Shown: positions 1 to 64,000 of the stretch, piece after piece
How the letters are laid out: each line of letters opens with the position of its first letter
Numbering within the stretch: the first letter of the stretch is position 1
Assembly (NCBI GenBank): GCA_943788115.1
Contig: CALSPA010000003.1
Span: forward strand, 1 to 64,000
Origin: an uncultured Flavobacteriales bacterium
GTDB taxonomy: Bacteria > Bacteroidota > Bacteroidia > Flavobacteriales_D > Parvicellaceae
Direction: 5' to 3'
Length of the DNA: 64,000 nucleotides
Program-made: the position numbers and the translations under genes
Notes under the pieces: model-generated
What the model was told of the DNA's origin: nothing
What the model saw: the letters and a program-made list of their open reading frames with translations, nothing else
Databases searched by the model: none

Positions 1-1
1 A

Positions 2-2329
2 ATTTCGGGCTCCGGTGGAACAGGCTCCGGTGGAACAGGCCCTTCTGCAGCACATAGTAATTTGGGGTATGTTTATTTTGAAGGCTCTACAGGTGGTTTA
101 GATACCGCTTCAATTGTTAGTCCTGCAATAGACCTTACGGCTGCTACATCAGATGCTGAATTATCTTTCTGGATGCACGCTTATGGTGCTGATATGGGAG
201 AATTAGCCGTAAGTGTAGGAACTTCTCCAACAGGCCCTTTTAATGTTGTGTTTTTACAATCTGGACCTTTACAAACTTTAGACACTGATCCATGGACTAA
301 TGTTGGTGTTAATTTAGGCGCTTATGTAGGTCAAACAATTTACCTGCAATTAACATTTTACAGATTAAATACTGGTTTCACAACTGATATGGCAATTGAT
401 TTAATTCAAGTTGAATCTTGTTTTTCTGGTGTTGCTCCTTCAAACTTAATGGCTTCAAACTTAACTACAACATCAGCTGATATTTCATGGACTGCTGGTG
501 GAAGTGAGACTTCTTGGAATGTTGTAACAGACACTGTTGGATTCAATCCTTATGCTGCAACTAATATTGTGGCAGCTAATGATTCTCTGTCAGTTTCAGG
601 ATTAACACTCAACACTTGTTATGAGTTCTATGTACAGGCTGACTGTGGTGGAGGTGATACAAGCGCATGGGTTGGTCCTTATTCATTCTGCACACTACCA
701 GCTCCTGTATGTTACTATTTACTAGACATGCAAGATTCTTATGGTGATGGTTGGAATGGTGCAAGCATTGATGTCTCTATTAACGGAATTGCATCGGGCA
801 GTTATCAGATAGATCAAATTCTTGGAGGACAATTAGATCTTCAACAAACAGACACTGTGTATGCTTACACTGGTGACGTTGTAGATTTTTCTTTTACTTC
901 AGGAGCTTGGGATACTGAAATCACTTTCCAAATATATGATCCGCTAGGAATTCAATTAGGTCAGCTATGGAACCAGTCCTGCCGTTGGGTTGTTCTTAAC
1001 TGATTCATCTTCTAATTCTATTTGTGCACCACCATTAGATGATTTAGGTGCTTTAAGTGTAACTACTGACATTAGCTCTGGTTGTGAAATTTCTTTTGCA
1101 CCTTTTAACAATGGATATTTACAATTATGGTGGTGCATCTCAAACTGGTTTTGATGTGTCTTACAGTGTAAATGGAGGCGCAAATCAAGTAACAGAAACT
1201 GTTTCTGGAACAATATTGCCCGGAGACACAATTACCTACACATTTACTCAACCTTTAGACGTAAGTGCTGATGGTTTATATTGTATAGACGTTGCAACAT
1301 TACTGGTTGGAGATTTAGATGTTACAAATGATGAAATCATAGGTTCTTATTGTGTTGAAAACTATCTCACACCTGAAGATCCAATTGGAACAAGTGATAC
1401 TATTTGCGAAGGATCTGGAGATACATTAACGCTATCTGCTACATCTAACGGAAACATAACATGGTACGATGCCGCTACTGGTGGGAATGTTGTTGGAACT
1501 GGAAATGACTTAAACAGCTTATGACAATTCAACAACTACATATTATGCTGAGGCAGTTGCAAACATTGCTGACACGCTGGCTACTACATATGATGGTGGT
1601 AACGGATGTGGATTTGGTAATATGTTTGACGTTATTGCAACTACTGACTTTACTATTGACAGTATGAGAGGTCACTTTAATGCTGCTGACTCGGTTAAAG
1701 TTTATTACAAAACAGGGTCTTATATTGGTAGTGAAGAAGTTCCTGGAGATTGGACACTTTTAGGCTCTGCTGAAATAAACTCTAGTGCAACAGCTTTTGA
1801 AGCGCTAGTATTTAGTGTCGGTCAGTTAAGCTTAACTGCTGGAGATACCGTTGGTATTTATGTTCAAGCTAGTGTAAGGTACACTAATGTAACTGCAGGA
1901 ACAACATATTCAAACTCAGATATGACCATAGCTGGTGGAACTGGTCTTTGTGCAAGTTTTGCAACAACTTTCAGTCCTAGAATGTGGAATGGTACTATAT
2001 TTTACAGCACTGGAGGTTGTTCAAGCGATCGAACTGCTGTTGATGCAGTAGTAGAAGATTGTACTAATATCCTAGAAATTGGTTTAGATGAATTTAGCTT
2101 ATTCCCGAATCCAAACAATGGAGATTTTACATTGCTTAACGCTGGAGTTGCTAATAATATAGATGTTACAATTACTGATATTCAAGGTAAAGTGGTTTAT
2201 TCAAAAAATCACAACTTCAATAAAAACGAACAAAAAACATTAACCTTAGAAGGAATTGAAAGAGGACTATACTTAGTTCATTTAAATTCTGACGATGGAT
2301 TAAAAATCATTAATATGATTGTTCAATAA
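2..2329 (+). CDS. T9SS-secreted protein (MAM/choice-of-anchor-J-like, Fn3-like, DGWNGA module, C-terminal sorting domain); 5' end outside window; apparently frameshifted three times
   Basis: ORFs 62-1003, 1084-1524 and 1622-2329 read as one protein when single-base shifts are allowed near 962, 1100 and 1520; frame is open from base 2; C-terminus 'LFPNPNNGDFTL...GLYLVHLNSDDGLKIINMIVQ' is a typical T9SS type A sorting domain. Confidence 0.75.
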
Positions 2330-2351
2330 TTAAGTTTTTTTTTAATCTTTC

Positions 2352-2383
2352 AAAGGGAGCTAATGTTTAGCTCCCTTTTTTTT
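2352..2383 (+). terminator. Rho-independent terminator
   Basis: AAAGGGAGCTAA-tgt-TTAGCTCCCTTTTTTTT stem-loop plus T-run, just after a stop codon. Confidence 0.85.
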
Positions 2384-2482
2384 GAAAACATATTAAATTA
2401 TTTATATCCTTTAAATAAAAAATTATTAATTTAGAATGTCTTTTAAAGTAAAAGGCGTAATTATTAATTAAATTTTATTTTT

Positions 2483-3124
2483 ATGAAAAAACTTTTATCT
2501 ATTTTAACAGCATTTGTTGCTGGTATTTTTAACCTTAACGCACAGTGCGATTGGACTATGGACATGCACGATGCTTGGGGCGATGGTTGGAACGGAGCAA
2601 GTGTTTCTGTTTCTCTAGCTGGTACGGCTACTAGCTACGAAGCTACTATGGGTGCTGGTGGTGGTGTTCAAACTGATGAAACTATTACATTTTCAGTAAA
2701 TGATGGTGACGCAATGGAAGTATCTTTTACAGGTGGTTCTTGGGATAGTGAAATCAGTTTTGAAATTTACAACAACTTCGGAACATTAATTTATTCCTCA
2801 GGTGTTGAGCCATTGGCTGGTGTATTATACTCTAGTACTGCAGGTTGTTCTTTCGCTACAGATGTTGCAGAAGTTAACGGAGATGATTTGACAATTTACC
2901 CTAACCCAAATAATGGAGAATTCTTCATTAGTAATAATGGTGAGGCTGAAAACATCAACCTTCATGTTCTTGACATCCAAGGAAAAGAAGTTTACAATAA
3001 CGTTCTTAACCTAGGAACTGGTGCTAATGAATTCATTAAATTGAATGACTTAAACCCAGGAATGTACATTGTTGTTTTAGACACAGAAAATGGACGCACA
3101 ACTAAAAATGTTGTTGTACAATAA
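2483..3124 (+). CDS. T9SS type A sorting domain-containing protein with a single DGWNGA module
   Basis: Signal peptide MKKLLSILTAFVAGIFNLNAQ, module 'DMHDAWGDGWNGASVSV', C-terminal 'IYPNPNNGEFFI...GMYIVVLDTENGRTTKNVVVQ'. Confidence 0.85.
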   Translation: MKKLLSILTAFVAGIFNLNAQCDWTMDMHDAWGDGWNGASVSVSLAGTATSYEATMGAGGGVQTDETITFSVNDGDAMEVSFTGGSWDSEISFEIYNNFGTLIYSSGVEPLAGVLYSSTAGCSFATDVAEVNGDDLTIYPNPNNGEFFISNNGEAENINLHVLDIQGKEVYNNVLNLGTGANEFIKLNDLNPGMYIVVLDTENGRTTKNVVVQ

Positions 3125-3149
3125 TCAATAGTTAATTATTTAACTTATT

Positions 3150-3177
3150 AAAAGGCGAGCTAATGCTCGCCTTTTTT
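3150..3177 (+). terminator. Rho-independent terminator
   Basis: AAAAGGCGAGC-taat-GCTCGCCTTTTTT. Confidence 0.85.
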
Positions 3178-3817
3178 ATTTTAAAAAAGGGTTTGAACTT
3201 TTTTCTTTACCTATCGTTGTTTCAGGACCGTGTCCGCAATAAACAATAAAACCATCATTAAGAGAAAACAATTCTTTTTTAATACTATCTAATAAAAGCT
3301 GATGATTTCCTCCCGGAAGATCCGTTCTTCCTATACTCCCATCAAAAAGGCAATCACCATTAATAATAAAATTAGAATCTTTAGAAATAAAAACCACATG
3401 TCCAGGAGCATGTCCGGGAACAAATCTAATCTCCAATTTGCTATTTCCAAATGAAATGCCTTTTTCTAAATCAAAAAAATGATTAGCTGCTGGAGGAATA
3501 TTATTAACTGGAAGACCATACATATTACATACTGTTTCAAAAGAGCTTAAGGTTTGTAAATCTTCTTTATGAATCCACAAATCAATTCCATATTTTTTTG
3601 AAACAAATGAAGATCCAAAAACATGATCTAAATGACTATGTGTATGCCAAATCATAACTGGTTTTAACTGATTTTCAGTAATGTAATTATCTAAAATATT
3701 TTCTTCGTCACTTGTAAAACAGCCAGGATCTATAATGACACATTCGTTAGAATCATCATAAACAATGTAGGTGTTCTCTGAAAATGGATTGAAGGTGAAT
3801 TTTTTTACTTTAAGCAT
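3176..3817 (-). CDS. MBL-fold metallo-hydrolase (glyoxalase II-like)
   Basis: HTHSHLDHVFG metal-binding motif, 'PGHAPGHVVF', 'GDCLFDGSIGRTDLPGG'. Confidence 0.9.
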   Translation of the reverse strand: MLKVKKFTFNPFSENTYIVYDDSNECVIIDPGCFTSDEENILDNYITENQLKPVMIWHTHSHLDHVFGSSFVSKKYGIDLWIHKEDLQTLSSFETVCNMYGLPVNNIPPAANHFFDLEKGISFGNSKLEIRFVPGHAPGHVVFISKDSNFIINGDCLFDGSIGRTDLPGGNHQLLLDSIKKELFSLNDGFIVYCGHGPETTIGKEKSSNPFLK

Positions 3818-3893
3818 TTTTATTAGTTACATAGTTCATTTACAAATGTATTGAATCATACGAATTTGCCTATCTTTACGTTATATTGCTGTT

Positions 3894-6800
3894 TTGAACA
3901 TTAAGAAAGTCATATTCCCTATTTTATTTTTGCTTTTCTCCATGAGTCTTAAGGCACAATACTACTCTGGATCAGACATTTCATTTGGGCAAAACAGAGT
4001 TCAATACAATACTTTTTTTTGGCAATCTTATGACTTCCAACGGTTTAAGGTTCACTTTCAACAGAGCGGTAGAAAGCATGCTATTTACGCAGCAAAAACA
4101 GGACATCAATACTTACAGGATTTAGAGAAATTATTAGACTACCAGACAGGTGAAAAAATTCACTTTATTATTTTCAATACCCAAAGTGAATTTAGACAAA
4201 GTAACATAGGGTTAAACAACAACATTACTTCTAACATTGGGGGAACTGCAAGAATTGAAGGAAACAAAATATTTCTCTATTATGAAGGAGATCACTTAAA
4301 ATTTAACAACCAAATTAGATCGGGGATTTCTGAATTACTAGTAAATAGAATCTTATATGGCGACAATTGGAAGCAAACCATTAAAAATGCATCTCTACTA
4401 AGTGTTCCTGACTGGTACAAAATGGGGATAATTTCTTATTTAGGAGAACCATGGACAACTTCTATTGATAACAACATTAAAGACAAAGTTCTTTCTGGTA
4501 AATTCAAAAAATTTAATCACCTAGTTGGAAGAGATGCGCAACTTGTTGGTAAATCAATTTGGAATTACATAGATGAAGTTTATGGCCCTAGAATGATTCC
4601 AAACATTCTTTACATGACTAGAGTTAGTAAAAATATTGAAAGTGGTTTCATTTATGTTCTAGGAATAAATTTATCTAAACTTTCAGATGATTTCATCAAT
4701 TATTACAAAAACAGATATACTCAAGATTTAGAGGGAAGAATTGAACCCCGACATTTAAAAATACCAATTAAGAGTAGGAAAAAAAGGGTGTATCAACAGT
4801 TCAAAATTAGTTCAGATAAAAAATATGCAGCATATACAACTAATCAGCTAGGACAATACAAAGTATACGTATATGACATAGAAAAAAATAAAAATAAAAA
4901 AATAGCTAAGGGGAGTCATAAATTAGATCGAATTCCTGATTATTCTCATCCGAATTTAGCATGGCATCCAAATGGAAAAGTATTAGCTTTTATTGAAGAA
5001 AAAAAAGGGAACCTTGTACTTAATTTGTATGACACAAAAAACAAAAAGAAAACTAAAAAAACACTTTTAGGTATTGAAAAAGTTCTTTCAATGGAGTATT
5101 CAGGAAAAGGCAATAAACTTATTTTCTCTGGTGTGTCAAACGGGCAAACCGATATTTATTTATACAATGTTTTAGGAAACAGTCAAGTTCAAATCACTAA
5201 TGACATTTATGATGATTTATTCCCATCATTTACAAATAACAACACAGTTATTTTTTCTTCAAATAGATTTGATGACACAATAAGAAACACAGGTAAATTA
5301 AAAACACTATCTAATGATTTCGACATTTTCACCATTAATATTAGTGGAAGAAAAAACTTAAAAAGTGTTACAGACACCGATCTTATAGATGAGAAATCCC
5401 CCTTCTCTTATGACAATAAACACTATACCTTCATTTCTAACAATAATGGTGTTTTCAACCGTTACATTACCTACAAGGATAGTGCGATTAGCTTCATTGA
5501 CACGTCCATTCATTACAACTACTTTAGTGTTACTGACAGGCTATCCAATTACCCCTATGATGTTTTAGAAATGGGACATTTATTAAACAAAAATGACTTT
5601 TCAATTTTAATGAAAAAAAATGGGAAGTATGAATTTTACCTTGGAAATACTTCAAAGGATTTAATTTTTGAAAATAAAATAAAATCTACGATTTTCATGG
5701 AACATCTTCAGCTTATTTCTTCAAACAAAACAGGTGTTAAAGAAATTAACATTCGAAACTCCAAAGAAGAGCTTTCAGAAGGGCTAATTGACATTGACAA
5801 CTACATCTTTAACGATGAAGTTGTTGAAAAAGAGAAAAAAGTGATTTCTAATAACGATTCTTTAACAACCACAAAAAAAGAAAAGGCAGCAACTTTTGGG
5901 TTACCAAGACAAGAAATTTACAAAGTAAACTTTACCATAGACAAAGTACTAATGCAGCTTAACCCAACATTCAACAATCAATCCTACCAACGTATCTCAG
6001 AAAACGGATTTCAGAATGCAGGATTAGATGGTTTTTCAATTATTAAGGCAAAAGATGTTTTTGAAGATTATCGAATAATTGGTGGGTTTAAAGGCCCCAT
6101 CCAAATTAATAACACAGGTTATCTACTAATTTTTGAAGATTTAAAATCAAGATTAGACAAACAATATTTGGTTTCTAGACAAACCTATCAACAATTGTTT
6201 AACACTTATGAAGTCACTAAAACATCTACGTATGATGTTAAATATAAATTAAAATATCCCTTTAGCGAGGTGGCAAGTTTACGCCTAACCAACCATTTAA
6301 GGTTTGACCACACTGTAACTTCAAGCACTGAACCTGCAACACTTATTATTGAGAATGAAAATCATCTTTTAGGAGGATTAATGCTGGAGTATATTTATGA
6401 TGCAACCAGACCATTAGGGCTAAATATTCAAAACGGTACAAAATTTAAGCTTTGGGGAGAAGCATACAGAGAAGTTAATGTAAGTAAAACTGATTTCTTT
6501 GTTGTTGGTTTTGACTTTAGACATTATCAAAAAATTCATAGAAACATTGTATTTGCATCAAGATTAGCTATTAGCTCCTCTTTTGGTTCTCAAAAGCTAT
6601 TGTACTATATGGGTGGTGTAGACAACTGGCTAGCTGCAAGGTTTGACGGGTCAATAGTTCCAGACCCTAATCAAAATTATCAATTCCAAACGATCGCTAC
6701 TCCAATGAGAGGGTTTTTTCAAAATGCTAGAAACGGAAATAATTTTATCTCAATAAATAACGAATTAAGAATCCCATTATTTAGCTATTTCTCACCTAAG

Positions 6801-7097
6801 CCATTAAGGTCAGATATGTTAGAAAATTTAATGGTAATTGGGTTTCATGACATAGGAACTGCTTGGACTGGTTTGAATCCCTACTCTACTAGTAATTCCT
6901 TTAACACAACAATTATAAATGGACACAATTACACAATAACGCTTCAAAATCAAAAAGAACCAATAATCTACGGCTATGGTTTTGGTGTAAGGTCTCGAAT
7001 TTTAGGATATTACATTAGGTTTGATTGGGCTTGGGGAGTTAATGATGGTGTAATTATGCCTTCTGTAAAGCATCTATCACTATCTTTAGATTTTTAA
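3894..7097 (+). CDS. TolB-like beta-propeller protein with C-terminal BamA/D15-like outer-membrane barrel
   Basis: TTG start, signal peptide, PD40/WD40-like repeats ('HPNLAWHPNGKVLAFIEEKKG'), C-terminal barrel strands ('FKLWGEAYREVN', 'VIGFHDIGTAWTG', terminal 'LSLSLDF'). Confidence 0.7.
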   Translation: MNIKKVIFPILFLLFSMSLKAQYYSGSDISFGQNRVQYNTFFWQSYDFQRFKVHFQQSGRKHAIYAAKTGHQYLQDLEKLLDYQTGEKIHFIIFNTQSEFRQSNIGLNNNITSNIGGTARIEGNKIFLYYEGDHLKFNNQIRSGISELLVNRILYGDNWKQTIKNASLLSVPDWYKMGIISYLGEPWTTSIDNNIKDKVLSGKFKKFNHLVGRDAQLVGKSIWNYIDEVYGPRMIPNILYMTRVSKNIESGFIYVLGINLSKLSDDFINYYKNRYTQDLEGRIEPRHLKIPIKSRKKRVYQQFKISSDKKYAAYTTNQLGQYKVYVYDIEKNKNKKIAKGSHKLDRIPDYSHPNLAWHPNGKVLAFIEEKKGNLVLNLYDTKNKKKTKKTLLGIEKVLSMEYSGKGNKLIFSGVSNGQTDIYLYNVLGNSQVQITNDIYDDLFPSFTNNNTVIFSSNRFDDTIRNTGKLKTLSNDFDIFTINISGRKNLKSVTDTDLIDEKSPFSYDNKHYTFISNNNGVFNRYITYKDSAISFIDTSIHYNYFSVTDRLSNYPYDVLEMGHLLNKNDFSILMKKNGKYEFYLGNTSKDLIFENKIKSTIFMEHLQLISSNKTGVKEINIRNSKEELSEGLIDIDNYIFNDEVVEKEKKVISNNDSLTTTKKEKAATFGLPRQEIYKVNFTIDKVLMQLNPTFNNQSYQRISENGFQNAGLDGFSIIKAKDVFEDYRIIGGFKGPIQINNTGYLLIFEDLKSRLDKQYLVSRQTYQQLFNTYEVTKTSTYDVKYKLKYPFSEVASLRLTNHLRFDHTVTSSTEPATLIIENENHLLGGLMLEYIYDATRPLGLNIQNGTKFKLWGEAYREVNVSKTDFFVVGFDFRHYQKIHRNIVFASRLAISSSFGSQKLLYYMGGVDNWLAARFDGSIVPDPNQNYQFQTIATPMRGFFQNARNGNNFISINNELRIPLFSYFSPKPLRSDMLENLMVIGFHDIGTAWTGLNPYSTSNSFNTTIINGHNYTITLQNQKEPIIYGYGFGVRSRILGYYIRFDWAWGVNDGVIMPSVKHLSLSLDF

Positions 7098-7100
7098 ATT

Positions 7101-7502
7101 ATGGACCTTCAAACAATAATCACTTTAACACTTATTGGTTTAGCAGCCGGAATTGCTAGTGGGTTTATTGGTATAGGTGGTGGAATCATCATTATTCCTG
7201 CAGCAATTTACTTTCTTGGATTATCTCAATTTGAAGCTCAAGGAGTCTCATTAACTTTAATGCTTCCTCCTATTGGCATACTTGCTTTTTACAATTATTA
7301 TCAAGAAGGTCACCTCTCAAAACCTTTAATAATTTACGCCTTAGTTATGGGAGCAGCTTTCATAATAGGAGGCTTTATGGGCTCAAAAGTAGCATTGAAA
7401 ACACCTATTCATTGGGTTAAAATCATTTTTGGTGGAGCCATGCTTTATGTTTCAATAAAAATGATTATTAGTGGTTTAAAAATTTTCTTGCAAAATGATT
7501 GA
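7101..7502 (+). CDS. half-size TauE/SafE (TSUP) family transporter
   Basis: 133 aa, 'GLAAGIASGFIGIGGGIIIIPA' signature, about 4 TM segments. Confidence 0.8.
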   Translation: MDLQTIITLTLIGLAAGIASGFIGIGGGIIIIPAAIYFLGLSQFEAQGVSLTLMLPPIGILAFYNYYQEGHLSKPLIIYALVMGAAFIIGGFMGSKVALKTPIHWVKIIFGGAMLYVSIKMIISGLKIFLQND

Positions 7503-8676
7503 CAAAATAAAACAGCTTTCAAAAGAATTTCTACCTGAAATCATCAGAATAAGAAGACACATTCATCAACATCCAGAACTTTCTTTTAACGAATATAAAA
7601 CAGCTGAATTTATTCAATCTGAATTAACAAAAATAGGTATACCATTTACTTCTGGGCATGTAAATACTGGGATTATTGGAACTATCGAAGGAAAAGACCC
7701 AAATTCCAAAACAATATTGCTAAGAGCTGATATTGATGCCCTCCCAATTCAGGAAGAAAATGAGATTGAATATAAATCCAAAAACGATGGGATCATGCAT
7801 GCTTGTGGACATGATGCACATTCTGCATCTCTTCTTGGTTCAGCATTGATATTGAATCAATTGAAAAATGATTTTTCTGGTACTATTAAATTGTTATTTC
7901 AGCCTGCAGAAGAAAAACTTCCTGGTGGGGCTAAGCTTTTAATTGATGAAGGAATTATAAAAAAAATAAATCCTAATAGCTGTATTGCGCAACATGTTTA
8001 TCCAGAATTACCTGTAGGAAAAGTAGGTTTTAAAAAGGGAGTGTACATGGCATCAACTGATGAACTACACGTAACTGTTAAAGGAAAAGGTGGACATGCC
8101 GCATTACCTCACCAATTAATAGATCCTGTTTTAATTTCTGCACAAATTATTGTTGGACTTCAACAAATTATTAGCAGATCGAATAACCCTATAACTCCTT
8201 CTGTTTTATCATTTGGATTTGTTGAGGCGAAAGGGGCAACTAACGTAATACCTAACAATGTCAGTATTAAAGGGACTTTTAGAACTTTTGATGAAAAATG
8301 GAGAGAAGAGGCTCATCTTAAAATGGTGAAAATGGCAACCTCTATTGCCGATTCAATGGGAGGAAGTTGCGATTTTGAAATCAAGAAAGGGTATCCATTT
8401 TTAATTAATGATGAAGCTGTTACAAGCCTTGCTATTGATGCTGCCCAAAAGTATTTAGGCGAAGAAAATGTAGTTCCTTTAGACTTAAGAATGACTGCTG
8501 AAGATTTTGCATATCTCTCTCATGAATACCCCTCCTGCTTTTACAGATTAGGGACTACAAATAAAAATAAAAAATCAAACTTACACACCCCAACATTTGA
8601 TATTGATGAAGCATCATTAGAGATTGGAGCTGGCCTTTTTTCTTTTATTGCAATTAAACAATTATCTAAGATTTAA
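7495..8676 (+). CDS. M20 family metallopeptidase / amidohydrolase
   Basis: 'RRHIHQHPELSFNE', 'LLRADIDALPI', 'HACGHDAHSASLLG', 'FQPAEEKLPGGAKLL'; overlaps upstream ORF by 8 bp. Confidence 0.9.
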   Translation: MIDKIKQLSKEFLPEIIRIRRHIHQHPELSFNEYKTAEFIQSELTKIGIPFTSGHVNTGIIGTIEGKDPNSKTILLRADIDALPIQEENEIEYKSKNDGIMHACGHDAHSASLLGSALILNQLKNDFSGTIKLLFQPAEEKLPGGAKLLIDEGIIKKINPNSCIAQHVYPELPVGKVGFKKGVYMASTDELHVTVKGKGGHAALPHQLIDPVLISAQIIVGLQQIISRSNNPITPSVLSFGFVEAKGATNVIPNNVSIKGTFRTFDEKWREEAHLKMVKMATSIADSMGGSCDFEIKKGYPFLINDEAVTSLAIDAAQKYLGEENVVPLDLRMTAEDFAYLSHEYPSCFYRLGTTNKNKKSNLHTPTFDIDEASLEIGAGLFSFIAIKQLSKI

Positions 8677-8756
8677 ATAATTCTAAAATTGAAGCTTTTT
8701 ATCTTTAATTAGTAGATCAAATGCACTATATTAGTATATAACCTAAGAGTACTCGA

Positions 8757-10958
8757 TTGATACAATTAGCAAAAATAGGAGCTAAAAAAGCACTTCAAAA
8801 ATATTTTGGGTTCACAAAATTCAAAGGTGAACAAGAAGCTGTCATCAATAATTTATTGGCAGGCAACAATACTTTTGTAATTATGCCTACTGGTGGAGGT
8901 AAATCTCTTTGCTATCAACTGCCTGCATTAATGAGTGAAGGAACTGCAATAGTGGTTTCTCCTTTAATTGCATTAATGAAAAACCAGGTTGACGCCATAA
9001 GACAAGTTAGTGAAAGTGACAGCGTTGCACATTTTTTAAATTCTTCTTTAAACAAAACAGAGTCTAATAGAGTTAGAAATGACGTCTCAAATGGGAAAAC
9101 GAAACTTTTGTATGTTGCACCTGAATCACTAACAAAGCAGGCAAACATTGATTTCTTAACTTCTATAAAAATTTCTTTTTTTGCAATTGACGAAGCCCAT
9201 TGCATATCCGAATGGGGGCATGACTTTAGACCAGAATATAGGCGGCTAAAACCAATTATTAAAGCAATTGACAACGTACCTATTATAGCGTTAACGGCTA
9301 CTGCAACTCCAAAAGTACAAACAGACATTCAGAAGAATCTTGGAATGCAAGATGCTAAACTCTTTAAAGCGTCATTTAACAGACCTAACCTTTATTATGA
9401 AGTGCGTCCTAAAAAAGATGTTCAAAAAGAAATTGTACGTTTCATAAAAGAAAGAAAAGGGAAATCTGGTATTATCTATTGTTTGAGTCGTAAAAAAGTT
9501 GAAGAGCTAGCACAAGTTATTCAAGTAAATGGTATAAGAGCTTTGCCTTATCATGCTGGACTAGATGCAAATACAAGAGCTAAACATCAGGATATGTTTC
9601 TAATGGAAGATGCTGAAGTAATTGTTGCAACCATTGCATTTGGAATGGGTATTGACAAACCAGATGTTAGATTTGTGATTCATCATGACATTCCAAAATC
9701 TTTAGAAAGTTATTACCAAGAAACTGGAAGAGCTGGAAGAGATGGAGGAGAAGGACATTGTCTGGCATTTTACACCTACAAAGACATTGAGAAGCTTGAA
9801 AAGTTTTTGCACAATAAGCCGCTTGCAGAACAAGAAGTTGGTCATCAGCTATTGCAAGAAGTTGTTGCATTTTCTGAAACTAGTATAAATAGAAGAAAGT
9901 TTATCTTGCATTATTTTGGTGAAGAATTTGATGAAAAAAATGGAGAAGGTGCAAAAATGTGTGACAACTCCAAATTCCCTAAAGAAAAATTCGAAGGAAA
10001 AGATCAGGTTAAAATGGCTTTAGAGGCGATTTTAAGCATTGAAGGCAAACACAAGTTTAACTACTATGTCGATATTCTAGTAGGTAAATTAACTTCAAAA
10101 GTTAAAACCTACAAACATCAAAACAATTCTTTTTTTGAGGCTGGAATTAATTACGATGAGACTTTTTGGAATGCTGTTTATCGACAAATAATTGTTTCAG
10201 GGTTAGCCGCAAAAGAAATTGAATCTTACGGGACTCTTTATTTAACCCCAAAAGGTGATTCATTTATAAAATCTCCTAGCTCTTTTTTACTTACAAAAGA
10301 ACATGACTTTAGTGACACAGATGAAGATGATATTATTGTTGATCAAAAAGGTGGAGGAGGTGCTTTAGACCCTAAATTATTCAGCTTTCTTAAAGATTTA
10401 AGAAAATCACTTTCAGTGAAAAATAAAATTCCGCCCTTTGTTATTTTTCAGGATCCTTCTCTAGAAGACATGACCATTCAGTACCCGACCTCAATTGAAG
10501 ATTTACAAGCAATTTCTGGAGTAGGCAAAGGCAAAGCCATTAGATATGGGAAGCCTTTTATTGAATTAATATCTAAATATGTAGAAGAAAACAACATTGA
10601 AAGACACCAAGACTTTGTGATTAAATCCATTGCTAATAAAAGTGCGGGTAAAGTTAACCTTATCAAAAATATAGACAAAAAGATTCCCTTAGACGAAATA
10701 GCTAAAAGCCAAGGCAAAGAGCTAGACATTATAATCGAAGAAATAGAAAATATTGTTAATTCTGGAACTAAAATCAACATTGATTATTACCTAAGCGACA
10801 TCTTAGATGATGATTCACAAGAAGAAATATATGATTATTTCCTCGAAGATGCTGAAACTGATGAAATACAAATTGCTCATGATGAATTTGATGGCGATTA
10901 CAGTGAAAATGAAATTCGCTTAATTAAAATTAAATTCATGAGTGAAATGGCCAACTAA
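8757..10958 (+). CDS. recQ: ATP-dependent DNA helicase RecQ
   Basis: Helicase motifs 'MPTGGGKSLCYQLPA', 'DEAHCISEWGHDFRPEY', 'QETGRAGRDG', HRDC-like domain; TTG start. Confidence 0.93.
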   Translation: MIQLAKIGAKKALQKYFGFTKFKGEQEAVINNLLAGNNTFVIMPTGGGKSLCYQLPALMSEGTAIVVSPLIALMKNQVDAIRQVSESDSVAHFLNSSLNKTESNRVRNDVSNGKTKLLYVAPESLTKQANIDFLTSIKISFFAIDEAHCISEWGHDFRPEYRRLKPIIKAIDNVPIIALTATATPKVQTDIQKNLGMQDAKLFKASFNRPNLYYEVRPKKDVQKEIVRFIKERKGKSGIIYCLSRKKVEELAQVIQVNGIRALPYHAGLDANTRAKHQDMFLMEDAEVIVATIAFGMGIDKPDVRFVIHHDIPKSLESYYQETGRAGRDGGEGHCLAFYTYKDIEKLEKFLHNKPLAEQEVGHQLLQEVVAFSETSINRRKFILHYFGEEFDEKNGEGAKMCDNSKFPKEKFEGKDQVKMALEAILSIEGKHKFNYYVDILVGKLTSKVKTYKHQNNSFFEAGINYDETFWNAVYRQIIVSGLAAKEIESYGTLYLTPKGDSFIKSPSSFLLTKEHDFSDTDEDDIIVDQKGGGGALDPKLFSFLKDLRKSLSVKNKIPPFVIFQDPSLEDMTIQYPTSIEDLQAISGVGKGKAIRYGKPFIELISKYVEENNIERHQDFVIKSIANKSAGKVNLIKNIDKKIPLDEIAKSQGKELDIIIEEIENIVNSGTKINIDYYLSDILDDDSQEEIYDYFLEDAETDEIQIAHDEFDGDYSENEIRLIKIKFMSEMAN

Positions 10959-10968
10959 ATCAACAACT

Positions 10969-12798
10969 ATGAAAAACATTGTCTTTAACACCGCTATATT
11001 ATTTTTTATTGTAACTCTATCTACTGCTCAAAGTAATTTAAACTACCCTTTAGAAATAGAAAATGATTGTCTTTTACAACAAGATGAACATCATTATATA
11101 GAAACTAGTCAGCTAAAAACTGGAGACACTTTATGGTCAGAAGATTTCGGTAATGGATTTCCATCTGGATGGACAATCCAAGATGCATCTGGAATTTGTC
11201 CTTGGGTTTGGTCAGATGACGGTTCTTGGGGTTATTTTAACACAAACAATGGCTCATCTGCCAGTACAGCTATTGCATCTACTACAGCTGCTAATGGTTT
11301 TTTAATTTGCGACATTGACTCAGCTAACAATGTGAATTATGGTCAACCTTCTGGAAGTAACTACCAATATTTAGAAACTTATTTTACTACAAATTCTATT
11401 GATTTAACAGGACACCCTGCAGTTGTATTAGAGTTTCAACAATTTTTTAGATATAACAATGGTGTAGATATGAATGTATTAGTTAGCACCAATAATGTAA
11501 CATGGACAACTTTCACAGTGCAAGGGAATTCATCAAACAATACTGCTTCACAAAATCCTGAAACTGTAAAAATCAACATTTCAGCTGTTGCTGGCAATCA
11601 ACCAAATGTTTATATTAAAATTGGTTGGAGCGCTAGAGTTTATTACTGGATGATAGATGACATGAAAATCCTTGAAGCTGACGACAACGATCTTATTGTC
11701 AATACTAATTATTTTGAAACTTTAGGCTTACCCTACTATCAAATTCCAATTAGTCAACTAGCTGATATTAATTTCTCTGCAATTGTAACTAACAACGGTG
11801 CAAATGACCAAATCAATAGTAATTTAGAAATTGAAGTAAACGGAACATCAATTGGGTCAAGTGATTCTACAACAATATTAACGGGTGATTCTGACTCATT
11901 GTTTCTAGCACAAAGCTATACACCACCTTCTACAACTGGTCAGTATGTTTTAAACTGGGTTGCTTCATCAGATTCAATTGATGATAACCCATCTGATAAT
12001 ATTAAAGCTTCAGAAATTGAAATAACAGATTACGTATACGCAAGAGACAACAACATTAAAGATGGGAATAAATTCAATTCAGGAGATCCCTATGAAATTG
12101 GAAATCTATTTGATATTATTAATACAAGTTTCGTGGATGGAGTAGACTTTGTTGTAGATGACGCCTCAGAAGTTGGAGCAATCGTTTATGGAGTTATTTA
12201 TTCGATCGATGCCGCATCTGGAGATTTCATTTTCGAAATGAATACTGACGATTACAATTTAACATCAAACGATATAAACAATGAAGTAACAATTACTCTT
12301 CCATTTTTTAGCCCAGTTCAACTTACAGGGGGTAAAACATATTTAATTATGGTAGGAGCATATGGAGATGGTGGAAGCACGAATGATTTAGTTGTAAGAA
12401 CTGCGGGAACTTCAGAACCTCAAACTTCTTTCAAATACGATGGTGCAGACTTAACTTGGTATTACACTACAAGCACGCCTATGGTAAGAATGAATTTCGA
12501 ACCAGTTTTTTCAATCGAAGATCACAACATAAATAATTTAAATTTCACATTAAAACAAAACACTCCTAATCCATTTAACAATGAGACATTGATAGAATTT
12601 CACTTAAATGAAAGAAGCAACTGTAAATTTGAAATCTGTAATATTTCTGGTGAAATCATATATGAAGAAAATCTAGGCATGCAAAATAAGGGAGCTAATG
12701 AGCTAACCATCTCAAAATCATCGCTTTCTTCAGGAATTTATTTTTATTCTATTGTTGTAGACAACAAAAGCATCTCAAAAAAAATGATAATTCAATAA
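10969..12798 (+). CDS. T9SS type A sorting domain-containing protein
   Basis: Start placed at MKNIVFNTAILFF (ORF track starts at 10942); signal peptide, choice-of-anchor-J-like region, C-terminal 'NTPNPFNNETLIEF...KKMIIQ'; paralogue of the next gene. Confidence 0.85.
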   Translation: MKNIVFNTAILFFIVTLSTAQSNLNYPLEIENDCLLQQDEHHYIETSQLKTGDTLWSEDFGNGFPSGWTIQDASGICPWVWSDDGSWGYFNTNNGSSASTAIASTTAANGFLICDIDSANNVNYGQPSGSNYQYLETYFTTNSIDLTGHPAVVLEFQQFFRYNNGVDMNVLVSTNNVTWTTFTVQGNSSNNTASQNPETVKINISAVAGNQPNVYIKIGWSARVYYWMIDDMKILEADDNDLIVNTNYFETLGLPYYQIPISQLADINFSAIVTNNGANDQINSNLEIEVNGTSIGSSDSTTILTGDSDSLFLAQSYTPPSTTGQYVLNWVASSDSIDDNPSDNIKASEIEITDYVYARDNNIKDGNKFNSGDPYEIGNLFDIINTSFVDGVDFVVDDASEVGAIVYGVIYSIDAASGDFIFEMNTDDYNLTSNDINNEVTITLPFFSPVQLTGGKTYLIMVGAYGDGGSTNDLVVRTAGTSEPQTSFKYDGADLTWYYTTSTPMVRMNFEPVFSIEDHNINNLNFTLKQNTPNPFNNETLIEFHLNERSNCKFEICNISGEIIYEENLGMQNKGANELTISKSSLSSGIYFYSIVVDNKSISKKMIIQ

Positions 12799-12875
12799 TT
12801 TTCATTTTTCAGGCAACTTAATTTTATTTTTTGAATTACATTTGAAACCGCATAACTATATTCAAATAAATAAAA

Positions 12876-14738
12876 ATGAAAAAATCTTACTTAATATTTG
12901 CTGGTTTAGCAGCAACTTTTTCCTCTTATGCTCAGGGGAATCTAACAAATTATACTGAAGCAATTAACAAAGGTCTTGTTACAGTTGAAAAACCTGGAAC
13001 AAATCAAATTTTAAATGAAAAATCTGGAGTTGTTTTTTGGTCTGATGATTTTTCTGATCCAAATACATGGACAATAGATAATGATACTATAGGTCTAGGT
13101 GCTGAATTTGGCTGGTCAATTGATAGCAACAATGATGGATGGTTTTTCACAAACCCAATAAACTCTACTTCTGGTGGTAACTATGCTGAATTAAGTAATG
13201 GAGATGCTCAAGCGGGTACTCAGCTTTCTAACATGACTTACACAATGACTACAGCAAATCCAATTGATGTTTTATCTTTAGCAGGAACTGAACAAGTTTC
13301 ATTAAGCTTCCTTCAATACGGTGCTTTATTCAACGATTTACAAGAAATACTAATCAGTGTTAACGGTGTTACTTTCACACCTGTAGGTGACAATTCTGAC
13401 AAAGACGTTCTTAGTTCTTCTGGTGGTGCTGCTTATGATAACCCTGATAACAAACTAATAAACCTAGCTCCTTACATTGCAGGTTTTGGATCATCTGTTT
13501 GGATTCAATTTAGATGGACTACTGCATTTCCAAATTCAGCTTCAAATCCAAATGTATGGATTACTTATGGTTGGATGATTGATGATGTTGAACTTGTTAC
13601 TAATCCAAGTAATGACATAACAATTAATAGTTACAATTTTGGTTCTGCTGGTCTTCCTTACTACCAGATTCCTGTTGCACAAATTGCTCCAATAGATTTT
13701 TCTGCTCAAGTAACCAATAATGGAGCACTTGATCAACCAGGATCTATGTTATCTGTTGATGTTACAGGGACAAGTTCTTACAATGGTACAAGTGCTACTT
13801 CAACTATAGCTGTTGGATCAACAGATTCTTTATTTACTACAACGCAATTTACTCCATCTTCTACTATTGGATCTAGTGACATTGCTTTATCAATTAGTTC
13901 AGATTCTACTGACTTATACGGTGATGATAATCCAAATGACAATTCTGCAACTGAAACAATAGAAATTACAGATTATCTATACGCAAGAGATATGGGTGTT
14001 GCTGATGGCGGTTCTTACAATGTAGGCGAAGCATTTGAAGTTGGTCCGTATTTTGACATTTTTGCTGATCAAACGTTAAAAGCAATTGATGTAACGATAA
14101 GTAACAGTTCTGAGCCTGGAGCAATCATTTATGGTGTTATTTACTCAGTAGATGCAGCAACTGGCGATTTTATTTTTGAAGGCAATACAGATGATTATCA
14201 GTTAACTTCAAGTGATGTAAGCTCTGGTGCTACAATTACACTTCCGCTTTTCTCTCCTTTCACAGTATTAACAGGAAGAGGGTATTTAGTTGTCGCTGGT
14301 GCGTATGGAGATGCTGGAGCTACTAATGATTTAGTTGTAGCTACTTCTGGTAATTCTGAACCTCAAACTTGTTTTTACTATGATGGTACAGACTTAACTT
14401 GGTACTATACAACAGGTACACCAATGGTAAGAATGAATTTCGATCAAACCATAAATATTCAAGAAAGGTTAGAAACTAAAATATCTTTAGGTCAAAACAT
14501 GCCTAATCCATTCTCTAACAATACAATTATTGAATTTGAATTAGACAAACAAATGGATATTGAGTTTGAAGTATTAGACATTACTGGTAAAGTTGTGAAA
14601 AATCTTTCTTTAGGAACTACTGGTGCTGGAACTCATCAAATTAACTTAAATTCTGATAGCTTTAGAAATGGGATATATTATTATTCTATTAAAAGTGCTG
14701 AATTTAAAGTGACTAAGAAAATGATTATCCAGAAATAA
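12876..14738 (+). CDS. T9SS type A sorting domain-containing protein (tandem paralogue)
   Basis: Signal peptide MKKSYLIFAGLAATFSSYAQ; 'NMPNPFSNNTIIEFEL...KKMIIQK'; collinear similarity to 10969-12798. Confidence 0.87.
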   Translation: MKKSYLIFAGLAATFSSYAQGNLTNYTEAINKGLVTVEKPGTNQILNEKSGVVFWSDDFSDPNTWTIDNDTIGLGAEFGWSIDSNNDGWFFTNPINSTSGGNYAELSNGDAQAGTQLSNMTYTMTTANPIDVLSLAGTEQVSLSFLQYGALFNDLQEILISVNGVTFTPVGDNSDKDVLSSSGGAAYDNPDNKLINLAPYIAGFGSSVWIQFRWTTAFPNSASNPNVWITYGWMIDDVELVTNPSNDITINSYNFGSAGLPYYQIPVAQIAPIDFSAQVTNNGALDQPGSMLSVDVTGTSSYNGTSATSTIAVGSTDSLFTTTQFTPSSTIGSSDIALSISSDSTDLYGDDNPNDNSATETIEITDYLYARDMGVADGGSYNVGEAFEVGPYFDIFADQTLKAIDVTISNSSEPGAIIYGVIYSVDAATGDFIFEGNTDDYQLTSSDVSSGATITLPLFSPFTVLTGRGYLVVAGAYGDAGATNDLVVATSGNSEPQTCFYYDGTDLTWYYTTGTPMVRMNFDQTINIQERLETKISLGQNMPNPFSNNTIIEFELDKQMDIEFEVLDITGKVVKNLSLGTTGAGTHQINLNSDSFRNGIYYYSIKSAEFKVTKKMIIQK

Positions 14739-14759
14739 TTTTTCTTCTTTATTAAGATT

Positions 14760-14787
14760 AAAAAGGCGCTAATAGCGCCTTTTTTTA
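14760..14787. terminator. bidirectional Rho-independent terminator between convergent genes
   Basis: AAAAAGGCGCT-aat-AGCGCCTTTTTTT. Confidence 0.8.
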
Positions 14788-15708
14788 TTCATATATATTA
14801 AGGTTATATCTTTGTTCGAACCCTTCAATTCCCTGAATTCCACCAGAATGTAAAGCTATTATTGTTTTTTCATCATTTTCATTCTTCAATTGGTCAATCA
14901 TTCCGTAAAACATTTTTCCAGAATATATAGGATCGGTTTTAATTCCTGTAATTTCATAAAACTCCCTCATAAAAGCAATGAGCTCAGTATTGTTTTTTGC
15001 ATAACCACCAAAATGATAATTATGTAATAATTCACAAGTATTTCTGTGTTCATCATTTAATAAAAAATTATTTATTTCATTTTTTAAGTACTCCGCACCT
15101 TTTAAAACAACTACACCTTTAACTTTTTGACGACTATTTAATTCACTTGCAAGCCCCGCCATTGTTGCACCAGTACCAACATCACAAAAAATTTCGTCAA
15201 AATCTAAATCGATTTCCTTTACAACGTCTTTACAACCATTAATTCCGAAAGAATTAGCACCCCCTTCAGGTATAATAAAATAATCTAAGTATTTATTTTT
15301 AACGCTATCTACGCTAGTTGTTAACCTTTTGTAAGATTCTCTGCTTACAAATATTAACTCAGCACCTAAATCGCAGCATTTTTTCAAAGTGGGATTCAAC
15401 ATTTTAGGCTTTTCACCACGAATAAAAATAATGGTTGGAATAGTATAAAAATTAGCTAAATATGACATAGCTATAATATGATTTGAATGTGAACCACCAA
15501 ATGTCACTATACCTTCATAATTACCATCAAAATATTCTTTGATATTGTATTTTAGTTTACGCCATTTATTTCCAGAAACTACAGGATGAATTAAGTCATC
15601 TCTTTTAACAAAAACGTGCTTATTTACAACACCAAATGAGCCTAAATCAATAGGCTCTAGTAAACTTGGAAGTTCAAAAAGATTATTTATTTCCGGAATC
15701 ATGAACAA
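14785..15708 (-). CDS. PLP-dependent D-cysteine desulfhydrase / ACC deaminase family protein
   Basis: 'VKRDDLIHPVVSGNKWRKLKYN', 'TFGGSHSNHIIAMSYLA', 'PEGGANSFGINGCKDV'. Confidence 0.85.
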   Translation of the reverse strand: MFMIPEINNLFELPSLLEPIDLGSFGVVNKHVFVKRDDLIHPVVSGNKWRKLKYNIKEYFDGNYEGIVTFGGSHSNHIIAMSYLANFYTIPTIIFIRGEKPKMLNPTLKKCCDLGAELIFVSRESYKRLTTSVDSVKNKYLDYFIIPEGGANSFGINGCKDVVKEIDLDFDEIFCDVGTGATMAGLASELNSRQKVKGVVVLKGAEYLKNEINNFLLNDEHRNTCELLHNYHFGGYAKNNTELIAFMREFYEITGIKTDPIYSGKMFYGMIDQLKNENDEKTIIALHSGGIQGIEGFEQRYNLNIYE

Positions 15709-16000
15709 CTTCTAATATTGTTCTAAAAGCTACAAATTTCCCTTTGTACTTAAGACTATGTTCTTGCTGAAGTTTTGAGGAGAATTCTTTTTGATAAAGT
15801 TCATAATCTTTCATGTTTTTCAGTAAGTATTGAATACTGTATGATTTACCTCCTTCTTCTTCTGCATGAATTCTACATATTCTAGCATTTAGAAATAATC
15901 GTGTATTTATAACATCTGGCACATGAACTTCTTTCATCCATTTTAACCATTCATCATGAACATCGTAATCAATATTAATAGTAACATTATATAATATCAT
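15683..16000 (-). CDS. DUF4286 family protein
   Basis: 'MILYNVTINIDYDVHDEWLKWMKEVHVPDV' family signature, 105 aa. Confidence 0.8.
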   Translation of the reverse strand: MILYNVTINIDYDVHDEWLKWMKEVHVPDVINTRLFLNARICRIHAEEEGGKSYSIQYLLKNMKDYELYQKEFSSKLQQEHSLKYKGKFVAFRTILEVVHDSGNK

Positions 16001-17877
16001 GAGTCAGATTGAATTATGTCATCAGTTTTTCCGGTAAGCTTTCTATATCTTTTTCTCGCTTCAACCATAAACAAACTTCCTTTATGGTCAAATAAAATAG
16101 ATTTATAAGCCTCTTTTGCTTTATCAAGATCATAAATATTATGCTCATAAATATGCCCAAGTAAAAATAAAGCATTATCTGCAAGTATATCGTCACCATA
16201 GTCTGCTAATAGTTTTGTTAGAGCTAAAATAGCATGTTCAAAACGCTGCTCTTTTATCGCAATTTTTGCTTTTCGGAAAAGTATATCGTCATTTAATGTA
16301 TGGTAAGCGTTTATTTGATTTATTGAATCATATAGCTGCTCAGCTTCTCTATATCTATGTTGAACAATATACAAATCTGCTTTTGCAAACAGATTCATAG
16401 ATAATCTAGAAGTATCAAGATTAAAATTATCAGTAATTAAAAGAGACAGCTCCATTGCATCATTTGAAATCAACTTTGATGTAGAAGCTTTTAAAACATC
16501 TAACTGACTTTGGCACCATTCATATTCACCAGTATAGTAATAAACTCTAGCATTTTTAAATTTAGCAGAATACCCAATTGGGTCTTCTTTAAATTCTTTT
16601 TCTACTTGCATAAAAAGTAACGAAGCATCCCAAACATCTCCTTTTAAAAGTAAAATATCTGCTAGCTCAATCTTCACTTCGCCTTTAACTTTTAAAGGAA
16701 TACCATAACTCTTTAAAATATTCCTCAGAAGGTCTTCAGCCGCTTTGTAATCGTGTAAATAATAAGCCTCTAAATCAGCAAGCCCTCTAATTGCGTCAAG
16801 ATATCTTTTGTCAGTTTGATAAGATTTAAAATATTTTTTAATCTCCTCTATTGTGTTTGTATAATTTTCTTTCAATAAAATTAACTGATCCTCATTAACA
16901 TTTACTCCTGAAAGAAGCTTGGCTTTTAATGTTTTTAACTTTTTAGCTTTTGCCTGTCCAGAAAGTTCTGTTTGAGGGTAATTCAAAATAATTTGATTGT
17001 AGCTTTTCAATGCTACATCGTAGCTCTCATTAACAAAGCAAGATTGCCCAAATTCTAAAAGCTTAGTCCCTTTAGCATTTGCTTTTTTATCAACCGCTCT
17101 AACTTGAATAAATGCACTATTAAAGTCATTTACAGCCGTAAAATACCAAGCAAGCAACTCATTGTATACAATGTTATTAGGATGCTTTTGACTTTCTTTA
17201 ACCAAACTCTCCTTTAGCATTGTTCGCTTATTCTTGTCATTTAACAAATCAATAGAATTACTTAAGCTTCTTTGAACCAATGCTAAATAACCCGAACTCT
17301 GATCTATTAAAGCAAGGTAAGTCTTTATCATTAATGCTGTTTCACCTTTTCTATTATAAATAGATGCAATCTTTTGATTATAAATTAATTTGTTTGAATT
17401 GAATTGATTTCCTGTCTGGTATACATTTAAAGCAAAATCAATTTTACCCACTTTTTCAAAACCTAGAGCCAAACTTTCAATTTGATTGTATGTTGCCTTG
17501 TTATCAACTTTTTTAATCGCTTGTTGATAATAATCGTTTGCTTTATCAATTTTATCTGACGCAAAATAAATATTTCCTAAGTCAATAATTAAGAAATATT
17601 TATTTGGGTATTTTTTTATCTCTTGCTTTACAAGTTTCTCAGCCTTTTTAAATTCATTAATTTCCAGTAAAGACGTGCTATATGGTTGATAAATGTCAAC
17701 AGTATTCTTTTTTTCTGATGCAATTTTCTCAAAATATAAAACGGCCTTATCAAAATCACCACTATTGTAATAATTCATGGCTATTCTTAAATCTTGTTGT
17801 ACATCTTGAGAAAAAGATGAAAATGAAAGTAGTATGAAAATGCTTAGAAAAGCGCTATATATTGAATCGATTTTCAA
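15997..17877 (-). CDS. tetratricopeptide repeat protein
   Basis: Signal peptide; repeated TPR helices ('AMNYYNSGDFDKAVLYFEKIA', 'IYFASDKIDKANDYYQQAIKK'). Confidence 0.85.
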   Translation of the reverse strand: MKIDSIYSAFLSIFILLSFSSFSQDVQQDLRIAMNYYNSGDFDKAVLYFEKIASEKKNTVDIYQPYSTSLLEINEFKKAEKLVKQEIKKYPNKYFLIIDLGNIYFASDKIDKANDYYQQAIKKVDNKATYNQIESLALGFEKVGKIDFALNVYQTGNQFNSNKLIYNQKIASIYNRKGETALMIKTYLALIDQSSGYLALVQRSLSNSIDLLNDKNKRTMLKESLVKESQKHPNNIVYNELLAWYFTAVNDFNSAFIQVRAVDKKANAKGTKLLEFGQSCFVNESYDVALKSYNQIILNYPQTELSGQAKAKKLKTLKAKLLSGVNVNEDQLILLKENYTNTIEEIKKYFKSYQTDKRYLDAIRGLADLEAYYLHDYKAAEDLLRNILKSYGIPLKVKGEVKIELADILLLKGDVWDASLLFMQVEKEFKEDPIGYSAKFKNARVYYYTGEYEWCQSQLDVLKASTSKLISNDAMELSLLITDNFNLDTSRLSMNLFAKADLYIVQHRYREAEQLYDSINQINAYHTLNDDILFRKAKIAIKEQRFEHAILALTKLLADYGDDILADNALFLLGHIYEHNIYDLDKAKEAYKSILFDHKGSLFMVEARKRYRKLTGKTDDIIQSDS

Positions 17878-18408
17878 TTATTCTGAATGACTATTAACAA
17901 GTGAACGGACTTTAAAAGACAAAGAATCATCTAAAGTTAAAATGGCATCACAATCAAGAATATAGCTAGTAATGCTTTCTTTCAATAATGAAAGATTACG
18001 TTCTTCATTAGAAATAAATATAAGCGCAGAATCTTTCATTATTAGCTGATTTTCCAAATCAGCTTTTAAATAATTCAATTGTTGTTTCATAGTTGTAAGG
18101 TTTGCGTTTATATTTTCAGCTTGATTCGACAAACCCTTTCCGCCTTTCTTTATTCCTTTGTAAGAATTCATCAACTGAACGAACTCTTTTTCTACAGTAT
18201 CTGTATAATAGTATTTTTTAATCTGCGACATGTTGTGCTTATATTCACTAATTGCATCTTCTACCTTTTGCTGGTCTACTGAATTATAAGAACTTTCAAG
18301 GCTTAACAATTCAAACTCAAGCTCACTCACTGTATTAAGCTGTTCATTTAAATTAGCAGTACAGCTAACAAATAGAATCACTATAAAAAAAAGAAATGTC
18401 TTAATCAT
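17878..18408 (-). CDS. putative coiled-coil lipoprotein
   Basis: Start taken at MIKTFLFFIVILFVSCTAN (lipobox) inside ORF 17878-18438; helical, coiled-coil-like remainder. Confidence 0.6.
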   Translation of the reverse strand: MIKTFLFFIVILFVSCTANLNEQLNTVSELEFELLSLESSYNSVDQQKVEDAISEYKHNMSQIKKYYYTDTVEKEFVQLMNSYKGIKKGGKGLSNQAENINANLTTMKQQLNYLKADLENQLIMKDSALIFISNEERNLSLLKESITSYILDCDAILTLDDSLSFKVRSLVNSHSE

Positions 18409-18427
18409 GTATTTTAATTTACAAAAA

Positions 18428-19708
18428 CTATTCCACATTAGAAATTATATTAAACCCCGTATAAGGAACCAGTACTTCAGGAATAGTTATTCCTTTTTCA
18501 GTTTGATTGTTTTCAAGTAATGCTGCCATTATTCTAGGAAGAGCTAAAGCACTTCCATTTAATGTATGAACCAATTGATTTTTTTCATTCTTACTCTTAA
18601 ACCTCAATTTCAATCTGTTTGATTGATATGTCTCAAAATTAGAGACTGAACTTACTTCCAACCATTTATCTTGAGCAGCTGAAAATACTTCAAAATCATA
18701 AGTTAAGCAAGCTGTAAAACCTAGGTCTCCACCACATAATTTTAAAACTCTAGACGGTAATCCTAATTTTTCTAATAAAGCTTTTACATGTGCTACCATT
18801 TCATCTAAAATTGCATAGCTTTTTTCAGGGTGAGAGATTTGAACTATCTCAACTTTATCAAATTGATGCAACCTATTTAACCCTCTAACATCTTTACCAT
18901 AAGAACCTGCTTCTCTTCGAAAACAAGGAGTGTAACCTACTCTTTTAACAGGGAAATCATTCTCATTTAAAATTACATCTCTAAATATATTAGTGATTGG
19001 AACCTCTGCTGTTGGAATTAAATAAAGTTGATCTTCTTGCATAAAATACATCTGTCCCTCTTTATCTGGTAATTGACCAGTAGCATAACCCGAGTCTGCA
19101 TTAACTAACAAGGGAGGGATAACTTCCTGATAGTTATTACTTATTGCCTCGTTCAGAAAAAAATTTATTAGTGCTCTCTGAAGTTGCGCCCCTTTTCCAG
19201 TGTATACTGGGAACCCAGCCCCAGTTATCTTTACTCCCAATTCAAAATCGATTAAATTGTACTTTTTAGCAAGTTCCCAATGAGGAACAGCTCCGTCAAA
19301 AAGATTAGGTTCTTTACCAAAAGTTTGAATTACTTCATTTTGCTCTTCCGAATTACCTGCTGGCACAATTGCATTAGGAACATTAGGGATTTGACACAAA
19401 ATTTCTTTAATCGCAATTTCAGAACTCAGCAATTGCTCCTTTAATTTTTTTGTTGATTCTTTCAGTAAGACGGTCTTATTTTTTAACACTATTGCCTCTT
19501 CTTGTTTTCCTTCTTTAAATAACTCACCAATCTTTTTTGAAATTTGGTTCATTTCAGAAAGCTCTTGATCTAAAGTGAATTGTGATTTTCTTCTTAATTC
19601 ATCTTGGGATAAAGCGTCTTGAATCAATTGTGAGAAATCTTTATTCCGAACTTTTAAAAGCGAAATAATTGATTCTTTATTTTCTCTGATCTTATTTATT
19701 TCTAGCAT
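18428..19708 (-). CDS. serS: seryl-tRNA synthetase
   Basis: MLEINKIRENKESI, 'IPTAEVPITN', 'CFRREAGSYGKDVRGLNRLHQFDKVE', 'NGSALALPRIMAALLENNQ'. Confidence 0.96.
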   Translation of the reverse strand: MLEINKIRENKESIISLLKVRNKDFSQLIQDALSQDELRRKSQFTLDQELSEMNQISKKIGELFKEGKQEEAIVLKNKTVLLKESTKKLKEQLLSSEIAIKEILCQIPNVPNAIVPAGNSEEQNEVIQTFGKEPNLFDGAVPHWELAKKYNLIDFELGVKITGAGFPVYTGKGAQLQRALINFFLNEAISNNYQEVIPPLLVNADSGYATGQLPDKEGQMYFMQEDQLYLIPTAEVPITNIFRDVILNENDFPVKRVGYTPCFRREAGSYGKDVRGLNRLHQFDKVEIVQISHPEKSYAILDEMVAHVKALLEKLGLPSRVLKLCGGDLGFTACLTYDFEVFSAAQDKWLEVSSVSNFETYQSNRLKLRFKSKNEKNQLVHTLNGSALALPRIMAALLENNQTEKGITIPEVLVPYTGFNIISNVE

Positions 19709-19764
19709 TATTTTTTTGTTAAGCTAATTCTTAATCAAATCTATTAAAAAGGAATGGAAATATT

Positions 19765-19806
19765 ATTTATAAATAAAAAAAGCGTCTCGAAAGACGCTTT
19801 TAAAAA
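19765..19806. terminator. Rho-independent terminator between rpmA and serS
   Basis: AAAAGCGTCT-cgaa-AGACGCTTTT with A/T runs on both sides. Confidence 0.7.
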
Positions 19807-19823
19807 TAAAATATTGGATTTCT

Positions 19824-20087
19824 TTATTTCTCTTCAAAAGGTGAGACAGAAACAAACGATCTGTTGTTGGCTTTTTTTCTAAACTCTACCAAACCATCTT
19901 TTAAAGCAAACAAAGTATGATCTTTTCCCATACCTACATTATCACCTGGATAATGCACTGTGCCTCTTTGACGAACAATAATGTTACCAGCAATTGCTAA
20001 CTGCCCGCCATAAATTTTAATTCCAAGTCGATTCGATTCTGAATCACGACCATTTTTCGAACTTGATGCTGCTTTTTTATGTGCCAT
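19824..20087 (-). CDS. rpmA: 50S ribosomal protein L27
   Basis: '[29 protein letters not shown]', '[27 protein letters not shown]'. Confidence 0.97.
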
Positions 20088-20103
20088 AACTATAAAGTTT
20101 TAA

Positions 20104-20622
20104 TTATTTATCTTTTTTTGGAGCTGCTTTTTTTGGAGCCGCTTTTTTTGGCGCAGCCTTTTTAGCAGTAGATTTAACTTCTGAGTCTTTCTTCGCTTCT
20201 ACTTTTTTAGGAGCTGCTTTTGGAGCTGCTGCTTTTGCTTTTGGGGCTGCTGCTGCTTTTACTTTTGGAGCTGACTCCTCTTTTTTAGCCTCAACTGCTT
20301 TTTTAGCAACTTTAGTAGATATTGATTGAATAGATATCTCAGAAAATCTTTGACGATGTCCATTTTTAACTGCGTAACCTTTTCTTCTTTTCTTTTTAAA
20401 GACGATAACTTTATCTCCTTTAAGGTGTTGCTCTATTTTAGCGGTTACTTGAGCACCTTTTACAGCTGGGGCGCCAACAGATATTTTACCTTTGTCATCA
20501 AGAAGAAGAACGTTGTCAAAAACAACTTTATCTCCCTCTTTGCCATCTAGCTGATGAACATAGTATCGTTGATCTTTTTCTACTTTAAATTGCTGCCCTG
20601 CTATTTCTACAATTGCATACAT
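20104..20622 (-). CDS. rplU: 50S ribosomal protein L21 with Lys/Ala/Pro-rich C-terminal extension
   Basis: 'MYAIVEIAGQQFKVEKDQRYYVHQL', 'KRRKGYAVKNGHRQRFSEI', then a KAAPKKAAPKK tail. Confidence 0.95.
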   Translation of the reverse strand: MYAIVEIAGQQFKVEKDQRYYVHQLDGKEGDKVVFDNVLLLDDKGKISVGAPAVKGAQVTAKIEQHLKGDKVIVFKKKRRKGYAVKNGHRQRFSEISIQSISTKVAKKAVEAKKEESAPKVKAAAAPKAKAAAPKAAPKKVEAKKDSEVKSTAKKAAPKKAAPKKAAPKKDK

Positions 20623-20775
20623 AAATAGTGTTTTTTTGTTTTTTTAATTTACAAAGGGTTGCAAATTTATAAAATCTTTCCATTTTATCACAAAAATCCA
20701 TCATATATTATATTATTTGTTTAGATGACATCTAAAAAAAGATTATGTTCTTAATTTAGCATTAAATCATTTATT

Positions 20776-21708
20776 GTGAAATTAATTAATTCTCTTTCAG
20801 TAAAACAACTTGCTAAGTTCTTAGAATGCTCATCATTTGGAAATGAAAACATTATAATTAGAGGGATAAATGAGATTCACAAAGTTGAAAAAGGTGACCT
20901 AATTTTTGTGGATCATCCAAAATATTTCGACAAAGCATTAAATTCTATTGCTTCAGCAATTATTATCAATGATTCGACAGTTACAATACCTAAAGGTAAA
21001 GCCATTATATTCTCAAAAGATCCATTTGAAAGTTTCAATAAACTTACAAATCATTTCTCTCCTAGCTCTTATAACGCTTCAATGATTGGAAATAACATTA
21101 ACATAGGCTCAACCTCTTTTATACACCAATCTGCTGTAATAGGAAATGATGTTACTATTGGTGAAAATTGTATCATCCATGCTAATGTATGCATATATGA
21201 TCATTCAGAAATAGGAAATAATGTCACCATCCATGCAGGTACAGTTATAGGTGCAAATGCATTTTATTACAAAAAATATGAAACCGAATATTCACCCATG
21301 CATTCTTGCGGGAAAGTTATTATTGAAGATTATGTTGAAATTGGAGCGCTATCTTGCATTGACAGAGGAGTAACAGGTGAAACTATTGTCAAAAAGGGAA
21401 CTAAGATGGACAATCAAGTACATATTGGACATGATACTGTAATTGGGGAGAATTGTTTATTTGCAGCTCAAGTTGGAATTGCAGGTTGTGTAACAATCGA
21501 AGATAATGTGATTTTATGGGGGCAAGTTGGAGTTGCTAGCAATCTAACAATAGGTAAAGGTGCCGTTGTGCTAGGTCAATCAGGACTAAATAAAAGTATT
21601 GATGGCAACAAAACATATTTTGGAAGTCCAGTTTCTGAAGCCAGAAGTAAGTTTAAAGAAATAGCAGCAATTAGAAAGTTGCCAAAAATCATAGAAACTT
21701 TATCCTAA
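20776..21708 (+). CDS. LpxD-like left-handed beta-helix acyltransferase (UDP-3-O-(3-hydroxymyristoyl)glucosamine N-acyltransferase family)
   Basis: N-terminal LpxD-like domain and hexapeptide repeats ('IGNDVTIGENCIIHANVCIYDHSEIGNNVTIHAGTVIG'). Confidence 0.82.
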   Translation: MKLINSLSVKQLAKFLECSSFGNENIIIRGINEIHKVEKGDLIFVDHPKYFDKALNSIASAIIINDSTVTIPKGKAIIFSKDPFESFNKLTNHFSPSSYNASMIGNNINIGSTSFIHQSAVIGNDVTIGENCIIHANVCIYDHSEIGNNVTIHAGTVIGANAFYYKKYETEYSPMHSCGKVIIEDYVEIGALSCIDRGVTGETIVKKGTKMDNQVHIGHDTVIGENCLFAAQVGIAGCVTIEDNVILWGQVGVASNLTIGKGAVVLGQSGLNKSIDGNKTYFGSPVSEARSKFKEIAAIRKLPKIIETLS

Positions 21709-22946
21709 TGCCAGAAAAAGTGAATAAAATATTAAGTAAGCTAGAATTAAATGAATTCAAGCTAAATTCTTTACTTGAAATCACAAAGGGCATAAACAAC
21801 AACTTCTCTATTGACAAATTATTAAAGATTTACGAATATATACTTCGAGAGCAACTTGGGATTTCGAGACTCATTTTATACAATTTCAACCAAACTAACT
21901 GGAACTGTTTATTAAGATATGGCGCAAAAGGAAATGCTAGAAAAATTAACATTAATGATGATTTATTGCACATAAAAGAAATTACAGTTATAGAATCATC
22001 TTCAAGTATTTCTCTCAATTCATTTGACATTGTAATTCCCATATTTCATAAAAAAAAGCCATTGTCTTATTTACTAATAGGAGATTTAAACGAGGATGCC
22101 ATAAGAATAAGTCCTACAATAAAGCACATGCCTTTTATACAAACGCTAACCAACATTATTATTGTTGCAATTGAAAACAAACGATTTGCTAATGAAAGCA
22201 TTAATCAAGAGAGAACTAATAAAGAGTTAGAAGTAGCATCTGAAATGCAAAGATTACTATTCCCTGCACAACTTCCATCAAATAACAGGGTTGATGTTGC
22301 TGCTAGGTATGAAACTCAACAATTGGTAGGTGGTGATTATTATGACTTTATAAAAATAAATAATCAAGAATATGTTTTATGTATTGCTGATGTTTCTGGA
22401 AAAGGTATATCTGCTGCGATGCTTATGAGCAATTTTCAAGCAAACTTAAAAGCAAATGTTAAGTATAATCACGGAAATCTAACATTAATAGATTTAGTTC
22501 ATGTTTTAAACGAGGATGTTAACAATGCAGCTCAAGGGGAAAAATTCATCACCTTTTTTATTGGCTATTACAATTGCACTGATAGGAAATTGAAATATGT
22601 TAATGCCGGTCACAACTATCCAATATTAACTGATGGTGAAAATTTCAAACTCTTAAACAAGGGATGTATCGGATTAGGTATGTTTGAGAAACTTCCTACA
22701 ATTGAAATGGAGGAAGTTACTATAAAACCAAATGATGTTCTTATTTGTTATACAGATGGGTTGGTAGAATTAGAAAATGAAGAAGGTGAACAGTTTGAAA
22801 CAAATCGTTTACATGAAATTATCAAAAATAACTTCCACCTCTCAATGAAAGATTTAGATAAAATTATTTTTCATGAACTTGACAGGTTTAAGGGTGAAGA
22901 AGATTTCTTAGATGACACTGCTCTTTTGAGCTGTAGATTCTTTTAA
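21708..22946 (+). CDS. GAF-like/PP2C (SpoIIE/RsbU-type) serine phosphatase
   Basis: 'EVASEMQRLLFPAQLP', 'VGGDYYDF', 'CIADVSGKGISAAMLM', 'CYTDGLVELENEEGEQF'; 1-bp overlap with upstream gene. Confidence 0.88.
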   Translation: MPEKVNKILSKLELNEFKLNSLLEITKGINNNFSIDKLLKIYEYILREQLGISRLILYNFNQTNWNCLLRYGAKGNARKININDDLLHIKEITVIESSSSISLNSFDIVIPIFHKKKPLSYLLIGDLNEDAIRISPTIKHMPFIQTLTNIIIVAIENKRFANESINQERTNKELEVASEMQRLLFPAQLPSNNRVDVAARYETQQLVGGDYYDFIKINNQEYVLCIADVSGKGISAAMLMSNFQANLKANVKYNHGNLTLIDLVHVLNEDVNNAAQGEKFITFFIGYYNCTDRKLKYVNAGHNYPILTDGENFKLLNKGCIGLGMFEKLPTIEMEEVTIKPNDVLICYTDGLVELENEEGEQFETNRLHEIIKNNFHLSMKDLDKIIFHELDRFKGEEDFLDDTALLSCRFF

Positions 22947-22960
22947 TTAATATTGGCTTA

Positions 22961-23722
22961 ATGAAAAAAATTGATTCTGTAATTGTTGATGACGAGTTTC
23001 ATGCAAGAGAAAACTTAAAACTTCTAATTGCTGAATATTGTCCTACAATAAATATTGTTGGAGAAGCTGATGGTGTAGAAAATGGATTAAAAGAAATAGA
23101 ATCTAAAAATCCCCAATTATTATTTTTAGACATTAGAATGCCATCTGGGACGGAAGGTTTTGAGCTATTAGACCTTCTCCCATAATAAAAAAATAAGAAT
23201 AATTTTCATAACCGCTTTTAAAGATTACGCAATAAAAGCTTTTAAAGCCAATGCAATAGACTACTTATTAAAACCGGTAGATATAGATGAATTAAAACAT
23301 GCTATTTCTAAAATAGAACTCAACAAATTTACTGAACAAGAAAACAACAATTACTTAGAACAGCTTAATGCGCTAACTTCTAATATTGGTACACCTAAAA
23401 ATAAATTATCTATAGCAAACAGAAAAGGAATAAAAATTGTCAACCAAAAAGACATTGTAAGACTTGAAGCTGATGGAAATTGCACTATTTTATTTTATAC
23501 TGATGGAACAAATTATCTTGACACTAGAACTCTAAAGACATATGAAAACTTATTAAATGAAAGCTTCTTTTTTCGAGTACATAAATCTCATATTGTTAAC
23601 CTAAACTTTGTCAAAGAATACAGTAGAGAACTTAGACCATTAATTACGATGACTACAAATATAAATATTCCGGTAAGTAGACTAAAAGTAAGAGCTCTAA
23701 CAAATAGGTTAAAATCACTTTA
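22961..23722 (+). CDS. LytTR-family response regulator, apparently frameshifted near 23178
   Basis: ORF 22961-23185 is the receiver N-terminus; reading continues +1 as 'HNKKIRIIFITAFKDYAIKAFKANAIDYLLKPVDIDELKHA...FFRVHKSHIVNLNFV...IPVSRLKVRALTNRLKSL*'. Confidence 0.85.
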
Positions 23723-23831
23723 ATCAATCAAAATGTCTATTCAATCAACTAAACTAATCATTCAATAAACCGAACAACCATTTTAATCTAGCAGTCGTTT
23801 ATAATAATAACCACTCTATAAAAACAGAAAT

Positions 23832-24581
23832 ATGGCTTTAAATGCAATAATAATTGATGATGAATTCAATGCTAGAGAAAATTTAAAAATAATGCTTGAA
23901 GAGCATTGCCCTGAACTTCAGATAAAAGGGTTAGGAAGTTCTGCTGAAGAAGGCAGACAATTAATTGATTCTCAAAATCCAGATTTGGTTTTTTTAGATA
24001 TTGCAATGCCGAATGAAGATGGTTTTTCTTTTTTAAACACCATTAAAGATCGAAAATTCTCTGTCGTATTCACTACCGCACACAATGAGTTTGCCTTAAA
24101 AGCTTTTAAAGCAGATGCTTTAGATTATTTAGAAAAGCCTATAGCTATAGATGATTTAAAAAATTCTGTTATCAAGGTTTCAAAATACCATCAGAAAAAA
24201 ACTGTAAACAATTCTAATTTAAATTTGAAGACATTAGCTACTAAAATCAATGCTGATAAGATAAGTATCCCTACTAAGGATGGGTACATTATAATTAACA
24301 ATAAAGACATTGTTAACCTAGAAGCTAGTGATAATTACACCATGATACATTTAAGTGATGGCTCAAGACATTTAAGTAGTAAAAACATTAAAATATATGA
24401 GCAAAACTTAGATGAAAATGTTTTTTTTAGAAGTCACAAATCACACATAATTAATGTCGAATACCACCTAAAAGAATTTTCAAGAAGCGAAGGGAATGTT
24501 GCAATAATGACCAATGGAAAAAACATTCCAATTTCAAGGAGAAAAATGTCTTTTTTCATGAACAGAATTAATAGCTTCTAA
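23832..24581 (+). CDS. LytTR-family response regulator
   Basis: Receiver 'IIDDEFNARENLKIML...LDIAMPNEDGF', LytTR 'VNLEASDNYTMIHLSDG...FFRSHKSHIINVEYHL'. Confidence 0.92.
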   Translation: MALNAIIIDDEFNARENLKIMLEEHCPELQIKGLGSSAEEGRQLIDSQNPDLVFLDIAMPNEDGFSFLNTIKDRKFSVVFTTAHNEFALKAFKADALDYLEKPIAIDDLKNSVIKVSKYHQKKTVNNSNLNLKTLATKINADKISIPTKDGYIIINNKDIVNLEASDNYTMIHLSDGSRHLSSKNIKIYEQNLDENVFFRSHKSHIINVEYHLKEFSRSEGNVAIMTNGKNIPISRRKMSFFMNRINSF

Positions 24582-27500
24582 TGTTCCCTTTAAGAAAATC
24601 ATACCTTTTAATTCTTTTTACTCTCGTTTTTACTCTTTCAAAAGCCCAAGAGTATAGTTTTATTCCATATTCGGTAGAAGATGGACTTTCTCAAACACAA
24701 GTACAGTCAATTTGTCCAGACGAAATTGGTAATCTCTGGATCGCAACTATTGGTGGCGTTAGCAGATTTGATGGAGAAAACTTCAAAACCTATTCTAAAG
24801 AAAATGGCCTTTCAGATAACTCTTCAGTTGAAATAATAAATAAAAATGGTTTTATATGGATTGCCACAAAACAAGGAATCACTAGAGTTAAAGAAAAACA
24901 ACTAGCAACAGTTGATTTAAGCAATCTCACTAATGGCAATCACATTACAGCAATATCATTTGGAAAGAATGGCAACTTATGGATAGGGATAGAAAACATA
25001 GGATTAATTGAAATGGAAATTCCATCAAAAGAGGATTTTTATTTAAAGGAAGTGAAAACACATAATCCTTACAAAGGATTATTCATTAGAACTATTAAAT
25101 GTGATGATAAAGGAAGGATATGGCTTGGAGGAAAAGGTTATCTAGGTTATTATGAAAATCTAAAATGGACAGAAATTAAACTCCCTTCGAATACCTCAAA
25201 TATCAGCGATATTGATCAAGATCAAGATGGTAATTTTTGGATTTCCACATATGATAAAGGGGTGTTTAAATTGAATTTAATCACTAACGATTATAAGAAA
25301 TATAATCAAAAAAGTGGGTTAATTAGCTCAACAATAAGATCAATATTTATTGACTCCAAAGACAGGATATGGCTATCTTCTAAAAATGGTGTTTCGTGCA
25401 TTGAAAATAAAATAATCAAAAATTTTAATGGCAATAACGGATTATTACAAAACAACATAAATACTATTGGAGAAGACTTGGAACAAAACATTTGGTTTGG
25501 AACTGATGGATCGGGAATTTATCGTTTTACAGGCGAAGAATTTGTAAACTACACAACTAGTTCTAAACTCCCAAGTAACTACGTTATGTCTATTTGTGAA
25601 GATTTAGACAATAACATTTGGCTTTCCACATATGATCAAGGGATTTGCTGCTTAAAAGGAAATGAAATAACACATTTTAATATTAAAAACTCAGCATTAA
25701 TCAATAACACCATATGGACAAGCATATGTAAAAAAGATGGGGCACTGCTTTTTGGATCTTCTGGTGGGTTAGTAGAATTTAAAAATGGGAAAATTAGCAA
25801 TTATGCCAATTTAGATTGGCTACCATCAAACAAAATAACAAGCCTTTTTGAAGATTCTAAAAATAGAATATGGATTGGCTGCTCCAAAGGGCTAGCAATT
25901 ATTGATCATGAACTGAAATACACATTTAATGAAAAATCAGAATTTCAAGGAAGGAAAATAAGAACCATTTCTTCATTTAAAAATCAAATGTATGTTGGCT
26001 CTAGTAGTGGCATATTTAAATTTGACAGCGAATTAAATTCGAAAAAATTTTCTATTAAAGAAAAATTATCTAAAAACATCTATTGCCTTAAAAACTGGGG
26101 AGATTCTTTGCTTTTCATCGGATCAGGTAACGGCTTATTTGTTTATGACAACAGCAGTATTTATCAAATAAATTTACACCCATCATTTAGTGCTAATTAC
26201 ATCAATTTTTTAGAATTAGAAAATGAAAATATTTTATGGATAGGCACCAATTTTGGCATTTTTGAATTGCAAATAAATACACTCAATTCAAAAAATCAAA
26301 AAATAAGACATCATACAGTTGCAAGTGGATTGAAAAGCGTTGAAACTAATCTAAATTCATCTTTTATAGATTCTAAAGGTAATTTATGGATGGGAACTGG
26401 CAAGGGATTAACAAAGTACAATAGTATTAATCGTACAAATAATCTTATATCACGGCCTCCAATTCCTAAAATTAAAGAAGTTCAGTTGTTTTTAAAGGAA
26501 ACTAATTGGAAGAATTATAATTCCACAATAAATCCATATAATTTACTACCTAAAAACTTAATCTTAAATAGCAATAAAAACTATTTGACATTTTATTTTT
26601 CGGCTGCTAATTTATCCAGAAATAGCGATTTACAATATCAATTTATTTTAGAAAACTTTGACCTCAACTGGTCTCCAAATTACAAACAAAACAGTTTTAC
26701 TTATGCAAACCTTCCCCCAGGAGAATATGAATTTAAAATAAAAGCATCTGTAGACAATTTGAAATGGAGTGAACCTGCAAGATTTAAATTTAAAATTGAA
26801 TATCCCTTTTATCAAAAAACATGGTTTATTTTGTTAGAAATTTTTTCAATTTTATCGATTATATTCATAATATGGAAGTGGCGTAGCAACGTTGTAAAAA
26901 GAAACATTAAAACACAAAATTTAATTTACAAAAGCAACCTATTATCTCTAGAGCAACAAAGCCTTAATGCAAGTATGAATAGGCACTTTATTTTCAATGC
27001 ATTAAATTCCATTCAATATTTCATTAATACTCAAGACAAGTTGTCTGCTAATAAATACCTCTCAAGCTTTGCAAAACTTATTAGAAAAAATCTAGACAGT
27101 TCTATGGCAAAAAACAACCTTGTTTCTTTATCTGATGAAATTGAACGATTAGAGCTATATCTTTCGCTTGAACACATGAGATTTAAGAGTAAGTTTGAGT
27201 ATAGCATTGAAATTGACCCCTCTTTAAAAACAGAATTTATTGAAGTTCCAGCAATGTTTATGCAACCATTCGTAGAAAATAGTATTTGGCATGGTATATT
27301 ACCTAAAAACGATAAAGGAAAAATTGAGATATCAATTGGTTACAAAGAAAATAATAATCTGTTTTTTCTAATTAAAGACAATGGAATTGGCGTTGAAAAC
27401 AGTCTCAAAACCAAAGGAGTTCATCAACACCAATCCAAGGGTATAACCATAACTTCTAACAGAATAGATGTATTAAAAAGATTAACCAAAAAAGAATTCA

Positions 27501-27598
27501 TAATCATTGGACCATTACAAATAAATGACAATAACAATGAAGCTAAAGGGACTAAAGTAGAAATCATTATGATAAGAAATTCTGAAGAAAAATTGTAA
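24581..27598 (+). CDS. two-component regulator propeller-domain sensor with LytS-type histidine kinase domain
   Basis: Signal peptide, Reg_prop repeats ('DGLSQTQVQSI', 'IWIATKQGITR'), Y_Y_Y-like domain, TM, His_kinase 'MNRHFIFNALNSIQYFIN'; start overlaps the stop of the preceding regulator. Confidence 0.92.
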   Translation: MFPLRKSYLLILFTLVFTLSKAQEYSFIPYSVEDGLSQTQVQSICPDEIGNLWIATIGGVSRFDGENFKTYSKENGLSDNSSVEIINKNGFIWIATKQGITRVKEKQLATVDLSNLTNGNHITAISFGKNGNLWIGIENIGLIEMEIPSKEDFYLKEVKTHNPYKGLFIRTIKCDDKGRIWLGGKGYLGYYENLKWTEIKLPSNTSNISDIDQDQDGNFWISTYDKGVFKLNLITNDYKKYNQKSGLISSTIRSIFIDSKDRIWLSSKNGVSCIENKIIKNFNGNNGLLQNNINTIGEDLEQNIWFGTDGSGIYRFTGEEFVNYTTSSKLPSNYVMSICEDLDNNIWLSTYDQGICCLKGNEITHFNIKNSALINNTIWTSICKKDGALLFGSSGGLVEFKNGKISNYANLDWLPSNKITSLFEDSKNRIWIGCSKGLAIIDHELKYTFNEKSEFQGRKIRTISSFKNQMYVGSSSGIFKFDSELNSKKFSIKEKLSKNIYCLKNWGDSLLFIGSGNGLFVYDNSSIYQINLHPSFSANYINFLELENENILWIGTNFGIFELQINTLNSKNQKIRHHTVASGLKSVETNLNSSFIDSKGNLWMGTGKGLTKYNSINRTNNLISRPPIPKIKEVQLFLKETNWKNYNSTINPYNLLPKNLILNSNKNYLTFYFSAANLSRNSDLQYQFILENFDLNWSPNYKQNSFTYANLPPGEYEFKIKASVDNLKWSEPARFKFKIEYPFYQKTWFILLEIFSILSIIFIIWKWRSNVVKRNIKTQNLIYKSNLLSLEQQSLNASMNRHFIFNALNSIQYFINTQDKLSANKYLSSFAKLIRKNLDSSMAKNNLVSLSDEIERLELYLSLEHMRFKSKFEYSIEIDPSLKTEFIEVPAMFMQPFVENSIWHGILPKNDKGKIEISIGYKENNNLFFLIKDNGIGVENSLKTKGVHQHQSKGITITSNRIDVLKRLTKKEFIIIGPLQINDNNNEAKGTKVEIIMIRNSEEKL

Positions 27599-27639
27599 AA
27601 CAATATAACTTTCCGTACTTTAGCTACGTTAGAAGTATC

Positions 27640-27876
27640 ATGAAGCGAATACTACACATATTAATTTTGTTTTTTATAACCTCCTTCACTTTAGAGAGTT
27701 GTTGTAAGTTTGAGGGTCCTATCCCTATTAAAACCCAAGAATGTGCTGAACCAATAGACATGTTTGGAACTACAATGGATGATCCTACAGAAAATACCGA
27801 TACTAACAATGATATTTTTGGGATCACTGATGACGAAGATGATGAAGATCACGACAAAGAAAACACATCTAATTAA
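27640..27876 (+). CDS. small acidic putative lipoprotein
   Basis: MKRILHILILFFITSFTLESCC lipobox-like start, Asp/Glu-rich C-terminus. Confidence 0.5.
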   Translation: MKRILHILILFFITSFTLESCCKFEGPIPIKTQECAEPIDMFGTTMDDPTENTDTNNDIFGITDDEDDEDHDKENTSN

Positions 27877-27895
27877 TTTTTTCTATAAAAAACAC

Positions 27896-27920
27896 ACCTC
27901 GTAAAACGAGGTTTTTTTTT
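27896..27920 (+). terminator. Rho-independent terminator
   Basis: ACCTCGT-aaa-ACGAGGTTTTTTTTTT. Confidence 0.8.
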
Positions 27921-27928
27921 GCTTCAAA

Positions 27929-28477
27929 ATGAAGAAAAACTCTATAATTCCGTTAGCAATAGGGACATTAGTTGGGTTTCCATCGTTAGCTTTTGTTATT
28001 CACTATTTTTTATTTGACACTACCTTTATCTTACTATTTGTTTCTAGAACAAACTTAGTTTTAGAGCTTATTATAGGAACTATAAGCGGGGTAGGTTTCG
28101 GATATCTAGCTTGGCTCATTATATCTATGCCTTTTATGAAATCCGTCCTTCATAAATATAAAAATCTTATTAACACTTTTGAATTAGATGTATCATTAAT
28201 ATTCTTTGTCAGCTTTTGCGCTGGGTTTGGAGAAGAAATTTTATTTAGAGGCGTACTACAACCACATTTAGGGGTTTGGTTAACAGCCATAATATTTGTT
28301 GCAATTCACGGATATCTAAACCCTAAAAATTGGAAGATATCAGTATATGGCATTTACCTAACTATCGTCATTGGCATTGTAGGGTACTTATCTCAAAATT
28401 TCGGCTTAATTACCGCCATAATATCACACATGATGATAGATGTTATCTTATTTTATAAATTAAAAGAAACCAACTAA
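27929..28477 (+). CDS. CPBP family intramembrane metalloprotease
   Basis: Multi-TM, 'GFGEEILFRGVLQPHLG', 'HMMIDV'. Confidence 0.85.
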   Translation: MKKNSIIPLAIGTLVGFPSLAFVIHYFLFDTTFILLFVSRTNLVLELIIGTISGVGFGYLAWLIISMPFMKSVLHKYKNLINTFELDVSLIFFVSFCAGFGEEILFRGVLQPHLGVWLTAIIFVAIHGYLNPKNWKISVYGIYLTIVIGIVGYLSQNFGLITAIISHMMIDVILFYKLKETN

Positions 28478-29700
28478 TTAAGCATTGATATAACTTTTTT
28501 CAAAGCTTTTATAAAATGCTTTATTTCTTCAATAGAATTGTAAAAAGAAAAACTAACTCTAGCCGTTCCAGGTATTTTGTAAAAATTCATTAGTGGCTGT
28601 GTGCAATGATGTCCTGTTCTAATGGCAATACCAAGTTGATCAAGGATAGTTCCAACATCAAATGGATGGGTTCCTTTAACAAGAAAAGAGATTACACTAG
28701 CTTTATGATTTGCTGTACCAATAATCTCAATTTCGTCAATTTTACCCATTTCATTAGTTGCAAAACTCAATAACTCTTGTTCTTGTTGTTGAATAAATTT
28801 GAACCCTAAATTTTGAACATATTCAATTGCAGAAGCCATTCCTATTACACCCGAAATGTTTGGTGTCCCAGCTTCAAATTTATGAGGAGGTTCGTTGTAT
28901 GTTGTTTTTTCAAAAGAAACTTCTTTTATCATGTCTCCACCCCCTTGATAGGGAGGCATTTGATCTAACCATTTTTTTTTAGCATAAAGCACACCGGTAC
29001 CAGTAGGTCCAAACAACTTATGACCACTAAAAACGAGGAAATCGCAATCGAGCTCTTTAACATCAATTTTCATATGAGCAACTGATTGAGCGGCATCAAT
29101 CAAAACAGCTATTCCTTTTGATTTAGCGAAAGTGATAATCTCTTCAATTGGGTTGATTGTTCCTAGTGTATTGGATATATGAGTGATTGAGATTAATTTA
29201 GTTCTATTGTTAACTTTTTCTTTAAGCTTATCTAATAACAGCTCCCCTTGATTATTTATGGGCGCAACAATTAATTTTGCATTCTTTTTTTGACATGCCA
29301 TTTGCCATGGAACAATATTACTATGATGCTCCATTGTAGAAATTATAATTTCATCCCCCTCATTTAAAAAAGCAGTAGTCCAGGATGAAGCAATAATATT
29401 TATGGCATCTGTAGTTCCTTTTGAAAATACTATTTCCTCTCTAGATTTTGCTCCAATAAATTGTTGAACAACATCCCTAGAATGTTCATATCTCTCTGTA
29501 GAAACCTGACTTAGATGATGAACACCTCTATGAACATTTGAATTTATTTCATTGTAATATTGGCTTATAGCACCCATTACAACTGAAGGTTTTTGTGTAG
29601 TAGCTCCATTATCGAAATAAATCAATGGCTTTCCATTAACTTTCTGATTTAAAATTGGAAAATCCTTTCTTATTTGTTCAATAGAGTTATTCATTTTCAC
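28474..29700 (-). CDS. sufS: SufS-family cysteine desulfurase
   Basis: 'IYFDNGATTQKPSVV', 'MEHHSNIVPWQMACQKKNAKL', 'FSGHKLFGPTGTGVLY', 'RTGHHCTQPLM'. Confidence 0.94.
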   Translation of the reverse strand: MKMNNSIEQIRKDFPILNQKVNGKPLIYFDNGATTQKPSVVMGAISQYYNEINSNVHRGVHHLSQVSTERYEHSRDVVQQFIGAKSREEIVFSKGTTDAINIIASSWTTAFLNEGDEIIISTMEHHSNIVPWQMACQKKNAKLIVAPINNQGELLLDKLKEKVNNRTKLISITHISNTLGTINPIEEIITFAKSKGIAVLIDAAQSVAHMKIDVKELDCDFLVFSGHKLFGPTGTGVLYAKKKWLDQMPPYQGGGDMIKEVSFEKTTYNEPPHKFEAGTPNISGVIGMASAIEYVQNLGFKFIQQQEQELLSFATNEMGKIDEIEIIGTANHKASVISFLVKGTHPFDVGTILDQLGIAIRTGHHCTQPLMNFYKIPGTARVSFSFYNSIEEIKHFIKALKKVISMLN

Positions 29701-29721
29701 CTTTTAAACAAATATAAGCTA

Positions 29722-32385
29722 TTAATACCCCTCAGGTGATATTGTATAAGCAATTATCTTGCCTTTATAAACCGTAACTAACTCTAGCAAGCCATCTCTA
29801 TTCAAATCACCAATTACAGATTTCAAAGACCCTGGAACGGGGAAAACATCATTAGCACTTAAATTAGAATCAAATAAGTATATTTCTTCCTGTTTATTGT
29901 TTTCAATTAAAATGTATTTTTCTGACTCACCTAGAATAGTCAAGTTCTCATCAACTTGAAAATTAAAACTCTCAAATATTCCTAATTTTTTATCAGGTCC
30001 ATAGTTCGCTATTTTTTCAGCTATACTAACAACGTATTCGAAAATACCATTTCCAGAAAAATCAACAACATGGATTAATGGCGATTCATTAGAATATGAA
30101 GAATCAAGGGCAATTTTTTCGGCAAAGTTTCCAGACAGTGCCTTTTCAACAACTCTAGAAGAGCTATCTATATAAATCAACTTAGAGTCTTCAACAGATT
30201 TGCCTTTACTAAACTGAATCTCTTCAGATTTTAAGTCAAGTAAAGAAAAAGAAGGATTATATCTAGTCTCTCCTCTTCTATTTAAAAAATACATCTCCCC
30301 AGATTTATCATAAAAAAACAAGTAATCTTTTCCTGAAATTGAAAAATATTTAATCGATGTGGTCACTCTCTTTTTTGCTTGAAATATATTCCATCCATTA
30401 ACTTCTTTACCTTCTCCATTATAATTGTATATTTTATTGTCTGCACAAGCAATTAAAATTCTATAATCTAATTTTCCATCATAATCTATTACAGACACAG
30501 AATTTGTTGCCTCTGATTTTAATGCAATAGGGTTGTCAAAAACTTGCTTACCGTTTATATCTAGTAAATAAATATGTGTTTTAGTATTAAAAAGCATTTG
30601 CCACTTACCATTTTTGTAAAGATCTATTTGCTTCACATCCCCCATGATTTGACCATCAATTTTCTTTGACCATTTTATTCTACCATTAGCACTAATTAAA
30701 TGAATTTTGTTATTTAATTCTTGTACTAAAACTTCCGATGTATTTGTTCTATGATTTTTACATAATTGAGGCTTGATAGAAATACTATCTAAATCTAACA
30801 ACCACAAATATTTTGATTCCTCCATGTTTGATTGTCCAATTGACATAACAAAAGAATGATGACGGCTTTCCTGTTCTAAAGAAGAAGATTCAACAGCCAA
30901 TCCATCAACCTTATTAAAAATACTAGATAAACCCATCGACTCTAAACTCATACTCTGCTTTATTGAAGCATTTAACAACTTAAGCATTGTTTCACCAGAT
31001 ATAAACAGTTCTTTACTAGTGTGAGAAGAAAGATATTGATTAGAAAACCTACGGTACAAACTATTCTCTTTAGAATTAGAATTTCTAGATAAATCTTTAA
31101 TTATTTTAATCAATCCCTCTTTAGATGAAATAACAAAATAATTTTCAATTAGAATTAAATATCTATTCTTATCAGGAAGATCAAACCCAAAGAAATTAAC
31201 AAAATCTAAATCAGAAAGTACAAGGGCCTCAAATCCATTTGATAAAACAATTGAGGTGTCCACATTATATACTTTTTTCAATAAATCAAATGCGTTAACA
31301 GAACCCAATTCTTCAACAAAAACAGCTTCATGTAATTGTCTTAAATTATCTTTAAAACAAACTTTAACAACTTCATTTCCAAGCAATTTTTTCAGCTCTT
31401 GATCTAGTTGACAGTTACATTTGTTCTCAATGTCTTCAATTGACAGCCTAGAACTCTTTAAAAGAGAATTTATGTCTTTAATTGAATGCCGCTCCAACGA
31501 TGAAATATTAGATGGGAATTGGCCATCTCCTTGCTTACTAATCGACTCTTGAAAAGGAAGATAGTCAGGCCTTAGAGTATCCATAGATAATGCAGACAAC
31601 CCGGACAACATAATACTATTGGGCTTTAATAGTAGGTCTAGTTCAATCCAATCAAGAAATTCATTTGAGCTACTAATTTGACTTACAAATTGTTCATTAA
31701 AAAAATTATTCAAAAATCCAGTCAATTGCTTTTTTTGAAAAAAAAGATGGAAATTACTAGAAGGACTTGCTGACAAGCGCAATTGTGAAAAAGTAGTGTT
31801 AGTTAACAAATTTGTATTGCTTTCTAATTGTAACAATGATTTATTCATTAATTCTTCAGAAGAGGTTATAAGAAAAAATGGTTCTTGATATGAAACAAAA
31901 TATTTTGAAGAATCAATCGACAGTTCTATAAATTCTGAAGATTTTATATTTATAGTAGAAGACTTTTGCGCTATTGAATTAAAAAAATCAACAACACTTT
32001 CATAGTCAATCAACTCGCAATTTGTAACTGTCAAAAAATCATAAGTTTCACTGTATGGATGAACACTTATGACTGTGTTTTTATCAATGAACAATCTTTG
32101 TAAAGCACTAGTCTCTGATATTATTGAATCCACCTTTTTAAGATGAACATCAATAGAATTAACTTTTTCATTTGCAAGAAATTCTTTCCAGATTAAGTTA
32201 GTTTCAGAAAATGTAGACCAAACTTGTTGTAATTCATTACTCTCTAAAATAATTGCAGCATCTAGAGGAATCGCTGCAAAAGGATCTTGCTGTTTTAACA
32301 ATGCATTATTTAGCTGCTGAAAAACAGAATAGCATAAAAAGCCGCAAAGAAATGTTAATATTGTTATGATAGTAAGTCTATACAA
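29722..32385 (-). CDS. membrane-anchored DUF3352-like protein with C-terminal beta-propeller-like region
   Basis: N-terminal TM; 'DPFAAIPLDAAIILESNELQQVWSTFSETN'; C-terminal 'IIAYTISPEGY' following repeat-like region. Confidence 0.55.
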   Translation of the reverse strand: MYRLTIITILTFLCGFLCYSVFQQLNNALLKQQDPFAAIPLDAAIILESNELQQVWSTFSETNLIWKEFLANEKVNSIDVHLKKVDSIISETSALQRLFIDKNTVISVHPYSETYDFLTVTNCELIDYESVVDFFNSIAQKSSTINIKSSEFIELSIDSSKYFVSYQEPFFLITSSEELMNKSLLQLESNTNLLTNTTFSQLRLSASPSSNFHLFFQKKQLTGFLNNFFNEQFVSQISSSNEFLDWIELDLLLKPNSIMLSGLSALSMDTLRPDYLPFQESISKQGDGQFPSNISSLERHSIKDINSLLKSSRLSIEDIENKCNCQLDQELKKLLGNEVVKVCFKDNLRQLHEAVFVEELGSVNAFDLLKKVYNVDTSIVLSNGFEALVLSDLDFVNFFGFDLPDKNRYLILIENYFVISSKEGLIKIIKDLSRNSNSKENSLYRRFSNQYLSSHTSKELFISGETMLKLLNASIKQSMSLESMGLSSIFNKVDGLAVESSSLEQESRHHSFVMSIGQSNMEESKYLWLLDLDSISIKPQLCKNHRTNTSEVLVQELNNKIHLISANGRIKWSKKIDGQIMGDVKQIDLYKNGKWQMLFNTKTHIYLLDINGKQVFDNPIALKSEATNSVSVIDYDGKLDYRILIACADNKIYNYNGEGKEVNGWNIFQAKKRVTTSIKYFSISGKDYLFFYDKSGEMYFLNRRGETRYNPSFSLLDLKSEEIQFSKGKSVEDSKLIYIDSSSRVVEKALSGNFAEKIALDSSYSNESPLIHVVDFSGNGIFEYVVSIAEKIANYGPDKKLGIFESFNFQVDENLTILGESEKYILIENNKQEEIYLFDSNLSANDVFPVPGSLKSVIGDLNRDGLLELVTVYKGKIIAYTISPEGY

Positions 32386-32481
32386 TTGAAATAGTTATAA
32401 AATCAAAAATAACTTTATCCCTATTAAACATCACTAAGTCTAAGCCAAATATATACACAATTGTCTGTGTATTGAAAGTGA

Positions 32482-33498
32482 TTATTTAAAAAATATGGCA
32501 TGAGGGTTAATCCCTAACGTGGTAGAATCCAAAGCATCTCCTTGAGAATTAAATCTAAATAGTTTACCTGCCTGAACAAAATCAATTGCATCTGAAATGT
32601 AAATATCATTTGAATTTGGATGCACACCTAGCCCGTAGAAATAACCAGAACCTGAATTAACAATTGAATTAATCACACTAGTTTGATCAACATCCAAATT
32701 ATTCACTCCATTAGCTAGCCAATAAAGCTTATCTAAATCGTTATTTATACATAATTCTGAAGCTGAAGAATTAAGTTGAATAACTTGCTCTGTCACAAAA
32801 GTAGATAAATCAATCCTTTCCAATGTCCCATCATTTGCTCCCCAATTCCCAGAACAAATCACCCACATTTTGTTGTTTTTATCCAAAACTAAATCTAAAG
32901 GCGATGCAGCTGTTGAAATTGAATCTACTAATTCGTGAGTTGAAACATCAATCTTGTATATCAAACTTGCACCTGGACAAGAAACATAGGCATAATTGTT
33001 TTGAACTAACACAGCTTCAGTCCAACCTGAAACAACTATATTACTAGTAATATTCTTAGTGTTCAAATCTACAACTTGAATAGAGCTTGAATAAAGATCT
33101 GTAACATAAGCATTATAATTACTAATTTTCACTATTTCCCTAGGGCTAGTAAATCCAGTAATCACTCCTTGAGATATAAAATTGGCAGAATCTATTATTT
33201 CTATTTTTCCAGAATTATTTACAACTATATATAAGTTTTCATCTATTGAAGCTATAGATTGCACAACATCTCCAAGTGAATAATTATTTTGTTGATCAAA
33301 ATAATTATTCAACCCTTCGTTAGAAGATGAACTATATAAAGAAAGGGAACCATTTCCTGTTCCAAAATTACCCTCACAAGCGATCAAAACATCATAGAAA
33401 GCTTCAGTTTCTGTTGAATTATTATTTGTTTGAGGACCAACATCTTTTCTACAAGAAAAGAAAGATGTAACTACTAGTACTAAAAGGATTTTTTTCAT
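32482..33498 (-). CDS. YncE/DUF5074-type beta-propeller surface lipoprotein, probable BtuG-like B12-binding protein
   Basis: Lipobox 'VVTSFFSCRKDVGP'; propeller repeats 'ALVQNNYAYVSCPGASLIYKIDVSTHELVDSI'; 6 bp downstream of a BtuB-like receptor with an upstream cobalamin riboswitch. Confidence 0.75.
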   Translation of the reverse strand: MKKILLVLVVTSFFSCRKDVGPQTNNNSTETEAFYDVLIACEGNFGTGNGSLSLYSSSSNEGLNNYFDQQNNYSLGDVVQSIASIDENLYIVVNNSGKIEIIDSANFISQGVITGFTSPREIVKISNYNAYVTDLYSSSIQVVDLNTKNITSNIVVSGWTEAVLVQNNYAYVSCPGASLIYKIDVSTHELVDSISTAASPLDLVLDKNNKMWVICSGNWGANDGTLERIDLSTFVTEQVIQLNSSASELCINNDLDKLYWLANGVNNLDVDQTSVINSIVNSGSGYFYGLGVHPNSNDIYISDAIDFVQAGKLFRFNSQGDALDSTTLGINPHAIFFK

Positions 33499-33504
33499 GA
33501 TTAT

Positions 33505-35409
33505 TTATTTTTTTAGGTTTATTTTAAGATTTAATAGGAAGTGGGTTCCAGGCATGGGCCTATTTGCAACAACATGATAATCTTCATTAAAAAGATTAAT
33601 AATTTTTAAACCCGCTACTAATTGTTTACCAGTAATGAAATTACTACTCCAATCAATTCCGATATCAGCTGGAAAGTAATGGGGTAAAAAACTATTGTTG
33701 TCACTATCAATATAAACGCTTCCAACAAGAGACTGACTATAAAAAAATCTAAACTTCTTATATACCAATTCAACATCAAGCTGTGCTTGATGAGCTGGAA
33801 CATAAATAAGTTGTTTGTTTATAGAAGCATCATTAATGTTAAAAGAATGAATTGTAGTTGCATTTAGATAATTATATTGAATGTCTAATTCAAAATTGAC
33901 ATCTTTTAAAGAAACATCAAATTCAAGTTTAGACTCAAGTCCATAACGTTGAACTTCCTTTACATTTTCGGGAGACCACAACCCATTATTCATGGGGTAC
34001 CATATTATCCAATTAGAAGTTCGACCAAAAAATATTGAGGAAGAAAACATTAAATTTTCAGAAATATAAATCCGATTGTTGTTTTCAATTTCAAAACCAT
34101 TTTCTGGCAATAAATCAGGATTTCCGCCCGGGACCCAAAAACGATCATTTAACGTAGGAATTCTTGATGTTTTAGATGCATTAAATTGTGTATTCCATTT
34201 GCCATTTTTAAAGAAAGATTTTTTAAGTCCTATAGATGGGTTAGGAGAAAGAAAATTAAAATCTAGTAACTCTTGTCTTACAGCTAAATGATAATCTATT
34301 TTATTGATTTTTTGCTCCCACTTAACAAATAATGAAGATGTATTCTGACTTGAAACTTCTTCATAATAATCTGATTCAGCAATATCTTCTCGAATCATTA
34401 TAAATGCTTGTATTTTACCATTAATAGGTTTCAGATCTCTTGTTACTCTGTAATTGGCATGTAAAGAATTAATATTAAAATTCGAGAAAATACCCAAGGC
34501 AGTATCATTATAATTCATCAATTCATTAACAAAACCAACTTTCAAATCATGTCTTAGGTTTTTGCTTTTATTTTTAAACCCAATTAAAGTTTTAATTTGT
34601 TCATCATTTTGAAATTCTCCATTGTTAACAGCTCCAATTATAGATGCAATTTGCCTCCAACTATTTAGGTAATTTAATTTGAAATCTAATTGGCTTTTTT
34701 TATTAATCAACCAACCTATTTCTTGCATGAAAAAATGTTGATTCAATGATGCATTTTCTCTAATTAAATATTGTTCATTGGGGCTTGACACGTCTTTATA
34801 AGAGAAATTATTGAACGCAAAACGATGCAAATAGCCAGTAGAAAAATAAATTTTATCAGTAGAATAATTCATTTTCAAAATCGTCCTCTTAATACCGAAT
34901 GAACCTAAAACTTGCTGTGCGCTAAGAGCAATTCCCTTTTGAAAAAAGGAATTGGAATTCAAGCAAACAGCACCACCAATACCACCAGTTCCAGATGATA
35001 GACTAGCACCCCCCTTTTTTATTAATAGTGAATTATAAAAATCTATTGGCAATAACGTTAAATCTGTAACTCCAATAGAGGCAGTATTAACTGGAATACC
35101 ATTCCAGAACACCTGAGTTTGATTAGCACTTGAACCTCTTATGGATAAAGTTGCCAAATTACCAGCACCATATTGTTTTACAAATAAACCGTTAGACTTA
35201 CCTAGCAATTCTTCTGTAGTTTGACCAAAATATTTTGCCAATGCAGACGAATCAACATCAATTACAGAAAATGTGCTAACTCCTTCTTCTAACTTAGAGT
35301 CAAAGACAATATGTTCAGTTAGAGTATCAGATTGTGATATTACATTGCGAAAGGCCATCGTTAAGACGAGGCTACAAAAAAAATATTTTAAAACTAATTT
35401 TTTAATCAC
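33505..35409 (-). CDS. btuB: TonB-dependent receptor, BtuB-like (vitamin B12)
   Basis: Plug 'GNLATLSIRGSSANQTQVFWNGIPVN', 'GGIGGAVCL', C-terminal barrel; preceded by a cobalamin riboswitch. Confidence 0.85.
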   Translation of the reverse strand: MIKKLVLKYFFCSLVLTMAFRNVISQSDTLTEHIVFDSKLEEGVSTFSVIDVDSSALAKYFGQTTEELLGKSNGLFVKQYGAGNLATLSIRGSSANQTQVFWNGIPVNTASIGVTDLTLLPIDFYNSLLIKKGGASLSSGTGGIGGAVCLNSNSFFQKGIALSAQQVLGSFGIKRTILKMNYSTDKIYFSTGYLHRFAFNNFSYKDVSSPNEQYLIRENASLNQHFFMQEIGWLINKKSQLDFKLNYLNSWRQIASIIGAVNNGEFQNDEQIKTLIGFKNKSKNLRHDLKVGFVNELMNYNDTALGIFSNFNINSLHANYRVTRDLKPINGKIQAFIMIREDIAESDYYEEVSSQNTSSLFVKWEQKINKIDYHLAVRQELLDFNFLSPNPSIGLKKSFFKNGKWNTQFNASKTSRIPTLNDRFWVPGGNPDLLPENGFEIENNNRIYISENLMFSSSIFFGRTSNWIIWYPMNNGLWSPENVKEVQRYGLESKLEFDVSLKDVNFELDIQYNYLNATTIHSFNINDASINKQLIYVPAHQAQLDVELVYKKFRFFYSQSLVGSVYIDSDNNSFLPHYFPADIGIDWSSNFITGKQLVAGLKIINLFNEDYHVVANRPMPGTHFLLNLKINLKK

Positions 35410-35450
35410 TAACTAATTTTAAAAGCTTATAGAGAAACAGTACAAGAGTC

Positions 35451-35475
35451 CAACTTCATTAGAACAATGAAGTTG
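35451..35475 (-). promoter_or_regulatory. perfect 10-bp stem-loop in the riboswitch expression-platform region
   Basis: CAACTTCATT-AGAAC-AATGAAGTTG between riboswitch and btuB start; no strong U-run follows. Confidence 0.5.
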
Positions 35476-35519
35476 TTAAACCCTATGCCTTTTACCCGAA
35501 AGCTTAGTTTTTGTTAAAA

Positions 35520-35665
35520 GGCAGGTCTTCTGACTTACTTCACACTACAAGTCTTCCCAATTATTATCAGTGACAAATACGTAGTGCTGCTACTAAAGAT
35601 TACAGCTGCGGGAACAGTTCAGGCATCTCACCTGATTCCCTTTTAATTCTACTTTACAGTAGAAA
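35520..35665 (-). ncRNA. cobalamin riboswitch
   Basis: Reverse complement reads AAAAGGGAATCAGGTGAGATGCCTGAACTGTTCCCGCAGCTGTAATC...GTCACTG...TGGGAAGACTTG...AAGTCAGAAGACCTGCC, matching the conserved cobalamin riboswitch core. Confidence 0.95.
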
Positions 35666-35690
35666 CCAAATAACAAAACAAAACTAGTAA

Positions 35691-36220
35691 TTAATTGGAA
35701 GAAACAAATTTTAGTGAAGGAATTTTTGATTCAGCAAATGAAAAGGAGGAAAATAGTACAGCATTAAAACAAATGTCTCCAATAAGAGTGTTTTTAAAGA
35801 AGGGAATACCCATATAATAACATTCAATAAGCCCAGAAAAAGAAGATGGATAAAAACTTCCTTGAGCCCAAACAGCAAAATTTGTTATGAGGAAAAACAA
35901 AATTGATCCTAAAATAGATAGGCCCAAAACATTACCAACATTTAATTTTTTCATACTTATTCCTAAAACAACAACAAGGAAAAAACTTAAATATACCGCC
36001 CAAATCATAGAATGAAAACCAATAAAAATATCAGAAATAATAATTGCTGAAATGGGTATAATAAATGCTAATTTTCTATTTTTCATAAAAGCACCAGCAA
36101 AAAGAGCTGTTGCAGCAATTGGAGAAAAATTTGGATTTCAGAAAAATAAATATTTAAAAACGCTAAACAAAAAACAATAGCAGTTAGCACAATTACTCTA
36201 ACTTTATTTACACTTTTCAT
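35691..36220 (-). CDS. DUF6580-type ECF S-component-like membrane protein, apparently frameshifted near 36136
   Basis: MKSVNKVRVIVLTAIVFCLAFLNIYFSE / NPNFSPIAATALFAGAFMKNRKLAFIIPISAIIISDIFIGFHS joins if one A is restored. Confidence 0.7.
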
Positions 36221-36479
36221 ATGACTTATTTTTGTCAAAAATAGAAAGAATTAGTAAAAACTCTTAACTAATTAAATTAATGTTATGTGAAATTAACATA
36301 TAAATAGGTCTTTTTTTTGTTTTGTTTGATTATTATTTAAATACTTTTTGCACGAACTCAACAGATAAAAAAATTAAAAAAAAGAAAAGTAATTCAAAAT
36401 TGATTGTGGATAGTTTATTTATTTACATGTAAAATTTACACGTTTTTATAGAATTTTTACATATCACTATTCCTAATAG

Positions 36480-37079
36480 ATGAAAGATCAAGACAACAGT
36501 ATAGGCTTATTTCCTTTAAGAGTTTTTTTACTTCCGGGTGAACAAACTACTCTTCATATATATGAACCAAGATACCTTCAACTAATTAACGAATGTCATA
36601 AATCTGATAGTTATTTTGGAATACCTTTTCAGGGTAAAACAACATTGAGTGAATTTGGATCTTTAGTGAAAATTGTTCAAGTTTTAAAAAATTACGAAAA
36701 TGGGGAGTTGGACATTTTAGTTGAATGTGATCAAAATTTTAAGATAAATCAGTTTGAAGCCAAGAAAGAAAATAAATTATATCCATCAGGAACAATTTCT
36801 TTAATAAAAGACGTTGCTTTTATTCCTGAAAAGGCGTTACTAAATCAAGTTTCAATGTATTTACAACTACTTCTAGACAAAGACATTACAAGCGAATTAA
36901 GTGAGTTGTTATCTGAAAAAAACATCATAAAAGTTGTTAACCTTTCTGACGATGAAAAAATTAAATTTTTACGCTACAGTAATGAACGCAAAAATGAGTT
37001 TCTTTTGAGAAAAATAAAATTCATGCTTATACTATTAAAACAGGAGAAAAAAGTAGAGCAAAATTTTTATTTAAATTAA
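36480..37079 (+). CDS. LON peptidase substrate-binding domain-containing protein
   Basis: 'LFPLRVFLLPGEQTTLHIYEPRYLQLINEC', 'FGIPF'. Confidence 0.85.
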   Translation: MKDQDNSIGLFPLRVFLLPGEQTTLHIYEPRYLQLINECHKSDSYFGIPFQGKTTLSEFGSLVKIVQVLKNYENGELDILVECDQNFKINQFEAKKENKLYPSGTISLIKDVAFIPEKALLNQVSMYLQLLLDKDITSELSELLSEKNIIKVVNLSDDEKIKFLRYSNERKNEFLLRKIKFMLILLKQEKKVEQNFYLN

Positions 37080-38191
37080 GCTCTAATCTCCATTTCACTT
37101 TCTAATACATTCCAGATTTGATCAGCACTCTTATCCCAACTAAATTTATTAGATTGATTTAGCCCTTTTTCTCTAAATGAAGTAAAATTAGCTTCATTTA
37201 AGGCCTCTAAGTAACCTGCTTTGATAGATACAACTGAAAATGGATCTACGTAAATCACTGCATCGCCACCAACTTCTGGAATACTTGTTACATTACTGGC
37301 AACAACTGGAACTCCAGATTTCATTCCTTCTAAAACAGGGATACCAAAACCCTCAAAATAGGAGACATAAACTAATGCCTGACTATTTGCAACTAAAGTT
37401 GCCAGTTCGGATCCTGATTTCCTACCAATAAATTTTACATCATTAGAAATTGATGAGAGTAAACTATCTTTTTTCCACAAATAATCTCCTACAATTATAA
37501 AATCCAATGGTTCTTTATGTGTAGTTTTCAAGCTTTTAAAAGCTTCTAGCATTCTTTTAATATTTTTTCTTTTATGTAAAGCCCCTACATAAATAAAATA
37601 GGGAACACCATTATTCACTTCAAACAACTGAGTTGATCTTTGTTCCATACTAATTGGCAAATAATCTGTTCCAGCACCATTATGAACAACACTTATTAAA
37701 TCTTCATTTATTGAATATGATTTAGATATATCTTTTTTAGAAAACTGTGAAACAGTTATTATTTTATTAGCTTTTTTAGCAAATAATGGGAATTTCTTTA
37801 AATAATATTTAGTAATGTGAGCTGGTAAATCTTCCGGGTAATGCTCGAAGTTTAGATCATGAATTACAGCAACTTGAGGAACCTTTGTCCTCAGACTTAA
37901 CATTCCATCTGTAGAAAAAAATAAATCAACCTTGTGTTTTTTTAAAGCTCTAGTAACAGCATAATCAAACCAAATATTGAATAAAATCGGATGTCTTGCT
38001 TGAGGATGTAATACAACAGGAACAACATTGTCTGAAAAAATAAAATCTTCATTATATTCCCTATCAAAAAAGAATAAAAATTGATGATTTGGATGATTTT
38101 TAACAATCCTCTTTACCACTTCAAAAGTAAACCAACCAATTCCTTCGAGTTTATCTTTAATTAATAACCTTGTATTTATTGCAATTCGCAA
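37076..38191 (-). CDS. glycosyltransferase family 4-like (GT1 group) protein
   Basis: 'FIYVGALHKRKNIKRMLEAFKSL', 'ALVYVSYFEGFGIPVLEGMKSGVPVVASNVTSIPEVGGDA'. Confidence 0.92.
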   Translation of the reverse strand: MRIAINTRLLIKDKLEGIGWFTFEVVKRIVKNHPNHQFLFFFDREYNEDFIFSDNVVPVVLHPQARHPILFNIWFDYAVTRALKKHKVDLFFSTDGMLSLRTKVPQVAVIHDLNFEHYPEDLPAHITKYYLKKFPLFAKKANKIITVSQFSKKDISKSYSINEDLISVVHNGAGTDYLPISMEQRSTQLFEVNNGVPYFIYVGALHKRKNIKRMLEAFKSLKTTHKEPLDFIIVGDYLWKKDSLLSSISNDVKFIGRKSGSELATLVANSQALVYVSYFEGFGIPVLEGMKSGVPVVASNVTSIPEVGGDAVIYVDPFSVVSIKAGYLEALNEANFTSFREKGLNQSNKFSWDKSADQIWNVLESEMEIRA

Positions 38192-38292
38192 AATATATTT
38201 TTAAGTGAAACTAACTACTATCTAATAGAAGAACAACCAAAATTGAACATTTAATAGTATTTAATTGAAAAATAAATACTTTTATTACCCAG

Positions 38293-39273
38293 ATGAAATT
38301 TATAAATCTAATTGCTTTATGTTTTTGTTTATGGAGTTGTAGCAGTACAATTCCTATTGAAGATTTTTCAATTCAGAAGAGTAGCACTAACCCAGACTAT
38401 TCGAACTTAATGCATTGGGCAGCACACCCATTAAAAATCGACAAAGCTGATAAATTCCCTAAAAATTTCAATCAAGACACATCATTAACAGGAATAGATG
38501 TCTTTTTTATATACCCAACTTTACTTTTAAAGGGTAAAGAATGGAATGCCCGAATTGATGACAAAAAATTAAATAAAAAAATAGATAAAACAGCTATTAA
38601 ATATCAAGCCAATGTTTTTAATGGGCTGGCAGATATATACTCTCCTATTTACAGACAAATGCACATTCAAGGTTATAGAAGTCAAAAAAATGGAGTCAAA
38701 GCATTAAACTTTGCATACAAAGATGTTGAGTTGGCTTTTAAGTATTATTTAAAAAACTTTTATAACGGAAACAGAATAGTAATTGCTGCTCACAGCCAAG
38801 GAACTAATCATGCAGAAAGACTTCTAAAAGATTTTATTTTAAAAAATAATGAAATTGCTAAAAAAGTAGAACTTGCATATTTAATAGGAATGCCTATTGA
38901 AGAATTTTCTGATTCATTTCCAAAATGTAACGACCCTTTAGATTTAAATTGCTTTCTTACATGGAGAACATTTGCTAGTGGTCATTACCCAAATTATATA
39001 TATGGGGCTAATATAGCGGTTAACAACCCAATGACTTGGGAAAATGACTCTTTAGAAAGCGAATTCATTCTTCATAAAGGAATTTTAATGCAAAACAATA
39101 AAATTAGGTTTCAAAAATCTGTAAGTGCACAAGCACATCAAGGCTTATTATGGGTGGATTTTGAAAATATTCCTATGAGTAAACTATTTGAGAAAGAAAA
39201 CTATCACATAGCAGATTACAATTTATTTTGGAGTAACATACGTTCAAATTTTATAGAAAGAATGACTCAATAA
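38293..39273 (+). CDS. DUF3089 domain-containing (alpha/beta-hydrolase-like) lipoprotein
   Basis: Lipobox 'LWSCSSTIP'; 'DVFFIYPTLL', 'IVIAAHSQGTNHAERLL'. Confidence 0.82.
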   Translation: MKFINLIALCFCLWSCSSTIPIEDFSIQKSSTNPDYSNLMHWAAHPLKIDKADKFPKNFNQDTSLTGIDVFFIYPTLLLKGKEWNARIDDKKLNKKIDKTAIKYQANVFNGLADIYSPIYRQMHIQGYRSQKNGVKALNFAYKDVELAFKYYLKNFYNGNRIVIAAHSQGTNHAERLLKDFILKNNEIAKKVELAYLIGMPIEEFSDSFPKCNDPLDLNCFLTWRTFASGHYPNYIYGANIAVNNPMTWENDSLESEFILHKGILMQNNKIRFQKSVSAQAHQGLLWVDFENIPMSKLFEKENYHIADYNLFWSNIRSNFIERMTQ

Positions 39274-39657
39274 TCAATCTTTAGTAAACCAAAAAGCAAT
39301 CCAAATAAATAAAAATTGAAATGGCAACCTAACAACTGCCATGATACTACTAATTTCTAAAGCTTGTTGAGCCTCGATAGATTGGGCTAAATAAATATTT
39401 GCTGGAAAGACAGCAATTAATAATGCTATCAATCCATAAGAAGCCAATTTTCTTGTTTTAGAAAAAAACAAGAAAAACCCTAAAACACATTCAAAAAAAC
39501 CACTTAGGTAAACAAGTTCTAAACGAATAGGGAAATAAGGCGGCATTATTTTTAAAAAAAATGATGGGTAAAGAAAATGTGTTGTGCCAACCAACATATA
39601 AGAAAAAGCCATCAAATAAATGATTATTAATTTTACAATTGAAATTTTATTTTTCAT
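39274..39657 (-). CDS. DoxX family protein
   Basis: Four TM segments, 'YMLVGTTHFLYPSFFLKIMPPY', 'LSGFFECVLGFFLF'. Confidence 0.8.
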   Translation of the reverse strand: MKNKISIVKLIIIYLMAFSYMLVGTTHFLYPSFFLKIMPPYFPIRLELVYLSGFFECVLGFFLFFSKTRKLASYGLIALLIAVFPANIYLAQSIEAQQALEISSIMAVVRLPFQFLFIWIAFWFTKD

Positions 39658-40987
39658 TTTTCCTTAGGTAACTAGATATAATTCTTTTGGTGTCTCTATT
39701 TTCTTTTTGAGTTATTAAAAATTGCTTTGAAACAATAGCCATTTCTTTACTAATTGTTCTTGGATAAAAGCCATAACCCTTATAAACACCATTTTCAATT
39801 TTGACAAAACTTTTTTCCTCGTTGTTTCTTCCTTTAAGAAATAATGAATCTAACGAATTCTTATATTCAAAAGAAGAAATAACTTTTAAAACTCTGATGT
39901 TATAACTTTTTATCGCCTCTTTATTTACGCAAACACCTTTGCATTTTTTTAGTTGATGATTAAAACATTCATTTGATGAATTATCAAGTCCACAATATTT
40001 CAAACACAGCTTGTGCTTATCAGCAATTTTCAATAAAAAATCTTTGGCATTTTCAGTTTTTTCAAAAGTTAAAATTGGATTTTTTAATAGTTTAACATAG
40101 CCATAACTTAACTCTAAAACACCATCATTATTGGTGTGAAATGACAAACCATAATTCTCACCGACTCTTTTTTGCCTGTAATTATAAATTGGATAATGTA
40201 TTTTTATTTCTGCAGATTCCTTTAATTGAGCAATTAAATCGTTCCCAGTTTCTTCATATGTTATACGCGCTGCTTCTTGACACATTTTTAATTCCTTTTT
40301 TGAAGCATCACGAAAATGACTCAAAACCCTGTCTTTAATATTTACTGATTTTCCTATATATATTATGGTGTTTTCAATATTCCAAAAGTAATACACCCCC
40401 GTTTTATTAGATAGTTGTGCTAAATCTGATTCACTTATATAACGTGAGACAGTTAATTGCTTATTTGCAATTTGTTGATTAAATAATCCTTGATCAGATT
40501 TATTAATAAGTAGCTTAAAGAGTTGTAGCGTTGCTAGGGCATCTCCTTTAGCTCTATGTCTACCATAAATTGGAATTGATAAATCTTTACACAACTTCCC
40601 TAAAGAATAAGACTTATGACCAGGAAGCAATTTTCTAGACAATTTCACAGTACACATTTTTTTTCGATGAAAAGTATACCCTAAATTTTTGAACTCATTT
40701 TTAATTACATTAAAATCAAAATTCACATTGTGAGCAACAAAAACATTATCTCTTGTTAGACTTACTATTTCCTTAGCAATTTCATAAAAGAATGGAGCAT
40801 CTCTAACCATTTCGTTAGTAATTCCAGTTAATCGTGTAATTGAAGATGGAATAGAAACCTCAGGGTTAACTAATGAGTGAAATTCAGCAACTACTTTTTG
40901 AGAATTTGTGTTGTAAATTGAAATATCCGTTATTTTATTGTGAGGATATCCAGTAGTTTCAACATCTATAATTGAAAATACAGTCAA
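39647..40987 (-). CDS. DnaQ-like 3'-5' exonuclease fused to GIY-YIG (UvrC/Cho-like) nuclease
   Basis: 'FSIIDVETTGYPHNKITDISI' and 'FVAHNVNFDFNVIKNEF' (DEDD), then 'GVYYFWNIENTIIYIGKSVNIKDRVLSHF' (GIY-YIG). Confidence 0.88.
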   Translation of the reverse strand: MTVFSIIDVETTGYPHNKITDISIYNTNSQKVVAEFHSLVNPEVSIPSSITRLTGITNEMVRDAPFFYEIAKEIVSLTRDNVFVAHNVNFDFNVIKNEFKNLGYTFHRKKMCTVKLSRKLLPGHKSYSLGKLCKDLSIPIYGRHRAKGDALATLQLFKLLINKSDQGLFNQQIANKQLTVSRYISESDLAQLSNKTGVYYFWNIENTIIYIGKSVNIKDRVLSHFRDASKKELKMCQEAARITYEETGNDLIAQLKESAEIKIHYPIYNYRQKRVGENYGLSFHTNNDGVLELSYGYVKLLKNPILTFEKTENAKDFLLKIADKHKLCLKYCGLDNSSNECFNHQLKKCKGVCVNKEAIKSYNIRVLKVISSFEYKNSLDSLFLKGRNNEEKSFVKIENGVYKGYGFYPRTISKEMAIVSKQFLITQKENRDTKRIISSYLRKNEK

Positions 40988-41355
40988 TTGTTTTTAAAAT
41001 TGGAATCAAAAGAAACGAAGAAGGAAATCCAAAAAGACCTCGATAAAACAATAAAATATGGAGCTACCAACAATACAATAATGGCAATTGAAGATATTAT
41101 CCAGTTTACAGAAAAATTAGTAAAACTGCTTAAAGTTAAATAGGTAATAACCATAACTAATACCTGAAGAGCGTAACTTACATAAGCTGCTCCCAAATAG
41201 AAACCAGGTTCAATAACAAACTTCTGTTGACATACAGAACAATTGTCGTTCATTACATTTAGTTTCTTAATTCTGTAAGGATTATTCACCTCAAAAAGAT
41301 TTCCTTTTCTACAGCGAGGACATTTTAAATTAAAAATAGATTTTATTATACTCAT
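40984..41355 (-). CDS. DUF983 family protein
   Basis: 'LKCPRCRKGNLF', 'CSVCQQKFVIEPGFYLGAAYVSYAL'. Confidence 0.88.
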   Translation of the reverse strand: MSIIKSIFNLKCPRCRKGNLFEVNNPYRIKKLNVMNDNCSVCQQKFVIEPGFYLGAAYVSYALQVLVMVITYLTLSSFTNFSVNWIISSIAIIVLLVAPYFIVLSRSFWISFFVSFDSNFKNN

Positions 41356-41394
41356 TTACGGTTTTATAATTTATAAAATTATAAAACTGAATTA

Positions 41395-42210
41395 TTAATT
41401 CTTAATTAGTTTAATTATTTCTGAAGGATAATTTTCCTCATATAACTTAACCAAGTAAATTCCATTAGATAAAAAAGACAAATCTAAATTATTAGCACCT
41501 GGAGTTAACGTTTTGTAAATCTGAATTTTACCGTGTAAATCAACTATTTTTACACTTTTATTTTTAACATTATCTATATACAAAACATCAAAAACTGGGT
41601 TTGGATATATGTCACTTGATTTACTAAAATGTTGGGTTAAACCATTAACGTTACTATTAGATCCTGTATCATAAATGTTATCTATATAAATAACATTATC
41701 TTGAGTTCTACCTGCCAAATCGAAATCAGGGAAAATTACAATTTGATCTTTTAAAACTGGATAAACTCCAATACGTGATGAAAAATCAAATGTCAATTCT
41801 TCCCATCTATTAACTAATGTATTTGGAACTTTAATCTCAGGCTGAGCAGCCGAAGTTGGATCAACGAATTTTATTCCTACATCACTAATCACCGACTTCC
41901 AAACCATAATTTTAACTGTACAATTTGTAGAATCAAAAGAAAATGATCCAATATCAGAACCGTGCATCGACTCAAAACCTGCCCATGGATTTCCTGACTG
42001 TAAAGCAGTGAACTTTAATACTGTAGAAGAAGTGTCAAGACCCGAAACATCAGGATTTGGCACAATTTCAACAGGCGGATTTATATCATTTTCAAAAGTT
42101 GTCCAAGTCCAGTTTAATCCATTTCCATTTTGTTCAAAATCTATTGGAACATTTTGACATAAAGCTGAAATTAAAAAAAAATTAAAAAGTAATATTAAAG
42201 ATGTTTTCAT
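41395..42210 (-). CDS. T9SS type A sorting domain protein with putative carbohydrate-binding module (PUL member)
   Basis: Signal peptide; module similar to the C-terminus of the 45704-47068 product; 'DIYPNPVFDVLYIDNV...GIYLVKLYEENYPSEIIKLIKN'. Confidence 0.8.
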   Translation of the reverse strand: MKTSLILLFNFFLISALCQNVPIDFEQNGNGLNWTWTTFENDINPPVEIVPNPDVSGLDTSSTVLKFTALQSGNPWAGFESMHGSDIGSFSFDSTNCTVKIMVWKSVISDVGIKFVDPTSAAQPEIKVPNTLVNRWEELTFDFSSRIGVYPVLKDQIVIFPDFDLAGRTQDNVIYIDNIYDTGSNSNVNGLTQHFSKSSDIYPNPVFDVLYIDNVKNKSVKIVDLHGKIQIYKTLTPGANNLDLSFLSNGIYLVKLYEENYPSEIIKLIKN

Positions 42211-42287
42211 TATTTAAAAGAATTATTAGCGATATAAATATACACAAAAATAAGTGTATTATGTACACTAACGCATTGTTGTTCAAA

Positions 42288-44585
42288 TTACTGAACTAAA
42301 TTAAAGGCCATAACATCTAAAACTCTTGAATTTGTTCCAACACCTACTTTAAAATTACCCGGTTCTGCAATAAAAATATTCTGTTTGTTGTAAAAGCTCA
42401 AGTCTTCTTTTGTAATATTAAATTCCAGTTGTTTTGTTTCGCCAACAGCTAAGCTTATTTTCTGAAATCCTTTTAGCTCTATTTCAGGGGGTGTTATACT
42501 AGCAAATTCGTCTGTAATGTATAGCTGTACTATTTCCTCTCCAGGAAAATCACCTATATTTTGAACTTTAATTTTGACTTTTAATGTGTCTTTCATGTGA
42601 ATTTCATTACTAGAAATTTTCATTTCTGAATATTGAAATTGAGTATAACTAAGACCATATCCAAACGGAAATAAAGGATCGTTGTCCACATCAGAATGAT
42701 GAACATAAAACACTTGATTTGGTCCAGAAGATGGCCTGCCTGTTGTTTTTTTATTATAGTAAATAGGAACTTGTCCAACATTTCTTGGAAAAGACATTGT
42801 TAATTTACCAGATGGGTTATAATCTCCAATTAAAATCTGTGCAATTGCATCTCCGGATCTAGAACCACAATGCCAAGCCTCAACAATTGCCGGAATGTTT
42901 TTATACTCCCAGGGAATTGTAAGTGGCCTTCCATTCATTAATATTAAAACAATGTTTTTATTTACTTTATAAACTTCTTTTAACAATTCCAATTGTAATC
43001 CTGGAAGATCAATGTTAGACCGACTTCTTCCTTCACCAGACATGTAAGCTGGCTCACCTAAAGCCATCACAACTATTTCGCTTTTACTTGCTAAATCTAC
43101 TGCTTGCTTAAATCCAGAATAATCTGAATTATTAATCTTTAATTCCTCAAAAAAATTATTATTTCCAATAGAAAGTTCACATCCTTTAGCAAATGTAATG
43201 TTGGATTCAAACACAGTTCTCATTCCGTCTAATAGATTTATTGCTGAATTTGAAGACGCATGAGCTCTCCAATTACCCAAAGGAGCATCACTATCATTAG
43301 CAAGAGGACCTATAAGCGCAATTTTTTGATCTTTTTTAAGGGGCAACAATTGATTTTCATTTTTTAGTAAAACAATAGATTTCAACGCAGCTTCAAGAGC
43401 AAGATCTAAATGAGCTGGGGATCCAACAAGCTTTTTCTCTCTAGTTTCACTAGAGTAACAATATGGATCATCAAACAAGCCAAGTTTAAACTTTAATGTT
43501 AAAATTCTTTTAACTGCCTTATTTATTTCATTTTCTATGATAGGATATTGAACGACTAAATCATTAAGGTGCTTAATGTATGCTTGGCTTTCCATATCTA
43601 TGTCACAGCCTGCAATTATTGCTTGGTGAGCAGCTTGCTTTAAGTCTTTAGAATAGCGATGATTAACCATTTCACCAATAGACCCCCAATCAGAAACAAC
43701 AACACCTTGATAATTCCATTGCTCTCTTAAGATTTCTTTTAGTAAAAATATATTTGCTGTTGCTGGAATCCCATCTATATCATTAAAAGCATTCATAAAT
43801 GTTGCTACATTATTTTTAGCCGCCATTTTAAAAGGAGGCATTACAACATTCATTAATGTGTTTTGTCCAATATTAACTGTATTATAATCCTTACCACTTT
43901 CAACAAATCCGTAAGCAGCAAAATGTTTTGCGCATGCCGCTATTGACAAGGAGTCTGAAAGTGATTCGCCTTGAAAACCTTTTATTCTAGCGGCCGCAAC
44001 TTGAGCCCCTAAATAAGGATCTTCACCGGCACCTTCCATTACCCTTCCCCATCTTGCATCTCTAGAAACATCGATCATTGGAGCAAAAGTCCATTGAATT
44101 CCTGAGGCAGCAGCTTCTGCCGCTGATGTTTTAGCTGTTTTTTCCATTAGTTTTAAATCCCATGAACAACTTTCTGCAAGAGGAATAGGAAACATTGTTT
44201 TATAACCGTGAATTACATCATAAGCAAATATTAAAGGAATCTTTAATCTACTATTTTCAATTACTTGTTGTTGAACTAACCTTGTGTTTTCTGCCCCAAG
44301 TAAATTTAAAACAGACCCTACACTTCCATTAATAAGTTGATTGTATCGTTGTTTTGAGTAATCATTATTTTGATTTGGACCAGTCATTTCTTCACCCACA
44401 GAGTATTGGTTTAATTGACCTATTTTCTCTTTTAAAGTCATTAACTCAAATATGGAATCGACTCTTTTAGAGATAGAATTATTTTGAGAAATGGTAAATG
44501 AAGAATCTAATTCATTAGTTTCCAAAGATGTACACGACAAAAAAAATATGACAGAAAAAAGAAGTATTAAATTGTTATGATTCAT
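42288..44585 (-). CDS. bglX: GH3 beta-glucosidase (BglX-like)
   Basis: 'TFAPMIDVSRDARWGRVMEGAGEDPYLG', 'VVVSDWGSIGEM', 'PLFPFGYGLSYTQF', Fn3-like C-terminus; lipobox. Confidence 0.95.
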   Translation of the reverse strand: MNHNNLILLFSVIFFLSCTSLETNELDSSFTISQNNSISKRVDSIFELMTLKEKIGQLNQYSVGEEMTGPNQNNDYSKQRYNQLINGSVGSVLNLLGAENTRLVQQQVIENSRLKIPLIFAYDVIHGYKTMFPIPLAESCSWDLKLMEKTAKTSAAEAAASGIQWTFAPMIDVSRDARWGRVMEGAGEDPYLGAQVAAARIKGFQGESLSDSLSIAACAKHFAAYGFVESGKDYNTVNIGQNTLMNVVMPPFKMAAKNNVATFMNAFNDIDGIPATANIFLLKEILREQWNYQGVVVSDWGSIGEMVNHRYSKDLKQAAHQAIIAGCDIDMESQAYIKHLNDLVVQYPIIENEINKAVKRILTLKFKLGLFDDPYCYSSETREKKLVGSPAHLDLALEAALKSIVLLKNENQLLPLKKDQKIALIGPLANDSDAPLGNWRAHASSNSAINLLDGMRTVFESNITFAKGCELSIGNNNFFEELKINNSDYSGFKQAVDLASKSEIVVMALGEPAYMSGEGRSRSNIDLPGLQLELLKEVYKVNKNIVLILMNGRPLTIPWEYKNIPAIVEAWHCGSRSGDAIAQILIGDYNPSGKLTMSFPRNVGQVPIYYNKKTTGRPSSGPNQVFYVHHSDVDNDPLFPFGYGLSYTQFQYSEMKISSNEIHMKDTLKVKIKVQNIGDFPGEEIVQLYITDEFASITPPEIELKGFQKISLAVGETKQLEFNITKEDLSFYNKQNIFIAEPGNFKVGVGTNSRVLDVMAFNLVQ

Positions 44586-44594
44586 GAAATAAAA

Positions 44595-45689
44595 CTATTG
44601 AAAAACTCTAATGTAATCAACTGCCATGGTTTGAGGGAAAATAGTTGTTGCATCAGGACTTCCTGGCCAATTTCCTCCAACTGCTACATTTAAAATAAAA
44701 AAGAAGTTTTGATGAAATTCACTTAATGAAGAAGGGGTAATGTCGGCAACATGAAATTGAATGTCATCTCTGAGCCAAACAATAGAATTAGGAGTCCAAA
44801 CAATAGAAAAAACATGAAATTCTTCTGCATAAACAACTCCGCTTGCTAGGGAATTATTCCCCCCATAATCTGCATGTCCATTATTATCCCAGTGAATAGT
44901 ACCGTATATAGTTCTGTCATTGTAAGATCCCCCACCTATTAACTCCATTATATCTATTTCTCCACAACTAGGCCAACTAACACTAGTTATATTATCACCC
45001 AACATCCAAAGAGCAGGCCACAATCCTTTTCCAAATGGTAAAGCAGCTCTAATATCTACTCTTCCATATTTAAAAGATTGAATACCTTGAGTTTTGATTC
45101 TTGAAGAAGTATAGTTTTTTCCACCATAATTTTCTTCTTTGGCAGTAATAACTAATAAACCATTCTCAACCGATGTGTTTTCTTCTCTGTAGTATTCTAA
45201 TTCATTGTTTCCCCATCCCCAATTGCCATTTCCAATTTCATGAACCCAATTGGAAGAAAGTGTATTTCCATCAAATTCATCATTCCATACCAAAGTATAT
45301 CCTGGATAACTTAAAGGAGTTGTATATCCTGTTGTTGGTATCCCTCCAGTAAACCCGGGATCTATAGTAATTGTGACATCATCTATAGTCTCGATATAGT
45401 TGTAGTAATCAGTATGAGCTTTAGTTTTAACTGTATAACTACCTGTACAACAAAATGTATATTCTCCAAGACCATCTGTAGATTCAACAATAGTAGAATC
45501 TAGTCCCTCAAAAAAAGTAAAAGTGTAGAAGTTAGCATTGTTAGCATTAGCCTCAACCTCAACTAATCCTTCATTAATAGTTAATGCAGTGTTTAGGTTG
45601 GTTGGCAAAGAAACAGAAGGGTTGTTATCAGGCTTGTTACAACCTAATAAAAAAATGAAACTAAATATGTAAATGAATTTTCTTATCAT
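44595..45689 (-). CDS. GH16 family endo-beta-glucanase (laminarinase-like) lipoprotein
   Basis: 'LVWNDEFDGNTLSSNWVHEIGNGNWGWGNNELEYYREENTSVENGLLVITA'; catalytic 'GEIDIMELIGG'; PKD-like N-terminal domain. Confidence 0.94.
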   Translation of the reverse strand: MIRKFIYIFSFIFLLGCNKPDNNPSVSLPTNLNTALTINEGLVEVEANANNANFYTFTFFEGLDSTIVESTDGLGEYTFCCTGSYTVKTKAHTDYYNYIETIDDVTITIDPGFTGGIPTTGYTTPLSYPGYTLVWNDEFDGNTLSSNWVHEIGNGNWGWGNNELEYYREENTSVENGLLVITAKEENYGGKNYTSSRIKTQGIQSFKYGRVDIRAALPFGKGLWPALWMLGDNITSVSWPSCGEIDIMELIGGGSYNDRTIYGTIHWDNNGHADYGGNNSLASGVVYAEEFHVFSIVWTPNSIVWLRDDIQFHVADITPSSLSEFHQNFFFILNVAVGGNWPGSPDATTIFPQTMAVDYIRVFQ

Positions 45690-45703
45690 TTATTAAATAT
45701 AAA

Positions 45704-47068
45704 TTATTGTTGTGATATATCATCTAAATAAAATGTTCCTGCGTTTGCTACATCCCATCCAGGGAAAAGAACTAACCTGTCGTAAACACCTGAAGATGCC
45801 GCAGAAAAATCAACTGTAATTTCTTCCCATGTGTTAGCATTTGTAACTACTCCATCTACTTCTACAAAGTCATTTGTATTAGAAGAATTTTCAATTTTAA
45901 TTCTAAAATCACCAGTGATAGGAGCCCATACTTTAACTGAAATCGTAGTTGCAGTTGAGAAATCTAATGGCGCATCCAAATCTACATAAAGACCCGCCCA
46001 TGTTTCATCACCATGAACTGTTTCAAGCACCATTGAGCTTGTATTAATCCCTGATTGGTCTGGGTTTGAAATATAGGCGTATGAGCTGTTTCCAAATGTG
46101 GTTAAAATTGGTTCTAAAGTTTCAAAATCTAAAGGAAGAGAATAAGAGTTAACTACTCCCCCACCTCCCCCACCGGAGCTTATAAAACCTTCCGGAATAA
46201 GACGTAAGTACCACAACAATCCATCAGAAATATCGGTGTATTGCAACCATAAAGAAGTATCTGAAATGTTAATAATTCTATAATCTTGAACTCCTGTCCA
46301 AAACCCAATAAAAGAGGAACCAGAAACAGAAATCATAGTGTCGGCTGCTTTAGTTATATTCCAACTTTCATTTAACTGATCACTAAACGGTGCTGTATAG
46401 TCCCCTAAATTTTCATAAGAGTTTGGGAAATCTCCTGACAATAAATTATCGACATAAACACTTCCATTTGTTACCATATCAAATTGAAAATTATTTAAAT
46501 GGAAAACATACCTGTCATCATACATACCACATCCAGGTTTTTCGTTAGGACCTGCATCCCAGTATTCTGGGTAATCACCGGCTGAACCTACAGGGTCTGG
46601 GCCAACTCCAAAATGGGTTGCTGATGCAGAATCTATGACCCAAGTTTTTGAACCAGGACCATTTATACCTCCTGTTAAAAATTCAAATAAAGGGTCGTTA
46701 AGTAAGCTTGGGTCGGATTGATCTATTACTATCTCTTGAGAGCTAGAAGCGCTTCCTCCTTGATTAAAAACCGTTAATGTAACAGTATAAATACCTGCAT
46801 TAGGATAAGTAGCAATTACATTAGTACCACTTCCTGTTGTTCCATTATCAAAATCCCAATTACATGTCATTGTTGAATTTGCTGCTGCAAATTCAATTAT
46901 ATTGTCATTAGCAGCAGATGGACTGTAAGTAAAAGCTGCGTCCGCAGCAGTTGGTGGTTCAGTTAGAGTTGGTTCTGGATCTTTCTTACAAGAGCTTAAT
47001 GTAAAAATTGACACTAACATAAAAAATGATAGCATATTTTTAAAAGTTATTTGAGAACTATTTTTCAT
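45704..47068 (-). CDS. PKD-domain surface lipoprotein, probable surface glycan-binding protein
   Basis: Lipobox 'TLSSCKKDPEP', PKD 'WDFDNGTTGSGTNVIATYPNAGIYTVTLTV', C-terminal CBM-like module; sits between SusD and GH16. Confidence 0.8.
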   Translation of the reverse strand: MKNSSQITFKNMLSFFMLVSIFTLSSCKKDPEPTLTEPPTAADAAFTYSPSAANDNIIEFAAANSTMTCNWDFDNGTTGSGTNVIATYPNAGIYTVTLTVFNQGGSASSSQEIVIDQSDPSLLNDPLFEFLTGGINGPGSKTWVIDSASATHFGVGPDPVGSAGDYPEYWDAGPNEKPGCGMYDDRYVFHLNNFQFDMVTNGSVYVDNLLSGDFPNSYENLGDYTAPFSDQLNESWNITKAADTMISVSGSSFIGFWTGVQDYRIINISDTSLWLQYTDISDGLLWYLRLIPEGFISSGGGGGGVVNSYSLPLDFETLEPILTTFGNSSYAYISNPDQSGINTSSMVLETVHGDETWAGLYVDLDAPLDFSTATTISVKVWAPITGDFRIKIENSSNTNDFVEVDGVVTNANTWEEITVDFSAASSGVYDRLVLFPGWDVANAGTFYLDDISQQ

Positions 47069-47103
47069 TTTATTTAATTATTTGAGTAACTGTTTTTTAA
47101 TTT

Positions 47104-48572
47104 TTAATATCCAGGGTTTTGAGACCAATTCCCCCCAGCTAAGTCAATTTCAATTTGTGGAATTGGAAAAAGCTCATGGGTCCCTGAACTAAATCCATCA
47201 ATAGATGAGCTTGCTTTATTTGTACGGACTAGATCAAAAAATCGATGACCTTCACAAGATAGCTCTAACCTTCTTTCGTTATAAATATCATCAATAGTGA
47301 TTCCACTCATTGATGCAACTCCTGCTCTAGCTCTAACTTCATTTATATACTGTTCAGCTAACGATGAATTACCATTTTGAAAATTAGCCTCAGCTGACAT
47401 TAAAAGCACATCAGCATACCTAATTACTCTATAATTAACAGGGCTTGTTAAATCATTATCTGGAAGACCTATCTCACCTTGTCTTTTAATGTATTTATTA
47501 TTGTAGTATCCCGTATGTCCACCTGCTCCAATAGCATATGAAATACTTTGAGGATTTGCTTGAGCTGCAATAAAAGCATCAATGTCTAAAATTGTATAAT
47601 CTCTTCTAGAGTCATTAGCAGGGAAAAAATCATATAAATTTTGAGTTGGTAGATTATAACTGTTACCATCACCATAAACAGGTCCGTTGTATTGTCTAAC
47701 ACCCTGAAAACCAGGCCCAGCATTACCTTCTAAACAAACCAAACATCCGTAACTACCACCTTCAAGACCAGAGTATTGAACGTCAAAAACTGTTTCGCTA
47801 TTGTTTTCATTTGTAACTGAAAATAAATCTGCATAATCGGGAATCAATGTATACCAATTGTTATTTATTATTTCATCAAATGCTGAAGCTGCATCAGTCC
47901 ACTTGTTCTGATACAAATAAGCTTTACCTAAAAGTGCTAATGCAGCACCTTTGGTTGCTTTACCCTTAACAACATTAGAAACGTCTAAAATTGAAGCTGC
48001 ATAAATCAAATCCTCCTCAATTTGAGCATACACATCTGCTGCCGATGTTCTTGGCAATTTAGATACTTCTTCTACTCCTAAACGTTGGTCAACAACTAAA
48101 GGAATATCTCCAAAAAATTTAACCAACTCAAAATAGTAGAATGCTCTTAAAAATCTGGCTTCAGCAATAAGATGATCTTTTCCAGGAAAGTCAATATTAT
48201 CTTTATATTCAAGAATATAGTTTGCTCTTGTTATTCCAGCATAATTCCAACGAAAAACGCTTCTAAGCTCATTGTTAACTCCTCCATGATTCATTTGATC
48301 TATTTGATGTAATCCTTCTGTATCTGTAACACTTTCGCCTCCAGCAATTGTATTATCCGATGCTATTTCTCCAATCCAAACAGATAAAAAAGATGCTTGT
48401 AGTAAATCATATGCCCCAATAAGAGCCAATTCATAATCGCTCTGATTTTGAAAATAATTTTCAGCATCCTGAGCATAAGGTGGGTCAATATTTAAAAACT
48501 TTTTACAGCCACTAATTGTAAAAAAACAGTGCTTATAAGAGCAAAAATTATTATGGAATTTATCTTTTTCAT
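47104..48572 (-). CDS. susD: SusD/RagB family lipoprotein, apparently frameshifted in signal-peptide A7/T7 tract near 48520
   Basis: Main ORF 47104-48429; upstream frames join as MKKINSIIIFALISTVF-FTISGCKKFLNIDPPYAQDAENYFQNQSDYELALIGAYDLLQ. Confidence 0.9.
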
Positions 48573-48575
48573 TTT

Positions 48576-51500
48576 TTAAAATTTAATAATTACACCTCCC
48601 ATAATTGTTCTAGCTTGTGGATAGAACCCATAATCAACACCAGACGATAAAGTTCCACCGGAAGATCCGATATCCGGATCAAAACCTTGATAGCCAGTAA
48701 GAGTCAATAAGTTATTTGCAGAAACATAAATTCTTAATGATTGTGCTTTAAATTTCAGGGATAATTTTTCTGGAAGGGTATATCCAAATTGTAAATTTCG
48801 AAGCCTTAAAAATGAACCATTTTCGACATAATAATCTGAAAAAACATTGTTTCTAGTTGCTTCAGTAGTTAGTCTTGGATGAATATTAGTAGACCCAGGT
48901 CCGGTCCATCTATTAATTACATAATCTAATTGATTGGCATATGGCTGTTGTCGTTCAAAATTCCTTATAATTTCTTGTCCAAGTGCTGCATATAAATTAG
49001 CAGACAAATCAAATCCTTTATATTTTATAGCAAACGCTAACCCAAGAGTGAAATCTGGAATAGGGCTTCCAATATTAGTTTTATCAGAATCATCATTAAA
49101 ATTAATTACACCGTCACCATTCTGATCTACAAAAATTAGATCTCCTGGTTTTGCTCCTTCTTGAATTACTGATGAATTATCTATATCTAATTGAGTCTGA
49201 AAAATTCCATTGGTTTGAAAACCATTAAAATATCCTATTGCATATCCTTCCTGAAATCGTGTTGCGACATTTCCCCCAACTCCAAAATATGCACCAGGCA
49301 AGTAATCAACCCCTTCTGGTGTATTTATGACTTTATTTGATAGAGCAGTAAAATTAAAGTTCACATTGTAAACAAGTGACGCCTCTTTTTTGGAGTTAAA
49401 ACTAATTTCAAGTTCAACCCCTTTATTGGAAACATCTCCTGCATTAATTACAGGTGATGACCCTCCAGGACCGTAAGAACCTAAAACTCCTGAAACGTCT
49501 GGCTGAAATAATAAATTAAATGTGTTTTTTATAAAATAGTTAGCTGTAAAATCTAATCTTTTGAAAATTGTTAAATCAACACCGGCATTAAATTGCCTCG
49601 TTGTTTCCCACTTTAAATCGGGGTTTGCAGCTCTTCCAAGTGCTACACCAGTTGTAATAATGTCATCAAAAACATAAACACCCTCTCCGTTTAAAGATGC
49701 TCTATATGCAAAATTTGCAATCTGATCATTTCCAGAAACACCATAACTCATTCTTACTTTAAAGAAATCAATCTGTTTAATTTTATAAAATTCTTCTTCT
49801 GAAAATAGCCAAGCTCCTGAAACGGTTGGGAAGTAACCAAATCTATTGTTTTCTCCAAATTTACTAGAGCCGTCTCTTCTTAAAATTGCAGAAACTAAAT
49901 ACTTATACTTGTAGCCATATTCTGCTCTCAAAAATGTGGAGAGTAATCTTTCTTCAAATTCATAAGAACCAGTATTATTTAAAAACCCACCAGGGGCAAG
50001 ATTGGCAGAGATGTCAGCATAATCTATAGAATTATTAGGAATATTAAATGCAGTCCCATTTAAGACATCACCCTTTCTTCTAAAAATAGAAGTTCCTAAA
50101 GTGGCCTTAACTTTATGATCTTCTTTAAAGGTATGATCATAATTCAGGAAACTCTCAAAAGAAAGATCTATGTATGACGCCCTTTGCTCAAAAAACACTT
50201 GCTCCTCTTTCAATAAAGACACTATCTGCAATTTCCACAATTACAGGATCTAAATCTGCATTTGCCGCAGTATTTGCATATTTTCCAGGGCCAAACCAAG
50301 CCAAAGGAGAAAACACTTTGTTGTCCACAGCTGCATAATTATAATTAAATCTATTGGTGAAAGTTAAATCATCAGTTATATCAAAAGCAAGCTCTTCTTT
50401 TCCAACAAATTTATTTACCCAGGCATAATTAAATGTGTTTTCTATTTGAGCAACAGGATTAATAATGTCACTAACTTCGTCTAAATAGCTGTAGTTTCCA
50501 TCAGGTGTTTGAACAGGGTCATTTGGAAATGCATTTATGGTGTTATACAAAACAGATCCTATACCATTTTCAGGGAGCCCAGTTCGATATTCGTTAGTGA
50601 ACAATAAAACACTGTTTAACCTTAGTTTGTTAGACAATGCTGAGCTCAAGTTTACTCGGCCATTATACCTTTGGAAATTCGCTTTCTCACCACCAACTAT
50701 ACCATCTTGAGCATAAAAAGATCCACCTAAAGAGTAAGAAGTGTTTTTTGTACCACCTGAAACACTCAGGTTATAACTCTCAACTGCTGCATTTTGAAAA
50801 ATAGTGTCTTGCCAGTTGGTACCAACACCTAAGTTTGTGTTTGCAAAAGGAAGAGGCTCACCAGCAATGCCAAACATTTCATTTTTAATAACAGCATATT
50901 CATTAGCATTTAATAAGCTTAATTTATTGGCAGTTTGTTGAACCCCATAATAAGAGCCGAATTCAAATTTGGGGGCTGAATTTTTAGCTCCTTTTTTTGT
51001 TTCTACAATAATTACCCCATTTGCAGCTCTTACACCATAAATCCCTGCAGTAGCATCTTTTAATACATTAATGGATTCGATATCTGAAGGGTTTAAGGCA
51101 TTTAAACCTTCTGAATCGTATACCACACCATCAACTAAAATTAAAGGATCGTTATCACCAAAAGTAGATAATCCTCTAATTCTAATGCTAGATGAACCTC
51201 CAGGGGAACCAGAGTTAGTATTAATAGAGACTCCTGCTACTTGTCCTTGAAGAGCTTGATCCATTCTAGAAAGATTTAATTTTTCAATGTTCTCTCCCTT
51301 AACTTTTGCAGTTGCTCCAGTTAGTTCTTTAACTGAAGTTTTTCCATAACCAACAACTACATATTCGTCCAAAGATTCTGAGCTTGGCTCTAATTGAATG
51401 TTTAAAATTGATCTACCTGCAATTAAAACTTCTTGCAGCTCATATCCAACGTATGAAAAAACCAAAACTGATGAATCATTTAGCTCACTTGAAATTGAAT

Positions 51501-51676
51501 ATTCTCCATCAACATTGGTTGTTGAACCAGCTGAAGCTCCCTTTATTAAAACATTTACACCAGGCAATGTCTCATTGAACTCATCCTTAACAATCACCAT
51601 TTACTGTAGCTAATTGCGCAAAGGAATTGGTTGATATAATTAGAATTGAAACTATAAAAAATGCAATTTTAAACAT
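48576..51676 (-). CDS. susC: SusC/RagA family TonB-linked outer membrane protein, two apparent frameshifts
   Basis: ORFs 48576-50240 and 50188-51600 plus N-terminus MFKIAFFIVSILIISTNSFAQLATVNG; 'LPGVNVLIKGASAGSTTNVDGEYSI', 'SIRIRGLSTFGDNDPLILVDGVVYD'. Confidence 0.92.
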
Positions 51677-51963
51677 CGTGTATGTATAATTATTTAAAGT
51701 AAATATAGTGTAAAAATTTTAATTAGTGTAAAAAGTACGCAAAGCATGCTTTAAATCAAAAAACTAACCATATACAAGTTAAAATACTAAATTCAATAAT
51801 TATATTTTGTTTAATATAAAGCATGTTTCAATTAGTTAATTTAACACTTTAGAATTTGCTTTTTTTAAGTTGATTAAAATTTTATTAATAAATATACCCC
51901 CCCTTTTTTAATTTTTAATCGTGTATGTAATTGAAAGTAACTATTTAACTTAAAAACAAAACA

Positions 51964-53022
51964 ATGAAAAAATTAATACTAGCTCTTACTGTCCTTTTTG
52001 GATTTAATACACAAGCACAAAGCCCCTGTGATGGAATCACAATAAGCGGGACTCAATTTGGAGCAACTATTGTTGTAGCTTCAACAGCTCAAGCTTTGTT
52101 CATCGAAACAACAAGCCCAAATGGAATTGTTTTAGGGCAAGATAGCCTTACAAATAGCCATTACTTTCAAACGGGAGGAAATTTCAACACAGTAGTTACA
52201 TGTATACATACAATGAATACTATGTGTTGTGAAACTTTTATATGGAACGGAACGTCATGGTTAGTTTCCGGAGGCTCTGTCCCATCTTGGAATTGTAGCT
52301 CGAACGGTGGAGGGTGTTACGATCCTGGAACAGGGAACGGACAATACTCAACATTAAGTGCGTGTCAAACAGCATGTGGAGGTTCTTCATCTTGGGATTG
52401 TGGTTCTTTTGGTTGTTTTGATCCTGGAACAGGGAATGGCCAATACTCAACTTTATCAACCTGTCAATTAGCATGTAGTTCATCATCGCTTTGTGATTCA
52501 ATAATTGTAAACGGATCATCAGGTCAAGTTTCTTTTAATGCGCCAAATGCTCTAGTTGAATATTGGGTGACTACAGATACATATGGAAACATATTGGCTG
52601 AAGATAGCCTTACAAACATTCACAGTATAAACTTCAATGGATTGCCACAAGACACGTTAATCACATGTTTGTCTTCAGGAAATTTAATGTGTTGCGAAAC
52701 TTATGTATGGAACGGTACAGTCTGGGCCAAAATAGGGGTTACATCTATTGAGAATGAGCAAATAATTAACTTCAGTTCCTTGTATCCAAATCCGGTAAAA
52801 GATGTTGCAGTTTTAGAATTTAATTCTTCAAAAAACACAAACATAAGCATTGCTATTTATGACATTTTCGGAAGACAATTAAGCACCTCATCAATACGAA
52901 TTAGTATTGGTAATAATAAAATCAATTTAGAAACTTCTAAGCTGGCAAATGGGTATTATTTGGTAAATGCTAGTTGTGATGAAGGAGAATTCAAAAAAAC
53001 AATTCAATTTACTAAGCAATAA
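51964..53022 (+). CDS. T9SS type A sorting domain protein with duplicated Cys-rich modules
   Basis: Signal peptide MKKLILALTVLFGFNTQAQ; two CxDPGTGNGQYSTLSxCQxxC repeats; C-terminal 'LYPNPVKDVAVLEF...GYYLVNASCDEGEFKKTIQFTKQ'. Confidence 0.85.
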   Translation: MKKLILALTVLFGFNTQAQSPCDGITISGTQFGATIVVASTAQALFIETTSPNGIVLGQDSLTNSHYFQTGGNFNTVVTCIHTMNTMCCETFIWNGTSWLVSGGSVPSWNCSSNGGGCYDPGTGNGQYSTLSACQTACGGSSSWDCGSFGCFDPGTGNGQYSTLSTCQLACSSSSLCDSIIVNGSSGQVSFNAPNALVEYWVTTDTYGNILAEDSLTNIHSINFNGLPQDTLITCLSSGNLMCCETYVWNGTVWAKIGVTSIENEQIINFSSLYPNPVKDVAVLEFNSSKNTNISIAIYDIFGRQLSTSSIRISIGNNKINLETSKLANGYYLVNASCDEGEFKKTIQFTKQ

Positions 53023-53064
53023 TATGAGTTTATAATCTTATTTTTAATCACAACCTACCACTGG

Positions 53065-53085
53065 AACCGGGCTCAGCTCGGTTTT
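53065..53085 (+). terminator. Rho-independent terminator
   Basis: ACCGGGC-TCA-GCTCGGTTTT stem-loop with T-run. Confidence 0.6.
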
Positions 53086-53099
53086 AGTGTTAACACTCA

Positions 53100-53651
53100 A
53101 TGAAAGTAAGTACGCAACTTATAGAACGTGTAATTAACAAAGAGCGCAAAGCACAATTGGAACTATATCGAATTTGTTTTAGCACATTAATGAGTGTTGC
53201 ATTTAGATATAAAAAAAACGAAGCAGATGCAGCAGCATTATCAAATGATGCATTTTTGAAAATACTATTGAATATTAGTAAATATAATACTGAAACCCCA
53301 ATTAATGCATGGGTAAGAAGAATCGCAATTAATAATGCAATTGATGATTATAGAAAAAACAAAAAAAGAGAGAAAACAATAGAAACAGTAGATAATTTCG
53401 ATAACATAGAGGAAGCTGATTATTTTGAATTAAATAATGAAATAGAATATCAAGAGCTAAATAAAATGCTACTTAGCCTTCCTAATGCAACCAGGGTGGT
53501 GTTTAATTTATTTGCGATAGATGGTTACTCACACAAAGAGATCACAGAAGAATTAAATATAAAATTAGAAACATCGAAATGGCACATGAAAGAAGCTAGA
53601 AAAAGATTAAAAGCTTTATTAATTAAAAGAACATCAGTTAATGAAATCTGA
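53100..53651 (+). CDS. ECF RNA polymerase sigma factor (sigma-70 family)
   Basis: Region 2-like 'SNDAFLKILLNISKYNTETPINAWVRRIAINNAIDDYRK' and region 4-like 'LPNATRVVFNLFAIDGYSHKEITEELNIKLETSKWHMKEARKRLKALL'. Confidence 0.93.
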   Translation: MKVSTQLIERVINKERKAQLELYRICFSTLMSVAFRYKKNEADAAALSNDAFLKILLNISKYNTETPINAWVRRIAINNAIDDYRKNKKREKTIETVDNFDNIEEADYFELNNEIEYQELNKMLLSLPNATRVVFNLFAIDGYSHKEITEELNIKLETSKWHMKEARKRLKALLIKRTSVNEI

Positions 53652-55356
53652 TAACAACATAGATAAGTTATTTAAAGACAAATTATTTGAAAAAGAATTT
53701 GTCTTAAAGGATAGCTACATTGCTGATCTTGAAGAGAAACTTGATGTGGAAAAGTCTAATAAAAAATTATTCCTATTAATTCTGTTCTTTTTTATTGGGG
53801 GAATTTCGTTGACTTATTATCTAACAACTAACGACACAAAAACAATTGTAAAAGTTGAAGAAACAAATTACAGCTTGGAAAATGAAGGCACTGAAAACAA
53901 AATCCTAACAATTCAAAAAGCAGACACTTCGGCAAATTTAAAAAACCCTTTAGCATTAGAGGATTCTAATGAATTTAAAGTAAAAAGAACTAAAAGTCTC
54001 AACGACAAAAATGATACAGATTCAACTTCAATAGAAATTAAAAACATAAAAGACAATTCATTTAATAAAAATTTAAAGGCTGTTTCTTCTAAATCTTTGT
54101 TAGATATAAATCCTAATAACAAACAAGATAATTCAACACCAAAATCAGCTGACTTTAAAAACAAAAAGATTACTGACAAAAAAAATCCAACTAGTATCTC
54201 ATCAACAAATAACACATTTCCCTATGAAACAATTGCAATAGATTCTATAAAATTAAACCCCACTAATACCAATTTTAAAACGAATGAAACTCAATATTTG
54301 GACAGCATTTTAAATGCTAAAGATGAAACAGTTTTGCTTGTTCAAAACATCGAAAACAAGCCCACTGAAAATGCCCTAAACACCTTAACAAATATTTCTA
54401 GTCCTGAAACTCCTTCTTTAAAGCAAAATGAAGACAGTCTGATTTCCATTAAAAGCGAAAATAAACTCATAAAAAGTGACACTTCCTCGCTGAATATTGT
54501 TCCTGAAATTGACACTTCTATAACACTGCAAAATGAAGAAAGTTTATTGCCTAAAAACGATAATCTTGAAGTTCCTGATTCAACTTTCAGCAATGATAAC
54601 TTAACTAAAATTGATGAAACAAATTCTACTGATGAAACAAAAGCTAAAAAATGGTCTTTATCATTTTTTTGGGGGCCAGCATCAATAAACAAAGAAATAT
54701 CTGGCAATATATCTACTGATTATTTAGCTGTTAGAAAGGCTGAAGAAACTTTCATTTTAACACCTTCTTTTGGTGCAAGGGTTAATTACAATGTAAATAA
54801 GAACATTAATCTTTCATTAGGCCTAAATACGCTTAATTTAGGAGAAAATGTTGATTATTCTACCCGTTATAATATTTCTTCAATAGACACAACTTATTAC
54901 TATTCATACATAGATTCTGTAATAAATAATAATGGCGTATGGGACACTGTAACGGTTCAATTTTCGGTGGATTCCATTCTTGGATATGACACAACAGCTT
55001 TTAATTACATTGGCAACAACAGACACTCTTATATTCAAATTCCTTTTATGCTTGGCTATAAATTCATTTTTAATAAAATAGGTTTAAATGTACGGCTAGG
55101 TGGGTCTTATGGAATACTAGTCAATAGCCAGAACAAGTATGTATCTGTAGCATTAGACAACATTCAACAGGAGACTATGAGAAAGTCAATTATTAACATA
55201 GCAGCTTCGACAACAATTAGCTACCAACTAAAAAAATTCAATGTGTTTGTAGAACCCAATTACAGACTCAATATAAGCAACTCATTTAACAATAAAGCTG
55301 TCATTCAGAAATACACCGCTTTTGGTGTTAATATTGGATTGTCATTTGATTTATAA
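53641..55356 (+). CDS. putative trans-envelope anti-sigma factor: cytoplasmic N-terminus, one TM helix, long disordered linker, C-terminal OM beta-barrel
   Basis: TM 'LFLLILFFFIGGISLTYYL' about aa 44-62; low-complexity S/T/N/K/D/E linker to about aa 337; barrel 'WSLSFFWGPASINKEISG...AFGVNIGLSFDL'; overlaps sigma gene by 11 bp. Confidence 0.72.
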   Translation: MKSDNNIDKLFKDKLFEKEFVLKDSYIADLEEKLDVEKSNKKLFLLILFFFIGGISLTYYLTTNDTKTIVKVEETNYSLENEGTENKILTIQKADTSANLKNPLALEDSNEFKVKRTKSLNDKNDTDSTSIEIKNIKDNSFNKNLKAVSSKSLLDINPNNKQDNSTPKSADFKNKKITDKKNPTSISSTNNTFPYETIAIDSIKLNPTNTNFKTNETQYLDSILNAKDETVLLVQNIENKPTENALNTLTNISSPETPSLKQNEDSLISIKSENKLIKSDTSSLNIVPEIDTSITLQNEESLLPKNDNLEVPDSTFSNDNLTKIDETNSTDETKAKKWSLSFFWGPASINKEISGNISTDYLAVRKAEETFILTPSFGARVNYNVNKNINLSLGLNTLNLGENVDYSTRYNISSIDTTYYYSYIDSVINNNGVWDTVTVQFSVDSILGYDTTAFNYIGNNRHSYIQIPFMLGYKFIFNKIGLNVRLGGSYGILVNSQNKYVSVALDNIQQETMRKSIINIAASTTISYQLKKFNVFVEPNYRLNISNSFNNKAVIQKYTAFGVNIGLSFDL

Positions 55357-55571
55357 TTCTACTAAACTTCTTTTCAAACAACCAACTAAATAGAAAAAAA
55401 AAGCCACAACCTATTGTATATGAATAGATTACGGATATTAGTTGCACCCCTAGAGTTCGGATTTTTCGGCTTTTTTCTGTAGTTCTATGGCAAGTTTATA
55501 TCAACTAAGAAACAAAAAAGCCGCTAACCAATTGCATAAACAATCAATTAACGGCATTTTTCTTTTTTTTG

Positions 55572-55655
55572 TACCCGAGGCGGGACTTGAACCCGCACGA
55601 ACAAATGTTCACAAGATTTTAAGTCTTGCGTGTCTACCAATTCCACCACTCGGGC
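55572..55655 (-). tRNA. tRNA-Leu (anticodon TAA)
   Basis: Reverse complement GCCCGAGTGGTGGAATTGGTAGACACGCAAGACTTAAAATCTTG...GCGGGTTCAAGTCCCGCCTCGGGTA; anticodon loop CTTAAAA. Confidence 0.95.
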
Positions 55656-55720
55656 AACTATCCATTCTATTGCTAGAATGGATGTTCACAATGTTCCCGA
55701 AGGAACGCGTGGTTTGGCTG

Positions 55721-55793
<73 letters not shown>

Positions 55794-55864
55794 TTATAAT
55801 AAAAAGAACAAATTCGGGTGCCAAAAGTAAATAAAAATTGCAGATACCAAAACAGAAAAGTAAA

Positions 55865-58468
55865 TTATCCTCCAACTAATTTTTTTATCTCATTCAATTT
55901 CATGAGTGCTTCAATGGGTGTTAGGGTGTCAATATCAATTTTAGTTATTTCTGTTTTTATCTGACTAAGCACCGGATCATCCAATTTAAAAAAGCTTAGC
56001 TGCATTTCCGAATCATCTTTTTGCAATACTTTTGGTTTAGAATCGGCAGCATGAGACTTTTCCAGTTTTACCAAAATTTCTTGTGCTCGTTTTAATATTT
56101 CTTTTGGCATTCCAGCAACTTTTGCAACATGTATCCCAAAACTATGCTCACTACCGCCCTCTTTAAGTTTTCGCAGAAAAACAATTTTCTTTTTAATTTC
56201 CTGTACAGAAACATTAAAGTTTTTAATTCTTGGAAACCGTAGCGTCATATCATTTAATTCATGATAATGAGTTGCAAATAATGTTTTTGCTTTAATTTTT
56301 GACAGCTGGTGAATGTACTCAGCAATGGCCCAAGCAATGGAAATACCGTCATAAGTGCTAGTTCCTCTACCTATTTCATCTAAAAGAATTAAACTGCGAT
56401 TGGAAATGTTATTTAGAATTGATGCTGTCTCATTCATCTCAACCATAAAAGTAGACTCTCCAGATGAAATATTATCGCTTGCTCCAACTCTAGTAAACAC
56501 CTTGTCTGTAATCCCTAAAACAGCGCTTTCGGCAGGCACATAACAACCCATTTGAGCCATTATTACAATTAATGCTGTTTGTCTTAATAAAGCTGATTTA
56601 CCACTCATGTTTGGACCGGTAATCATCATTATTTGTTGTTTATCAGTATTCAACAAAACATCATTTGGAATGTAATTCTCTCCAAGGGGCAAGTGTTGCT
56701 CAATAACTGGGTGTCTGCCTTGTTTTATATCAATTTCAAATCCTTCATTAATGGTTGGGCAACAATAATTATTTGTAAGGGCTACTTTAGCAAAAGAAAG
56801 TAAACAATCAATTTTACCAATTAATTGTGCATTCTGCTGAATTAAATTAATGGAATTCGAAACACTAACAATAAGTGCATTGTATAATGAAATTTCAATT
56901 TCTAAAATCTTTTGTTCGGCACCTAAAATTTTAGTTTCATATTCTTTTAATTCTTCTGTAATATATCTCTCTGCAGCGGTTAATGTTTGCTTTCTAATCC
57001 ATTCTTGAGGAACTTTATCCTTGTGCGTATTTCTAACTTCAATGTAATAACCAAACACATTGTTATATGCAATTTTTAAACTAGGGATTCCAGTTTTTTC
57101 AGCTTCCCTTTTTTGCATTTCAATTAAAAACCCTTTGCCTTGCTTTGAAATTGCTCTTAGCTCGTCCAACTCGCTAGAAACACCAGGCATAATAGTTTCA
57201 CCTTTTCCAATAACAGCAGGAGCGTTTTCATATAATGTAGCGGCTAATTCTTCTACAGCAGCTTTGCAATCATTGATATGATCTCCTATTATTTTTAATT
57301 GCTGGGAATTGGAGTTTTTACAATACGTTTTAATGGGTTGAATTGATTGTAAAGAAAACCTTAATTGAGACAGCTCTCTTGGTGTAATTTTAAGAGCAGA
57401 CAATCTAGAAACCATTCTTTCTAAATCACCTATTTTGGATAAAAGAGGAATTAAATCAGATGAATCATCTCGATTATCAAAAAAATATTTTACCACTTCT
57501 AAGCGCTGATCTATCGGTCTTTTTTCTTTTAAAGGCAAAAGCATCCAACGTTTAAGCATTCGAGCACCCATAGCCGTAGAGGTATGGTCTAATATGCTAA
57601 TTAATGATATTCCTCCCTCATTAGATGAATTAATTAACTCTAAGTTTCTTATTGTAAATTTATCTAGCCAAACAAAATGCTCTTGTTCAATTCTATGAAT
57701 TGATGAAATATGTTGGTTTCTATTGTGCTCTGTAGTACTCAAATAATGAAGTGCTACACCAGCCGCAATAATTGCCATAGGGATCTGTTCTATACCAAAT
57801 CCTTTCAGTGATTTAACTCCAAAATGATTCAATAAAGTTTCATTACTAAAATCTTCAGTGAAAACCCAATCTTCTAATTTGTATGTGTAAAAGTCTGAAC
57901 CAAAAAAATGATGAAATTCTTTATCTCGATTCCTTTGGTATAATATTTCGCTAGGTCTAAATCCCTGAATCAATTTCTCAATGTACTCATGATTTCCTTC
58001 AGCTACTAAGAACTCTCCAGTGCTAATGTCTAAAAATGAAACACCTGCTCTTTTTTTATCAAAATGGACTGCCGCTAGAAAATTATTACTCTTATGCTCT
58101 AAAACTTTATCACTTAATGCAACTCCTGGAGTAACAAGCTCTGTAACACCTCTCTTTACAATTTTTTTGGTCTTACTAGCTTCCTCTAATTGATCACAAA
58201 CTGCTACTCTTTGGCCGGCCAAAACAAGTTTAGGAAGGTATGTGTCTAAAGAGTGATGAGGGAAACCTGCTAATTCAATTTTAGATGATCCGTTATTTCT
58301 AGCTGTTAGTACAATGCCTAAAATATTTGAAGCCGTAACAGCATCTTGCCCAAATGTTTCATAAAAATCTCCAACTCTAAACAAGAGCATAGCATCAGGA
58401 TATTTAGATTTTATCTGATTATACTGTCCCATTAAGGGAGTCTGCTTTGTTTGTTTTACTTTTGCCAA
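55865..58468 (-). CDS. mutS: DNA mismatch repair protein MutS
   Basis: '[34 protein letters not shown]', '[20 protein letters not shown]', '[20 protein letters not shown]'. Confidence 0.97.
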
Positions 58469-58547
58469 TGAAATAACTGATTTGAAAACGAATGTATGTA
58501 ATACACTCTAAATTTAAACAATCCACCTTAAAATATTTTCATCTTTT

Positions 58548-59072
58548 ATGAACAAAAAATTAAAACTTGAAGAGCTAAATAGAATCTCTCTGAAAGATTA
58601 TAAAACAAAAAAAAAGAATTCGATTGTAGTAATACTGGAAAACATTAGAAGCCTGCATAATGTAGGTTCATTTTTTAGAACCGGTGATGCATTTGCAATT
58701 GAGAAAATTATTTTAACCGGAATTACTGCCACACCACCGCACAAAGAAATTAGAAAGACTGCACTCGGAGCCTCTGAAAGCGTAGAATGGTCTTACGAAA
58801 AAAATTGTCTTTTAGCTATTAACAAGTTAAAAGCTGAAGGTTATGAAATTTGGGCAGTTGAACAAACAGAAAATTCTGTAATGTTGGATAAATTCAATAA
58901 AACCAAACAACCATTAGCACTTGTTTTTGGAAACGAGGTGGAAGGAGTTACTCAAGAAGTAATAGACAATTGCCAAGGCACTATTGAAATTCCTCAGTTT
59001 GGCACGAAACATTCTTTAAATGTATCCGTATCAGGTGGAGTGGTTTTATGGGGGATAATTCAAAAAATTTAG
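58548..59072 (+). CDS. RNA 2'-O-methyltransferase, TrmH/SpoU family
   Basis: 'VILENIRSLHNVGSFFRTGDAF', 'LVFGNEVEGVTQEVID', 'IEIPQFGTKHSLNVSVSGGVVLW'. Confidence 0.92.
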   Translation: MNKKLKLEELNRISLKDYKTKKKNSIVVILENIRSLHNVGSFFRTGDAFAIEKIILTGITATPPHKEIRKTALGASESVEWSYEKNCLLAINKLKAEGYEIWAVEQTENSVMLDKFNKTKQPLALVFGNEVEGVTQEVIDNCQGTIEIPQFGTKHSLNVSVSGGVVLWGIIQKI

Positions 59073-59151
59073 CTGCATAAAGATTATTATTAACTATTAT
59101 TCCCTGCAAATAAGAGAAAAAACCTATATTTGTTAGTTCAAGACAAAAAAA

Positions 59152-60158
59152 ATGAAAAAGTCATTTAACATATTTCTTGCCCTCGCCTTTCTTTTAGGTC
59201 CAATGATAATTCTTTCTCAAGGTTATTACAACAGATACGACTATAGAAGAAAACGCCACGAGTTTACTCTTGGTGGTGGCGCCTCAAATTTCTTAGGAGA
59301 ATTAGGTGGAAGAGATATGGTTGGATCAGGTTTTTTATACGACCTTGAATTTGCAAAAACAAGCTATGTGGGTGAATTTAGCTACACCTATTACGCATTA
59401 AGTAAATTCTCTATTAGAGGAAACTTAGCTATAGGTAAAGTTTCTGGAGATGACCAATTAACTCAAGAATTTTATCGAAATAACAGAAATTTAAATTTCG
59501 AGTCGATGATAATTGAAGGAGCTCTACTTTTTCAAGTTCATATAATTAAAGAAAAAACAGGTAACAGGTATAATTTAAAATCTCCTGCAGGAAGATACTT
59601 GGGAATAAAAAACCCTATCGGAATTGGTCTTTATGGTTTCACAGGGATTGGAGGGTTTTCATACAACCCTGTTGGTCAAAGCCCAGATGGCATAAAATAC
59701 AAACTTAAACCGCTCAAAACAGAAGGTCAAGGATTAGCCAGGTGGCGCAGAAGCCATATTCTGGAATCAGTGTTTGTGTTCCTGTTGGTTTTGGACTAAG
59801 AAAGGCTTTCAATGGTAACGGTGGGATTAAACTTGAGGCTAGCTACCGATTTACCTTCACAGATTACATTGACGATGTCAGTACAGTATATTATAATAAT
59901 GATTTTCTAGCAAACAATGTTGGTGCTGTTTCTGCCCAAATGGCTGATCCTAGCTTAGGCGCTACCTACTTAAGTTACATTCATGATGACAATACAGTTT
60001 ATACGTATACTGAAACTGGATTTCAGAGAGGAGATTCATCAGATAACGATGGTTACATGTTTTTAACCCTATCCGCTTATAAGCAATTGAACAATTCTGC
60101 CAGAGGATATAGAACCATTAAGGTTAATCAAAAAAGAAGAATTAAAGCTTCTTTTTAA
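59152..60158 (+). CDS. DUF6089-like outer membrane beta-barrel protein, apparently frameshifted near 59740
   Basis: ORFs 59152-59799 and 59742-60158 join: '...RRKRHEFTLGGGASNFLGELGGRD...' + '...YSGISVCVPVGFGLRKAFNGNGGIKLEASYRFTFTDYIDDVSTVYYNN'. Confidence 0.8.
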
Positions 60159-60377
60159 TCTCTTATATTACATCAGACTTTTTATTTCAATAGTTATTTA
60201 ACTTTAAACTTCTCCTATATTTAATTATATTCGCATAAATGCAAGATAAATTAAAGCATATTATTTTTGAAATTAAAGTCCTTATTAAAAGGAACCCTGA
60301 GTGATTTTTCTTCTCTTGCAACAAATCTGTTGTATCCTGTCACTCAATTTAACTTTTAATTTCATAAATTTATAACT

Positions 60378-61535
60378 ATGCCAAGATATCATAAGCTAGG
60401 AAAACTCCCACACAAAAGACATACAGTATTTAAAAAAGAAGATGGCTCAATTCATTATGAGCAATTATTTGGAACCATTGGTTTTGACGGCATGTCTTCA
60501 CTACTCTACCACCTTCATCCACCAACCATGGTCAACGAAATACATGGTTCAATTAAAGTAGCACCAGAAATTGCTATTGATAAAAACATGCAAATGCGAG
60601 CCTTTAAAGGTTTTAGTGTAAAGCCTGAATCAGATTTTTTAAAATCAAGAAAGCCTGTACTTACAAATTCAGATGTTACTTTATGGCTAGCTGCTCCAAA
60701 AGGATCTATGACTGATTACTTTTATAAAAATGCTGATGCTGATGAAGTGATATTCATCCATAAAGGAAAAGGGAAATTAAAAACTCTTTTAGGGAATATA
60801 GAATTTAGCTATGGAGATTACCTTGTAATACCTAGAGGAATGATTTACCAAATTGAATTTGAATCTGAAGATAACAAACACTTTATAATAGAATCTAGAG
60901 ATCCTATTTACACCCCTAAAAGATACAGAAATTGGTTTGGACAATTATTAGAACATTCTCCATTTTGTGAAAGAGATTTCAGAGTCCCTGAAAATCTAGA
61001 AACATTTGACCAAAAAGGCTCATTCATTGTTAAGATAAAAAAAGAAGGGGTACTTTACGACTACGAATACGCTAGTCATCCATTTGATGTTGTTGGATGG
61101 GACGGGTACAATTATCCATATGCCTTTTCTATTCATGACTTTGAACCTATAACAGGAAGGGTGCACCAACCACCGCCTGTTCATCAAACATTTGAAACAA
61201 ACAGCTTTGTTATTTGTTCATTCTGCCCAAGATTATACGATTATCATCCAGAAGCAATACCATCTCCTTACAATCACAGCAATATTGATTCTGATGAAGT
61301 TCTTTATTATGTTGATGGAGATTTTATGAGTAGGAATGACATTGAAATAGGGCAAATAACTTTGCATCCTTCAGGAATTCCACATGGGCCTCATCCAGGA
61401 GCATATGAAAGAAGTATAGGGAAGAAAGAAACACTTGAGCTTGCTGTAATGGTTGACACGTTTAAACCACTTAAAATAACAAAGCAAGCGCTAAATATAG
61501 AAGTTGAAAATTATTATAAATCTTGGATACATTAA
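60378..61535 (+). CDS. hmgA: homogentisate 1,2-dioxygenase
   Basis: 'MPRYHKLGKLPHKRHTVFKKEDGSIHYEQLFGTIGFDG', 'HPSGIPHGPHPGAYERSIG'. Confidence 0.9.
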   Translation: MPRYHKLGKLPHKRHTVFKKEDGSIHYEQLFGTIGFDGMSSLLYHLHPPTMVNEIHGSIKVAPEIAIDKNMQMRAFKGFSVKPESDFLKSRKPVLTNSDVTLWLAAPKGSMTDYFYKNADADEVIFIHKGKGKLKTLLGNIEFSYGDYLVIPRGMIYQIEFESEDNKHFIIESRDPIYTPKRYRNWFGQLLEHSPFCERDFRVPENLETFDQKGSFIVKIKKEGVLYDYEYASHPFDVVGWDGYNYPYAFSIHDFEPITGRVHQPPPVHQTFETNSFVICSFCPRLYDYHPEAIPSPYNHSNIDSDEVLYYVDGDFMSRNDIEIGQITLHPSGIPHGPHPGAYERSIGKKETLELAVMVDTFKPLKITKQALNIEVENYYKSWIH

Positions 61536-61548
61536 AAAAAACAAAACC

Positions 61549-62706
61549 ATGAAAGAAGTTAAAAATGTTGATTATGGACTTGAGAAAATTTTTGAGGGAG
61601 CTCAAGATTTTCTTCCTTTATTAGGAACAGACTATGTTGAATTTTATGTTGGCAACGCCAAACAATCTGCACACTTTTATAAAACTGCATTTGGATTTCA
61701 ATCGTATGCATATGCAGGCTTAGAAACTGGACTTAAAGATCGCGTTTCATATGTTTTAAAGCAGGACAAAATCAGGCTAGTTTTAACAACTGCACTAAAT
61801 AGCAAATCAGAAGTTGGCGAACACGTTAAAAAACATGGAGATGGCGTTAAAATAGTTGCTCTTTGGGTTGAAGATGCTAGAAAATCTTATGAAGAAACCA
61901 TTAAAAGAGGAGCTAAATCTTACATGGAGCCAGTTGTAGAAAAAGATAAAGATGGTGAAGTTGTAAGAGCGGGTATTTATACTTATGGTGAAACAGTACA
62001 CATGTTTGTTGAGCGTAAAAATTATAATGGTGATTTTTTACCGGGTTTTAAAAAATGGGAATCTGATTACAACCCATCCTCTGTTGGGTTAAAATACATT
62101 GACCACATGGTTGGGAATGTAGGCTGGGGAGAAATGAATACCTGGGTAAAATGGTATGAAGATGTAATGGGATTCGTAAACTTTTTATCTTTTGATGACA
62201 AACAAATTCATACAGAATATTCTGCTCTAATGAGTAAAGTAATGAGTAATGGAAATGGAAGAATTAAATTCCCAATTAACGAACCCGCAGAAGGAAAAAA
62301 ACGTTCTCAAATTGAAGAATATCTTGACTTTTACGAAGGTTCAGGTGTTCAACACATAGCAGTGGCAACAAATGACATTATAGGAACCATTACTGAAATG
62401 AGGAAAAGAGGCATAGAGTTTTTAAGCACACCTCCTGATGAATATTACAAATCTGTTCCCATTAGATTAGAAGAGCACAATCATAAATTAATTGAAGACA
62501 TTGAAGTTCTTAAAGGTCTAGGCATAATGATAGATGCAGATGAAGAAGGTTATTTGTTACAAATCTTCACAAAACCAGTTGAGGATCGACCAACACTTTT
62601 CTTTGAAATCATTCAAAGGATGGGTGCTAGAGGCTTTGGAGCAGGAAATTTCAAAGCATTATTTGAATCTATAGAAAGAGAACAGCAAAAAAGAGGAACA
62701 TTGTAA
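61549..62706 (+). CDS. hpd: 4-hydroxyphenylpyruvate dioxygenase
   Basis: 'GTDYVEFYVGNAKQSAHFYKTAFGFQSYAYAGLETG', 'DHMVGNVGWGEMNTWVKWYEDVMGF', 'YLLQIFTKPVEDRPTLFFEIIQRMGARGFGAGNFKALFE'; start at MKEVKN. Confidence 0.95.
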   Translation: MKEVKNVDYGLEKIFEGAQDFLPLLGTDYVEFYVGNAKQSAHFYKTAFGFQSYAYAGLETGLKDRVSYVLKQDKIRLVLTTALNSKSEVGEHVKKHGDGVKIVALWVEDARKSYEETIKRGAKSYMEPVVEKDKDGEVVRAGIYTYGETVHMFVERKNYNGDFLPGFKKWESDYNPSSVGLKYIDHMVGNVGWGEMNTWVKWYEDVMGFVNFLSFDDKQIHTEYSALMSKVMSNGNGRIKFPINEPAEGKKRSQIEEYLDFYEGSGVQHIAVATNDIIGTITEMRKRGIEFLSTPPDEYYKSVPIRLEEHNHKLIEDIEVLKGLGIMIDADEEGYLLQIFTKPVEDRPTLFFEIIQRMGARGFGAGNFKALFESIEREQQKRGTL

Positions 62707-63666
62707 ATGCAGAAATTAATTGAAGAAATAGTTGCTAAACTTGAGAGTGAAGGGCAAAACCCTAAAACTCATTTTGAAGGAATGTTACACAGTAAACCAA
62801 TGAATTATTGGGATTACATTCAGACAGAGCCCTTGTTAAATCTTCAAACTCAACGTACCAATCTTCCAGATGAGCTTATTTTTATAATGTATCATCAGAT
62901 TAACGAGTTACTTTTTAAAATGATTCTCTGGGAAATAGAACAAGTTGCTTTTAACAAAGACTTAAATGCAACATTCTTTAGCTCCAGATTAGACCGTATA
63001 AGTCGCTATTTCGATTTGCTTTCTGGTTCTTTCAAAATAATGGGTGATGGTATGGAAGTGGAGCAATACATGAAGTTTAGAAACACATTAGCACCAGCTA
63101 GCGGATTTCAAAGTGCTCAATATAGAATGATTGAATTTGGTAGTACAGAGCTAATCAATCTAATAGATTTTAGATTTAGAGACTCTATTAATAGAAATAC
63201 TCCATTTAAACATGCATTTGATCACTTGTACTGGCAAGCTGCTGGGAAAAACCATCAAACCGGAGAGAAATCAACTTTAATTAACTTATTTGAAGATAAA
63301 TACATGGATACTTTCATTCGTTTTATGAAAGATTACAACACTAAAAATCTGTGGTCAACGTTTAAAAATCTGCCTGAAAAAGAAAGAAAAGATTTGAACT
63401 TGGTTAATTCTATGAGACATTATGATCATACAGTAAATGTATTGTGGGTAATGGAACATTTTAATGCCGCTGGAAAATATTTAGACAGCGGTAAAAAGTC
63501 TGCCCAAGCAACTGGAGGAAGTGATTGGAAGAAATACATGCACCCACAATATCAAAGAAGAGTTTTTTTCCCAGACTTGTGGACAAATCAGGAATTAAAA
63601 GATTGGGGTAAACAAAATCTAGAAAATCATAAAATACTCACTAAATTAGAGGGCATTAAAATTTAA
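62707..63666 (+). CDS. tryptophan 2,3-dioxygenase family protein
   Basis: '[26 protein letters not shown]', '[14 protein letters not shown]', '[24 protein letters not shown]'. Confidence 0.9.
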
Positions 63667-63668
63667 AC

Positions 63669-64000
63669 ATGATGGAAGACTCAAAAAAATTAGAAGAATT
63701 TCAAGCCAAGATAGATGCTGATGTTAAAATTGAGCCTAAAGACTGGATGCCAGAAAAATACCGTCAAAATTTAATCAGACAAATTTCTCAACATGCTCAT
63801 TCTGAAATTATTGGAATGCAGCCCGAAGGAAATTGGCTAACAAGGGCTCCAAGCTTAAGAAGTAAAAAAATTCTAATGGCTAAAATTCAAGATGAAGCAG
63901 GACACGGACTTTATCTCTATTGTGCTGCAGAAACTCTAGGTGTTAAACGAGAACAATTTCTCAAATGGCTTCATGATGGTGTCGCAAAATATTCAAGTGT
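63669..64000 (+). CDS. paaA: 1,2-phenylacetyl-CoA epoxidase subunit PaaA (partial, runs off window)
   Basis: Translation [110 protein letters not shown]. Confidence 0.93.

Follow-up and report, generated by a model that had tools for sequence, protein, structure and literature searches.

The window, a stretch of 64,000 nucleotides from an uncultured Flavobacteriales bacterium, carries at 53100–53651 on the forward (+) strand a gene for a 183-residue ECF sigma factor, whose stop codon (TGA, 53649–53651) lies within an 11-bp overlap with a 571-residue open reading frame (ORF) at 53641–55356 (+). The coordinates and the overlap that an earlier note had given for this pair are exact, and its assignment of the first gene to the ECF group is borne out by Pfam (Sigma70_r2, 2.3e-10; Sigma70_r4_2, 4e-10), by NCBIfam (TIGR02937, 1.4e-21), by the relatives of the protein and by matches to ECF factors in the PDB; it contains sigma2 and sigma4 domains without sigma3, the composition that defines an ECF factor. 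None of the Pfam or NCBIfam models matched the 571-residue ORF, which we assign as a Dma-type anti-sigma factor from the ORF itself, its homologues and AlphaFold2 modelling. The operon seems to begin one gene earlier. The proposed first gene (51964–53022, +), separated from the sigma gene by 77 bp, encodes a secreted protein of 352 residues with a signal peptide and a T9SS type-A sorting domain (Por_Secre_tail, 7e-13), and 37 nt separate its ATG from the CGTGTAT of a candidate ECF-type promoter, CCCCCCC (−35), N16, CGTGTAT (−10), located at 51897–51926 (+) by its conservation and rarity. Between the cargo and sigma genes, the sequence and folding energy indicate a candidate terminator or attenuator, the hairpin AACCGGGC-TCA-GCTCGGTT with a short T tract (53065–53085, +). 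A perfect 12-bp palindrome, AGTGTTAACACT (53086–53097), stands just ahead of the sigma start; it occurs once in the window and was not seen upstream in 15 related loci. Five further ORFs of the window have type-A-like tails (near 1513, 2467, 10941 and 12869 on the + strand and one on the minus strand), which makes the window a region with many T9SS cargo genes.

The full 571-residue ORF was folded with AlphaFold2 using an alignment of 60 family sequences. The model consists of two short N-terminal helices, helix 1 (residues 7–16; 53659–53688, +) and helix 2 (residues 24–39; 53710–53757, +), both also marked by the residue couplings described below; a predicted inner-membrane transmembrane (TM) helix (residues 41–63; 53761–53829, +), recognizable as a hydrophobic segment in 285 of 295 homologues; a disordered, presumably periplasmic linker of 274 residues (residues 64–337; 53830–54651, +), with pLDDT mostly below 50 and a composition of 66% S/T/N/K/D/E; and a ten-stranded outer-membrane β-barrel (residues 338–570; 54652–55350, +). 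Modelled by itself, the barrel domain retains ten strands with a mean pLDDT of 88.8, and its best Foldseek matches among solved structures are small OmpA/OpcA/OmpT-like outer-membrane barrels (down to 2e-6). Many homologues match the OMP_b-brl_2 or OMP_b-brl families, and the C-terminus reads ...GLSFDL. The model thus reproduces closely what had been read from the letters, namely about 43 cytoplasmic residues before a single TM helix, an S/T/N/K/D/E linker of about 275 residues and a C-terminal barrel ending in F-D-L.

The residues that flank the TM helix bear on the orientation of the chain. Lys and Arg average 3.7 before the helix and 1.1 after it, and a cleavage-like AQ motif follows it in just 28 of 295 homologues, a frequency judged to be about that of chance, compared with 12 of 20 signal peptides of T9SS cargo proteins from the same loci. 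As the positive residues are concentrated before the helix and the motif is not enriched in the family, these counts support an N-in orientation with an uncleaved TM segment, and they speak against the cleaved signal peptide that the earlier note had named as its refutation. A single chain appears to connect cytoplasm and outer membrane and would span both membranes. Published Dma proteins are described as having an N-terminal anti-sigma domain, a TM helix, a disordered tether and a C-terminal barrel, with an ECF gene adjacent (PMC13088901); all four parts and the ECF neighbour were found computationally for the 571-residue ORF. Dma proteins are further characterized by spanning both membranes in the cell and by controlling vesiculation.

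Direct couplings (DCA) were computed on 278 non-redundant pairs of sigma factor and N-terminal domain (N-domain). The top inter-protein coupling is 2.49, compared with 0.87–1.32 when partners were permuted and at most 2.01 when the permutation preserved clades. The ten strongest couplings divide evenly between two interfaces: five connect the helix 1 region with sigma4 (D8–R167, F11–L120, K18–N121, F11–L170 and L15–Y117) and five the helix 2 region with sigma2 (Y26–F27, K23–A45, L34–L56, L22–L20 and I27–V11). This division fades past rank 15, as expected if the weaker couplings are noise. The couplings support a true contact between the Dma-type N-terminus and its paired sigma factor, as the earlier note had supposed, and coevolution resolves the predicted interface to residues. 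On its predicted architecture and coevolved interface the protein is of the Dma type, the comparison with published Dma proteins being one of descriptions. The arrangement has a structural precedent in the class II anti-sigma factor CnrY, which binds CnrH through two helices, its first helix contacting sigma4 and its second sigma2, and class I domains show the same arrangement with more helices (PMC7406223). The present N-domain resembles CnrY in having two helices only and in the sigma domain to which each of them is coupled. With the N-domain as query, CnrY chains were absent from the PDB profile matches up to E = 10, and the profile search for PDB relatives returned only chance-level or TM-type matches; given that no sequence relatedness was detected, we describe the domain as working in a CnrY-like manner and do not class it as a member of the CnrY group. 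To our knowledge, CnrY has no barrel, unlike the Dma-type ORF.

The pairing extends far beyond this locus. The 80 best sigma relatives come mostly from metagenome-assembled genomes of Flavobacteriales, Saprospiraceae, Chitinophaga, Sphingobacteriaceae and Cytophagales, and in nearly all of them a comparable ORF begins at or overlaps the sigma stop codon. A profile built from an alignment of the ORF N-terminus (A1) finds matches, 1–9 per genome, in 221 of the order's 294 genomes; for the class, 223 of 290 have one. Where the surrounding DNA was examined, an ECF gene lies directly upstream of 320 of 321 N-domain ORFs, 239 of which were found via the N-domain, independently of sigma. Since nearly all of the 80 relatives have such an ORF at the corresponding position and 320 of 321 follow an ECF gene, the pairing is not due to chance; judged by this recurrence, the predicted sigma/Dma pair is real and old. 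The placement of such a system in a Flavobacteriales genome therefore stands, but its novelty does not: the N-domain is common in the order and the class, so that its presence here is to be expected, and the 221 genomes of the order rule out treating it as a surprise. Dma proteins and ECF21 factors have been found solely in Bacteroidota (PMC13088901). Dma genes lie beside genes for sigma factors of the ECF21 group, and the neighbour of the window ORF is identified as an ECF factor.

What follows the N-domain varies. Among 302 family members, 182 score as having a barrel, 68 as having a T9SS type-B sorting domain and 22 as short, with 30 unassigned or cut. The type-B domain thus replaces the barrel in about one-fifth of the relatives, including the second N-domain protein of the window genome (G000, contig 5, near 101,600; E = 8.2e-6). 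This protein (locus L164, G000:C5:98600-103400; ORF 1927–3213, minus strand) has an N-domain and a TM segment, then a linker that leads to a pair of PKD domains, and a type-B sorting domain at its C-terminus (PF13585, 1.1e-15; TIGR04131, 3.5e-9); it and 67 further members combine an anti-sigma N-domain, TM, PKD and T9SS type-B domain. Such a protein is possibly an anti-sigma factor that reaches from the cytoplasm to the surface, threading through or reporting on the T9SS; a limited literature search found no paper on an anti-sigma factor with a type-B ending. The short members are barrel-less anti-sigma factors of about 250 residues (L156, L158 and L161, also L147–L163), and in L156, L158 and L161 the short gene is followed by a separate barrel-like outer-membrane protein gene with its own signal peptide. 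The occurrence of both fused and split forms indicates a working link between anti-sigma factor and barrel. Seven loci (L008, L009, L010, L011, L025, L087 and L109) have two tandem N-domains per protein with a single sigma gene ahead. The Dma ORF ends prematurely in L003, L006, L007 and L009, with close relatives at full length, which may reflect an assembly error or an on/off frameshift. Taken across these forms, the two-helix module joined to a barrel or to a T9SS type-B/PKD ending may define a family of cytoplasm-to-surface anti-sigma factors that monitor both the outer membrane and the T9SS and control the expression of T9SS cargo genes, with both kinds present in the window genome; we put this forward tentatively, with somewhat less than even confidence.

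Of 294 related loci, 62 have a T9SS cargo gene as the immediate upstream neighbour of sigma. In the L002–L081 set, such genes account for 26 of 58 same-strand upstream ORFs compared with 4 of 335 other ORFs, an association that is overstated because the statistics ignore relatedness; the T9SS profile used had been trained on 12 of the positives. Nine cargo proteins were checked with Pfam and all nine contain PKD, which the window cargo lacks. The 75 nt before the sigma gene, which include the hairpin, fold with an MFE of −21.2 (z = −5.0), and a strong hairpin in the gap (z < −2.5) is present in 69% of cargo loci compared with 5–10% otherwise. General scans for sigma-70-type promoters and terminators scored close to background and missed the operon's own features.

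Cargo genes of the window clade have in common an upstream C-run with CGTNTA behind it at −10-like spacing; the motif is found at 12 related clade loci as well as in the window, where shuffling predicts 0.04 matches. Outside this clade, many cargo genes carry ACCCAACC-N-CGTGTA. Of 232 loci without cargo, 92 have CCAAC-N14-18-CGT ahead of sigma, compared with about 2.7 for shuffled sequences and 2 for reversed sequence. In many such loci, for example L046, L053, L064, L094, L106 and L248, the CCAAC-N-CGT motif is seen 50–170 nt upstream of sigma. CCAAC-N-CGT appears to be a general promoter of the family and is probably autoregulatory. The −35 type agrees with residues 157 and 164 of the sigma4.2 recognition helix in nearly every locus: C-run loci have E157 (18/19) and K164 (19/19), and CCAAC loci have G157 (112/115) with mostly Ser or Asn at position 164. 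On a sigma tree built leaving out the recognition helix, the joint switch of −35 and helix is a single change, which rules out repeated independent covariation; the match is for that reason consistent with recognition and does not amount to independent proof of it. The CGT −10 box is known from ECF promoters of Flavobacterium psychrophilum, one of which drives an ECF/anti-sigma operon and others T9SS genes (PMC9723704).

In the 2.68-Mb window genome, the strict C-run pattern matches the cargo site and one weak site elsewhere, and a second convincing target was not found there. A large C-run regulon was considered and rejected for this genome, with one convincing site and a looser pattern that equalled its reversed control; as the genome is about 90% complete, the regulon may exceed one site. 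When eight related genomes were scanned with the strict pattern, it recovered the cargo promoter together with a small number of additional sites. Among the sites inspected, those that resemble the cargo promoter precede genes for exported proteins by 35–136 nt, and these proteins include one with PKD repeats, one with a T9SS tail and a lipoprotein; others have no plausible gene beside them. For the regulon, which the earlier note had left open, the upstream cargo gene and its promoter now provide a candidate target.

We consider it likely that the locus encodes an autoregulated trans-envelope switch of the Dma type, in which an ECF sigma/anti-sigma pair drives T9SS surface proteins. The gene pairing, domain layout, two-sided coevolved interface, conserved promoter and recognition-helix match were computed; we infer how the chain is placed in the cell, that the operon is autoregulated with read-through, and both the cue and the release step. 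In the off state, the barrel would sit in the outer membrane with the disordered linker crossing the periplasm, and the two N-terminal helices would clamp the sigma factor, helix 1 holding sigma4 and helix 2 holding sigma2, and keep it from using RNA polymerase. In the on state, a cue at the outer membrane would act on the barrel and free the sigma factor, which would recognize CCCCCCC-N16-CGTGTAT and transcribe the cargo gene; by read-through past the hairpin, sigma and dma would be transcribed as well, which would complete a feedback loop.

The cue and the release step are the weakest links of this model, and it is only in these that the best-surviving alternative departs from it. The protein might act as an inner-membrane anti-sigma factor whose barrel domain reports on BAM assembly capacity, failed assembly leading to proteolysis and sigma release. 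A tethered barrel would be a natural assembly reporter, and the existence of short members lacking a barrel shows that the anti-sigma portion does not require one; published work on Dma proteins nevertheless proposes domains that span from the outer membrane to the cytosol (PMC13088901), and we regard the alternative as rather unlikely. Less likely again is that the sigma factor does not act at the C-run motif, which would instead serve a different regulator of T9SS cargo genes, and that sigma and dma use their own, unrecognized promoter. The hairpin with its T tract could mean separate cargo and sigma transcripts, the latter from an unseen promoter, and the −35 type switches only once on the tree. 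Against this, an equivalent −35/−10 motif lies upstream of sigma itself where cargo is absent, the recognition-helix residues change along with the −35, and the CGT −10 is typical of ECF promoters and marks the F. psychrophilum ECF/anti-sigma operon (PMC9723704); in L002 and L003, moreover, the sigma start codon immediately follows the T tract of the hairpin, which leaves no room for a promoter between. The least probable alternative, which we consider improbable, makes the TM segment a cleaved signal and the protein an outer-membrane barrel of the ordinary kind, its first 43 residues being a leader or a separately released small anti-sigma peptide: barrel proteins normally have a cleavable signal and a weak G-x-S lies within the hydrophobic stretch, but more than 40 conserved residues ahead of the TM segment coevolve with sigma, AQ is far scarcer after it than at the cargo signal peptides, and in the three split loci the barrel-like protein comes from a gene of its own and has its own signal peptide.

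The promoter and T9SS link turn the regulon question into a directly testable one and suggest a way in which such bacteria could adjust surface-protein output to outer-membrane conditions. Class I anti-sigma factors are encoded nearby for only 6% of Bacteroidetes ECFs (PMC7406223), and the two-helix Dma-type domain would fill part of this gap in missing anti-sigma factors among Bacteroidota. The Dma-type sensor itself is known, if little studied; new here are the T9SS cargo gene, the hairpin and the C-run promoter. The closest counterparts, Dma1–Das1 and Dma2–Das2 of Bacteroides thetaiotaomicron, have the same four-part architecture and an adjacent ECF gene, and das2 is strongly induced in a dma2 mutant (PMC13088901); for the window locus, likewise, autoregulation is proposed from the promoter. 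The window locus differs in the T9SS cargo gene ahead of sigma and dma and in its candidate targets, which are T9SS or surface proteins rather than nigD or PULs. The SM6 ECF promoters of F. psychrophilum have the same CGT −10 box and their regulon also includes an ECF/anti-sigma operon and T9SS genes (PMC9723704), but the SM6 targets include genes of the T9SS machinery, unlike those proposed here. PorXY–SigP and PorA of Porphyromonas gingivalis likewise tie an ECF sigma factor to the T9SS, with a CTD protein relaying a surface signal; that system works via a two-component system (PMC7712824), whereas the one described here would work via a trans-envelope anti-sigma factor.
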